From Mixia osmundae IAM 14324 (Eukaryota; Basidiomycota; Mixiomycetes; Mixiales; Mixiaceae), in contig NW_014575563.1 in assembly GCF_000708205.1 (NCBI RefSeq), positions 489,361-553,360 on the forward strand: a stretch of 64,000 nt of DNA, read 5' to 3'. The position numbers were made by a program, and so were the translations under genes. Positions 1 to 64,000 of the stretch are shown here, in pieces; within the stretch, counting starts at the first letter, position 1, and each line of letters starts with the position of its first letter. The notes below the pieces were generated by a model. It worked only from the letters and a program-made list of their open reading frames with translations, was not told where the DNA came from and searched no databases.

Positions 1-2768
<2,768 letters not shown>

Positions 2769-2786
2769 TAACACAAGCAGAGGGCT

Positions 2787-3260
2787 CTATTTCGTTGCTC
2801 CATACGACGGTGGCGCTTCGTATTGCTGCTGAGGCTGGGCTGGGAATCGCTGTTGAGTAGGTGCACCGATTGGCTCTAATCATTGCACACGTCAGCGATC
2901 GCACATCAGGAGTCTGGGCGTCGACGGACCATAAGTCGCATTGCCAGCGTATCTATATCCGCCATGCCCGTAGCTTTCCTCAGCCTTCATGTGCTTGAAG
3001 ATGATGTAGAATGCGTGGATGTGGCCGGGAATGTATCCGAGCAAGGTGAGCAAGACATTGACTGCGTAACGGATCAGCTCGAGCGCGTTGGCGCAGGGGG
3101 TTGACTGACTCAGCACATCGCATGAGCAGCCCGTGAGGACTGCTACTGCCGCCGGTGGAAAGAGGATCTGCAAGCAGTGTCAATTGAGCGGCATGTGACT
3201 GTTAATGGGGCTGTGACGCACAGCGAGCAGGATCAATAGGATGTCACTAGATTTGACCAT
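2787..3260 (-). CDS. PMP3: PMP3-family plasma membrane proteolipid with long tail
   Basis: Small hydrophobic membrane protein of the Pmp3/UPF0057 (stress-induced hydrophobic peptide) family, which affects membrane potential and cation tolerance in yeast. Four exons (3260-3222, 3167-3110, 3061-2930, 2875-2787) give about 105 residues. The core reads ILLILLA, ILFPPAAVAVLTGCSCD, VLINVLLTLLGYIPGHIHA and FYIIFK, with two membrane segments. Removing a 48-nt intron (3109-3062, GTCAGT donor) restores the canonical core. The family is usually only 50-60 residues long; this one adds about 45 polar residues rich in Tyr, Gln and Pro, ending in a PPSY motif. Confidence 0.9.
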
Positions 3261-3410
3261 TGCGTTGCGTCTGACTGTTCGGATTGTCGTCAAATGTGCT
3301 GCTGTCACGAAGGACACTGTATCTGATTCACAGCAGCGCTGATACGTACGGCTATGCTGCGAAAGGAGCGCCGCCACCTCGATGCAAAACAGCACGTCAA
3401 AAGTATACAT

Positions 3411-5180
3411 TCACTCGTGCAAGCGTACAGCGCTTGAGACTGCTCTATCTGCGTCTCCTTCCGCCAAGGCGGCTTCTCTATCCTGCTTGGTTAGCCTTTT
3501 GATCCTACTGAACAGTCCTACAGAATCGTTAAAGATGAATTTGACGGTGACCATAGGCCAAGAAGTGTGCGAAGGCAGATCGTCATAGTATTCGTGTGCG
3601 ATCTTGTTGAGCTCTCGCAGTCTCGTCCAGGGCACGTTGGGAAAGTCATGGTGCTCGTTATGCAGTCCAACCTTTGGTCACCATCTCTGTGTCAGCTGGT
3701 AAGCTGAGGCAGATCCGGCGACTCACGTTGTAAGCCAAAACGTTGAGCGGGCCGTAATACGAAGTCGTCTCTTGGCCATCCTCGTCGATGATGTAGTGCT
3801 CTGCGATAAAGTGTGCAGCGCAAGGGTGTAACGAGCCGGCAAAGAAGGATGACATAATCAGATACGTCAAGGCATTCCCGCCGACGTATCGAACAAGCAA
3901 GGCATCGAAACCGAATTGAGCGAGGAAATTGAGCGCGTGCCACCGTGTGAAGGCCTGTGATCGTACGAAGCCCGGTCGAAGCGCATAGAAGAGTATTTGG
4001 AACGTGCTGCTTGCTCTTCCCCTCAGCGCTGGCCTAGTCATGCTAGAACGAACTGACCAAAAGAAGGTTTTGCCCAGCACATTTCGCAGACACATCAGTT
4101 CGATCTTGGTCGGCAGATCGGTGTCGACGCCGTCCTCTGTCGCATGGTCTCAGTAAAGCACTTGGCTGCGACACAGAACTTCGCACCTCCCAGCTGTCGA
4201 TGGTGTTCCATATGATAGCGCTACGAGTTAGGTGAGCCCTTGTCAGTCGCAAAGGGGTGTCACTTACCTTGAACATCATAGCATAAGGCACGCCAATAGG
4301 TAAGTTCGCTAAAATCGCAAATAGCTTGTTCGCCTTGACGCCTCGGAATGCCACTTTGTATGCTATCAGCAGGCAGAGACAGCGTGATGGAGCAGGACGC
4401 ACGATTATGTGTGATCTCGTGAATAGCGAGAAAGGTATTCTGGTTGGCGGTGCCTCCAATGATATAGGCAGTAAGGAAGAATGGCCATGAGAATGGGTGT
4501 GAATTTCGCAAGAGCCAGGCGCAAGCAAATTGAACGGCCAACACGAAAAGTACGACGTATTTCGTCAATGGCTCATGTCCCATCAGGCCGCGAATCTACG
4601 AGCAAAGGTGAGTCTCAGATAATCAGACGTCGTGAGCAGGGCTCACTTCAGGGTGATCCTTGAGAATGGCGATGCGGCGAGTCCGATGAGGCTCTTCCGT
4701 CATGGTCCACAGCCAATCGTCGCGTGCCTGCGAAGATATCAGCTCGAGATGCACGGGGATGTGAAATTGGCGTACGCCTGCCGAATGAGCCGCTCGCTTC
4801 TTCGCTAGCTCGTCCAACGCGGCTCTGCGGGAGTCTGAAGCCTTCTGCACGTGTCGTTGACGTAGCTGAGGCTGCTCGTGCAAGGCTTTCTCGTCGTCAA
4901 CGTGGTCGCTGCTGCCTGAAGTGAGGGTTGTCCGGCTGCTCGATCGGCTGAGCTCGCTGTCGCTGCCTGCCTCACTCGTACTGCTGCTACTCTGCGCAGA
5001 CATGTCTGTCAGAGAGGGTGTCGAGTCGTTGTGAGTGAGCGCTGCAGGTCGAATGGACAAGTCTTTGATGCTAGGCTGATGCAAACGTGTTCCTGATCCT
5101 CGGGCCATGCTGGCATCGCTCTCGTTCGCATGACTGACTGGTAAAGCTTCGGCGCCTCCGTGTAAAGACCAGTCTGTCAT
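3411..5180 (-). CDS. DES1: Sphingolipid delta-4 desaturase
   Basis: Membrane di-iron desaturase that introduces the delta-4 double bond into dihydroceramide in the ER. Seven exons (5180-4647, 4595-4403, 4353-4268, 4220-4187, 4136-4058, 4006-3727, 3671-3411) give about 488 residues. All three histidine boxes are present: HEITHN followed by LAFRG, YHMEHH, and NEHHDFPNVPW. DTDLPT after the second box is characteristic of DES-type enzymes. The usual family N-terminus (about DDWLWTMTEEPHRTRR) is preceded by about 160 Ser-rich residues. I chose ATG 5180; ATG 5189 and a frame open to 5273 are alternatives. Shares a 124-bp divergent promoter region with RPN5. Confidence 0.93.
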
Positions 5181-5304
5181 TGCGACCATGTGCCTGCAGC
5201 CCTGCACAGCCGTTCGAGGTGCGTGGCGATTTGCGTTTGGCGCGACGTTCGCCCGTTCGGCTCGAGCTTGCACCTGACAGTTTGACGCTGCCCTTCCTCG
5301 CGCA

Positions 5305-7005
5305 ATGTCGGAAGTGGTGCCTCGGAAGCAGGAGAAGGACTACTCCAAGGAGGTCGATGATTTGTTACCAGTAGCGGAGAGTCTGGCGAGCGATGGCAAG
5401 CTACAGGAAGCCATCGACAAGCTGCTCGCGCTCGAGAAAGGCACTCGCAATGTCCGTCTATGAGCCATGCAGCAGCTCATTCATGCTGAGAGTGCGCTCT
5501 GTCTGACAGGCGTCCGATCAACCATCGACGAGCAGGCTGCTCATGACCCTCGTCACGCTGCCCTACAAGCACAAGAACCTCGAACTCGCTTTCGCCAACA
5601 TATCCGTCCTGTCAAAGAAGCACGGCCAGATCAGACAGTCTGTCACGATGATGGTCGATGCCACACTTCCCTGGCTCGACGAGCTTCCCGAGGGGGAGAT
5701 GATCAAGCTCATCGAGGTCCTCCGAGAAGTGACAGAGGGCAAGGTGCGCACTTGTCATACCACGCTGCACGCTGTACTCAGGTGTGCGATCGTGTCCAGA
5801 TCTACCTTGAAGTACAGCGAGCTCGTGTCACCCGACGATTGTCCAAGATCAGGGAGCAAGAGGGCAAGATCGACTCAGCGACAGAGCTCCTTGTTGAGTT
5901 ACAAGTCGAGACCTTTGGTAGCATGAGCAGGCGAGAGAAGATCGACTTCATCCTCGAACAAATGCGCTTGCTTCATCTCAAGCAAGACTGGGATCAGATG
6001 GCAATCACTTCTAAAAAGGTCAACGTCAAGTGGATCGAGGACAAAGACAACGAAGTCAGTCTTGCAGACGCGTCAGCTTATTCGTCACGACTGACTGGCC
6101 GCACAGGATCTCAAATTGAGATACTATGCTCTCGTCATCATACTAGCGCTCCACGGTGATAAATATCTCGATCTCTGCAAGCACTACCGACAGATCTACG
6201 ATACACCGTCAGTCATCGAGGATGAAACAAAGTGGCAAGCAGCTTTGCGCAATGTCGTCTACTTCATCGTCCTCGCGCCTTACGATAACGAACAATCGGA
6301 CCTTTTAGCGCGAATCAGTCAGGACAGCAAGCTGCAGAGTATCCCAGAATGCTAGTGAGTGCTCTCTGCCCCTGCGTTGGTTCGCAGCTGACAGGTCGGG
6401 CAGTAACCTTGCCAAATGCTTCACATCACCCGAACTCATGCGATGGCCGGGAATACAAGAGCTCTACGGACCTCAACTGAGACAGACCAAGGTCTTTGGA
6501 CCGAACGGCGTCAAAGGCGTCACCAATGACATTGACGAGACTATCGATGCGGGTCAGGGCGACAAGCGTTGGGAAGCGCTCCATAACCGCGTCATCGAAC
6601 ATGTGAGTCTGCTAGTACTCTGCTCAGACTATGACTGAGTGTTCGGCAGAATATCCGAACGATCGCCAAGTACTATACTCGCATTACGATCGCTCGACTG
6701 GCAGAACTGCTCGATCTAGACACCAGTAATGCAGAGACGATGCTGTCCAAGCTGGTCGTTTCCAAGATGGTGTATGCCAAAATCGATAGGCCACAAGGCA
6801 CCGTCAATTTCGTCGAGAAGAAGTCGACAGATAGCATCCTCAATGACTGGTCGAGCGATATCAGCAAACTCATGGTACGCGCCATCACTTATACTCCTTT
6901 GCTTCGCTCACGTGGTGGCAGGGCCTGATCGACAAGTCAACCCACCTGATCGCAAAGGAGCATGCCGTCTTCTCTGCCCAGGCCGCTCAAGCTTCGAAAG
7001 CATAA
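5305..7005 (+). CDS. RPN5: 26S proteasome lid subunit Rpn5
   Basis: PCI-domain subunit of the 19S regulatory particle lid, nuclear and cytosolic. Seven exons (5305-5451, 5510-5743, 5800-6054, 6107-6354, 6404-6602, 6650-6874, 6922-7005) give about 463 residues, matching the family. Recognised segments are LSKKHGQIRQSVTMMVD near the N-terminus, SMSRREKIDFILEQMRL, WEALHNRVIEHNIR and the PCI winged-helix stretch YYTRITIARLAELLDL. Every intron has a GTNNGY or similar donor and joins in frame. The next gene starts only 61 bp after the stop. Confidence 0.96.
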
Positions 7006-7066
7006 TTGTGTTGTAACTCGAAGAGGCAGGCGTAAATGACACGGACGCGAATTGGTGAAGAGCCAC

Positions 7067-8522
7067 ATGTCAGCAGGCAAATACGTGCCCCCTCATCTTC
7101 GCAAGCCCAGAGATGCAGCTCAAGAAGTAGCCTCCCCGCCTGCGCAAGCACGTCTTGTCCCTTCTGGCAGCGCAGCAGCGCCAGTCGTTCAACAGGAACG
7201 ACCCTACGCTGCTCCACGCTGGCAAGGCGGCCGGCCTCGTAGTCCCGTACCTGCGCCTACTGCCTTACCATCAGGTCCTTCATCCTACGCATCATCAAGT
7301 CCAAAGGGTCATGCAGACCGGAGAGCGGGTGCTACGCCTTGGGATAGCTCGAGCGCGAGTAGTAAGGACAAAAGTGGCTTTGTGTCGATTGCCAAACGGC
7401 GTCCCCCTGCAGTCTACACGCATGCACCGCCGATACTATCCGTACACGGGGACTCGTTCGTGGGCGTGTTCAGATGTCTCAGGGAGAACACTGTCGACTT
7501 GGGCTGGTACTCGGGCGCGAGCGCCAAGGTAGGTCTCCGTGTGTGTCGCTCGCTCCGGCTCATCACTCGCATCAGGGTCTCAACAATCCCAATTCGACCC
7601 GTCAAGGCAAGCTCATGATCTCTGCTCTGTTGAGCAGTGACTGACACGCCCAGCAGTCGCGCCCCAGCTATTAGCATCGATTGACTCGCTTAGAGTGCCC
7701 AAAATTCTCATGATGTTCGGAAATGTCGACATCAACATCAACTACGTCTTTGCTCTGAGGCGAAAGGACGGCAAGCCGGCGCTGATTGGCGACGACTTTG
7801 TGAAGAACATGTTCGAAGCGTATACTGCATTCATGCGCGATGAGCTCGAGCCCAGGCTGGTCAACAGCACAACGCCAATCAAACAGAGCCTGAACAGTCG
7901 CATCAAGCCAAAATTCATTGAGAAGATCTATATCGCCAATTCGGTGCCGCCAATCGTACCTGACGAAGCTCTAGGCAAGATGATCGACAAATATCGCATA
8001 GCTCCAGGCACGGTGGTTGCCGACTTGCCGCCTCTCAAACCAACAGAAGAGATCATGCAGTTCGCTAACATCAAGATGCGGCAAGACATGACCAAGACGT
8101 TCACTAGGCTCGCCAGGGAGTTTTGCGCTACCCGACCAGATGTATACCAGCTTGTTGATATCAATCCATATATCACTTCGCTTGGCAAGCCTGCCGATCA
8201 AGCAGAAGATGGCGTCGTTTCGCCAGACTACATCAGTGAGGATCCCACCAACGTACGTCTCTTCCGTCGACTGCGCGTCTTATCTGATCCGAATGAGCAG
8301 GTCCACCTGTTGTGGGAGACGACGATCCAGTTTTGGGTTAGAGAACTCGCGTCTGCCGGGCTCAAAGAGTCGCACATCCGGCCAGATCTGCAGGAACAGG
8401 CTGCCGATTATGTCAGGAGGAAGCAGAAGACGATGACGGAAATCGCAGAGCGTGATGCAGCCATCGCTCGAGGTGAGGATCCTCAAGCGCTCAGTGATGC
8501 TGTAGCCTCCTTGCATGTATAG
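7067..8522 (+). CDS. SGNH-hydrolase-like protein with KYVPPHLR N-terminus
   Basis: Function unknown. Four exons (7067-7528, 7576-7606, 7654-8252, 8301-8522) give about 437 residues. The protein opens with AGKYVPPHLRKP, a short basic motif seen at the N-terminus of various fungal proteins, then a Pro/Ser-rich linker of about 90 residues. The conserved-looking part has SVHGDSFVG (SGNH block I-like), GASAKGLNNP, FGNVDININY (where SGNH enzymes carry the block III Asn) and a late VHLLWE that could be a DxxH-type block V remnant. The second intron uses either a GC donor (7607) or a weak GT donor (7601); both are in frame. The third (8253-8300) is 48 nt and stop-free. The enzyme assignment is inference. 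Confidence 0.72.
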
Positions 8523-8921
8523 CGATTTGGCTCAGTCGGGCGAGGCCGATGTCACGGGTGGCGTCGAAGGCTGTATTATTAATATTACCCCGGACTGTCT
8601 TGGCTGCTGCTGTCTTCCCGCGCTCGCCTGTCATTGCTGTCTGACAAAAGAACGAAGCAGACGTCTTTTAGAGAGCACGGAGTCGTTCGATCGGATCTCA
8701 ACGCCGGTTACCGAGCCAGCGACACCCGGCAACGCGTCAGACCGAGACGCAATCATCTTTTCCGAGTCAGACGCCCAAAGCGGTGCCGTCATCACTTGCT
8801 AAGCTCCCTTTGTCATCAACGAGGCCCATCTAGAAGCCAGGTCAGCCTCTGTCAGTTGAAGCAGACATCAGTGGCTGAGGCTGTCGCGAGACAAAGTCCG
8901 TCGTTAGGAGCTCAAGCCGCG
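8523..8921 (+). other. Intergenic/leader region of the bHLH gene
   Basis: About 400 bp between the SGNH-like stop and the chosen bHLH start. The bHLH frame is open upstream to 8634, but that part has low-complexity basic composition and several possible splice acceptors, so I read it as leader or promoter. An AT-rich island lies around 8575-8590 in otherwise GC-richer DNA. Confidence 0.4.
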
Positions 8922-10541
8922 ATGAACTCCCCTACGATTCGTCAGCACGGCTTCGAGCTGCCCAACGACACACACACCGCCTCGCCGGCTCAGCCAGGCT
9001 TTCCAACGGGTCATGCTGGCGGAGTCTGGGCTCATCAACACTATCCAAGCCACAATGGGAGCCTGCACATCCATCAGAACTCCCACGGATCAGCATCGTC
9101 TCATTCGTTGTCTGCAATGAACACAGACATCGCGATGGGCGCGTTCATCGACCCCAACATGATCCTACCAGACGGTATGGACCACTACGGCAGCGTACAC
9201 TCGCCCGGAATGGCAGCTTCGCCCTTTCTTGGACATCCGGGCGCGACTGGTCAACACTTCGGATTTAGTGGTCTGACCCAAGGCTCTCATGGCCAGGCGA
9301 TGGCCAACGATGCCGATCTCATGGACTCGCTCATGATGAGATCCGAGTCTGTTCACAGCCAGCCATCAAGCACGATGAGCAGCCACGATGCGCCTTCGCC
9401 AGCTTCCGTCTCGGGTGTGTATCATGGCAGTCGCCCTCAGCCGGGTGATTACGGCCAAACATCCATCAGTGCTGCTCTGGCATCTGCAGTCACTTTTTCG
9501 CCAAAGCAGTCTGCCCAAAGTCCTACCGTGGCTGCTATTGCCCAGAGGATCAGTACCTCGCCAGTCGATCATTTCAAGACGCGCTCGCTTCTGGAAGGCA
9601 GCGCAAGACGCCCATCGCCCGTCCGTGGGGCTGGCTCACTCGGCGCTCGTCGATCGGCTTCAGCCACTCGTCGCGGACAGAGCGGCACGACCTCGCCAGC
9701 TGCGATACATATTGCCGCTCATCCGCAGTACGCCTCGGCAGCATCAACACTGGCCTCCTCTGCTTCTGCCTATCCGATGTCCGTCCCCGCTCGCTTCGGT
9801 GCTCAATACGGTAGCTCGCTCAACTCGCCCCAGTATTCGAGTCCGAACACGAATTATTCGACGCCTTCTTCATTTGCAGAGGGTGACAGCTCTGACCAGC
9901 AGCACTTCATACCCGCCAGCGCACCAACCAGTCTCGGTAGACCTGCAACACGCGAGACCTTGCGCGGTCGTACAATCAAGCAGGAGCCTCGCGATGACAG
10001 CAGAGCGTGAGGCTGACATACCTGTAGCGAGACGAAGCTGACGTGTCTAAGCAGTTTGCTCACTCGTGCTGTACCGGACAAGAAGAAGCGTCGCAAGGAG
10101 CAGCACTGTGCAGTCGAACAGCGTCGTCGCTCGAACATCAACGATAAGATTGCCGAACTTGCCACCCTTCTGCCTCAGATCATGCTCGATCCGACAGCTG
10201 GCAGCAGAGAGCCTTCGCGTTCGCGCGAACGACGCACAGGATCTGCCGAGACGGAGGCCGAAACACCCATGTCACCGTTTGGTCCTGGCACGAGCAGCTT
10301 TGATGCTCGACACGCTTCTCTCGTCACTGCTGGCTTGCCATCGAATCCTTTTGAGAACATGACAGTCCAACAGATCGCCCAACAGTCTTCTCTCGGCCGC
10401 CCCAACAAAGGTCTCATCTTGGCTAAATCAGTCGATTACATCCGCCATCTACAACAGATTATCGAGGCTCAGGCAGTCCGAACGGAAGAGCTCGAAGATA
10501 CCCTTCGCGCGAATGGCATCTCTCCTGCCGAATCGCGCTAA
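8922..10541 (+). CDS. bHLH transcription factor with very long loop
   Basis: Predicted nuclear DNA-binding regulator. Two exons (8922-10006, 10055-10541) give about 523 residues. The first 350 are Ser/Gln/His/Pro-rich and probably an activation region; near its end lies TIKQEPRDD, which fits a sumoylation consensus. The basic region KKRRKEQHCAVEQRRRS has the His-Glu-Arg pattern of E-box (CACGTG) binders, followed by helix 1 (NDKIAELATLLP) and helix 2 (NKGLILAKSVDYIRHLQ). About 75 residues separate the helices, far more than the usual 5-25. Specific orthology (Pho4, Tye7 or MiT-like) cannot be decided here. An upstream in-frame start cannot be excluded. Confidence 0.85.
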
Positions 10542-10737
10542 TCTTGTGACAATACCGCATTCAGAACACCGCAAATCCCCTTGCTGTTGTCGTTTCCGAT
10601 TGTATCACGGACCTCGAGTCGATGTCGTTGTGTTCTACGCGTCAAGTTGCCACGAGAAGTAGCGTTTCCCATACTTGATCCGGAAGCTGACGCCCCAGCT
10701 GCAGACAGGTATGTGCTCCAGAGACCGATGAAAGCGA

Positions 10738-11886
10738 ATGAGATCCCTGAGATATATCACATACGGACGAGCAGTATGGGTTCCGGCCATCGCCTCGAAA
10801 TTCCTGCTGCTTGAGTTGCTCACGCTCTTACTACTGTGGCAAATCAGCGATCGCGGGACGACATACATCGCTGGCGGTCCTCGTATCGTCTACATCGGAT
10901 ATGTTGTGAGCGATCGATCATGGTATGATAGTATCGACAGCTGACAGCTCAAGCAGCTCGGCAATCATAAGACAGACGCGATCGTTATCTCGACCGTCGT
11001 CGCTCCCTTGTATACTGCGGCGCTGATACTCGAGCGATATTTTCGGCGAACGAATCGACTGCCAGGCTCGGAGAAGCGCTATACGGTCATATTGGAGTAC
11101 ATCGCCATTGCTGCCGGCATAATCGCAGCCATAGCATTCATCGGCTTGACTATCTTCGATGTCTTTGATTGGCGAAGAACGCATTGGACGCTCGTCAGCA
11201 CTTTTGCCATTTTCGTCTCATTGTCGATCCTTTGTCAGACTGTAGAAGTTTTGCAGATCGAAAGCGAGAATCCTCGTGCAAAGCTGCTCAAGGCAAGCGC
11301 GATGCTCAAGCTGTTCATCGTCATTCTCGCTGTCGGCTGTGTCGGAGGCTACGTAGCGAGCGTGATCTTATGCGCAAACACGGAATACGAGAGATGTAGG
11401 CTGCTAGATGACGGCGCGAACAGCCTTTCATGGGCGATCGCGTTCATCTTCAACGCATATCTGTTCAGCCTGATCCTAGATCTCGAACCGACCTCGACGA
11501 ATTCGCCAAAGCAGATGCGATCGGTTCAGCAGAAGCTCGCCCGAAGTAGCAAGACGTCTCTGGATTCTGCGATTGACTGGCCGTCATCTCGAGGCTCATG
11601 GGACAGCGACACGAAGGGCAGCTCGTGGGAGATGGTGGGTGACAACCTGAAGCCGCAAGGAACCCACGCGCTTGCCGCTCGCACGACGCTGGACTTCAGC
11701 ATAGGGCTACTGAGCCCACCTTTGCGAGCGCCCTCAAAGCTTGCAGCTTCAACTGGCAGCAGGGACCGGCAACGAGGCGGGCAAACGCGATCGAAAGTCA
11801 ACACAGACTCTTTGAGCTCGCTATCGACCAAAGGAAGCGATCTCCCTGCTCCCTTGCGGGCACCTGTTCGCGCTCGATACACGTAG
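10738..11886 (+). CDS. Frag1/DRAM/Sfk1-family membrane protein
   Basis: Multi-pass membrane protein; relatives include Sfk1 (plasma membrane phosphoinositide regulation), DRAM and FRAG1. Two exons (10738-10905, 10957-11886) give about 365 residues. Hydrophobic segments include FLLLELLTLLLLW, VISTVVAPLYTAALI, YIAIAAGIIAAIAFIGL, WTLVSTFAIFVSLSI, LFIVILAVGCVGGYVASVI and WAIAFIFNAYLFSLIL, arranged as in the six-helix family fold. A cytosolic Ser-rich tail of about 125 residues follows. The family call rests on topology and the YIGYV-LGNHK and DWRRTHW context, so it is moderately sure. The start is the first ATG in the open frame before the first helix. Confidence 0.7.
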
Positions 11887-12028
11887 ATATGTTGTTGATG
11901 CATATGCCTGAGATTGGGATCAGCGACAGAGACGACGGATTGCTCGAGGAGAGGTGCCCGGTCGGCAAGCAAGACGCGTCGAGTGCAGATGTGCAGCTCA
12001 ACCAAGATGGAACGATGACGATGAGGTC

Positions 12029-14994
12029 ATGTCGCTGATCTCAGACAAGGAGTGAGTATGGCGCATGCAGATGCAGAAGAGGAAGCTTATATACCATTGG
12101 CAGCTACTTGTTGCGCAGTCTGCGCATCCAATTCCACCGCAGCTTCGACGACCGGCTCAGCCTTGCATTGCTGGCTGCGGATACCTATGGCTCTCCTTCG
12201 GCTCACTCTATCCTCGCACGGCTAGATGATGATCATATTTATCCTGAGCTGGCAAGAGCAGGCAGCCCGGAGCTAGCATACGACGAGCAACATGGTCGAC
12301 GACGCGGAAACGGAGCGCAACCGGGCAATGAAAGCTTTCCAGCCTCGGGCACAAGTCTCAGGTACAGCGAAACAATCGGCAACCGTCATGCTGGACCTGG
12401 TATGCGAGTCTCTGGCCGGAAGAGCTCTAGAAATCCCCGTCATTCGTCGACAAGTCGATCGGTCCATGAGACAGCTCAATCTGACACTGCGCCATCAAGC
12501 TCACCGGCACACTCACGCGCTGCTCATTCGAGTGGACCACTACATCGAGCAGATGCGAGCACGTCACAAATGACACTAGATCAGCTTGTCGACTCTGATA
12601 ATGACTCTGATGCGTCTCTCGGCAACGCGAATGAGTCACCTAGCACAGCAAGCAGACCACAGAAGACACGTTCAACTGCCGTCCTACGCCGCGAACCACC
12701 TAAAGTGACTATTCAATCGCCGCTGGCCAGTCCTACACCGACGTCGCCTCAGAGTGCTGAAGCGGGTCTTACTCGCAATAATCGACAAAGTCATGCGCCT
12801 CAGACGCATGAGCAAGCCCTCACAGAGGCGATGGCGGCCGAAGACATTCAAGTCCTCCCATCTGCGCCCATAGCGATTGCATCGACAATGTCTGACCCGC
12901 AGCTTTCGGGCGACTCGCTCTCGACGGTGCCGATGACAGAAGATGACAGTTCCTATATCAACAGTATGAGTCGATCTACAAGTGTGACGCAAAGGACTCA
13001 AGGCGATCAAAAGCCTCCCGCCAGCGTGCCGCAGCAAGACTTGCGGCCGCCTGCCGCTGCTGAGTCTTCACCGCCACTTATCGAACCGCCACAGAACGCC
13101 CAATATCCTAGAGCACGACAACGACGTCGGGTCAACATTAGCGCTCTGCGTCCTCTGACTTTGCTGCCCATCCTCGAACCAGAACAGAATGTAAGCCCAA
13201 GGAGTGACTCGCCAATTCGTCCGCGCCCGCGCTCGCGTTCGGGCAGCTCTCCATCCTTAGCACCTTCGGTTGGCAAGCCAAGGCTAGACTCAAGATTGTC
13301 TCAAGAGATCTTGGCAGGATCAAAATATGACGTTGAGCATGATGACGGGAAGCAGTTCCCTTCGAGCAGGCAGCACAGTCGGACAAGCTCACAAGGTTCG
13401 TCGCAATTTGCAGACAGCTCTCAGGAGTACTCGGCCTCGCGGTCTCGCTCGCATAGTAGGAGCAAGCCAGACGCTGAGCCAATCGTCTTTGGCAAGCAAG
13501 TCCCGCCGTCCTTAGGCTTGCCCGCCAAATCGTTCCTTTCAATCGCACTGTCAAGTCAACAGAGCGATCAAGGCGACTCGAATCCTTTCAATCGGCTATA
13601 TGGCGCTCTATCGAGCAAAGAAGCCAATGCGATTCAGCTATCAGTCTATTTCCCGCATTCCGCCAAACCTTCTGCTCCCCTCAAGCTATCGCTCAAACCC
13701 GACTTGATCGCTGAGGAAGTCATTGGCGCGGGCTTGTGGGCCTACTGGAAGGATGGCAGAGAGCCAGCGCTCGACGTGGACAGCGACCTCGACACAGACA
13801 CTGCGGGCTGGAACTTACGAATGGTCGAAGATGATGGCATGGTCGATGAAGACTTTCCCGGTGAGTACTGGGCCTCGCCTGAGCACAGTAGGCCTGATAG
13901 ATCGAATGACAGCTCTGGACCGAATGCGGCCTATCGCAAAGTTTGCTTTCGAAGACTTTGCAGTCGTTCGAGCGAGCGGCAATCAACGTGAGTGCTCGGA
14001 CTCCCTCTTTGGTACGCAGTCTCACGTGGCATGCTGCAGAGAATCAGAACAAGGCAGCTCAAGCGACTTTATCACGTCGACCGTCTCGCATCATCGCACG
14101 GCAAGTACCCGTCGATGCCATTGCGGGCGAACGTCAAAAGGCAGCACTACCGGACCCTGCCATGAGTGCAGCTTCGCTCCAGGCGTACACTATGGGCGCC
14201 TCGTCTGCAATGGGCGTGCCGGTCTATCTGCGCATCAGATTGCCCATGGTCGGCCGCGATTCGCAGACAACGACGATCAATGTGCCTTCCGATATGTATC
14301 TGGCAGACGTGCTCGAGCTTGTCTGCAGAAAGAAAGGCATCTCAAAGCCTGCCGAATGGGCGCTTGCCGTGGCCGATCGAGAGCTTGTCGTGCCCCTCGA
14401 TCGGACCGTCGAGAGTCTCCGAGGCATGCATAGCTTGCGCCTCATCAGGCGGTCACGCTCGGCTGCTCAAGCCACGCCCAAGTCCAGACTGGGTCAGCTT
14501 CAGAACACGAACCCGAGTGCGTCTATCTTTAAGCGACTTTCCGAATCGACGCAGCCACGTTACGTATCTGCGACAGAGCTTACGTCGACGTACAAACGCT
14601 ATGTGCTTCAGCGGAAGCTACCCATGCCGCTCGGGCGCAACGAACGTATCCTCTCCATCGACGGTGACTACATCCACATTCTGCCGTCCGAATCGAAGGG
14701 TGCAACAGACAAGGGCCGAACGGCTAGCTATCACGTCGGCAACGTCGCCGATTGCAAGCAGAGCAAGAAAGCTTCTCGGTCTTTCAAGTTGGTCGTCTGG
14801 CGCGCAAAGGAAGCCAAGCGCTATGACTTTGAGGCAGCCGATTCTAGACAAGCTGGTGCGCATGCCTTGACCTGACAGGGATGGGGCTAATGCTGGGAAT
14901 TGCAGCTGATTGCGTCGCAACGATCAATCGCCTCAAGACGAATCATCGCGCACAGGCAGAAGCGCGTGCAGAGGCCAGAGCGAGGCGGCAATGA
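12029..14994 (+). CDS. AVO1: TORC2 subunit Sin1/Avo1
   Basis: Scaffold of TOR complex 2, recruiting substrates and the plasma membrane. Five exons (12029-12051, 12104-13860, 13913-13987, 14040-14855, 14906-14994) give about 919 residues. A 23-nt first exon encodes MSLISDKD, which joins to YLLRSLRIQFHRSF, the conserved Sin1 N-terminus. A long disordered Ser-rich region follows. The CRIM domain has NPFNRLYGAL, EEVIGAGLWAYWKDGREP and DDGMVDEDFPALDR; a Ras-binding-like domain then a C-terminal PH domain (YKRYVLQRKLPM to CVATINRLK) complete it. Its stop lies 4 bp before that of the convergent MTG1. Confidence 0.92.
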
Positions 14995-14998
14995 ACGA

Positions 14999-16573
14999 TC
15001 AAGCCCGTCTCCTCTGCTTGTTTTGGCGACGCTGTTGACTGCGAACAAATGCACTCCTGCCCGCCGCTTTGCCACGCTCTGTCTTGCTCAAGCCGTGATA
15101 ACGCGTCATCTTGCGAGAAGTCTTGGCCGAAGCGCTCAATGTGACTGCGTCCTTCTTGCTCGTCTCCTTCTTCTTGCGTGCTCTTTCAACGCGCTCCGTA
15201 TCGCTCTGCAGTTTCGCCGCTTTGCGTACCTGATTCTTACTTACATCCGCCTCGTCGGATTCGTCCAGAGGTATCGCCTCTTCTGCTGCGCGCTTCTGGA
15301 CAGCTTTTGGCACAGCCATCTTGCCACCGCCAGCTTTGAGCAGTCGGATGAGTTCGCTGATGTTGACATCTTCACCTCTGACAGAGCCAGATCTGTCGCG
15401 TGGTAGGTTGTCGAGCGTCCAGGGACCCATGTGACCCTTCCTGAATGCATCGATAAATGCAGCAGCAGCTTGCTGTAGATCTGGCTCTCCCCCTTTGCGT
15501 AACGCACCTGTCTTGCTTGCTAGTGCGCTCAGTACAACCTCGATATCGTCCGCAGGTAGAGGCGGGGTGAGAGTCTGCAGAAAGGGAGCTTCGCTTTCCT
15601 TTGTGAGAACAGCCATCAAGAACGCGGATGAGCTTACGCAAGTCTGGCGAAGCAGAGCGGCCGAAGAAACGAAGTGACAAGCAGTATAGTAAGTAGTCGG
15701 CAATACTCTCGGAATCGATCAAGCTCTCGTTGATGCCGGCAGTCAGGGCGAGCTTGAAAGCGCGTTCTGCTCCCTGTTCGCCCGTGCCGAGAAAAGGTAC
15801 CATGATGCCCGGCGTATCGTACACATAGATGGGAGGATCTTCGTAGACTCTGACGAGGCCGGTGAGCTTGCGCGTCACGCCCGCTACGGGTCCCGTCATG
15901 GCTGCTTTGGCTTTACCCATTCCCACACGTCTTAGCGCGTTGAGAAGTGAGGACTTGCCGACGTTGGGCATGCCGGCGATCAAGACACGCCTCGCACCGA
16001 CGGGAAGCTCAATCTCCCTGGCTCTGTTCGTCTTTGCAAGGTCGGTTCGTGTGAGTTCGGACTGTGCAGGACGTAGGCTGGCCGCCTGAAGGATAGTGTC
16101 CAAGATCCGTTTTACATCCTTGTCTGAGCGCGTGTCTGCAAACAGGGGCTCTCGTCCGGTTTGCAGACGTACAGCTCTTCGCAAAGGCTGGATGCGAGCG
16201 CGTGAGCTAGTATCCAAGGGGGAGAAAGCTTCAGAGCGCTTGCATTTTCGTACATGCGGTCTGCTAGGTCTGCTTTGGTATAGACGATCAATCTCTCGAC
16301 GGGCGCAACGGGTTTTGCCGGTCGCCTGGGCAGGCTCTTGCGTTTGCCCTTTGTGGGCCGTGGTGTGCCCGAGCGAGAGTGGCCGGCGACGAGGGAGTCA
16401 AAGATGGTGTTGACTGATGTGATGGGCAGACGAGCGTCTCTTGCCTCTACGACGAGATCGAGTGATGCCATCGTTGCTTCCATCTTTCGGATGCCCCGCT
16501 CCATGTGACCGATGTACCAGCTCGGAACAGAGACCGGGAAGTGGAATCTCGAACGAGGAACATAGCTGGCCAT
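14999..16573 (-). CDS. MTG1: Mitochondrial ribosome GTPase Mtg1
   Basis: Circularly permuted GTPase (YlqF/RbgA family) needed for maturation of the mitochondrial large ribosomal subunit. Three exons (16573-16254, 16206-15638, 15588-14999) give about 492 residues. The permuted motif order is visible: G4 (VYTKADLADR), then G1 (AGMPNVGKSSLLN), G2 and G3 (VYDTPGI). The start matches the family N-terminus FHFPVSVPSWYIGHMERGIR. The tail, about 100 Lys/Arg-rich residues after LLKAGGGK, is longer than usual. The second intron uses an AAG acceptor (exon 3 at 15588) and is less certain than the rest. Confidence 0.92.
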
Positions 16574-16690
16574 GCGACAAGTCAACGTCAACGTCAGGCC
16601 TTCAGGAGGGTGCGCCTTGGACTTTTTGCGCGACGAGACTCGACGAGACCTGGGTGGATCGTAGAGGTGACGTAGGCAGGGAGGATCCGG

Positions 16691-16933
16691 ATGACGAGGG
16701 CAGATGAGAGGCACTCGCTCGTCGTGCTCATCTTTGCTCTGTCAGTCTTGTTGCTGTCTTTCACGCTCTGGCTGCTCGCTTCGACATGTTTGGCAGGACC
16801 GCTACGGACGCTGCTCGAGTCTGCTCACGATGTCCTTTACCCTCGATCAAGAGAGACTGTGCGCCGCTACGCCCGCCTCGATCAAGGCATCAGTCGCAAT
16901 TACCCCACCTATTCGTCAGACGAAGACGAGTGA
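16691..16933 (+). CDS. Small single-pass membrane protein
   Basis: Intronless 80-residue frame, divergent from MTG1 (117 bp between starts) and convergent with the next gene. One strong hydrophobic segment (residues about 10-34, LVVLIFALSVLLLSFTLWLL) is followed by a basic stretch with RSRETVRRYARLD and an acidic end (SSDEDE). I do not recognise a family. The position in an otherwise empty 400-bp slot and the sensible composition support a real gene, but it is short. Confidence 0.5.
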   Translation: MTRADERHSLVVLIFALSVLLLSFTLWLLASTCLAGPLRTLLESAHDVLYPRSRETVRRYARLDQGISRNYPTYSSDEDE

Positions 16934-16981
16934 CAAGCAGAAAGCCTGATGCATGGACAAAGTCTACCCGCTCGCTGGATT

Positions 16982-17877
16982 CTATAGCTCACCCCGCTCC
17001 TCAAGCTCAAAGGCAGAGTCAAGCTTTGCTTCGACTTGCTCCCATACTTCGTCAGCTGGCCACTCGCCCGTGATCTCGAGGAAGTTGCCCTTGTGGCGAT
17101 AGTGGGCAATCAGATCTTTCGCTTCCTCGTCGAAACGCGCCTTGCTCTGCGGATCTGCGCCCCGCTCTGCTGCCTTGTCCGCTGGCGTATCGATGTAGAC
17201 GAAGCATAGGATCGGGCAGACCTGTAGTACCAGACCGGTGAGCTTGTGCAGTGATCGTCCTGGCTCGCGAAACTGACCTCATTTTCAAACCACTGAGCGT
17301 CTCTCAAGTTGCCCGGAAACCCATCGACGACCACCCTGAGCTTCTCGCCCCGATTGGCGGCAAGTTCTTTGGCGATGTCGGCCCACAGATCATCCTCTGC
17401 TGCTAGCGTGATCGCATCGAATCGCTTTCCGATGTTCTGCACCTGAGTCGATCTGCCGGACTTGGGTCCTCCTGCATGCTAGCATTCAGTCTGGCAACAG
17501 CACCCCGGACAGGGTTTGCGAACCTGTAGCAGGCGTACCGTCGTCAGCAGTGTCTGGGAAACGTCGAGACGGGACTCACCTAAGACAAAGACGACAGTGA
17601 CATCGTCCTTTTTGAAGAGTGTGCCCTGTCGATCGACCGCTATATCTGACTTGATGTTGCTTTGACCGTTACTGGCAGCGAAGCCCCCGGCGAGCAAGAG
17701 TGCGAAAAGGACGCCTAAGCCGGCTGGTCTGAAGGGTGCTCTGCTACTTGCGATCGAGCTTTGCTGATGCGACAAGAATGAGCCGCTGCATACTGATCTG
17801 GCCCTTGCTAGTTGCCTAGGTGCTTGTACTGAAGCTGTATGTCTTGCCCGGGTGGCTAGCCTGCTTGCCTTGAACAT
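16982..17877 (-). CDS. UMP/CMP-kinase-like protein, active site degenerate
   Basis: Adenylate-kinase-fold protein closest in pattern to fungal Ura6 (DDVTVVFVLGGP). Three exons (17877-17580, 17471-17278, 17221-16982) give about 243 residues. An Arg-rich N-terminus and a hydrophobic segment (LGVLFALLLAGGFAAS) suggest a mitochondrial or membrane location. The P-loop reads GGPKSGRST instead of GGPGAGKGT, the DGFPR arginine is Gly (DGFPG), the NMP-binding part is shortened, and the LID arginines (SGRxDDN) are absent although EVWEQVEAKL aligns with the C-terminal helix. The frame is intact over three exons. I infer a pseudoenzyme paralogue rather than the cell's main UMP kinase. Confidence 0.72.
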
Positions 17878-17984
17878 CCTCGTCTGTCAGATCAGAGATC
17901 AACGAGATTGTCCGCGATCTCTGATGACTTCATCTCTCGTCAAGGAGCGCGCCGAATTTTGTCCACAGCAGGCGTGCCTGCACA

Positions 17985-20072
17985 ATGGTTGCGCCTATGA
18001 CGTCGGATCAGCGGCAGCGCCAAGTCGAGTCCCACAAGATCAAGCTGTTGACTGTTCTGAATGCCCAGGCGGCGAGGCCAGCTCGACTGAAGCGACACGT
18101 CGACCCAGAGAGGGATTGGTATGCCATTGCGAAAAGAGTCAAGTTGCAGCAGGCAGCTCGCCACGAAGAGTCTGGATCCAGCGGAAAGGCTACTGCAGTG
18201 CTGGAGCTACCCCTAGACAAGGAAGATAAAGTGGCAGAGAGCGAGCAGGATGCGTTCAGCAGTCATTTTGCGCCTGAATCTGCACTCCTCTCCGCGCTGG
18301 AGCACAACGACGAAGCTTGGCGTTCTAGCTCTGCTGATCACGCGGTCGTGGGACGTCTGACAACGTGTCTCCCGTCTGGCAGCAAGGGTCTGCCGAGCGA
18401 CAAGTCGACCATCAACCCGACTCTGCTCGACAAACTCAAGACGTATGGCCAAGCGCGATACGGCTCGCAAACTCCCGCGACTGCAAAGTGGTTGTCGGAG
18501 ACGCTGGCAAGCTATCTCGATGTCTCCTACACGACTGTAGATCTGGATGAGCGAGACGCGTTGCGGGCTGCTGCTGCGATGCACGCAATGAATCATATCT
18601 ACAAGTGAGCATCAATCTGCGCAAACGCATGCACTGGTCTGATCGGCACGCAGAACCCGGTCAAAGGTCCTGAAGAACAACGAATATCTGGCCAAGAAGG
18701 AAGAGACGCTGAAAGGCAAGGAGAGAGAGACGCGCGATCAGGGATTCACCAGACCCAAAGTGCTCGTGCTCCTGCCGCTGCGCAACGCTGCTCTCGCCTG
18801 GGTCAAGCTTCTCACCCAGCTCTCATTGGCAGCTCAGGTCGACAATGCTGCGCGACTCGACAAAGACTTTGGTCTGCCAGAGGACGCGATAGATAGACTT
18901 GCCGAAGAGGGTACGGCGAGATACCCGGCCGACCATGTCGAGACGTTCAAGGGGAACATTGATGACGAGTTCCGCATGGGCATCAAGGTCACCCGCAAAG
19001 CTATCCGCTACTTCTCAGAGTTTTACTCGTCCGATATCATCGTGGCAAGTCCACTCGGTCTGCGCACAGCGATCGAAAAGGAGGACGATGCCGACTTCTT
19101 GTCTTCCATTGAGATCGTGCTGGCGGATCAGCTCGATGTCATGTCGATGCAAAATTGGGAGCACGTGCAGTTCGTCTTCAAGCATCTCAATCAGATTCCA
19201 AAGGAGTCCCATGGATGCGATTTCGCCCGCGTCAAGCCGTGGTATCTTGACGGCAAAGCCGCACAGCTGCGACAGACAGTTCTGCTCTCTTCGCTCGATT
19301 TGCCAGAGCATAGATCGCTCTTCGGTACTGCGCTCACCAATCGAGCTGGCAAGCTACGTACTGAGCGCGCACACGAAGGCACGATCAAGCTGGTAACATC
19401 GGGCATCAAGCAAGTCTTTGATCGCTTCGAGGTTTCCGACATGCTCAAGGAGGACGACGAGCGTTTCCAAGTCTTTACTCAGCGTGTATGCTTCGTCTTT
19501 CATCCTTGCGGCTGAGCTGACACCGAACGCAGACTTTGCCTATGCTCACGAGATCGGCCGTCGCCTCCTCCAACACGCTCATCTTTGTGCCGTCTTACTT
19601 TGACTTTATTCGCGTGAAACAGCACCTTCGAAAGTCGCTCAAGGAGGAACTCTCTTTCGCCGCAATTTCAGAGTATTCGACGAATAGCGAAGTTGCCCGG
19701 GCAAGAACGCTCTTCTTCCAAGGCAAAGTCAACTTTCTGCTACTTACTGAACGCTTCCATTTCTTCAAGAGGTACACAGGTCTCGTAAGTAAGTGGCATC
19801 TGCCTGACTAGAATGGCAGGTACCGCATTCGAGGAGCAAAGACAATCTGCTTCTATGCTCTGCCAGATCATCCGCAGTTCTATTCGGAGTATCTGAGCTA
19901 TCCCTTTCACCAGCGAGAGGATCAGCAGAATAGCTCACTCGACCCCTCCGAAGTGACGGCCTTCGTCTCGTTCAGCAGGTTCGACTATTTGCGTCTCGAG
20001 CGCATCGTCGGTACAGAAGACGCGCGGCGAATGGTCATGGCAGACGATACCGAGCGCTTTACCTTTATGTGA
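17985..20072 (+). CDS. UTP25: U3 snoRNP-associated protein Utp25
   Basis: Nucleolar SSU-processome factor (digestive organ expansion factor family), a degenerate DEAD-box-like fold acting in 18S rRNA processing. Four exons (17985-18604, 18654-19485, 19533-19771, 19820-20072) give about 647 residues. Family segments visible are RPKVLVLLPLRNAALAWV, DDEFRMGIKVTRK, SDIIVASPLGLRTAI, LADQLDVMSMQNWEHV, NTLIFVPSYFDFIRVK, ISEYS, LLLTERFHFFKRYRIRGAK and the end FSRFDYLRLERIVGT. The long acidic N-terminal domain seen in many orthologues is short here. Divergent from the UMP-kinase-like gene, 107 bp between starts. Confidence 0.93.
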
Positions 20073-20179
20073 TCTCATGACCTTTGATGTTGTACGCAAC
20101 TAGTGACACGTAGCGATTTGCCCGAAAGAGCAACGGCGCGCGAGTCATCATCCATCTGTCGGCAGCTCTTCACTTGAAC

Positions 20180-22107
20180 ATGCTCAGGTCCAGCGCGAGA
20201 CTGTCAGCGCGGACGAAGGCACTGCAGCGCTGCACATGTAGGCCTGCGCAAGTCAGAGCGCAAGTGCCACTACTAGTCAGCTCGTCGTCGGTTTCGGCAC
20301 GCCAACAGCGCTCATTCACAAGCTCCTCAGTCATGGCGCAGTCTGCCGTGCCACCCTATAGATTGGATCCCCCCTCGATTGCCGAAGAAGAGTCGCAGTT
20401 CGCGGCTACGGTACAGTCTATCAAGGATTGGTGGGCGACGCCGAGGTTCGCAGGTACGAAGCGAACGTACACCGCCGAAGAAGTAGCGAGCAAGCGAGGT
20501 TCACTGCCCGTCTCCCCGCTCAATTCGGCCAACATCTCTGCTCAAAAGCTCTTTGCGCTCTTCTCCCGAGCGGCACAGCAGGGCAAGCCCGTGCACACGA
20601 TGGGCGCGATAGATCCAGTCCAACAGTCCCAAATGGCAGCACATCAAGAGGTCGTCTACGTCAGTGGCTGGGCTTGCTCGAGCGTACTGACAACGGGCTT
20701 CAACGAGGTTGGTCCGGATCTTGGCGACTATCCGTATACAACGGTGCCGAATCAAGTGCAGAGACTCGTGAAAGCCCAGCAATTGCACGATCGCAAGCTT
20801 CTCGACGAACGCTTCTCCAAGACACGAGAGGAGCGAGAGAAGCTGCCATATGTAGACTATCTGCGTCCCATCATCGCAGATGGTGATACAGGTCACGGCG
20901 GGCTTTCGGCAGTCATGAAGCTCGCCAAAGCGTTTGGAGAAGCCGGCGTCAGTGCGGTCCATTTCGAGGATCAACTACATGGTGGCAAGAAGTGCGGTCA
21001 CCAAGCAGGCAAAGTTCTTGTGCCCTTTTCGGAGCATGTCAGTCGTCTGGCAGCGGCACGGATGCAATGGGACATCATGGGCCTCGAGACGCTTCTCATC
21101 GCTCGGACGGATGCAGAGAGTGCAAAGCTTATCAGCTCCTCTGCCGATATACGCGACCACGAGTTCATGCTTGGCGTCGAGCTGGAAGGCAAGGAGGATC
21201 TCAAGCCTATGGCCGAAGAAATCGCAACCGCAGAACGAGATGGCAAATCAGGCCCAGAGATTGATGCAATCGAAGTGAACTGGACCAAGAAGGTCGAGCT
21301 CGTCACCTTCCACGATGGTGTGTATGAGCATCCGCGGCGGGATGATGGCGCTGACTCGTTGTGCAGCCGTCAAGCGAGCAATCGATTCAGAGGCCAACAT
21401 TCTCGATAAGGAGTCCGCCTACCAAACCTATCTAGCTGGGACCAAAGGATTGGGCCTGTCTATTCGTGACCTGCGAGCTGCTGCTAAAGCGGTTCTGCGG
21501 CGAGAAGTGCTGTGGGACTGGGATCTGCCTCGCACGCGCGAAGGCTACTATCACTACAATGGCGGCGTCGAAGCTGCTCTCGCCCGTGTGCTTGCATTCG
21601 CGCCTTATGCCGACATGCTCTGGCTGGAGACGAAAAGCCCCGATCTCAAGCAGGCCACTGGCTTCGCTCGGCAGATTCGTTCGGCATATCCTGAAAAGTA
21701 AGCTGATAGCTGAGACTCTGCGTATGAGCTTACAGTGTGGCAGATGGCTCGTTTACAATCTATCGCCGTCGTTCAATTGGGCTGCGCATGGCTTCTCAGA
21801 TCAAGACTTGAAAAACTTCATCTGGGATCTCGGCAAGGAAGGCTTCGTCCTGCAACTGATCTCGCTGGCCGGCTTGCACACTGGCGCGACTATCACTTGC
21901 GAGCTCGCACGACGATACAAGACCGACGGCATGCTCGCCTATGTTGAGCTCGTGCAGCGAAGAGAGAAGGAGCTTGGCGTCGACGTGCTCACCCATCAGA
22001 AGTGGAGCGGCGCTTCGATGATCGATCGCATCCTCCAGTCCGTCTCTGCAGGCTCAAGCGCGACAGCTGCGTCGGGCAAAGACTCAACAGAAGGCTCCTT
22101 TCACTGA
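20180..22107 (+). CDS. Mitochondrial isocitrate lyase family; probably 2-methylisocitrate lyase
   Basis: Cleaves (2-methyl)isocitrate to succinate and glyoxylate or pyruvate; the methylcitrate cycle detoxifies propionyl-CoA in mitochondria. Three exons (20180-21317, 21367-21697, 21744-22107) give about 610 residues. The signature KKCGHQAGKVLVP includes the catalytic Cys. DPVQQSQMA, YVSGWACSSVLTTGFNEVGPD and YTTVPNQVQRL resemble the methylisocitrate lyase branch more than glyoxylate-cycle ICL1. An Arg/Ser-rich presequence of about 50 residues (MLRSSARLSARTK to RSFTSSS) supports mitochondrial import. A second in-frame ATG (20333) could give a form without it. The substrate call is inference. 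Confidence 0.87.
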
Positions 22108-22121
22108 TTCTATCAACCACA

Positions 22122-23855
22122 CTAGATTGCATCTTTGCTTTGTACCAGACTAGCGAAGAAGTGTGACAGACGCGTCATGCCACTAGGCTCTAGATCCTCG
22201 ATGGCTGCGACGAAGCCATCTGGGCGCACAAGTACAATGGCGCCTTGCTGAGGAGATATGCCATAGAGTTGGAACGCCTGCGCCGACTTGAATGCGCCGT
22301 CTTGACGTTGGCGAAGAATTTCGGGCAATTCATCAAATTCTGCCTCGCCAGGAAGGACGGCGACGATCTTGATGCGGACTGAGGACTTGCTTCTGACTTG
22401 CAAGAACGAGTGCTCGGAGCTGAGCCAGATCGCGCCAACTGACAGACGATCGCGAGAGCTATCTGAGAAGAGATAGAGCCGGAAGGAGCCGTCAAAGAGG
22501 ACAGCATGCTCAAGTGAACTTTGCGTGCGATCATACAGCTGACAAGCAGGTGCACGTAGCAAGCGCTGGCCGATTGTGAGCTGCTCAGCCGACGACGGTT
22601 GACTTTTCTTTGCGCTGAGCCAGTGATAATCGTTGAGCAGCATAGCAGACTGATCGTACCGGATAGCACAGCCAGTGGTGAAGCCTTGGTTCTTCGCAAA
22701 AAAGGGAATCAGGTCCTTGCCCTGGGTCGACTTGGTTCGAACAAGCGAGGCATAAAGCTGGTCGAACTTTATCAATGACATAGCCGCGCCGCGCCGCTCG
22801 TCTTCGTATGCCTGTAGCATAAGCTCGCGGTGGTGACCGAGCTTCTCTGCCATGTAGAGGTACTGAGCGAGCGAGAGCGCATCGCTGATTGCAAAATTCA
22901 TTCCTTGGCCACTTTTTGGCGAGTGGCAATGACAGGCATCTCCCAGCAGCAGGATGCGATAGTCGTGAGCTGTGTACGAGGTCGCCACACGTTGGCCGAT
23001 GGTATAGCTACTTTGCCAGACGACGCTCTTGATGTCCATGCGGTAGGGTTGAAAGACTCTCTTGATCTGCGCAATGGCCGCTTCGCTCGTCGCTTGCTCG
23101 CGCTCCATTCCCTGGAGCTGAACGTAGAATCGCGAGATGCCGTCTTCTCGAGGAAGAGTCATGATGGTGCCGTGTGCGGAACGGATCATCGACCTGATGC
23201 GAATATCGGGAAAGTCAGTGTCGAGTGTTGCGTCGATGACTGACCAGGTGCTTTCACTTGAGGAGCCCTGAAATGGGATGCCACAAGCTGCTCTGACGCC
23301 AGACTTTGCTCCGTCGGCGCCGAGAAGATACTTGCAGCTCATTTGCTTCTGCTCGCCAGTGCACACGTTGTCGAGCGTGACAGAGACCGGGTGCGCGCTC
23401 GCAGTCGGCTTCGACAGCGAGAAGCCCGCAAAGGCGTAATTGCGCAAGACAGTGTCAGGTTCTGTCGCGCCTGAGATGGCATTGGTAGCACGCATCAGAG
23501 CGGACTCGATATGTCCTTGATGCGTCATGAGAGTATAGCGATCTTGCACTGAATCGTCCGGACAGGCCTCGTGCCGCGATGATCGGTAGAGATTGCCCTG
23601 CTCATCGGCATCGAAGAACGAGCACGCGTAGAGTTTGTAGCTAGGCACGAGTTGGGTGAGATCATTGTGGAGTGCGGGCGAGATGTTCCGCAAGACTTCG
23701 AGCGTGCGCGGCTGGAGTCCGTCTGCCTTGCCCGTCTGCGTACGCTCAGAGTTGGCGTCGACGCAAAGAACGGAGAAGCCAAGTTTCGTCAGGCAGAGCT
23801 GAGCTGTCAAGCCCGCTGGACCTGCACCGATGATGACGACGTCGACTGCGTCCAT
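22122..23855 (-). CDS. FAD-dependent aromatic monooxygenase (phenol hydroxylase type)
   Basis: Class A flavoprotein hydroxylase; substrate unknown. Intronless, 577 residues, unusual in this intron-rich window. Residues 5-20 hold the Rossmann motif VVIIGAGPAGLTAQL, followed by the family's R-T-E region (GLQPRTLEVL), the DG motif (LLGADGAKSGVR) and the GD motif (LLLGDACHCHSPKSGQGMN). The C-terminal 170 residues look like the thioredoxin-like domain of phenol 2-monooxygenases. Ends 14 bp from the convergent lyase gene. The lack of introns could reflect transfer or retroposition, but codon use looks like its neighbours. Confidence 0.87.
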   Translation of the reverse strand: MDAVDVVIIGAGPAGLTAQLCLTKLGFSVLCVDANSERTQTGKADGLQPRTLEVLRNISPALHNDLTQLVPSYKLYACSFFDADEQGNLYRSSRHEACPDDSVQDRYTLMTHQGHIESALMRATNAISGATEPDTVLRNYAFAGFSLSKPTASAHPVSVTLDNVCTGEQKQMSCKYLLGADGAKSGVRAACGIPFQGSSSESTWSVIDATLDTDFPDIRIRSMIRSAHGTIMTLPREDGISRFYVQLQGMEREQATSEAAIAQIKRVFQPYRMDIKSVVWQSSYTIGQRVATSYTAHDYRILLLGDACHCHSPKSGQGMNFAISDALSLAQYLYMAEKLGHHRELMLQAYEDERRGAAMSLIKFDQLYASLVRTKSTQGKDLIPFFAKNQGFTTGCAIRYDQSAMLLNDYHWLSAKKSQPSSAEQLTIGQRLLRAPACQLYDRTQSSLEHAVLFDGSFRLYLFSDSSRDRLSVGAIWLSSEHSFLQVRSKSSVRIKIVAVLPGEAEFDELPEILRQRQDGAFKSAQAFQLYGISPQQGAIVLVRPDGFVAAIEDLEPSGMTRLSHFFASLVQSKDAI

Positions 23856-24038
23856 GTTGCTTGTACCAATGATGGATGTCGCTACGAGCGGACGCCGGCC
23901 TTCACGTCTTTTTGAGATGAGGCGGACGACAGGATTTCGGATCGGATCGTCATGCGAGGTCAGAGCGATCGTCCGTGTCCTTCAGCGCCTTGAGTAAAAG
24001 GCGGTGACTTCCGGCGGAGCATGGTAGGTGCACGGACG

Positions 24039-26512
24039 CTAGATCAGACGCCACTTGTCCTTGTCCGCGTCGATGAGGCCCTCACGCTGCAGCATCGAGA
24101 GAAAGCCGGCCATTCGGTCGACTCTCGAGCCAGAATATGTCGGAATGAGTCGCTCGAGCATCATGTGGATCTGCTCTGTCGTGCTCGCGCCCATGTTGGC
24201 CAGTAATCCTTTGATGAATGCCCAATGAACACGCATGGTCTCTAGCTCTTCGTCGGCTGTAGCAACAGATTCCGGTTGAATCTCGTCTATCGGAACTGCA
24301 GCGATCTGTGTGTCTTCCTCGCCCTCGAGACTCTCCATGATCTGCCACTCATCACCGACGGGCTTGAGCACGCGTTTCTGAGCCCAAAAAGCAAGCGCGC
24401 TACGGACAAGCGCTTCTTCCCTCGTAGCAAGCGCGTGGGCAAGGTTTGCAACCGTCAGAGGGCGCTTAGCAGACTGGATCGTGTAGAGGACGGAGGCTTG
24501 TATAGGTGTAGCTTCGCACGTAAATTGACGGTCTTCGAATTCCAGGTCAAGTACGACGTAACCGAGCGAGTGTTTGAACTTGAGCCGCTTGTCTGGCTTG
24601 GTGACTCTATAGGCTTTTTCGTAGGCAGTCTGAGCGCGCAACAGCTGCCGAGCCGGCTTGATGGGAAGATCATTGAAGGCAGGCCAGGCAGTTCTCGAAG
24701 CAATGATGGCGTGTGTCTCTTGGGCCTGCAAGGCAGTATATGAGAATCATTGCGCGTCATGACGAGCGAGCTGCTGACCTCATTGCCAGCACTGTGTATG
24801 AGACCATCGACGCGCTTCGAATCGGAAATATCCTGCAACATATTATCGCAGATCTGCAGACTCGCTTCACCGAACCGAAGTTTGAGTATTTCGATCTGTC
24901 TTCGTTCCCTGTCAAAGTCATAGTGTTCGAGCTGAAGCAGTCGTGTAGCAAGCATAGCTTGCAACTCCTTGATGATCAGATCTTTCGATTGGTAGATGCT
25001 GACCAGCATTTGTACTGCATCGCCCTTGGCCCGCTCTCTGAACTGGGGTGGCGCGTCGACTGGGTCAGGCATCCAATTGGGATCAGAGTAGTCCTCGACC
25101 TCTCGCCTGACTGTTTCTGCGCGAACATCGACAAGGACATCGCCGCCTGCGCCTAGCTCCTCTGCCATGCTGCCATCTTCCTCGATCAACAGCGAGACGA
25201 CAGAACGTATAGCGTCCGGACGAGCCCTTGCACTCGCTCATCAGTTCGAGCTCGCTAGTCCCAATCACACAAGGCTTACCTCAGATACGAACGAATGGGA
25301 TCTGCAACGCGGAGTAACAAGACGCCTGTGGGATCGAGGATGCGAAGGCATCTGATGGTCGAAATGTACTGGGTGATGATGTCTCTGGTGTCAGCACCAG
25401 GGTGGAGAAGGCGACGTTCGGTCTGAGCTCGTAAGTCGTCGGCTAGCCCTGATCTATCGCCTGCCTTGCCAATACACTCTCTTAGATCGGCGAGACAGGC
25501 TTGTGACTCTGGGAAGTCGACGATGATATCGAACATCTCTGACCGGCGAAGCTGATACAAGGTCTTGTGAACATGGTGGTCGAAGCGCAACAAAGCGGGC
25601 GCAAAGAGTTTCCGCGCGTCGACATCTGCGCTGCCGTAGACGAGCCCGAGCCAGGGCGCAAGAGTATGTACGATCCAGTCTCTGAGCTGCTGAAGCAATC
25701 CTGGTGTATCGAACACGCTCGCGCATGTCGAGCGTACGGTCTCTTCGATTCTGCTGTAAGCCACGGTGTAGACGACGGGTTCATAGCGAGCGAGCAGACC
25801 GAGCTGCCTCATTGCCGTGAGGGACTGAAGCGATTCGCTTGACGATGAATCGGAGAGCAGGTCGCTGAAGAGCAATTGCACGGCGTCGGGTAGTCTTGCA
25901 GGCAGACACGGCAAGAGCGTGTCCGTAAAGCGCGTCATGTAAGCCATTAGAACACCTTGGGCACTGCTCTGTCGATCAGATCGTTCGCAGTCTATGACTT
26001 CGTGTGGCTGACCCTCCTAGGGCAAGCAGAGGAGCTTGCCATGCGTCTTTCCATTCGAGGAGCATGCCAAAAAAGGCGTGCATCTGACTTGCAGTAGCCT
26101 CTTGAGACCACGCCTGCTCGAAAGCAGCGATGTCCTGCTCTATCCATTCGAATCTGTCGCTGACATTGTCTGTGAACCCTTGCGGCTCAGTCTCCGTTGA
26201 TGAGACTGCTCGAGTTCGTGCAACTTGCCGAGATAGTCAGCGAGTAAGTCTTGCTCAAGCTGCGCCTCTGCGACAATCTGGAAAGCCTGTAGCAGATCTG
26301 CATCGAGCTGTGTCAGGGGTGCAGTAGTACGCCTGTCGACTGGCTGGCAAGCTTCCTGTACAGTGCTCCATGCCTGATCTCAAACGCATAAGCTCGTGAT
26401 CGGCAATTGCTGGTTCTCGACCCACTGCGGCTGTAGCAGCCAGAGATGCTTGGCTTGCGTCCCCTCTGCAGAGCTGCTGCAGAGCCTGCTGCAGAGCTTG
26501 TTCAGCTTGCAT
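24039..26512 (-). CDS. APC2: Anaphase-promoting complex subunit 2 (cullin)
   Basis: Cullin scaffold of the APC/C ubiquitin ligase. Modelled exons are 26512-26426, 26373-26225, 26153-26013, 25963-25280, 25226-24779 and 24725-24039, about 731 residues. The cullin homology region is clear: RCLRILDPTGVLLLRVADPI, RSYLRARPDAIRSVVSLL, SIYQSKDLIIKELQAMLATR, RFGEASLQICDNMLQDISDS and the C-terminal winged helix LSMLQREGLIDADKD. The N-terminal third is divergent. Its start (MQAEQALQQALQQL) and the intron around 26224-26154 are inferred from frame and splice signals, so they are less certain. The 5' end lies close to the stop of the AhpD-like gene. Confidence 0.88.
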
Positions 26513-26606
26513 GCGCCAGTGCAAAGCGTGGAGTACAACAGTCTGGTTGAAGCGCGTCTACGATCTGCTCCGCGCTCAGCTATCGATCTCAAAGGATGAC
26601 GCGCGC

Positions 26607-27516
26607 CTAATCCTCGCTCTCGGCAGACAGGTCGTCCTGCTCCTTGATATCTCTCGCTCGGGGCATGTCAGGCACGATGTCTTTGCCTTGCGAGCGAATA
26701 GCCTCTTCGATGGCGCATTGGAGATGTTCGATATCGTCATTGGAGAGCCCGCTCCTTTGAGCACCACGGAGATGCCAGAGCGTCTCTCGTTTGGCACCTT
26801 GCGCAATCAGACAAGACAGTATGACGACTTCTGTCTCTTGCCAGTCGAGACTCGCAGCAGGCGTGCTCGGGTCGTCTGTAGTGGCCGCAAGGAAGAGTCC
26901 GTATGTCACATTCTGAGAGATCCACTGCATTTCCTGCAGTTCGTCCCCGAACGCATCGAATATCCCGTCCAGGTTCGATCTGTATACTCTGCGCAACCCG
27001 CTCATGCCTCTCTTGGCATTGACATCGTCCAATGCAAAGTCCTTGCGCACAAAAGTAGTGTCGCGGTCACCGTCGTCTAGGGCTGCCTTGAGGGCTAAGC
27101 TCGCTTCGATTGCCTTCGGTATGCCAATCAGAACGTGACTCCTGTGTATCTATGAGAACGAGCACGCTCGTTGGCTGACTGCCTCGCGCACTTGAAGATG
27201 GCTTCTTTGAGCTGACGAACGACTCTCCGCCGGGGTGATGGATCGTCGGCATACGCGCGCGTCGCCGGTGCTTTGAGGCTCGGCAGATCTGCCACAGCTG
27301 TACGATAGACACTAGGAACCCATGCGGGTGCTATGCCGAGAGCTGTACTTGTGGCTGCCTACGGTCCGGGTCATAAGTCCGAACGATGTGGGATGCCCTC
27401 CAAGCATGACGTACTGCGATGAGGTACCAGCTCGAGCTCTGGAGAGCCGGCGTTGCTGATGAGGAGAGCTTGATGTGTGACTTGAGCTGCATGAGCGCAG
27501 CTGTCTTGCTCGCCAT
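26607..27516 (-). CDS. AhpD/carboxymuconolactone decarboxylase-like protein
   Basis: Three exons (27516-27415, 27358-27192, 27141-26607) give about 267 residues. The middle part (LKEAIFKSHVLIGIPKAIEA) and the C-terminal helix pair (EVVILSCLIAQGAKRETLWHLRGAQRSGLS) follow the AhpD-like/CMD pattern, including the WHLRGA stretch and a trailing DDIEHLQ helix. Only one Cys (SC) is present in the motif region, so the CxxC redox pair of true AhpD is absent. This resembles fungal Pxp2-type proteins of peroxisomes or mitochondria, but I cannot assign a substrate. Divergent from the ING gene with 99 bp between starts. Confidence 0.68.
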
Positions 27517-27615
27517 CGAAGGGATGCAACGCCGGCGCTCAGACTGCTGCCAGAGAGAGGGAAGGGAGAGAGCGAGTCGCGCGACTCTTCGACGTGACCA
27601 CCGTCTCTCCACGCG

Positions 27616-29085
27616 ATGCCGAGCAGCCCTAAGCGCAGGAGGATCATACAATCAGACGATGAGGACGAAGAGGAGGAGACAAGCACCCGGACCGTGCAGT
27701 CGACGAAAGCAGCGAACGAGTCTGCAGCCGCAGATTCTGCCAAGGAGCAGTCAGAGGAAATAGATGAAGAGCTCGAGGCATGGCACGTCTTTGCCGAGCA
27801 GTATCACGACAGTCAGCACGCCTCAGCGTCTGCGTTCTCTATGCATGCTGAGCCGGGTGACGGGCAGGTGTGGAGCAGCTCCCGCTCGAAGTCCATCGCA
27901 ATTTCAGATTACTCAGGCAGCTCGAGGACGAGATGCAGGGCGAGTCTGCTGCCTGATTCTCAAGCAAGACGGCTCTCATGAATGACCACAGAAAGCACGA
28001 GGAAGTGGCATGCCGCCGTACGCGAATACGTCGCGCTCGTCAATCCAGAACCGCCAAGGCCAACTCACCCAGACGATCTCGAGACCCTGCCTGCTAGGAC
28101 AGATCAGCCGCGGGAAGCTGCACCACACGATGAGCGGGAGCATGCTCCTCCTGAAGCAGCCAGTCTTGTTGCGCCCGCAGACGGTGAGGAAATCCCGCGA
28201 CCGATGTCACCCCGCGTATCGCCTCGATCAGAGCGCCTCGATCTGCCCGGACAACGGCCACATCACGAGCCAGCAGGACAACACGACGACTCGTTAAGAT
28301 CGCTGATGGACATAGATGCACCGAGCCAGGACGCAACGGATGCAGCCCCGAAAGACGCGCCGAAGGGAGAGGTGACGCCTTTGATGCTAGGTGCCCCTAC
28401 ACCTTCAGCAGAGAAGACGCAACTGCTGCGGCAGGTAAAGCAAGAGATGGCACGTCTTGCAGCTGCAACGAGCAAGCTAGGCGAAGAGAAAGTCAGCCTG
28501 GCCATCACAGTATATCAAAACGTACGTATACCGGTACATGCCTCGCTCAGTCACTGACATACTTGCATCCGTCACAGGTAGACAGGCATATACAGCGACT
28601 GGACCGAGATCTGCTCACATTTGACGATAGCCTACTCGCCACTCTGCGTGCAAAGGCCGACGCACGACGAGCAGAGGCGGCACCAGCGAACGCGCTCCCT
28701 CAAACGGTACCTGCTATACGCCTCACAAGGCATCGGGAGCAGCTGCTCGAAGCGGGCAAAGAGATCGTCCTCGGTTCGATCAAGAAGAAGGCCGTCTCCG
28801 CTCAAGATCCGAATCTGCGCGATATGCCTGTCGATCCCAACGAGCCCACATACTGCTACTGCGACACAGTCTCATATGGCGAGATGGTCGGCTGCGACAA
28901 TGATGACTGTCAGCGAGAATGGGTAAGCTCATCGACCTCGTAGGTTCCTGAAGCTGACCGGCGAGTAGTTTCATCTGGCCTGCGTGGGTCTGTCCGAGGC
29001 ACCCACGGGCTCGTGGTACTGCGACGACTGCATCAAAGCGCTCGGGATACAGCCCAAAGTCAAGCGCAAGAAGCAACAACGTTAG
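27616..29085 (+). CDS. ING-family PHD-finger protein
   Basis: Chromatin reader subunit of a histone acetyltransferase or deacetylase complex (Yng1/Yng2/Pho23 class). Five exons (27616-27811, 27868-27939, 27992-28521, 28578-28922, 28969-29085) give about 419 residues. The N-terminal ING helix ([19 protein letters not shown]) follows an acidic leader, then a long disordered region, a second helix ([16 protein letters not shown]) and a C-terminal PHD finger: [17 protein letters not shown], then C-x-REWFHLAC and WYCDDC. The second intron best fits a GC donor (27940); a GT donor at 27944 with an AAAG acceptor is the alternative. Which ING subtype it is cannot be told. Confidence 0.9.
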
Positions 29086-29175
29086 CTCCTCTGTTGTAGC
29101 CACTGCACACGATACAGGCCTCGCGCTTTGTCCGCCATCGCGTCATTCGCTCCATCCTTGAAGCCTCGAAGGAAG

Positions 29176-29899
29176 ATGCGCAGGACGGCAGCGCACAGTC
29201 TGCGAATCATTGCGCGGCAGGGCATAGCGCACAAACGCTCTCTCGTCCTGCCCCGTCCACCGCTGTCGTGTAGATGCTTCCATGCCAGCGCTTCCTTTGC
29301 ACGGCCGAGTCGTCCGAGCTACACCATAAGGCAAGTGCTTGCAAGACGAGGCCGACCCACAAGCTGACACAATGTCGGTAGCACACTAGATCTACAGACA
29401 TACCAGCGAGCATCAGACCTGGCAATGGAATCGTTATCGGATTTCTTAGAAGAGCTTGTGGAGCAACAACCGCCAGAGTCAGAGTGCGAAGTCGAATACT
29501 CGGTCTGCAAGATCTCTCGCTGCTCCGATCCACACCAGATTGATGAAGTTGTGTTGTCCAGTCAGGCGTCTTGACGCTTTCCCTCGGTAGCAAAGGCACT
29601 TATGTCATCAACAAGCAGTAAGCTACGTCTTGATCGCACAGCTCGACAACATGACACGCTTGCAGACCGCCGAATGCTCAGATATGGCTTTCCAGTCCGA
29701 CGAGGTAATCACACCGCCCTTCAGAGAGGCAGTCGGGCTGAAGTATAGTAGCGGGCCGAAACGATACGATTACGATGCGCAACACGGCGAATGGTTCTAC
29801 GCCCGAGATCACTCGCTCATGCGAGAGCTGCTCAGCACCGAGCTGTCGGCAGCGCTGAACGAAGACATTGTTGTGACGCTGGGCAAAGATGCAACATGA
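29176..29899 (+). CDS. YFH1: Frataxin, mitochondrial
   Basis: Iron-binding matrix protein supporting Fe-S cluster assembly. Five small exons (29176-29330, 29382-29502, 29562-29617, 29666-29704, 29749-29899) give about 173 residues. The Arg-rich N-terminus (MRRTAAHSLRIIARQG) is a plausible presequence. Family features are an acidic first helix (MESLSDFLEELVE), SSGVLTLSLGSKGTYVINKQ, PPNAQIWLSSPTSSGPKRYD and a last helix LMRELLSTELSAAL. The first intron (29331-29381) has a consensus GC donor (AAG|GCAAGT); no GT donor nearby restores the frame. Ends 45 bp from the convergent GT90 gene. Confidence 0.93.
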
Positions 29900-29944
29900 C
29901 GGATACAAACAAGATGCGGTGACGTGCGTGTCTAGAGATGCTGA

Positions 29945-32010
29945 TTACCATGCTTCGTCGTTGTCTTGACCATAGTCAAACGATTCCTGGTCGCTGCGAT
30001 TGTAGAGTCTGTTCACTTCGAGCAACATGCGCCACATAAAGGCGATCATGTCCTCCCGTCGCCACTGATACCTACATCAGACGTGATACGTGACGCGGGA
30101 TACAGATCAGACTCACGTGCAAGCGTGCCCACTCCTGGCCGGCCTTTGCCATCTCCTCTGCCAGATCTTCATTCCGCGTGCCTCCCTTGATGCCCTCAAA
30201 GAATGCCATGATGTCGTAGACGTCGCTGTAGTCTGGATTGACTGGAACATAGCTACACAGCACATCAGCTCGGAGATCCAAGACAGTGTGGCGAAAGACT
30301 TACTGTACCCATGGCTGAGATCTCTCGACCCACCATTCGGTGAAGACGCTGGCCTTGAAAACGAGCGAATTGCTTCGCATGAGCTTATGGAATCGCCCGG
30401 ACCACCCATTTCCATCGACGTCTAGCAAGTACTTGTGCTCGAATAAAGCGGAATTGTCCATCTTGGGCGCAAAGGCAATTGTCTGCTGTATGAGCTCTCG
30501 CGTCTCATCGTCGCACTGCAGTGGTTTGCCAGCCACGCTTGCGTTGAAGTAATCCCGGTTGAGGTCTGCAACCTTCTTGTCGACTGTGTCCACCGATCCA
30601 TTTGGCTTCTCTCGCAGGACGGATCGAGAACCCGAGACAGCATTGGCGACTTGATGCAGCCGCCATCTCGGACTGAGCTTCCAAGACCATTCGTTGCCGA
30701 CGACAAACGAGGAGCCCGTCAGTGATCCTCTCCAAGCTAGCGTGCCGTGCTTCTTCTCGTGCCACTGGGGCTCATCGATGCCATAGTCGTCTCTGTACTG
30801 CTCCAAAGGTACGATGGTGAGATCAGAGTGCGAGAAGACTTTGGACCAGGTGAACATCGGCTTTGCTTCTTGCAGATCTGGTTTTCCTCGTACTGCGCCA
30901 TGTACCCAGTAAAGCTCGGGGCTATAGCAGACATCCATGGCAGCTTTGTGCTTGTAGATGAAAGAATGCAAAGGCGGCATTCGATACTGCTCGTAGTCTG
31001 GTCTGTTGGTCTCGTCGGGCGTGAAGGATCGCATTGGGGAGTCTGGCGGACAGAGCTTGGCCGTCGGGGCTAAGCTGCTGTTCATCGAGCCCTTCCATCC
31101 ATCTCGCCGCGCTCCCAATTCCACAACTGCGGATGTGTCAGCGTGTACAGACTTTTCGCGAGATGCGACTGACTCTGGCTCGTTCGCGCGAGATTGCGGA
31201 GATGTTGCTCGTGGTCGTACGCTAGCCGGCCATATCCACCGTCGTGTACAGAGATGGTAATGTTGAACGCAGCCGGCAGTGATGGTATGATTGGCTCGAG
31301 CATGTCCACTAGATCTTTTGTCCTTGCTTTGAAAGGCTCAATGGCATATGGCGGATCTTGATCGGGCAGGAATGCGACTGTGCCCGTCTGCTTGCTCTCC
31401 GCGAGCTTTGCGGTTCTCTCTCTGATCGTTTGCGAGTGTCTGCAGAGCTAACTCAGCGCGCGGTTCTCTATCGCCTGATGACCTACAAGGCGAGGTAGGG
31501 CTCTATATCTCTGTTGATCTGGTCATACTCATCCTTGAGGATCACATGATTCTCCTTGGCGTAGTTCCACCTGTACACAAACCCCTGATGAGCTCAAGTG
31601 CCTTTGTATGAGCCGGCGTAGGCTGACCATAGATCGAATCCTCGTGGCGGATTACGCCCGTACCGCTTCATATACTCTGCAACGGCCTGCTCGAGCGTCC
31701 TGCTCTGTCTTGCAACTTTATCTGCCCACTCTTTCTTGCCATGCTCGATGAGTTCTCTGACAGGATGCCGGGGTAAGCGCGCCGGCAGGAGCAAATGACC
31801 CTTCTTGGCGTCATAGAACAGCCCGTTCGGTCTGCCTTGTCGTGAGACGAGCCTGTCGAGATTCTCGATTGACTTTTCGGTGATACTTGATCGCCAAGTC
31901 TTTGGGGCTGCCCAGAAGACGACGACGACGAGTGCGATCAGGCGTAGGAAACGCGGACTGAGTACCTTGGGCCAGCCAAATCGCCTGCGTGTTGTCAGGG
32001 CGACGACCAT
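29945..32010 (-). CDS. GT90 (CAP10/CXT1-type) glycosyltransferase
   Basis: Type II Golgi or ER membrane glycosyltransferase of the CAP10/xylosyltransferase family, acting on cell-surface polysaccharide or glycolipid in basidiomycetes. Six exons (32010-31628, 31570-31487, 31439-31174, 31126-30304, 30252-30117, 30064-29945) give about 603 residues. One N-terminal membrane anchor (FLRLIALVVVVFWAA) precedes the GT90 region with RYGRNPPRGFDLW, the catalytic-domain stretch KKHGTLAWRGSLTG, KYLLDVDGNGWSGR and a C-terminal MAFFEGIKGG. The exact donor and acceptor sugars are unknown. Confidence 0.9.
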
Positions 32011-32128
32011 GACTGGATCTATGGGATGCTCAGGCAGAGAGGCATGGCTATCTTGCAGCGCGAGCAGCTTGACACGCTTGCATAGAACAATTGTCGATGT
32101 AAACCAAACTAGTTTCAAGCCGCGTCGA

Positions 32129-32416
32129 TCACTCGCATCCTGCGCCACCAGCGGGAGCTTCGCGTCGTCCGAGATCCTCTTTTCTGGGGCTAAAGGCGAG
32201 CGTGCCTGTCAACGCGATCGAAGCGAACGCCAGAGATTGCCCGATAGCGGCACCGAGCTCCTGACGAGGGCTTGAATACTGATATGACTCAGCGAGCCTG
32301 TGCGGCTTTGGGGCTGCTAATTTCAGCGTTTGACATGCGCGAAAGGCGATGTTTCGCCATCGCGCGCCATGTAGAGCGAGCCTACGTGAAGCTGCGATTG
32401 TCGGCTGTACTGTCAC
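32129..32416 (-). CDS. Possible small membrane protein
   Basis: Intronless 95-residue frame upstream of the GT90 gene on the same strand. It has an Arg-rich N-terminus compatible with mitochondrial import and one hydrophobic segment (LAFASIALTGTLAF). It overlaps the last 35 bp of the preceding coding region. No family is recognised, and the frame could be chance or 5' leader of the GT90 transcript. Confidence 0.33.
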   Translation of the reverse strand: MTVQPTIAASRRLALHGARWRNIAFRACQTLKLAAPKPHRLAESYQYSSPRQELGAAIGQSLAFASIALTGTLAFSPRKEDLGRREAPAGGAGCE

Positions 32417-33082
32417 TAGCTGTGCTAGCTGCAGGCGCTGGCGTGTCGAAGGAGAGGTTGGCCAGCAGGTCTGCGGCCGTCACGGGCTCGTCTGGCTTGG
32501 CAGCCACTGTTTCCACAGTAGTGATGGATGCAGCAGGAGGTTGACTGTGACTGCTCATACGCTTCGGCTGTAGCACGCTACCTGTCCCCGCAGTCTCGCT
32601 GTAGCCAGGTGCCATCTTTTGCAGTGCCTCTCTACGTCTCCTCACTTTCTCATCCTCACGAGCTTGGAGTACACGAAGTCGTTTCTGATGCGTTGAGGCG
32701 AGCTCGGATCTGAGTATGGCATGAGAAGGATGTGGCTCTGGCGGTGAGAGGACGTGGGTCTCGAGCGTCCAGGGGTAGACAAACTGTTCGGGTCATAAGC
32801 AGCGCTTCGAGCAAAGCAGATGAGCGCACATAGGCAGACACATCTTCGGGTAGTGGATGAATGTCCTGGGGTAGCTCGATCTGTGCATGCTCAGACGTGA
32901 TGGGTTCGTTCACAAGGAGCGAACATACAGGTCGGGGCAGCCATAGGCTCGGGTTCTTGATCAAGGGTACATTCTCGATCAGGCTCGCCGAGGGATGCGA
33001 GTAGGCGTTGCCTGCATCGCAATGCACAGTCAGATGCTTGGGTGCGAGCCAAGGTCAAGACAGTCTTACTTGAGTAACTCAT
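32382..33082 (-). CDS. Conserved-looking protein of unknown function
   Basis: Three exons (33082-33070, 33011-32830, 32783-32382) give about 198 residues; the first exon has only 13 coding bases (MSYS). The middle has LPEDVSAYFVYPWTLETHVL, then a basic coiled-coil-like helix (HQKRLRVLQAREDEKVRRRRE) and an Ala/Thr/Pro-rich tail. The second splice (32829-32784) switches the frame exactly into this helix, which supports the model. I do not recognise the family. It is divergent from DPM2 with 95 bp between starts. Confidence 0.6.
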
Positions 33083-33177
33083 TGATATGCCAGCCAGAAA
33101 CGGGAGACGGTCAACGTCGCGCTCGCGTCATGACATCAGCCTGGCGTCGTACAGGATTGCGCTAGTCAACCTTGACC

Positions 33178-33608
33178 ATGGTGCACAGGCTGCTCACCGG
33201 TCAATGCTACGGCTGATAGACTGATTCGCAGGGAGCAGGCGATAGGCTGGTGGGAGGTGCGCTATGACCTCGCATTGCATGATACAGCTCATCGTCGCAT
33301 CGGACAGCTACGCTTCTGATCACAGCCATTGCCACCTTCACCTATTACACAGCTTGGGCACTCTTCACGGTCAGTCGAGAGCGTCTTGCTACAGCACGAA
33401 CGCGCCCCTGACGCAACGGGACGAACAGCCATTCTTTCCGGATGATCACCCGATACAGCAGCTCTTTCCCGCACGCGTCTGGGCTATCAGGATACCGCTC
33501 GTGTTGCTCATTGTCGGCCTCAGTGGAGCGGGTGCCTTCGTTGGGCTCGTCCTCGTCCGGACGGGTCGAAAGAAAGCTGCTCAGAAAGAGGCGACCAAAG
33601 CGGCCTGA
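33178..33608 (+). CDS. DPM2: Dolichol-phosphate mannose synthase subunit 2
   Basis: Small ER membrane subunit that stabilises Dpm1 and helps make dolichol-phosphate mannose for GPI anchors and glycosylation. Four exons (33178-33180, 33232-33256, 33308-33369, 33429-33608) give about 89 residues, the family length. Two membrane segments are present: LVGATLLITAIATFTYYTAW and IRIPLVLLIVGLSGAGAFVG, with the conserved FPDDHPIQQLFPAR between them and a Lys-rich tail. The coding part of exon 1 is only the ATG, inferred because the next exon continues GAGDRLVG exactly as in the family (M-G-x-GD-x-x-VG). Confidence 0.85.
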
Positions 33609-33825
33609 AGCGTTGCCGAAGCTCTGACAGCATCAGCCGATGAGCACAGTAAGCTGGTGTCACGTTGCAAGGAAGACTGTGCTTCGAAGAGCACGCAAAA
33701 GCCGGGACTTGGCAAGAAGCGACACGAGAGGTAATGATGCGTTTTGTAGTGTACCAACAGTGCAATCATACAGTGTGTAGCGATGTGGGTGGCGTGCAGA
33801 AACGAGCGCCGTGGACCGTGCAAGC

Positions 33826-34309
33826 CTAAGACCAGCGGCTCTTCTTGGTGACATATTCACCGTGTAGCTTGACGCGCCCGAAGCTGGCTTTCTGCGTGAT
33901 GACGGGCGATGCGGCCGGTCTGAATCGATGTTCCTTGCTATACCTGCACCATATAGACTTTGAGTCAGCTTCTGTGGAGCTGGCCGCCGGTCTGTACCTG
34001 CCTGGGTACTTTCTTGAAATGGGGTCGACTGCGGTGGATCGGATGGAACTCGTGCTTGAGATCAAAGGGATAGACCCCTCTGTCGACGCATTCCAGTCGT
34101 CAGCGCAGGATGAAGATAAGCTATGGCGTCACTGACAACGCAAACGTGAGGAATAGCAGGGCGACAAGACAGCCGACCGCGGCGAGCAAGCTGCGTTGAG
34201 TGATCAGTCGGCCTTGACGTGTCCCTCTCTTGGGACTGTGCTCCGACTTTGATCCTGGCGCGGGCAAGTCGTCGTCCGCCTTGATCTTGCTCGTCCGTTG
34301 CGCTGACAT
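33826..34309 (-). CDS. Small single-pass membrane protein, unknown
   Basis: Three exons (34309-34137, 34079-34002, 33943-33826) give about 122 residues. A charged N-terminus of about 40 residues is followed by one membrane helix (SLLAAVGCLVALLFLTFAL) and a basic, probably lumenal part with VYPFDLKHEFHPIH and EHRFRPAASPVITQKA. The second intron needs a GC donor (CAG|GCAGGT, 34001) to keep the frame. I do not recognise the family. Divergent from the DNAJC11-like gene, 119 bp between starts. Confidence 0.6.
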
Positions 34310-34428
34310 CCTGCCACAAGTCGTCAGCAGACAAGGCGCTGACACAAAGTTCGACGTTCAAAGTGGCTCGGAGACGCGAACGATCGAGGTTGCCTGCCAG
34401 AAGGACATGCTCGAGCAGACAGCAGTAG

Positions 34429-37993
<3,565 letters not shown>

Positions 37994-38149
37994 GATGGTT
38001 CAAACCAAAGTAAAGACTGGCTCCTGTCCAGGAGTCTCGTGTCGTCAGGGTTGACGTGGCGGTGGCGCCCGATACATTTGACACGACTTTGGCTCCGTCC
38101 GTCTGTCGCGCGGCGATCTCTGATCAATGGATTTAGCAGGTTCACAGGA

Positions 38150-39874
38150 ATGGGCAGCTCTTTAGACGGTCTGTCGTTACCACCAGAATGGTCGGACAAG
38201 TTCGAGATGCGCATGCATCCCATCAAAAAGCGCTCTGTCCACGCTCGACAAGCCTTTGCAGCGGGCGATACCCTTTTTGAGACCCGTCCGCCGTTCGCTG
38301 TAGTCGGCAACAGCGACATTTTGACACGATGCTTCCATTGTCTGAAGCCTACGAGTCCCGAGCGCGAGCTGAAGCGATGTTCGTCCTGCCAGCTTGCGCG
38401 CTTCTGCGGGCCAGCCTGTGTCAAGGCAGGCTGGACACCTGAGGGCCACAAGTACGAATGTGCGGCCTTCAAACGGTGTGGCTTCAAGGACACCCCCGCT
38501 TCGCTCGCAAAATTGCCATTGACGGAAGCGCGTTTGCTTGCACGCATGATCTGGGCACAGAAGCACGATCCATCGCAACATCGATATGATCTGCACGGTG
38601 ATGTGGACTGCTTCGACAACAAGGAGAAAGCCCTGTGGGCCCGTAGGATACAAGAGGCCTCTGTCCTCGTCGGTCAATCTCTGTTCAACGAAGTACTGGG
38701 CAATGCGAAAGCGGCGCTGCTCCAAATGGCAAAGGTGCAGATGAACGCCCATACGCTCTGTACACCCTTTGGGGAGGCCTGTGGCGTCTCCCTCAGTTCA
38801 TCTTTCGCCTTGATCAATCACTCCTGTGCGCCTAACACGTTTGCAATGTCTTCACACTGGCCAGACGAAAAGCCAAAATATCTGCGCGTGGCAGCGTGTA
38901 GGCCTATCAAAGCGGGTGATGAGATCACCATCGCATATGTCGATGTCGAGGAGGAGAATCTGCAGCGTCGGCAGACCATCAAAGCAACGTATGGATTCGA
39001 CTGCGACTGCAGGCTCTGCGAAGCAGCCACTCGTGGTGAACCATGGGCGCATTCCAACCGTGCGCTTCGCTGTGTCGTTTGCGAAGTACGCAAGGACTTT
39101 AGCTACATGGCGGAACGGTTCGGAGACGCAAAGTGGGCGTATCTTCAAGGTGAGCATCTCTACAGACGTTTCCAGCTACCACGCTGATCCTACATCTGCC
39201 TTTGCGAAGAACAACGGCCGGCCCCGAACGTAAAATCGATTCTTGTATACTGTCCGGCAGGCCATAGCTTCAGAACCGAGTTTTTGGAGATGTACAGACA
39301 GATTGCGGCTGTCAAATCAGCATCGAGCGATACGCCGATTCGGCAGGGAGAACCCTGGTCAGCAGAGTATACCATCCTGAGTCGCAGTATGCTGCCTTGC
39401 GCCGTTGCATTGCGACAATATGTGTGCAAGAGACTGGAAGCACGCATCAAAGAGCCCATGGTCGGGCCTGCTTTCATGGGCTGGCAGCCGCTGGTGTTCG
39501 ATCCTGTCGTACAAGCTTACAAAGTCTACATGATCGGCAGACAACTCTCGCCTCATCCGTCGACGCTCTTTCAAGAAATGTGTCTTGGCTCTCAGATTTG
39601 CATGGCAATGCATGCTGCCCTCGACCAGGCGCACACTCTGATGGCGCTCAAGGGGGTCGACGAACGACACAAGTACGCGCAGTATTGGCAACAACTTCGA
39701 GATCAATGCCGCGAGACGCTCACGGTCGCGCATACTGTCTGGCGAGCGGATGGCGGTCATATCGCAACCGAGATCCGGCGGATCTTACAAGTTGCCGAGC
39801 AAGCCTGGCAGCATCTCGCCTTCACGCGCTATCAGGAGCGCACGACAGGTATCGGGAACAACAACAACCTGTAA
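38150..39874 (+). CDS. SET and MYND domain protein
   Basis: Probable protein-lysine methyltransferase of the SMYD/Set5-6 type. Two exons (38150-39149, 39210-39874) give about 554 residues. The SET domain is split as usual: an N-terminal part (RSVHARQAFAAGDTLFETRPPF) then the MYND zinc finger (CFHCLKPTSPERELKRCSSC, ARFCGPACVKAGW, HKYEC). The catalytic SET half follows with SFALINHSCAPNTF and KAGDEITIAYVD, plus a post-SET Cys cluster (FDCDCRLCEAA). The intron has an AAG acceptor. The C-terminal 200 residues are helical. Upstream sequence is open to 38039, but no earlier ATG is convincing. Confidence 0.9.
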
Positions 39875-39994
39875 TATTCTTGTTGTAGACGGGATGTAGT
39901 GACTGGCGCCCTTCGCATGCACGTGAGCGCGTCAAATTTCGTTCAGCGCGAAGCACAGGCGCCAAAGCTAGCAAAGCCCGCCTGCCTGTCAGAC

Positions 39995-42900
39995 ATGTTT
40001 CTGGTGAGCTACGACCCCTTGATGGTGCTTGGCAGCAGCTAATAGTGATCGCTACACAGTTCAAAAGCTGTGCGTGGAGGACTAGCTCGCGTGCCCGCGT
40101 GCTGATTGACATCTCCCCGACCCAGTGCTAGGTACCGTTCTAGGCAAGTCAGCAGCACCGAGAACAGTGTGCAAGCCACTGATTCGGTCTGATCTTCGCA
40201 GGCAATCCGGCGCAGACAGAGGTGGTCTCGATTCCTGGCAGATTCTTCGTGACACGACCGCAAGGGCTCAAGGGATCCAAAGAATGCATCTACCAGGATG
40301 CTGTGGCCTCAATCAGACGCACGTCGAGAGAGTATAACTGGTCTCTCGTTGTGACGAAATCTTGGGGCCAGGATGGCGAGCAACTCCTGTCTGAAGAAGA
40401 AGAAAGTGCGCTGTCCACCTGCTCACGCGACATCGCACATGCTGATGCCAGGCTCAGCCGACGATGAGAGGCCGTACCTGATAGATGCAGAGATCGCATT
40501 CGCTTCTGCGCCGACACGTACGCAAGATCAAGACGACGGACCTTCGACGAGCTTTACTTGGCGCGATCTATCCTCAGGCGACGTGGACGAAGTCTGTCTG
40601 TTCGTCTGCCGCTCAGAGGGAACTCGACCAGAAACGCTGCTGCTCTTCGAGTCTCTCGTCTACCGCGCCATGTACGAGCGACAGTACTCGCGGTCGGCCG
40701 ACCACGCGTCTGAAGCTAATCTCGAATCCTACAAGCGAAGGTCAGTCACGACGGGGATGCACATTGCGCGAGTCTGACTCGAAGCAGCTCAACGCTATCG
40801 AGGTCAGCGCAGCAACCCCTCTTCAGACCGCCTTCGTCAGACGAGGAAGACGATGACGTCTCCTCGCAGCTAGCTAATGTCTCTTTGTCTGGCCCGCCTG
40901 CCAGCACGCGCGCGCCGCCGGTCGGCGCGCCACCTGACCTTCTTGCAGCGGGCGTCGTAGGAGCTACACCGCGCTCGTCAAAGGGCAAAGGTCGGGCTTC
41001 CGAGATTGAGCCTGCACCCTCCGCTGCGGACACACGAGACCAGATCGACAAAGCGGTCACGCTGCCGCCAGATCGTCGAAACCTCATCTCGAGCGAGACT
41101 GCCGATCTCAATCTGTACGATGCAGCAACAGGCGTTTTCATGCCTCAGGAGAAAGCAGTACAAGCAAGTTTGTGGCTTGTGCAAGGACAGAAATTCCCAT
41201 GTGAGCATGCAGGCTTCCAGGGAGGCTGGCCAGCTGATGAGCATCTCTACTCATAGGTTGGCTGACTATCAGCGGAGCGGGAGGACGTACATGGGTCAGT
41301 CTGCCGGTTGACGATCAGATGCCGGCAGCGTTCAACGAGGTAGGCCAGCCTAGCGGGTAAGGCAGTCACGTACCTGATCCCACCGACAATCACAGGACAG
41401 CCTCTCGTTCGTCTTCAACTACAACAACGTCGAGACAAACCAATTCTTTACTTGGCTGCTGCGCTTGCCGGATAAGGAATCGCTTGACAAGCTGTCCGAG
41501 GCTTTCACTCGAGCCTTCTTCGAGGCTCGCAACGGCGCTGGTCAATGGGCGAAGCTCAAGGTAAGTCTCGCAATGGCCGAGCGACGTCCAAGCTTACGAT
41601 CGCACAATACAGACGGACGAACAGCGATACTCACAGGATGCGCTGATCGAGGATCTGGACATGTACGAGCCCACTGCAGACGACGAGCGGGAAGCAGAAG
41701 CAGCCGAAGAGGATGAGAAGTACGAACAGGCAGAGGAAGAGCAAGCGCAAGAGTCGGATGCTGCTCTGTCAGATGAGAGCGAAGACGAGTCTGACGCGGT
41801 CAGCAAGCCTGTCGGTGCCAAAGTCAACAAGCTGCTTGCAGTGGGTCACAAAGAGGAGATGTCCTTCGTTGTTCGGGGCGACCAGATTGGCGTCTTCCGG
41901 TCGAATCCAGAAGGACGCAAGAAGCTCAAATTTGTAACGAACATCCAAGGCATCAGCACGCCGGACGGCAAGCGACTCTTCGAGCCTAGCAAGGTCATGC
42001 TACACAACCAAGACGCGACAATGGTCCTTGCAGATCCGATGAATCCGAATTCGCTGTACAAACTCGATCTGGCCACCGGTCGTGTCGTTGACGAATGGAA
42101 GATCTCCGACAACATGGCGGTGCACAACTTTGCGCCTGGCTCAAAATTTGCGCCGACTACTGCCGAGCAGACATTCGTGGGCATGTCTCGCAATGGTCTC
42201 TTCATGGTCGACCCCCGTCTGAGTGGCAGCAAGCTCGTCGAGAGCCAGTTCAAGCAGTATGCTACAAAGACCGATTTCGCAGCCGCTGCCACGACTGGAT
42301 CAGGACACATCGCTGTCGTTTCGGACAAAGGTGACATTCGGCTGTTCGACAGTCTGGGCAAGAATGCAAAGACGGCTTTGCCCGCGCTTGGTGATGCGAT
42401 CAAAGGCGTCGACACGACTGCAGACGGGCGTTTTGTACTTGCTACTTGCAAAGACTACCTGCTGCTCATCGACACGACGATCAAGGATGGCAAATATGCC
42501 GGGCAGTCTGGCTTTGAGCGCAGTTTCCCTGCTGCCGCGAAGCCGATGCCACGTCGGCTACAGCCCAAACTCGAACACCGTCGCTTCATTGGCGACGTCA
42601 ACTTCACTGTTGCTAGGTTCGTCGTCTCTCTCGTTGTCATCGCGTTTGGCTAATCTGCGCATAGATTCAATGCTGGTCTGGATTCGAAGGAGCAGAACAT
42701 CATCACGTCGACGGGCGATTTTGTTATCATTTGGGACTTCAAGAAGGTGCAGAAGGGCAAGCTAGATTCTTATATCATCAAGAGGCAAACATCCACGATG
42801 TTCGTTACAATCCGAGCTAACTTCTGCATGCAGAGTTGGCGAGACGATCGTGGCAGACAACTTTGTCTTTGGCAAGGACAACGAGCTCGTCATTGCCTCG

Positions 42901-43026
42901 CATCGCGACGTCTTCCAAGAGGTGCGGCAGTCACTCGTCAAGCCGACGCGAGAGTCTCTTGCGCCAACACCTCGGAAGGCGCGTGCTGTCGTGAAGCACT
43001 ACGACGCGGACGAATTCGATGTGTGA
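39995..43026 (+). CDS. VID27: Vid27 homologue
   Basis: Cytosolic beta-propeller protein linked in yeast to vacuolar import and degradation of gluconeogenic enzymes. Eleven exons are modelled: 39995-40003, 40060-40069, 40126-40131, 40202-40405, 40452-40740, 40788-41200, 41257-41339, 41396-41560, 41613-42616, 42665-42784 and 42834-43026, about 831 residues. The N-terminal part has SIPGRFFVTRPQGLKGSKEC, TSFTWRDLSSGD and FNYNNVETNQFFTW. An acidic stretch (EEDEKYEQAEEEQAQESD) precedes the Vid27 propeller (GDQIGVFR, GISTPDGKRLFEPSKVMLH, FIGDVNFTVARFNAGLD, VGETIVADNF). The first three tiny exons are inferred to give MFLFKSLLG, the expected family start. The last intron uses a GC donor. Confidence 0.9.
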
Positions 43027-43066
43027 TCCGTGGATCTGCTGTAAGCCTGTATGTCGTACTTCTTAC

Positions 43067-43766
43067 TCATTCATTGTCAAACGAAAGCGGTCCTGGCGTC
43101 TTTGGCTTTGCTTTCTTTGGCTTCTTCATCGAAGGCTTGCTGCTTTCGCTGGCTGCTGGCTTCACCGTCGCTTTCGCTTCTGGCACGACTGGCACGGCTG
43201 GCTTCGCGCTTGCTTCGGGTATGCGTTCGACAACGGTGTTGGTCCTGCTGACCATGTCTTGCCATGAAGCCTCATCCCCTTCATCGTCGTTCGTCACAAT
43301 GGCAGGGTAGATCTTGCGCCGTTTTGGAGGCTCGCCGTCATTCGACGAAGCAAAGTTGAGAGTGCCCGCTCTCGGCTCCTTGCGAGAAGCTGTAGGCGCA
43401 GCTTCTCTGGCTTGAGCCGGCGTCAGAGCGCCCTCTGCGACGACGATGAGCTCTTCTAGCTCATAACTCATGGCCCAGTGAGACCAGCATGCCTTTGCGA
43501 GCTGCGAGAGCTTCCTCTTTGCTGAGACCTCTGTGCTTGCGATCGTCTAGCACAACGACTGAGGGGCCATCTTCGCCAAAGTCCAGGCCGTCTTCGTCAG
43601 AGTCGTCACGCTCTGGCTGATCATCACGAGTTGGCAACTCAGGTCGGCGACTGGCAGGCTGGCCAGCGAGTGCACCAGCGATATTCTGGAGGAACTTTGG
43701 TTTTCCTGCTACATACGACAGCCCTCTCAGCTGATTCTTAGACGGCTCGTCTCGGTCTTTGACCAT
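43067..43766 (-). CDS. DUF4604 (KIAA1143-like) protein
   Basis: Small acidic, Lys-rich, probably nuclear protein of the DUF4604 family, whose function is unknown. Two exons (43766-43493, 43455-43067) give about 220 residues. The conserved N-terminus NQLRGLSYVAGKPKFLQNI is followed by ELPTRDDQPERDDSDEDGLD and PSVVVLDDRK, and the C-terminus is Lys/Pro-rich (MKKPKKAKPK). The 37-nt intron would use a GC donor (AAG|GCATGC), so its borders are unsure. Starts further upstream (to 43874) are possible. Convergent with VID27. Confidence 0.75.
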
Positions 43767-44057
43767 TGATCGCACTGGGCCAGTCAACGTCGCGTGGAGA
43801 CTCCGCATCGACCTATCGCCGAAGCCCGGCATGCATCTCAAGGTGGTCCGGGCACTCTCATGATCCGCAGGCACGATGCTCGAGTCGACTTTACAAAGTC
43901 TCGCGTGCCCACGAAAGTCTGCGAATGGGCGCCATGCATTTGCTCAGCCTAATGAAGCTCGTCGCCGAACCACGCTCGCTGTTCGTCTAGCCTTCTTCAG
44001 TCCCGAGGGCAGGACAAAGGGTGTACGACTCCGATTGCTCAACCGGACACAACGACG

Positions 44058-46183
44058 ATGGACGAAGAGAGGGAGAATGTGCCTGACCGCGACATAATGA
44101 ACGAGTACGGCTTAGGTCGGTTAGCCAGCTATGACAGACCAGAGCTGCTTGAGGAAGATGTCAAGCCGGACTACCTGACGCGTAACAAGAGCGAGAGGCT
44201 ACGTTTGCAAGGCCTTTTGCTGAGCAAGATGTCTCGACCGCCATCGCGTCTCGATGTCGACGAGCGAGTGCTCGACGCGCCCGTTACCCGCGGGGAAGCT
44301 TTCGCACTCTGGATGGTCAACGAAGGCCGTCGGAGAATCTTCTTCGGTGTCTTCCTCATCGTCCAAACCCTTGTCTTTGTGCTCGGTTTCGTCAATTATG
44401 CCTACAGCGACAATTTCGACAATGCGCGTGCGACGTTTCATATCACTTATCCGATCGCACGGGCAGCAGCACTTACGCTCCATTTTGATTTGGCTCTCAT
44501 CCTTCTGCCTGTCTGTCGCAACATGATATCCTTCCTGCGCAACACACCATTAGGAGCTGTCATCCCTTTTGATAGCAATATCACCTTCCACAAGGCTGTA
44601 GCATGGAGCATGGTCAGCGCTAAAGTGCAGCAAGCCGAGCGTGTCTGACCGGTGTCGACAGGTTTTCTTCACGGCTGTCCATGTTACAGCTCATATGGTC
44701 AACTTCGCCCAGCTCGGCATTGCCTCTGGCACGAATGTCGTCGGTTTCCTCGGCGCCAATTTCGCCACGGGTCCAGGCATTACAGGCTGGATCATGACCC
44801 TTGCTTTGGCTGTGATGGTCTGGACAGCGATCGAAAAGAACCGACGAGCCAACTTTGAACGGTTCTGGTATGCTCATCACCTGGGCTTAGTACGCTATAC
44901 ATCGTTCGTAGTTCTCGGGCTAACGCGCAGGACAGGTCTTCTTTCTCATGTGGAGCATCCATGGCATGTTCTGTATGATCCAGCCCGATCGTCCTCCGTA
45001 TTGCTCAGCAAGCTCTATCGGCATCTTTTGGCGCTACTGGCTCGTCGGAGGCACGATTTATTCCTACGAGCGTATCCTGCGAGAGCTCAGATCTCGCCAC
45101 AAGACATACATCACGAAAGTCATCCAGCATCCGTCTAATGTCGTCGAGATTCAATTCCAACGCGAAGGTGCAGTCTCTCGGCCGGGACAGTACATCTTCC
45201 TCAACTGTCCTGCCATCTCGCTATGGCAATGGCATCCTTTCACGCTCACTTCTGCACCCGAGCATGGCTATCTGAGCGTCCACATCAGAATGGTGGGCGA
45301 CTTCACCCGCGCACTGGGCGAGGCTCTCGGCTGCGATCTTGAAGGAGACAAGGGCGGAGCTGCAAAGGCAGGCAGTCAGGAGATCCAGGTCACGAACAAG
45401 CAAGTTCTGCCCCGCATCATGATTGACGGGCCGTTCGGCTCAAGCTCGGAAGACTACCGGAAATTCGACACCGTAGTGCTCGTAGGAGCGTAAGTAATGC
45501 ATGCATAGCGCTCCGAGACTAGCGCTGACCGCAACTTTTGACAGTGGCATTGGCATTACACCATTTGCAAGCATTTTGTCCTCAATCTGGTATCAGAAGA
45601 ACGAAGCTCGTCGCCGCGGCAAGAAGACTCGTCTGACCAAAGTCTACTTCTTCTGGTAATGCCTACCGGCTTTAGCATGAGTAAGCTGAGTCTGTGAGGC
45701 TGTACAGGATCTGTCGGGACACAACGACGCTGAGCTGGTTTCAGAACTTGCTCTCCGCTATCGAAGATCAAGACGACGAGGGATACGTCGAAATCCACAC
45801 TTATGTCACCCAGCGACTGAAAGAGGCAGAACTCAATAATCTGATGATTGCTGACGTCGGATCCGAACGAGACTCAATCACTGGGCTCAAAGCGCCGACG
45901 CATTTTGGCAGACCGAATTGGTCGGCCATCTTTCAGTCGCGTCAGTTCACCAGCAGAGAGTCAGTTGAATCTGGCTGACATTGCACAGTGCAACATCGAC
46001 ATCCGAGTACAGAGGTCGGCGTCTTCTTCTGCGGCCCGAAGCCGTGCGTCTACTTCATCCCACAGACCTTTGGCTGACACGTCGCGCAGGCTTGGCTCTG
46101 CGCTCCATGTCGCCTGCAATAAATTCAGTCAGGCCGATGAAGAAAATGGGACAAAGTTCCTGTTCGGCAAAGAGAACTTCTAG
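44058..46183 (+). CDS. NOXA: NADPH oxidase NoxA (gp91phox type)
   Basis: Transfers electrons from NADPH via FAD and two haems to oxygen, producing superoxide for fungal development and polarity. Seven exons (44058-44612, 44662-44889, 44936-45489, 45545-45655, 45708-45940, 45989-46043, 46090-46183) give about 609 residues. The transmembrane haem region has TYPIARAAALTLHFDLALIL, NITFHKAVAW, FTAVHVTAHMVNF and FWYAHHLGLVFFLMW. FAD binding is at HPFTLTSAPEHG, and NADPH binding at GAGIGITPFASIL and VGVFFCGPKPLG; it ends in KFLFGKENF. There are no EF-hands, so it is NoxA rather than NoxC. About 90 extra N-terminal residues precede the first helix. Confidence 0.95.
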
Positions 46184-46321
46184 TCGGGCGAGCAATGCAC
46201 CCGTTTCCCAGGCTGTCTCCGCGAGCGTTGCGAGAGGCTCAATGTTGACCCTTCTTGACATGCGAAACCCCTGATTGACTGACATCAGTTGCTTGGCAAC
46301 TTTGCTTGCTCAGATACCATC

Positions 46322-49300
46322 ATGGACAAGCTAAGGAAGAGATCTTGGCTCAGACCGGTCAAGAGCAAGAATGCACTTCAGGGAGCAACGGATGCCGTCT
46401 CAACGGCCAGCCAGATCAGCGTCGAAGTTTCGCATCAGCAGACATCTGCCCGGGAACGCAGTTGGCCCTCACTTTCGATCAGGGCAACTCTCGATAGCCG
46501 GTTCATGTCTTCACGGGCCTCGTCCATTCCACAAGCCACGAGTCCAAGCTATATGGGGAGTGATGCTCACTCGTTGTCAACCCTGACTTCTTCTTGCCGA
46601 CCGGAACCTCGCTACCTCGTGGCTGGCGAGATTCCTCGGCCGACGCTCGTGATCGAGGACGTGCAGCTGTTTGACGTTTGCAATGCCAGCCCGGCATACG
46701 ACGACGCCCGGGAAGATCAAGACAGCGTCGCGTCGCCGGCGTCGGTTTTGGGCAGACAGAGCACCGTCTGTTTACGTCGCATGGGTGAGCTGCTCGATCG
46801 CTGCCCGCATGCCGAGAGATCACTGACGTGCGCTCGGTCAAGGGATCGACACAGACGCAGAGAGCGGAGCTGATCCCGATCTCAAGCGCTTCTCATTCCC
46901 TTTACCTGCCTCGACTTCTGTTGGCTCGAGGGCGAGCCTGGTGAAGGAGCCGGCCGGATCCCGAGTACTGACGCCGGCAAGTAGCCCGGCGGTCGCATCG
47001 CCATCCTCTCGTTCGCCACAGTCTCGATCGCCAACGGGATATGGTCCAAGCTCTGCTCTAGCAAGGAGGCCATCTACGTCTGCCGCTCTCTCGCTCATGC
47101 CAAAGCACCCTACGACGGAATATCTCGCCGATCAGCTGAACTCGAAGCAAGAGTATGCTAGCTCAGAATCAGCTATGACAGAGCCTCGGAGACCTTCTTC
47201 GCCCGCGCCACTGGGTAGAGCTGACCAAGTGCTCATTCCCGCACGTAGAGACTCTGTCGATTCTGCAGAGGAAGCCTTGCGTGACCTCAATCTCACTTCG
47301 ACCGACGAGACTGTCTCTAGACCTGTTGCGTTCTCATACGGCCCGACGAGGCCCGTCAGGACCAAGCAATCGCCCGACCTTTCGACGCAGTGGCGCAGAG
47401 TCGACGAGCTTACGGCTGCTCGATCGAGCGATCCCAGCAAGTCGCCGCAAAAGCCATCAGGTCGAGAGCACACGCTCAGATCACCCGCTTCAGCCGATAA
47501 CATAGTTCAGATCCATCGAGATCCGGCTCTGGCATCTAGCGGTAACAGGCTGAGCAAGTCAGGCGTGAGCATCAACAGCACCAGCACCGAGTCGCTCAGC
47601 ATGTGGCCGAGAACCGACAGCTTTCCAGCGACGCTGCATCGAGAGGCGATGCACGATAGATCTGATCTGCCTGCCAATATGCCCGAATGGTCACGCCTTC
47701 AAGCTGACGAGCCTACTTCCTGTGCGTCTCCTGTAGCACCCAATACGTTCGCTGGCTGAGCCATCACAGACCCGAACAATAAGATCGTGCGAGATCTCGA
47801 CTTTGCCATGCGCAAATTACTCTCTGAAGCCGTCTTCAAAGACTTCCTCGAAGATCCGGTGCATTATCTACCCTTGGTCAGCGCAAGCATGTGCTGAAGG
47901 GGACGCCTGTGTTGCACAGCTCGCTCGATGGCGTTTTCGAGAGTACCTCAAGACGACGCGGGGTGATCCGCCTTATCTGCTTGACTGCTGGTGGGATGCC
48001 GAGCTTTTTGCCCGCCAATTCCGCGCACTTCGCCAGGGCGCCCATGACTTTGGACGTGAGTCACTCACTACCTGCTGGAGCAATTCCGAATCTGACATGC
48101 CGCCAGAGCTATACCTTCAGCCTACGGTAGCAATCAGCGACAAAGTTGGCGTAAGCTCCGACAAGATGAGTGATGCCTCGCTAGTCCTCGACTCCATCGC
48201 CACTGCTTCCAACCCAGTAGCTCGCATACAAGATGATATGCTCCGCACGATGTTCAAGACTGACTTCCAATCTTTCGTCAAGACGCGACTAGTCGAGCAA
48301 GCTCGCGTCAAGCTTGGATCTTTTACCCTTCGCGACAAAGAAAAGGGCCAGGGACTCGGCGACTGTTTCGTCATCACCAACCCGAGGCAGAGAGATCATC
48401 CCATTATCGGCGCAAGTGATGCTTTCGTCGAGCTGACCGTCAGTCATCTTCCTGGCCGGTAATTATTGCTGACGCCTGACGTAGGGCTACTCCCGTCAGG
48501 CGATCTGCAGCCGCAACTGTCGGTTCTTACAAGTAAGCATCGTGTCTTGCACATAGAGGCGCTCAAATGCTAGCAGGGCCCGAGTACATCGCGCGAAGCA
48601 GTTGCGCGGATCCGAGTCGCACTTAACACCGGTCAGGCCTGCACCGAGCTGCTCCTCAATTACCGTCAGAACGGACAGCCCTTTTTCAATCTACGTGGGT
48701 ACCGCGCCTCGCCCTTTGCTGCCGCTGACAGTCTGCACCAGTGTGCATCTTCCCCTTGCGCGACACAGATGGCAGCGTTTCGTACTATTGCGGCGGCCAG
48801 GCAAGCGCACAACGACATGCTCTGCTGTCATTCGATAACCGTCATCGCAGATCAACGTATCTGGGCCGTTGAAGTCATCGAAAAGTCTCAGATTTCTGGT
48901 CGGAATCGAAGACGAAGAGCCGAATGGGGCAGGCAGTGAAGTCGAGCCTTCGCCGACGATGTCACAATATCTCACACACAAGCGGTCTAATCTCGAGAGT
49001 CCGGCACAGTGTAATCCCCTCTTCCCGTCTGCAGCCGGCTATCAACCTTCGAGCGCCGAGCTCTCGCGCCACACTTCGGCTCGTTCGGCCATCGTACTCG
49101 ACAGTCTCGCAAATGGCAAAGAGCCACAGCAGACGCCCGGACCAGGTGCAGAGCAGCAGTTCCGCGTCAAAGAAGCCAAAGGTATTGACGAAGCATCGCG
49201 CGAATTCGAGAGCGTTTATTCGAAGGCGATCTTCCTCGAGCCTCACCGCTGCAAGATCCTCTTTGCCACGCAAGTTCTCAGTCTGATTGTATTGCGTATT

Positions 49301-49785
49301 GCTGACAACGCGATGGAAGTGAGCCTTTTCTGGAGTATCTAGGTTTGCCGACAAGCACAGCGAAAGAACGATTCAATTCGGCGGTACTGCGCCAAGATCT
49401 CACCGATTTGCTCCATTCGCCAAAGCCAGAAGGCACGAAGCGATTGCGCGATCAAGTCAGAGCAGCGATTGCAGAAGGTCAAGCATTCAGCGTCTTGACA
49501 GATATCAAGATCAGCTCGACGAGCTTATCGCATATCATGTGGGTCGCACGCCCCTGCACGTGCTGCGGCTGATCAGCATATAGCCCGCGCAAGAAGACCT
49601 TGGCCCGACAGAGAGGTGAGTGCAATACATTTGAGGCTGAAGTAGCTGACGGGGGAAGACAGGCATGCGTGCGTGCCATCTTTGCACCAAAGTGTACGCT
49701 GACAAGCTGGGCAGTACATGCAACGCCCATCAAGGACACTTCTGGCTCTATCTTTGCCTTTGTTGCGCTCTTTGGTACAGACTGA
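46322..49785 (+). CDS. RGS-LOV blue-light photoreceptor
   Basis: Twelve exons are modelled: 46322-46784, 46843-47721, 47770-47858, 47920-48055, 48107-48438, 48485-48532, 48577-48694, 48742-48800, 48851-49273, 49324-49538, 49584-49615 and 49715-49785, about 954 residues. About 450 disordered residues precede an RGS domain (SEAVFKDFLEDP, FREYLKTTRG, LLDCWWDAELFARQFRAL). The LOV domain starts at FVITNPRQRDHPIIGASDAF, with ELTGYSRQAICS and the photoactive SRNCRFLQG (Cys 645). LLLNYRQNGQPFFNLL holds both flavin-contact Asn, and YYCGGQINV the conserved Gln. A C-terminal region (FESVYSKAIFLEPHRCKILF) follows. Order and motifs match the fungal RGS-LOV family typified by Botrytis BcLOV4, which binds anionic membrane lipid in blue light. 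The last three exons are less certain. Confidence 0.9.
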
Positions 49786-49794
49786 TGCAATGCA

Positions 49795-50481
49795 CTACAC
49801 TATCGCTTCCTTGGGCTTCTTGGCTGTGATGCTCCGGTGAAATCAGCATGAGACAGAGCGCATGGGAATGGAGACGCGCCTCCATATTTGCTCCTGGCTT
49901 TGCGCTTGCCTGCTACGCCATTGAAGTCTAGTGCTCCACGTACGACCTTGTATCTATCGTGACCGTTTAGCATGGTCTATCAGCACAGTCTCATGCTGAC
50001 CTGACGCCTGGCAAATCTTGCGTTCTGCCACCTCTGAGCAAAACGACAGAGTGTTCTTGTAAGTTGTGTCCCTCTCCAGGAATGTATGCGAGCACAGAGA
50101 TGCCCGTTGTGAGCTTGACTTTGGCTACTTTACGGACGGCAGAATTAGGCTTCTTCGGCTTGACCGTGTAGACTCGACTGAGTGCACGCAGTCTGCATGA
50201 GCTCAACTCTAGCTGAAGGCAGGCAGCGCGCACCTGCAGACGCCCTTGCGCTGGGGGCAAGCCTTGAGTGCGACATTGCCTTTCTTCTCGATCGGTGTCC
50301 GCCGCGGGTGCTTCATGACCTGATTGAGCGTCGTGAGAGCAGGAGAGGTCGAGCTGAATGGACGAGCACTCGTGCTGGCTACAGGCATCGGCGGGGGTCG
50401 CAAGACTCGCAAAGGGGCTGCTCGAGGCCGAGCTACCGGGATGATGGCTAGTCTGGTGAGTCTACTAGCAAGTGCACTCAT
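49795..50481 (-). CDS. MRPS12: Mitochondrial ribosomal protein uS12m
   Basis: Small-subunit mitochondrial ribosomal protein at the decoding centre. Four exons (50481-50234, 50177-50001, 49953-49880, 49823-49795) give about 175 residues. A presequence of about 55 residues ([19 protein letters not shown] to SSTSPA) precedes the S12 core: [86 protein letters not shown] and RSKYGAKKPKEA. The last intron needs a GC donor (GAG|GCGCGT, 49879) to give the universal KYGxKKP ending. The stop is 9 bp from that of the convergent RGS-LOV gene. Confidence 0.92.
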
Positions 50482-50653
50482 CGAGCCACAGGCTGTTGGC
50501 ATGCTGGCGGCGAGATTGGTCGACGTCGTTGGCCAAATCAATTTCGCGAATTGTTCAATTTGCCTTTACGCTGCCTCGGCTTGCTTCTTGGACTCGTTGT
50601 GCCGTCATTGAGCCACTCTGTCCGCGAACACTTGCAAAGTTTCGGGATTGGCA

Positions 50654-51107
50654 ATGATTCCACGCATCACTTTGCTCGTCAGTCTGGCCGCATCGACAGT
50701 GAGCCAAATCGGTACAGTTGAGCCGAACGACGGAGCTCAGCAGTCCGACTGAGCCGGTATGCGCAGTTCTGCAGTCCCAAGATGGCCTCAAGAACTCATA
50801 TAGCATATGGTGCGATGTGTCCAACACTCCTCCTGCCATGTTCGAAGTCTGCCAGACATACAATCACAATCAACTCTCCTGCCCTCACGGTCATCTCCAG
50901 GTTCGCAACGCGATCAGCCTCTCGATTGGGCTCAGAGTTGTTTGATGCGCAGGATCAGAGCAGTGGCAGCGTCTTCTGGTGTCCAGAACCTCTTGGTGCT
51001 GTTGTCCTTTGCGCTCCTACGTCAGTTTTGTCGCTTCAGGTGGGAACATTGCTGAATCGTCTTGTCTTGAGCAGACCGGTGCCAGCTTGTGGACTCTGAA
51101 TGCATAG
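50654..51107 (+). CDS. Candidate small secreted protein
   Basis: Three exons (50654-50698, 50767-51039, 51075-51107) give about 116 residues. The first exon encodes a hydrophobic start (MIPRITLLVSLAAST) resembling a short signal peptide, and both introns (68 and 35 nt) join in phase 0. The body has five Cys (FCSP, AMCP, LPCS, FWCP, VLCA) and ends in TGASLWTLNA. No family is recognised. Alternative frames across this slot are also open, so the model is tentative; the second intron is unusually short. Confidence 0.42.
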
Positions 51108-51172
51108 ATTGCATGTTATGCGAGTGACTGCTACATGCACGATGGGGTTTTACAACAAACACGACAAATAGT

Positions 51173-54100
51173 CTAATCTTCTTCGTTTTCGAGCACGATG
51201 TATGCTTCCGCGCGCTGAGATGACCAAAGCTTCCACGCGAGCAAGCCGACGCACGTCAAGCCGATGATGGCCAGGATGACGACGACGATGATCCAGCCAA
51301 ACTTGTGCCAGAATGTAGGTCGATAGGGTAGCAAGACGGAATCGATGAGTAGAACGCCACCGCCGAAGCTCATCCTGCTTCGTTGAATCGATGCATCATG
51401 CTCACCGGTGCTAGCGTCATCGGAGGTAGCGAAGACAGGCGTCGCCTTGCCCCAAGAGAGGATGCGCGCCCAGTCTTTACGACCTTGCTCGCCCCTCGCC
51501 CCATCGACGCCAACGAGCCAGCTGTCTTCGGCAAACCGTCTCAGAGCGACCCGACCGCTACTTTTCGGATCGTCTTCACTGAGCAGAGTGTCGTAGACTG
51601 CCGAGTCTGCAAGTTCCAAAGGTAGTCGTCCGCTTGGAAAGCCGTGTCGCGGTTCGGCTATAGATGACCGCGAAGGCGGATCTGATGGTATGATGTGTAA
51701 CTTCATGAGTTCAGTGAGCGCGGGGATATCACCGAGGTAGTAAGTCAGATTGAGTGCTGTGAAGGCTTTGTCGGTCGGACAGAGCACAGTGTATGAGCGT
51801 CGCCTGAAAGGCGCCTTGTTGAGCTTCTTGCGAAGCATTGCTGCACTTGCTTCGTCGGGAGGTGGAGAGCCGTCTGCCACCCAGGTAAGGTTGGTGAGTC
51901 GGAGGAGCTCAGCCATTGTAGATGCTTTGCCACCTCGCATGAGCTTATCGATCGAGATGCTGACCGTGGGTGGCAAGACGACGTGATCGGTCACATGGAG
52001 CACTCCCGTTTTGGTGAGAATGTTGGATTCTAATAAATGGGCATCGCGAGTATCGCCATTGACTCTGAAGCCGCTCAGGGTCGGTCCGTGGATTTGTAGA
52101 GCGCCTGTGTCGTTCTTGCCAATATAGATGCCCGATCCTTCCAGTGTCATGTATTCGTTTGAGCCGGGCTGGAAGTCTTCCTCGTAGACCAATTCTCTGA
52201 CTGCGTGATATGACAGAGTCGAGACGAGCTCGCGCCGCGAAGTCGGCAGTAAGAGATAAGACATGACGAGACCTAGCCTGCGAAATGCATCGTTGTCGGG
52301 CGCAAGGAACGTCAAAGCCGGCTGCTTTTTGAGCTTCTTATCTAGATCTGCAGCGAAGACGCTCGCAACAAACGTCGATAGGCGGAGATCGGAAACCGCC
52401 GTTTCGATGACGTTTGGAGGCGCTTCGAGCATTTGAGAGATCAAGTAGATGATAGAATTGCCCACAACCACAGGCGAAGCGATAACGCTGGCGGTGTTGA
52501 AGCCCAGATCGGTAGGCTTCTCCGGCTTTGGCTTGGAGAAGAGACTGGCTGGTTCTGATTCTGATTGTGATACCGATATTGTGATCAATTGGGGCGCATG
52601 GTCGAGACTATCGGGCTCGAGCAAGGTAGGCAGTAGCATGCCATCTGCTAGATCCTTGCTAGTCCACTTGCCGGGCACAAGATGATACTGAAGCGCTTCG
52701 GTCAATGCGCGCGTTCCTTGGGCGGGCAGCGTCCTATCCCATCCCGATTCCCATCGTTCAAGAACGTCATCTCGTACTGCCAAGATGGTCATGGAAGCGT
52801 TGCTCGACTGGACATGCTTGGAAAGCTCCGCCGAGCGCAGTAAAGCCACAAAACGAGTGGCGTTGAGCGCAATGAGATACTTCTCCGGTGTCAGCGTGAA
52901 ACTGTCCTCTGGCGGTAGAAGCAGTGTATCGACGATGTGCTGTTTGTCAGCGATCAGGACTGCACGGTCTTTTAGTGCGTGCTGCGCACCATGACACCGT
53001 TTTGCGCAAGGATGTCGTAATCTACCAAAGCACTCCCATTGACTTCTGGCACGCCGTTGTTCACCACGAGCGCAAGAGATGCGCCTGATCGAGTCGGCAC
53101 TTCAGAGATCATGAGCTGAGTCGTGTAGGTCATAGAGAGCTAGCTTACACAAGGTCTCGTTCTTGACCTTGGCATAGTAGCCGATCTGTTTGCTTGAGCT
53201 GAGGTGATGTTGCAGTATCTTCTCGAGATCGTCCTGTGCAAAGCCAGAAGCAAGATATCGTTTCTGTTGCGCATTTCAGCTGAGATCCGAGGCAATGCCA
53301 GCGACTGACCTCGTATTCGTCGAGAGCATCCCAAGCCTTATCGCTGGGTGCAAAGAGAGTCAAATGCGTGTGATTCATCCGTTTGTTGAGCTCGTCCGTG
53401 CCGAAGAGAGCTCGGAACTGCGCAAGGTCTGGATGGTCGACAATTTGCTGCGAGAGGTTTCGGGGCGGATCGAGCACGCCATCCAGCGGCACGAGGTTGC
53501 CGTTGGTTGCGCTGCGTGATATACCGCTAGTGACACCACCTGCACCTTGTGCAGAGACGCCGACGAGCAAAGGGGATGGCTTGTCTGTTGTCTTACTTGG
53601 CGCGATGAAGAGCTTTTGACCTTGACCGGCGAGCCAGCCGTAGTCATCCTCATACTGATCGCGTGTGTCCAACTGATCGTCATGACCGTCTCCCATGCCA
53701 GGTGACCCGGGCCGGCCTTGACCGGCTTTGCGTGATGGTATGAGCATCGTCTCGTGCATCTCAACCTGATCATTGGCGTTTGCAGTGTCGTTGAGCGTAT
53801 AGTTGAGCAGGTGATACAGCAGCGTGGCTCTCAGCTCTGCTTGTATGTTGTCCACTGGAGTGTCCAGCTTGAACGGATGACGAGCTGTCTGGTTCTGGAT
53901 TCTCTTGATGGCATCATTCGTCGGCGCAAAGAAAGTCGAACCATTGAGCGCATTCAGCGTGGGGACAAGTCGGGCTCGCTGGACCAGTCTGAGCAAGAGC
54001 GAGAAGTCGGCGTCGGCGGAGAGCAAGTCCACGAGAGTCGTCGACTGGGTGTGTATGCCTGCACTCTGCTGACTGCCAAGCACACGCTGATCTTGGCTCG

Positions 54101-54212
54101 GACCAGGAATAGCCCGTGGACGCAAGCTGAGAGCATGCACTACTGTCAGCGGTGCGACGATAAGCAGGACGGAGAGCCATTCGAGCCTTGTGTGGCCCAT
54201 CTTGAGCCGCAT
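51173..54212 (-). CDS. Multi-fasciclin (FAS1) membrane protein, Fsc1-like
   Basis: Type I membrane protein with a signal peptide (LEWLSVLLIVAPLTVVHAL), about five FAS1 domains, one C-terminal helix (WIIVVVILAIIGLTCVGLLAW) and a short tail. Four exons (54212-53310, 53263-53149, 53099-52991, 52940-51173) give about 964 residues. FAS1 H1/H2 motifs are seen at STFFAPTNDAI, LTLFAPSDKAWDAL, ALTFLAPDNDAFRRL and YTVLCPTDKAFTAL, with many N-glycosylation sequons (NGS, NQT, NYT, NHT, NLT). Architecture matches vacuole-membrane fasciclin proteins such as fission yeast Fsc1 (autophagosome-vacuole fusion) and yeast YLR001C. The orthology is inferred from architecture. Confidence 0.87.
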
Positions 54213-54311
54213 CTCTTGACGGATCGGATTCAGAGCGTCATCACGAGACAGCGCGCGCGAAGGAATGACGATCTCCTGAAAAAGTCAAAAGCAAGTCCAA
54301 TCCTCGAGTTG

Positions 54312-57135
54312 ATGGGCACACTGGGCGATAGGAGCATCGCTTCGCCTCGCAAGCCGAATGGCAAGATGTCACAGCCCGTCCAGTCACCACGGCAGAGCAG
54401 CGCGAGCAAGCCGCTGCCTATCAGCCGTGCTCCGAGTCGACACCAATCCTCCGGTCACGAGAGCCACTTGGCAGGCACAAAACGGCCTCTGCCCGGTTCC
54501 TTGACTCGTGAACATGATGGCTCACCCTCTGGAATGCCTTCGATGCTCAAGAAGAGGCATTCGTCTTCATCCCAGACACGCACGCCCACTGCGGCTCGAA
54601 GTCGATCGGCCTCGACGATTTCCAGAGCAGGTTCTTCTAGAGGGACATCCCCCACAGACTCGCTTTCTCTACTCGCACTCAACGATAATGTCTCTGGCCT
54701 CGTCAAAGCTCAGCCGTCGTCCAGCACCAACGACTCGCTCGCCGCCCTCGCGTCGCTAGGCCCAGGCGGCTCGCTGTCTGATCGCAATATGCTTACCTCC
54801 TTTATTCAGAGCGCCCTGCTGGAGAGCTACATGGTCAGCATCCTGTGGTCATACTGTTCACGAGTTGCAAGCTGATAGATCCTACAGGGCAAGATGAGGC
54901 GGCGTGATGAACTGATAGAGGAGCTACGGCGGTTGTCGAATGATGATTCTCTCAATCAGCAGTCCGGTCGATCGCAACAGTCTCAGCAACTAGCGCGATG
55001 GCTCGAAGCGCTATCAGAATGCACGAGCAAGCTCGACAAATCACATCGCGTCCTCGTCGACGCTATCCTCACGCTCCCTTGGTTCACTTGGGAGGAACAA
55101 CCGCGGAGAGCGTGGGGCAAATTCACGCGATCGCTTGTACTCGTGCGTAGCGAGTGGCTGGGCAGCGTGTTAGAACGTGCAGTAAAGTCACTGCGCTACA
55201 ATACGCTCGTTGGGCTCAATGTGAAATCATCCCAAGACACAGCAGGAGCCCGGCTGCCGCGACCTAGCAGCCTTGTCGGGGGTGCTCTCACACGCCGAGA
55301 GGTCTACGATCGTCAGCATGGATTCTTGCACTCTCTGTGCGATTACATCCCGACTCTGCCGAGTACGCTCGCGCCCATACTGCAGACGCACTTTCCTCCC
55401 AGACGGGAGCGCAAGGAATACCACATGACATACTATCGCAACGTGCTCAGAGTGATCGAGTACTGTCCCGATCTACTGTCTACCGTTCTCGGTCTCGTCA
55501 TCTCCAAAGCCGTCAAGCTTGATGTAAGTCACTCCCGGCAAAAATATACGAATCTGCTGACATTTCATGCAGGCTGAAATCACACAAGAGGTCGAGACTT
55601 TGGCGGACGACGAGGGCAAGCTATCAGAGCAGATATTCCAGTGCTCAGCGCGAGATACATTTGATCGACCAATCGGTGAATCTGATGATTCCGCAGACGA
55701 CGACAGCAATGGTAGCGGCGACGAGGCATTCGACATGGAGGATCTGAGCGATGACGAGGATCTCAGGGAGGAAGCACAGAATCTCATCAATGCGGAAGAT
55801 GAAGCGTTGACTCGACTCAAAGAAACTGTCACCAAGCTCGATTGTATCCTGCGAGAGATCTTCGCGTTCCTCACTGCTCGTGCGGAGCGCACCGTCGCTC
55901 AAGGCCGATCGAGCCCGCTTACCGAAGCTGAGGAGGATGACGACAGCAGCACCGCAAGCGAAAGCGAGGCTGATGACGGCGCGATACTCAGACAGCCACG
56001 ATCGCGCACGATCACCGCCGAAGATCTCAACGAGCAGAAGCGAGCTGTCTTCGACGCATTGCTGACCAGCTTCGATACGCACATACTGCAGACCTTCAAT
56101 ACGCGCCATGTCCAGTTCCTGCTCTTCTGGAGCGTCTCGCTTAGCCCAGAGTATACCGATGATTTCACTGGCGCACTCATTGAGCGTATTCTCTTCAAGA
56201 CTGATGCTCCAAACTACATCAGAGTAGCTAGCGCTGCGTATCTCGGCTCGTTCGTCAGTCGCGCCAAATTCTTCGATCAAGATGGGGCGCGCACGGTCGT
56301 CAGGATCATGTGTCAGTACATCTCCGAGCAGCTATCACACCTCGAGCCTACCCAGAGTGGCTACGTCATACCAGCCTACGCTCAGTACACCGTCTTTTAT
56401 GCGGTCGTACAGGCGGTCATGTATATCTTCTGCTTCCGCTGGCGAGAGCTATTGCTCGAAGACGAAGATCCTGTCGGCGAGGCTATGAGTCCAGAGATGG
56501 GCCCTACCGGCGCACGCGTCTGGCCTCCCGAGCTTGACGCTCTCAAAGCTGCCGTCGACTCACCTCTCAACCCTCTTGCCATCTGCTCGGCTCCTGTCGT
56601 CGAGCAGTTTGCGAGAATCTCGCATTCAACTGGTTTGATGTACTGCTACACTGTCCTCGAGACGAACAAGCGTCATGCTTCTTCGTCTACGTCGTCGCAC
56701 GCTTCGCCTACTAAGCCCAAGCCAGGCTCACAGCGATCCGTCGGTATTGCCAACCAAGGCCCAGTACATAACGCGATGCTCAAGCACGCTCTGGCAGAAG
56801 CGCGCTTCGACACCCACTTTCCTTTCGACCCTTTCAAACTACCCCTATCTGGCGTCTACGTCAACGACCTCTACAGAGAATGGCGAGACGAGTCTGACGA
56901 TACCGAAGATGAGGACGATGTGAGCGAAATGGAGCAGATCAGCAGCTCTGTGTCGACGAACGCCGAGGCAATGGAAGCCGCAGATTCTGTATCGCCACAT
57001 CTAGCACCTTGGCCAGCCTCAAAGCGCAGATCGGCTGACCTAGGCAGCTCATTCGGCGCAATGTCTCTCAGTCCAGAGCCCTTCCTGGCAAAGCGCGAAG
57101 CCGCCATGCCACCCATGTCTGAGATCTCAGTGTAA
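54312..57135 (+). CDS. RRN3: RNA polymerase I initiation factor Rrn3
   Basis: HEAT-repeat factor that makes Pol I competent for rDNA promoter recruitment (TIF-IA). Three exons (54312-54833, 54888-55523, 55573-57135) give about 906 residues, longer than yeast Rrn3. A Ser/Pro-rich N-terminal extension of about 150 residues precedes the fold. Hallmarks include HGFLHSLCDYIPTLPSTLAP, YYRNVLRVIEYCP, an acidic insertion (SDDSADDDSNGSGDE), HVQFLLFWSV, YIRVASAAYLGSFVSRAKF, FYAVVQAVMYIFCFRWREL, SPLNPLAICSAPVVEQFA and DTHFPFDPFKLP. Starts 99 bp from the divergent FAS1 gene. Confidence 0.93.
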
Positions 57136-57173
57136 CGACATGTTGTCATGATCAATATGCATTCGCTTGTAGT

Positions 57174-59527
57174 CTATATATTCGGCATCAGATTGTCATA
57201 CCGTAACAGATCGTCGACTTCGCTGATTGCGATGCTTGCCATTTCGCGAATCTCAATCCATCCCCAGATCTTCAGCATGGGCACGATGTCACTCGCTCTG
57301 ACGCCGCCTCGCAAGACGTCGCCTTTGTCCATCTGTCCGCCAAGACTGCGCAGGATAGGCAGGGCGGATTTGAAGAGATCCATCTCTGGATTGAGCTGAC
57401 GTCCGATACCTTCTAGCAGCAAGATCGAAATGACTGTATTCACAAAGTCGGCCTCGAGCTTCACATGATGCTCCCTGATATTGGTCAACACTTGCGAGAG
57501 GACGTCGGAGATCTTGATCTTTGCTAAGCTGAAAGTTTGCGATTTGACAGATAAGATGAGATGCTGCATCTTGAGTGCAAAAGTGTCTTCGTCGACGACC
57601 AGATCAGGTGCGCGGCATCGCTCGACCATGAGCTGTATCATGTGGTTCAGTCTGGTCGGACGGAAAGAGCGCGGGACGTACCACGCCGGCCTTGTGCCCA
57701 TCAAACTCTGCAACAGCTCTAAAGAGATCAATGAAATTCCTCCGGTTGACATCATTGAGCTCTGTGACGAGGCCGGTATCGATGAAGACGAGTTCAGGCT
57801 CGTAGCCTTGATCATTGAGCTTATCCAATTCTGCGGCCCACTGCTCGTGATCGTGCGACAATTTTCTCAGGCGGTGTGCGATATCAAGTGACTCGCTGCC
57901 TGCTGCGGAAGCGGGATCGGGCTCCTCCTTGTCGAAGAGGCTCGCCCAGATTGACTGTAAGAAACCCTTTGTGCTGCGTGGATAGAATTTGACAAAGATA
58001 TTGCCTGGGTGAAGATCAGAATGCACAAAATTGTCTATGAGAAGCATGTTCTGTCATTCGCTGTTCAGCTCAACCCGACTGAAGCGTGTTATGTTAGCTT
58101 ACCAAGAAAGCGTCGAGGCCGAGATTGGCGATCTTCTCATCGTACGGACCGCCACCCTCGCGCAGAAACATCTTGAGCGGCACAGCATCTTCGTACTCTT
58201 CCACGAGTACACTCTGACTGGTGTAGTCTGTCAGAGGGCGCGGGAAGCTGACGGTCTTGCGGTGACGGAAATTATGCTCGAATGTCTGCAGATTCTGTGC
58301 TTCCGTTCGTAGATCGAGTTGGGCGCGCATCATACCGCCAAAGACCTCGACTTCCTCTGGGAAGCTGAGCCACTCCATACCTGGCACGGCATTGAGCATG
58401 TTGGCAAGGACAGACATGATTTTGAGATCGCGATTAATCATCTTTCGCACGCCAGGGTGCAATACCTTGATGGCCACGCTGGTCGTAGGTACAGCAGGCG
58501 GCTTGGAGTCCTCTGTAGCAGGCGCAATAGCTCGCTTGAGCTTTTGCGTCGGTCCGTCCACGTCTTGGTGCTTCGGGCCTAGGTAATGTGCAGGCAGGAG
58601 ATCGGTGTTGAGGGTGCCCTTGTATGCCTGTCCAACGGCGCCAATGCCCATCGGGTTCTCGTCGAATTCGCTGAAGATTTCTGCGAATGGTCGCTGGAAG
58701 GCATGCTCGAGTGCCTTCTTGGTATGAGACAGGGCGTGAGGCTTGCCGCCAGAGTGGAGTCGGCCAAAGAGCGCGCATAGCGTGTCCGGGAATAGATCTC
58801 GTCTGGAACCGGCCCATTGGGCTAGCTTGATGAAAGTCGGGCCAGCTCGTTCCATCTGGTGTACGAGCAAGCCATACCACCAGATTGTCGTCGAACGCTC
58901 TGTCATGCCCTTTGCCTGGCGATTGGCAGCACGGCGTCGACCAGATCGCGTCAGTGCCTTGCCGCGTCCCAGGTCCGTCCATTCGAGTAACAGGATTGGG
59001 GCTGACAAGATGACAGGTAAGAAGAGCAGACCGAGGTACAGGAACCGTCGGGTCGTAGAGATGGGTTCGAACAGATATTTGTCAAAGAAGAGAAAGATGG
59101 TATGAAAGACGCCATTGGAGTGATGTGACTCCTCGTGAATGAGCACGACGATATCCTCCGGCTCGTTCGTCGCTTTCTTCTCGGCTGATCTTTCCATCTT
59201 TGGCTCCTCGAGACTGTCGCAGTCGATCGAGGTCAAAAACAATGGCTGAAGAGCGAGGACTGCATAAAGAGGCAGATCACCTTGCGTGCGCTGATGTTCG
59301 TAGCCTCTGCGCGATCCGAAGCGCTGACTTGCAGCTATGAGAGGAAGCGTAGCATGTTGCCGTGTCGCCCGAACGGCCAGCGACTGGTGTAATGATCGTC
59401 TCGTTCTAGCTACGTCATGTCTGCTCGATAGCGCTATAGACTGATCCAAACAGCGTGCCGGGCCAAGTTGATGTACAGACAGACTCCTGCTCGCAAGCCG
59501 AAGCTGACCGGACGTGCTCCTCAGCAT
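57174..59527 (-). CDS. ABC1/UbiB-family atypical kinase, ADCK2-like
   Basis: Mitochondrial ABC1 kinase-like protein related to the coenzyme Q factor Coq8 but of the ADCK2 branch. Three exons (59527-58103, 58050-57682, 57632-57174) give about 750 residues. The N-terminus is Arg/Ser-rich (MLRSTSGQLRLASRS), fitting import, and one membrane helix follows (FLYLGLLFLPVILSAPILLL). Motifs are GPTFIKLAQWAGSRRDLFP (the family KxGQ region, here KLAQ), GIGAVGQAYKG (A-rich loop), VAIKVLHPG (catalytic Lys), LVEEY, VHSDLHPGN (catalytic loop) and VFIDTGL (metal-binding DTG). The stop is 38 bp from that of convergent RRN3. Confidence 0.9.
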
Positions 59528-59636
59528 GCCTGCTCGCCTGCGATGGACACTGTCTGTCGCTCGATTTTCTGGGCGGCACACTGTCGATAGTCGCGACGTC
59601 GCGCGTTGCCAGCGCCGCCAGCCGAACACCGTCGCA

Positions 59637-60928
59637 ATGCTGTCCTGGCTCGCTCGATGGGCGCTCCTTGCGGCCCTACTGCTCGCGTTGGCGCGGAGGT
59701 AAGCGAGATGCCACGCTTGATGGCATTGCGGCCAGCTGATGAGCGCTCGCACCCAGCGTGTTGGCATGGGACGCAGAGGACTTGTAAAGCGCTTTCTGGC
59801 TCAGCACACCGCTGCTGCTGATGCAAGAAGACAGCGAGATCTTTGACCTCGTATCGGCGCTCGAGCTCGCAGAAGGCAAAGGCACTTCCTTTTATTCTTT
59901 CCTCAATGTCACCCCGACAGCCACTTCGGCCGACATTGGCAGGATGTACCGCAAGCGTTCACTGGAGCTACACCCGGACAAGAACCCGCACATGAAGGGT
60001 GCACCCGAACGATTCGCTCGCTTGGGCGTCATCGCCAACATCCTCAGGAGCGAAGAGAAACGCAAAAGGTCAGACCGCGCGCATCTCTCTTGGTCGTGAG
60101 CAGCTGATGTAGCTGGTGCAGATATCACTACTTCTACGAGAACGGAGTGCCAAAGTGGAAAGGTGCGCTTTCGTCCTGCTTCTGGCTGAATCGCAAGGAG
60201 CTGACGTCCACGACGCAGGAACTGGCTGTTCGTCGCGTCACTCACCTCGCGCTACTGCTGACAGAGTGATTTGGCAGACTTCTACTCACGCTATCGTCCT
60301 GGTCTAGGCGCAGCGCTCACTTTTCTTGCTCTGGTCACTTGCATGGTGCAGAATCTCGTGCACCGTCTAAACTACAAATCCGAACTCAAACGCATCAGAC
60401 GGTGAGTGGGGTCCTCTCTACAAGGATGTAATACGATGCTGAAGACCGCACTCCAGGTTTCAGAGCGTGGCCAAAGCGACAGCGTATGGCAAAGGCAAGC
60501 CAGTACAGCAGACACGCAAGAAAGTCAAAGTGCCCATCCGCGATGTTGGCCTGGCGGAAGCAGAAGGCGATGAACCCGCACCTGCTCGTGGCGGCTCGCG
60601 CGATATGCTAAGCCTGATCGTACAAGGCGATCAGGTCTTCATCGCAACAGAAGATGGCGATGGTGCGTAGCCCATCGGTCTCGTATTTCGAGCTCATCAG
60701 TGCCTTGCAGAGATTCCATTAGACGAATCTGCTGCTGTTGCGCCTTCTTGGCAGCGGACATGGGTGCCCAGTCTGATTGCTAGTGGTATCAACCGTGCTA
60801 GAGGGCCATCAAAAGCGATCTACATGGCGCCGGACGAGAGCGAAGAGCCGGAGGGCAGCGCGACATCGTCAGCTCGCAAGATTGCGCCCAGCAAAGCAAA
60901 CAAGCAGGGCGGACGTCGCCGGAAATGA
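59637..60928 (+). CDS. ERJ5: ER-membrane J-protein, Erj5-like
   Basis: J-domain co-chaperone of the ER membrane. Seven exons (59637-59698, 59805-60068, 60122-60162, 60219-60227, 60278-60401, 60457-60662, 60711-60928) give about 307 residues. It starts with a signal-like helix (WALLAALLLALARS), then the J domain (FYSFLNVTPTATSADIGRMY, HPDKNP, LGVIANILRSEEKRKR), then NGVPKWKGTGYFYSRYRPG and a second membrane helix (AALTFLALVTCMVQNLV). The tail is basic (RRRK at the end). The fourth exon is a 9-nt microexon needed to produce the conserved GTGY block. The first intron is long for this window (106 nt). Confidence 0.88.
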
Positions 60929-61061
60929 TTGCAGAGCTGCGACCTGTGCGCGGTCTCGAGCAATCAAACTGATGAGAGTGTCGTTGCGCTGAGGGTGAGA
61001 GATGAGAACACCAATACTGCGTCGATGCGAGGCTGTCAGAGCTGACTGAAGACAAAATATT

Positions 61062-62627
61062 TTACTGCTCCTTGCGCTGCTTGCGCTGCACGTATAAGCC
61101 TAAAACTTCGACGAAGGAGCCGAGCGCCATGACGCCGCCAGCAAACAGAATGATGCTCGCGTAGCCTACCATCGTGTTGTTCAGCTCCGTTTCGAACACA
61201 CATGGTAAAGCCTTACCCGGGTCGACGCCGAGTCCGATCCTGCCGCTGATATGTGTGCCTGATTGGAAAAGGGCGGCCGTGATGGGCGCAACGAGGACGT
61301 CTCCGATCCCGCGTGTAAGCGAGAAGATACCATAGATGAGCACGGTGGCTTGCGCGTCATCTTTCGCTACCTCACGAATTGATGCTGCCCACAGTGACGT
61401 GTAGCCGCCAGCGAGTGCGCCAAATGCAATCGCAAAGACAAGCAGCCAGGCGAAAGTGACGCTAGCGATGCCCCAGATGAGCAAGATGGCAGCTGCGCTA
61501 CTCATTGCCGTCAAGCCTCCGATGATATGAGGCGATTTGCGATCTGACAGAAAGCCGAGACCGATACGAGAGACGACCGCAGCTGCGTTGATGGCTGCCA
61601 GAGCTGCTGTACCATCGCTCGCCGGTAGTCCCAGTGCACTGGCGAACGCTGGAAGCCACAATGCAGGGATGAAGTAAGCCATCGAGTTGAGCAGATTGGC
61701 CAAGAAGTAGATCCATAGCGCTTTGTTGCGCACAGGAAAGGAAGCAAATCCATATGTTGCGTGTGGCGCACCTGTGGCTTTACTGAGCGGCACTCGGTTG
61801 CGTGTCAGTGGTAAGAGGCAAGCCAGCGCAAGACCAGTGAAAACGCCGAGCGATTGAAGTGCCCTCTCGAGACCGAAGCGGTCGATAAGAGCGTTGAGCA
61901 CAAAGGGTAAGATGAGACCGCCTGCTGCCGTGCCGGCAAAGACGATACCGTTGGCCATGCCTCGCTTTGCGACCCACCATTCGCTGAGAGATGCTATATT
62001 GACATAGTAGATTAGCGCTCCGCCAATCGCATAGCTTGCGCCCTGGGTTAGGACGAGCTGGAAAGCGCTCTTTGCAAAGCTCGAGATGACCAGACTACTG
62101 GCGCAGATTATCGCGCCCGACCAGCTCAATCGTTTCCGATGACCCGGAAATCGATTGATGTATGCAAAGATCAATGGCGAGAGCAGATACATGAGGCCAG
62201 AGCTTAGTACGCCGACGAGAGGCAGAAGCGTCGTTGCGCCTGCTGACTTGGCGATTGGCCTGTCCAAGTAAGCCGCTAGAAATACGCCGTATGAGTTGGG
62301 TGTGCCCCATATCGTCGCTTCTATGAAGAAAGAAGCGATGAGGTATTGCCATGCCCCTCTGCCTCGATCAACGGGCGGCAGCTCAAAGGTGATGCTGCGC
62401 GGAGGATATCGAGCAGCCTCGCTGTCGACTTCGCTGCGGTCATCAACGCTGGTCCTGAGAGGGCTCGGAACGATCGACGAAGGTGCAGACACAAAGCTAG
62501 CACTGTCGACAGACTCGACTATATCGCTCGTGCGCGCCGTCTTTGCAGTCGGCGTCTCTCTGCTGCTCAAACTTGAAGCGTGTATGGGAGGGACGCTATG
62601 AACATCTCTGGCGCAGGTAATGGCCAT
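61062..62627 (-). CDS. MFS transporter, monocarboxylate-porter type
   Basis: Intronless 521-residue major facilitator protein, probably in the plasma membrane. About 75 soluble Ser-rich N-terminal residues precede twelve predicted helices, beginning at WQYLIASFFIEATIWGTPNS and including LLPLVGVLSSGLMYLLSPLI, LIYYVNIASLSEWWVAKRG, FAGTAAGGLILPFVL, AAVVSRIGLGFLSDRKSP (the MFS-A-like loop after helix 8) and GYASIILFAGGVMALGSFVE. The YYVNIASLSEWWVAKRGMAN region is typical of the fungal MCT (Mch) family. Substrate unknown. It ends with a basic RKQRKEQ. Confidence 0.88.
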   Translation of the reverse strand: MAITCARDVHSVPPIHASSLSSRETPTAKTARTSDIVESVDSASFVSAPSSIVPSPLRTSVDDRSEVDSEAARYPPRSITFELPPVDRGRGAWQYLIASFFIEATIWGTPNSYGVFLAAYLDRPIAKSAGATTLLPLVGVLSSGLMYLLSPLIFAYINRFPGHRKRLSWSGAIICASSLVISSFAKSAFQLVLTQGASYAIGGALIYYVNIASLSEWWVAKRGMANGIVFAGTAAGGLILPFVLNALIDRFGLERALQSLGVFTGLALACLLPLTRNRVPLSKATGAPHATYGFASFPVRNKALWIYFLANLLNSMAYFIPALWLPAFASALGLPASDGTAALAAINAAAVVSRIGLGFLSDRKSPHIIGGLTAMSSAAAILLIWGIASVTFAWLLVFAIAFGALAGGYTSLWAASIREVAKDDAQATVLIYGIFSLTRGIGDVLVAPITAALFQSGTHISGRIGLGVDPGKALPCVFETELNNTMVGYASIILFAGGVMALGSFVEVLGLYVQRKQRKEQ

Positions 62628-63007
62628 GCCGACGGTAGCACATGGGCGTGGACGTTCAGCAAGAGAGGCCCCGCAGCCCCGCGCGCATGCGAACGAATTA
62701 ACTTATTTTACTTGCGCCCAGAGAGCGCGGTTGGTTGTGGAATTCGAATTCGCATAACTTAATGGACGCGTTTACTTTGTGCACCAGCTCAAAACCGACA
62801 CGACTTAAACGACCTGATGGCGACCATATTTAACGATACTCGCACGTCGGATAGGATATCGAATCTCTCCATTGACGCAGGCAAAAGGACAAAGCTTATC
62901 TCGACCGACAAGCAGTTCGGTATCGACAAGCGCGCGACATGTCACCGGGGTTTCGTACGATTTCAAAACACCAGTACATGCATATGATTGATGGCAACAA
63001 CAGCTTG
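62628..63007. other. Intergenic region, no gene seen
   Basis: About 380 bp between the start of the MFS gene and the stop of SSL1, both on the minus strand. It holds the AT-richest stretch of this end of the window (about 62696-62765, including a doubled GAATTC). It presumably includes the MFS promoter and the SSL1 3' UTR. No ORF with family resemblance or codon bias was found. Confidence 0.4.
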
Positions 63008-64000
63008 TCATAGACAGCCCGGACAAACGCCGAGCACCTCGTGAGCATGTAGATCACAGTCGATGCAAAAGTGATTGTGGCAGCGTGGGCATTCGTAGCG
63101 CCCAGTCGAAGAAATTCGCGAAGCCGTACTGGCTGCAGTAGGAGGTGCGCCAGTCGTCGCTGCAGAAACGGCCACAGTAGAGAACTTGAGCGAGCATGCA
63201 AAACATTCAGCAGGCCAAGAGTCCTCGCCTGGCTGCCTGTATACGACGCATAAGCGACTTGTGCTACCGAGATGGTGAAGACCTACCCGTTATTCACTTC
63301 GAGGTAATTTTTGACTGGGAAGAGATGCCGATAGCTTCTTGCCAGGTGAGGGCTGCTCACGACGGTGAGACTGCAGATGCCGCATTCTGTAGGTACCTCG
63401 CAGAGCCGACTGGCGCATCGCGGACAGTTGAAGCCGGTCGTCTTCAGACGTGAGTGACACGAACACAGCGCGCCGAACGTCGAGCTCGATAATGAGGGGA
63501 AGCCCATCTGCATGAGATCTGCGCCGGTATTGTTGCTGCGTGATCCGTCAGGTCCGGCTTCGGGTCGATGTGTCGCTGGTGGTGGGACAAGCTCAAAGAG
63601 AAGATCCTTGTAGTGCGCCTCGTTGGTCACGACTCCATAGACTCCTTTTGTACGCTTGCAGACTTCTTTGCAGATACTCATCTCTGCAGACAAGCCCACG
63701 ATATTGACGCGCACCCTGCCGGATGGGCTTCAGCACGACGATGAACCACAGGTGCGTAAAGAACTGACCGATCTTTCACGAGGGCTTCCATCGTTGTGTG
63801 TATGTTGCCGGGATCGCAGGTAGTCAGTGAACCGAAGATGATGACTACTTCTCTGGATCCATGCGAAGGCAGATGAGCCAAACCGGATCGCGCCATCTCG
63901 AGCACATTCTGCAAGCTGGGCTCGCCGGATGGATCGAGCTTGCGCTTGCTTTCCAGGGCCCTCACGTGGTCGACCGGATTGCCTGTCATATATCGAAGCA
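63008..64000 (-). CDS. SSL1: TFIIH subunit Ssl1/p44 (C-terminal part, cut by window end)
   Basis: Core subunit of TFIIH for transcription initiation and nucleotide excision repair. The window contains three exons (64000-63769, 63715-63287, 63236-63008); the N-terminal part lies beyond the right edge. Visible are the end of the von Willebrand A-like domain (EPSLQNVLEMARSGLAHLP, HGSREVVIIFGSLTTCDPGN, VNIVGLSAEMSICKEV), the middle zinc motif (FNCPRCASRLCEVPTECGIC), SSPHLARSYRHLFPVKNYLE and the C-terminal C4C4 RING-like module (CFACSLKF, RYECPRCHNHFCIDCD, HAHEVLGVCPGC). Confidence 0.93.

What the first reader, a model, noticed from the sequence alone, without database searches (positions are those of the whole stretch)
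46322..49785. Intact RGS-LOV blue-light photoreceptor gene
The gene joins an RGS fold to a LOV domain that keeps NCRFLQ (photo-adduct Cys 645), both flavin-contacting Asn (LLLNYRQNGQPFFNLL) and the terminal Gln (YYCGGQ). It therefore looks able to bind flavin and form the light adduct. Architecture agrees with the known BcLOV4-type family, which moves to membranes in blue light. Here it carries about 450 extra disordered N-terminal residues. It would link light directly to heterotrimeric G-protein signalling.
Basis: partly seen in the sequence, partly recalled or inferred. Interest (0 to 1): 0.75.

Follow-up and report, generated by a model that had tools for sequence, protein, structure and literature searches.

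The report
Blue-light receptor with altered outputs
The fungus Mixia carries two genes of one light-sensing protein family, and the one read here keeps the light-reactive cysteine and the main flavin-contacting residues but none of six residues by which such proteins are thought to grip G proteins and no net positive charge where most relatives have a basic helix that is thought to bind membranes, so it likely senses blue light and would pass the signal on in some other way.

Summary
The gene is real. The window is Mixia osmundae; a 13-exon model at 46322-49785 gives 956 residues identical to the C-terminal 956 of public protein E5Q_01178, which appears wrongly fused to the upstream NADPH oxidase. 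The LOV domain has Cys645, Asn677, Asn687 and Gln708, so flavin photochemistry is likely. (1) The RGS region is RGS only by family profile; it keeps 0 of 6 canonical Galpha-contact residues, like 34 of 50 basidiomycete rows (itself included; none keeps Asn88), whereas 10 ascomycete relatives keep 3 to 6. (2) The basic linker helix that is thought to bind membranes in BcLOV4 is absent or charge-neutral here, though the genome's second RGS-LOV gene and most relatives have one. [quoted passage not shown] The long N-terminus is not exceptional. Best reading: a divergent paralogue, a light sensor that is probably neither a Galpha GTPase activator nor an autonomous lipid binder, and would signal through LOV/PAS contacts, possibly with its sister protein. 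New variant of a known kind; no protein was tested.

The parts
46322..49785 (+). RGS-LOV gene (copy A), 13 exons, 956 aa: 46322-46784, 46843-47721, 47770-47858, 47920-48055, 48107-48438, 48485-48532, 48577-48694, 48742-48800, 48851-49269, 49320-49538, 49584-49615, 49663-49668, 49715-49785
   Evidence: open frame, 12 introns (44-61 nt; ten GT-AG, two GC-AG), product identical to the last 956 aa of E5Q_01178 (P0001)
46322..47720 (+). Region before the RGS-like domain, residues 1-447, Ser/Pro-rich
   Evidence: sequence; coordinates; length compared with relatives; disorder not computed
47781..48333 (+). RGS-like region, about residues 452-598, keeping 0 of 6 canonical Galpha contacts
   Evidence: family profile to RGS7 2a72 E 1.9e-8; contact residues YLGTTS against ENNLDR; no match on its own
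48352..48800 (+). LOV domain, about residues 605-708, Cys645 (48518-48520), Asn677, Asn687, Gln708
48851..49201 (+). Linker between LOV and C-terminal domain, residues 709-825; the segment position-matched to relatives' basic helix has net charge 0
49202..49782 (+). C-terminal domain, residues 826-956, predicted PAS
   Evidence: PAS_9 E 0.0043, below cut-off; two relatives' models give PAS-like strand/helix order and match a LOV-PAS structure best
49663..49668 (+). 6-nt microexon contributing to G-M-L of the GMLHATP motif
   Evidence: the 7 relatives aligned fill these columns without a gap (GMMHLTP, GVLHLTP, GTLHISP and others)
48801..48850 (+). GC-AG intron
   Evidence: junction GGQ|INVSG resembles relatives' GGQTNVTG
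49270..49319 (+). GC-AG intron
   Evidence: junction aligns with relatives without a gap
44058..46183 (+). Upstream NADPH oxidase gene, read here as a separate gene; E5Q_01178 joins it to the RGS-LOV gene by a putative 180-nt intron 46109-46288
   Evidence: native end ...FGKENF aligns to the last residue of human NOX2; the fused end shortens the Pfam match from profile position 155 to 147 of 156; coordinates

Best explanation
The gene encodes one of two RGS-LOV-family proteins of Mixia osmundae, with a LOV domain that keeps the cysteine and main flavin-contacting residues of blue-light photochemistry but with an RGS-like region that has none of six canonical Galpha contacts and a linker without net positive charge where most relatives carry a basic helix, so it is likely a working light sensor that probably neither activates Galpha GTPase nor binds membranes by itself. 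Inferred steps: blue light would form the Cys645-flavin adduct, the change would pass through the conserved post-LOV segment to the C-terminal predicted PAS domain, and the output would be a light-dependent protein-protein contact, most simply LOV/PAS dimerisation with itself or with the sister protein that has the basic helix. The RGS-like region would serve as an intramolecular lid or contact surface and not as a GTPase activator. None of these functional steps was measured.
For: LOV residues and homology. Zero of 6 Galpha contacts, against 3-6 of 6 in 10 ascomycete rows; one other RGS protein of the same genome (C5) has ENLGFW, and three Galpha loci exist above cut-off. Position-matched linker net charge 0 against +2 to +6 in 12 hand-picked others. 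Sister gene with intact LOV motif and basic helix. C-terminal domain PAS-like. LOV is 60% identical to relatives (median of 48) while RGS-like region, linker and C-terminal domain are 29, 24 and 30%, so sensing is the most constrained part.
Against: Partner, dimerisation and output are untested. My helix criterion is loose: shuffled linkers pass in about a third of cases, and 8 of 38 other basidiomycete rows fail it too, among them Rickenella, whose basic segment is visible by eye. Seven of 19 aligned LOV positions differ from oat LOV2. Contact residues rest on alignment of a domain about 30% identical; two ascomycete rows left out of the count also lack the EN pair, and so does the genome's C6 RGS protein. 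A membrane helix could lie elsewhere. No structure of this very protein was predicted.
Confidence: 0.5

Rival explanations
1. It works like BcLOV4: light exposes a lipid-binding element and the protein moves to the membrane, bringing an active RGS domain to Galpha.
For: Same domain order; LOV motif intact; post-LOV segment resembles relatives. An ascomycete protein with RGS and PAS/PAC, MoRgs5, was reported to interact with Galpha MagB, although the same paper says its role may be independent of G proteins and its deletion showed no phenotypic change (PMC3248559, passages).
Against: 0 of 6 Galpha contacts and no basic helix found in the linker; the genome's other copy has one.
Confidence: 0.15
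2. The RGS-like region still binds a G protein or other GTPase through a non-canonical face, as GRK RH domains do (the GRK comparison is recalled).
For: The family profile also matches GRK RH domains (rhodopsin kinase E 2.2e-5, GRK2 E 0.0034); loss of contacts is shared, 34 of 50 rows keep none, which suggests a changed and not a decayed use.
Against: The region is only about 29% identical among relatives; no partner is known to me.
Confidence: 0.17
3. Copy A is a gene losing function, with copy B doing the family's work.
For: Long end branch (1.09); two output elements not found.
Against: 13 exons in frame with usable splice sites; model identical to that of an annotation project that used RNA-seq; LOV about as conserved as in copy B (60% against 64% median); copy B's branch is nearly as long (0.99).
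Confidence: 0.12
4. The public fusion is real: one transcript makes a NADPH oxidase with a light-sensing tail.
For: The annotation project used RNA-seq hints, and the two genes are 138 bp apart on one strand.
Against: The fused model needs a 180-nt intron that removes the conserved oxidase C-terminus, which otherwise aligns to the last residue of human NOX2; the gene's other introns are 44-61 nt; no other protein in the listed rows (120 of 433; 68) carries the oxidase Pfam domains.
Confidence: 0.04

Closest known systems
BcLOV4 of Botrytis cinerea (RGS-LOV). Its own sequence was not fetched; Botryotinia convoluta P0071 stands in for it
   Same: Order RGS, LOV, linker, C-terminal domain; LOV motif; homologous RGS (hhalign E 2.8e-13) and C-terminal domain (E 1.1e-14) between basidiomycete and ascomycete profiles
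   Different: P0071 has all six Galpha contacts and the basic linker segment GKTSFFKSFKKY; the Mixia protein has neither, and has 451 residues before its RGS-like region
Mixia osmundae L969DRAFT_55472 (copy B, L019 3054-5121)
   Same: Same architecture; LOV 62% identical; also 0 of 6 Galpha contacts (GKHESA)
   Different: Basic linker segment RKTLASRIFSTGRSKRN; one intron against twelve
Rickenella mellea BD410DRAFT_590344 (P0002)
   Same: Highest identity to copy A over the tree columns, 42%; long N-terminus
   Different: Segment GFFGKLFNKS in the linker, although it fails my helix criterion
Brucella abortus LOV-HK, LOV-PAS part (6pps)
   Same: Best Foldseek match of both relatives' models, 340 and 363 columns, more than the LOV domain alone
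   Different: Bacterial histidine kinase; domain placement differs (rmsd 24.7 and 26.3)
MoRgs5 of Magnaporthe oryzae
   Same: N-terminal RGS with C-terminal PAS and PAC (PMC3248559, passages)
   Different: Reported to interact with Galpha MagB; not compared by sequence here

Membership tests
LOV photoreceptor domain | Photo-adduct Cys in NCRFLQ with flavin-contacting Arg, Gln, two Asn and terminal Gln | tested here: met
   Cys645, Arg646, Gln649, Arg662, Asn677, Asn687, Gln708 align with oat LOV2; 12 of 19 positions listed are identical; which residues contact flavin is recalled
LOV photoreceptor domain | Binds flavin and bleaches at 450 nm | not testable with these tools
   needs purified protein
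RGS-LOV architecture family | RGS-family region directly before LOV, homologous to that of ascomycete RGS-LOV proteins | tested here: met
   basidiomycete against ascomycete RGS profiles E 2.8e-13; profile to RGS7 E 1.9e-8; the Mixia sequence alone is not detected
RGS-LOV architecture family | Shared C-terminal domain | tested here: met
   profiles E 1.1e-14; up to 38% identity to a relative
BcLOV4-type light-regulated lipid binder | Polybasic amphipathic helix between LOV and the C-terminal domain | tested here: not met
   criterion failed in copy A; met in copy B, 30 of 38 other basidiomycete, 9 of 10 ascomycete and 4 of 10 rows of the Phenoliferia-Sporobolomyces clade; shuffles pass in about a third; position-matched segment net 0
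BcLOV4-type light-regulated lipid binder | Membrane translocation in blue light | not testable with these tools
   needs cells or vesicles
Canonical RGS GAP domain | Galpha contacts (RGS4 numbering E87, N88, N128, L159, D163, R167) | tested here: not met
   residues Y, L, G, T, T, S; the list of contacts is recalled
PAS fold (C-terminal domain) | PAS strand/helix order and PAS family score | tested here: inconclusive
   predicted two strands, helices, three strands in two relatives and LOV-PAS as best Foldseek hit, but Pfam scores stay below cut-off and the Mixia domain itself was not modelled

The most novel reading that the evidence does not exclude
Basidiomycetes have abandoned the G-protein side of RGS-LOV: the RGS fold became a pseudo-RGS lid, and in Mixia a second receptor has also shed its membrane helix, so that a soluble light-sensing subunit tunes its membrane-binding sister by light-dependent mixed dimers, a two-component photoswitch made from one ancestral single-component one.
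Probability: 0.25. Interest if true: 0.7.

Novelty: new variant of a known kind. Interest (0 to 1): 0.5.

Why it matters
The name RGS-LOV suggests that these proteins join light to G-protein signalling, and BcLOV4 is used as a single-component membrane switch in optogenetics (PMC8993538 and PMC13123498, passages). The lack of Galpha contacts in the basidiomycete rows compared here makes that link directly testable and predicts that the RGS fold has another job there. A natural copy with a conserved LOV but no basic helix is a ready control for what the helix does. The C-terminal domain, called 'of unidentified function' in the 2022 review PMC8993538, gets a predicted identity. The gene is also hidden in databases inside what looks like a chimeric oxidase entry.

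Tried and rejected
My earlier splice models were wrong at introns 3, 8, 9 and 11 and were replaced after comparison with relatives and E5Q_01178. Searches were run with the earlier 965-residue model.

A Mixia-specific duplication: the trees leave copies A and B unresolved; holding them together is not rejected (AU p 0.355); placing A with a ten-row clade of Phenoliferia, Sporobolomyces, Rhodosporidiobolus and relatives is weakly rejected (p 0.031). I claim neither. Copy A is not alone in lacking the helix: that clade passes the criterion no more often than its shuffles (4 of 10, 4.8 expected), and Phenoliferia P0127 has a linker of net charge -7 without a basic helix.

18-residue lipid-helix scan: copy A no better than shuffles (a fraction 0.51 of 200 shuffles did as well), copy B better (0.005); several relatives, Rickenella among them (0.84), also did no better than shuffles, so I added. 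The 11 relatives's segment list were picked by hand.

C-terminal domain against LOV by hhalign: suggestive only (basidiomycete against basidiomycete LOV E 1.5e-4, probability 25%; against ascomycete LOV 0.0014; ascomycete C-terminal against basidiomycete LOV 2.1e-4, against ascomycete LOV 0.066; controls 0.65 and 0.93). Of 10 C-terminal domains scanned, 2 had a sub-threshold PAS hit and 8 none. A PDB profile search reached only E 0.66. The VIA-align rows shown covered the LOV domain almost alone, so they say nothing on the other parts.

Genome controls: of the two other RGS loci in the genome, C5 has ENLGFW and C6 does not (RALLVQFW).

Rows: of 433 hits (120 listed) I took 49 relatives by hand; one search used 44 of them, one search used 38 of them plus 20 of the 68 (58 relatives and the two Mixia copies), and searches use that set. 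Left out of the ascomycete count: Saitoella P0064 and Lachnellula P0110, which branch apart with long branches; by eye neither has the EN pair.

Papers: the two PNAS papers of Glantz and colleagues and Berlew 2020 are not held. Full-text searches listed none that I recognised as describing this gene or basidiomycete RGS-LOV proteins; one search showed 20 of 50 Mixia papers and 15 of 27, so this is limited. I saw passages only, of PMC8993538, PMC13137770, PMC13123498, PMC12941744, PMC9308134, PMC10054466, PMC3376729, PMC10056346, PMC7493669 and PMC3248559.

Full report
What the sequence is. A protein search with my first splice model returned a 1552-residue Mixia osmundae IAM 14324 protein, E5Q_01178, at 95% identity; the window is G000:C1:489361-553360 of a 13.5-Mb genome. 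After correcting four junctions, the 13-exon model 46322-49785 gives 956 residues identical to the C-terminal 956 of E5Q_01178. The Mixia gene models of the genome project were produced by AUGUSTUS from RNA-seq alignments (PMC3376729, passages), which makes transcription likely but does not prove each junction. Twelve introns are 44-61 nt, ten GT-AG and two GC-AG; one exon is 6 nt long. The microexon helps to spell GML before HATPIKD, and the seven relatives aligned with it fill those columns without a gap.

The public entry looks chimeric. Upstream at 44058-46183 lies an NADPH oxidase gene. With its native end it aligns to human NOX2 through the last residue; the fused model uses a 180-nt intron, 46109-46288, that deletes this end and shortens the Pfam match. 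I therefore treat them as two genes 138 bp apart, with the fusion kept as a low-odds rival.

LOV. Pfam PAS_9 E 1.2e-17; oat LOV2 E 8.5e-28. Of 19 aligned positions listed, 12 are identical to oat LOV2, including Cys645, Arg646, Gln649, Arg662, Asn677, Asn687 and Gln708; seven differ (oat Asn414 to Cys, Asn425 to His, Ile470 to Leu, Phe494 to Leu, Leu496 to Ile, Phe509 to Tyr, Ile510 to Cys). Photoactivity is likely, not shown. In the genome, 3 of 10 exact matches to an NCRFL-type DNA pattern lie in LOV domains: this gene, a white-collar-1-like gene, and a second RGS-LOV gene; the pattern read backwards had 13 matches, so the pattern alone means little.

The second copy. G000:C16 holds copy B, 670 residues in my model (669 in the public L969DRAFT_55472, which differs by one residue at the intron), with one intron against twelve in copy A. 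It has LOV Cys351 and the basic linker segment RKTLASRIFSTGRSKRN. A and B are 62% identical in LOV, 32% in the RGS-like region and 27% in the C-terminal domain. Their relationship to each other is unresolved.

RGS. The copy A region alone matches nothing; a 13-member family profile matches RGS7 at 1.9e-8, and the basidiomycete profile is homologous to the ascomycete one (2.8e-13). Six Galpha-contact positions (recalled from RGS4-Galpha structures) were read off an alignment with RGS7 and RGS17. Ten ascomycete rows keep 3 (1 row), 4 (1), 5 (3) or all 6 (5). Of 50 basidiomycete rows, the two Mixia copies included, 34 keep none, 7 one, 7 two and 2 three; 0 of 50 keep N88 and 0 of 50 keep L159 (Ser was allowed at N128). 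Two further ascomycete rows, Saitoella and Lachnellula, were not in the count and lack the EN pair. Copy A reads YLGTTS, copy B GKHESA. One other RGS protein of the genome (C5) has ENLGFW, a second (C6) does not; Galpha genes are present at three loci above cut-off, so the pathway exists. In Magnaporthe, the RGS protein with PAS/PAC, MoRgs5, was reported to interact with Galpha MagB, although its authors add that its role may be independent of G proteins (PMC3248559, passages). Non-canonical binding is not excluded.

Linker. In BcLOV4 a polybasic amphipathic helix between LOV and the C-terminal domain is thought to bind lipids (PMC8993538, passage; PMC13137770, passage). A stated criterion was met by 9 of 10 ascomycete rows, 30 of 38 other basidiomycete rows, 4 of 10 rows of the Phenoliferia-Sporobolomyces clade, and copy B, not by copy A; shuffled linkers gave 4.2, 13.0 and 4.8 expected, so the criterion is weak for any single protein. 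The segment of 36 residues before the GAE-like motif has net charge 0 in copy A, +6 in copy B and +2 to +6 in 11 hand-picked relatives; copy A's counterpart ARSAIVLDSLANGKE (residues 785-799) has hydrophobic residues but no net charge.

C-terminal domain. Pfam scores are sub-threshold or absent. AlphaFold models of Botryotinia P0071 (mean pLDDT 69.8) and Leucosporidium P0032 (65.0) show two strands, helices and three strands here, with ten-residue means mostly 74-97 and a loop at 54-55 in P0071. The best Foldseek match of both is a LOV-PAS construct over 340 and 363 columns (E 2.2e-14, 1.1e-13); TM-scores are low and rmsd high because the two domains are placed differently. I call it predicted PAS.

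Interpretation. The most constrained part is the sensor. Neither known output element of the family was found in copy A; one of them, the Galpha face, is largely missing across the basidiomycete rows compared. The most economical mechanism left is light-dependent protein contact through LOV/PAS, possibly with copy B. This is inference. I rate it a new variant of a known kind, interest 0.5.

Noticed in passing
44058-46288: Public model E5Q_01178 fuses the NADPH oxidase to the RGS-LOV gene; the native oxidase end KENF aligns with human NOX2's last residues.
   Followed up: yes
49663-49668; 48801-48850; 49270-49319: A 6-nt microexon and two GC-AG introns in one gene.
   Followed up: partly
L019 3054-5121: Second RGS-LOV gene with one intron; the intron-poor copy is the one with the basic helix, which could point to a retrocopy or to intron loss.
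   Followed up: partly
P0029 and P0127 (Phenoliferia psychrophenolica): Neighbouring locus tags RQP46_001054 and RQP46_001055 are both RGS-LOV-like, a probable tandem pair; neither linker passes the helix criterion.
   Followed up: no
linker of copy A, residues 741-748 (PSPTMSQY): Short motif like SPTM in the linker, matched in 28 of 50 basidiomycete rows and 0 of 10 ascomycete rows; in the P0032 model this stretch lies at a helix with pLDDT about 90.
   Followed up: partly
L024 1626-4067: White-collar-1-like LOV/PAS protein of Mixia with what looks by eye like the start of a GATA-type zinc finger.
   Followed up: no
49991-50461 (-) and 51173-53101 (-): ORFs that look by eye like a mitochondrial ribosomal protein S12 and a fasciclin-domain membrane protein.
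   Followed up: no
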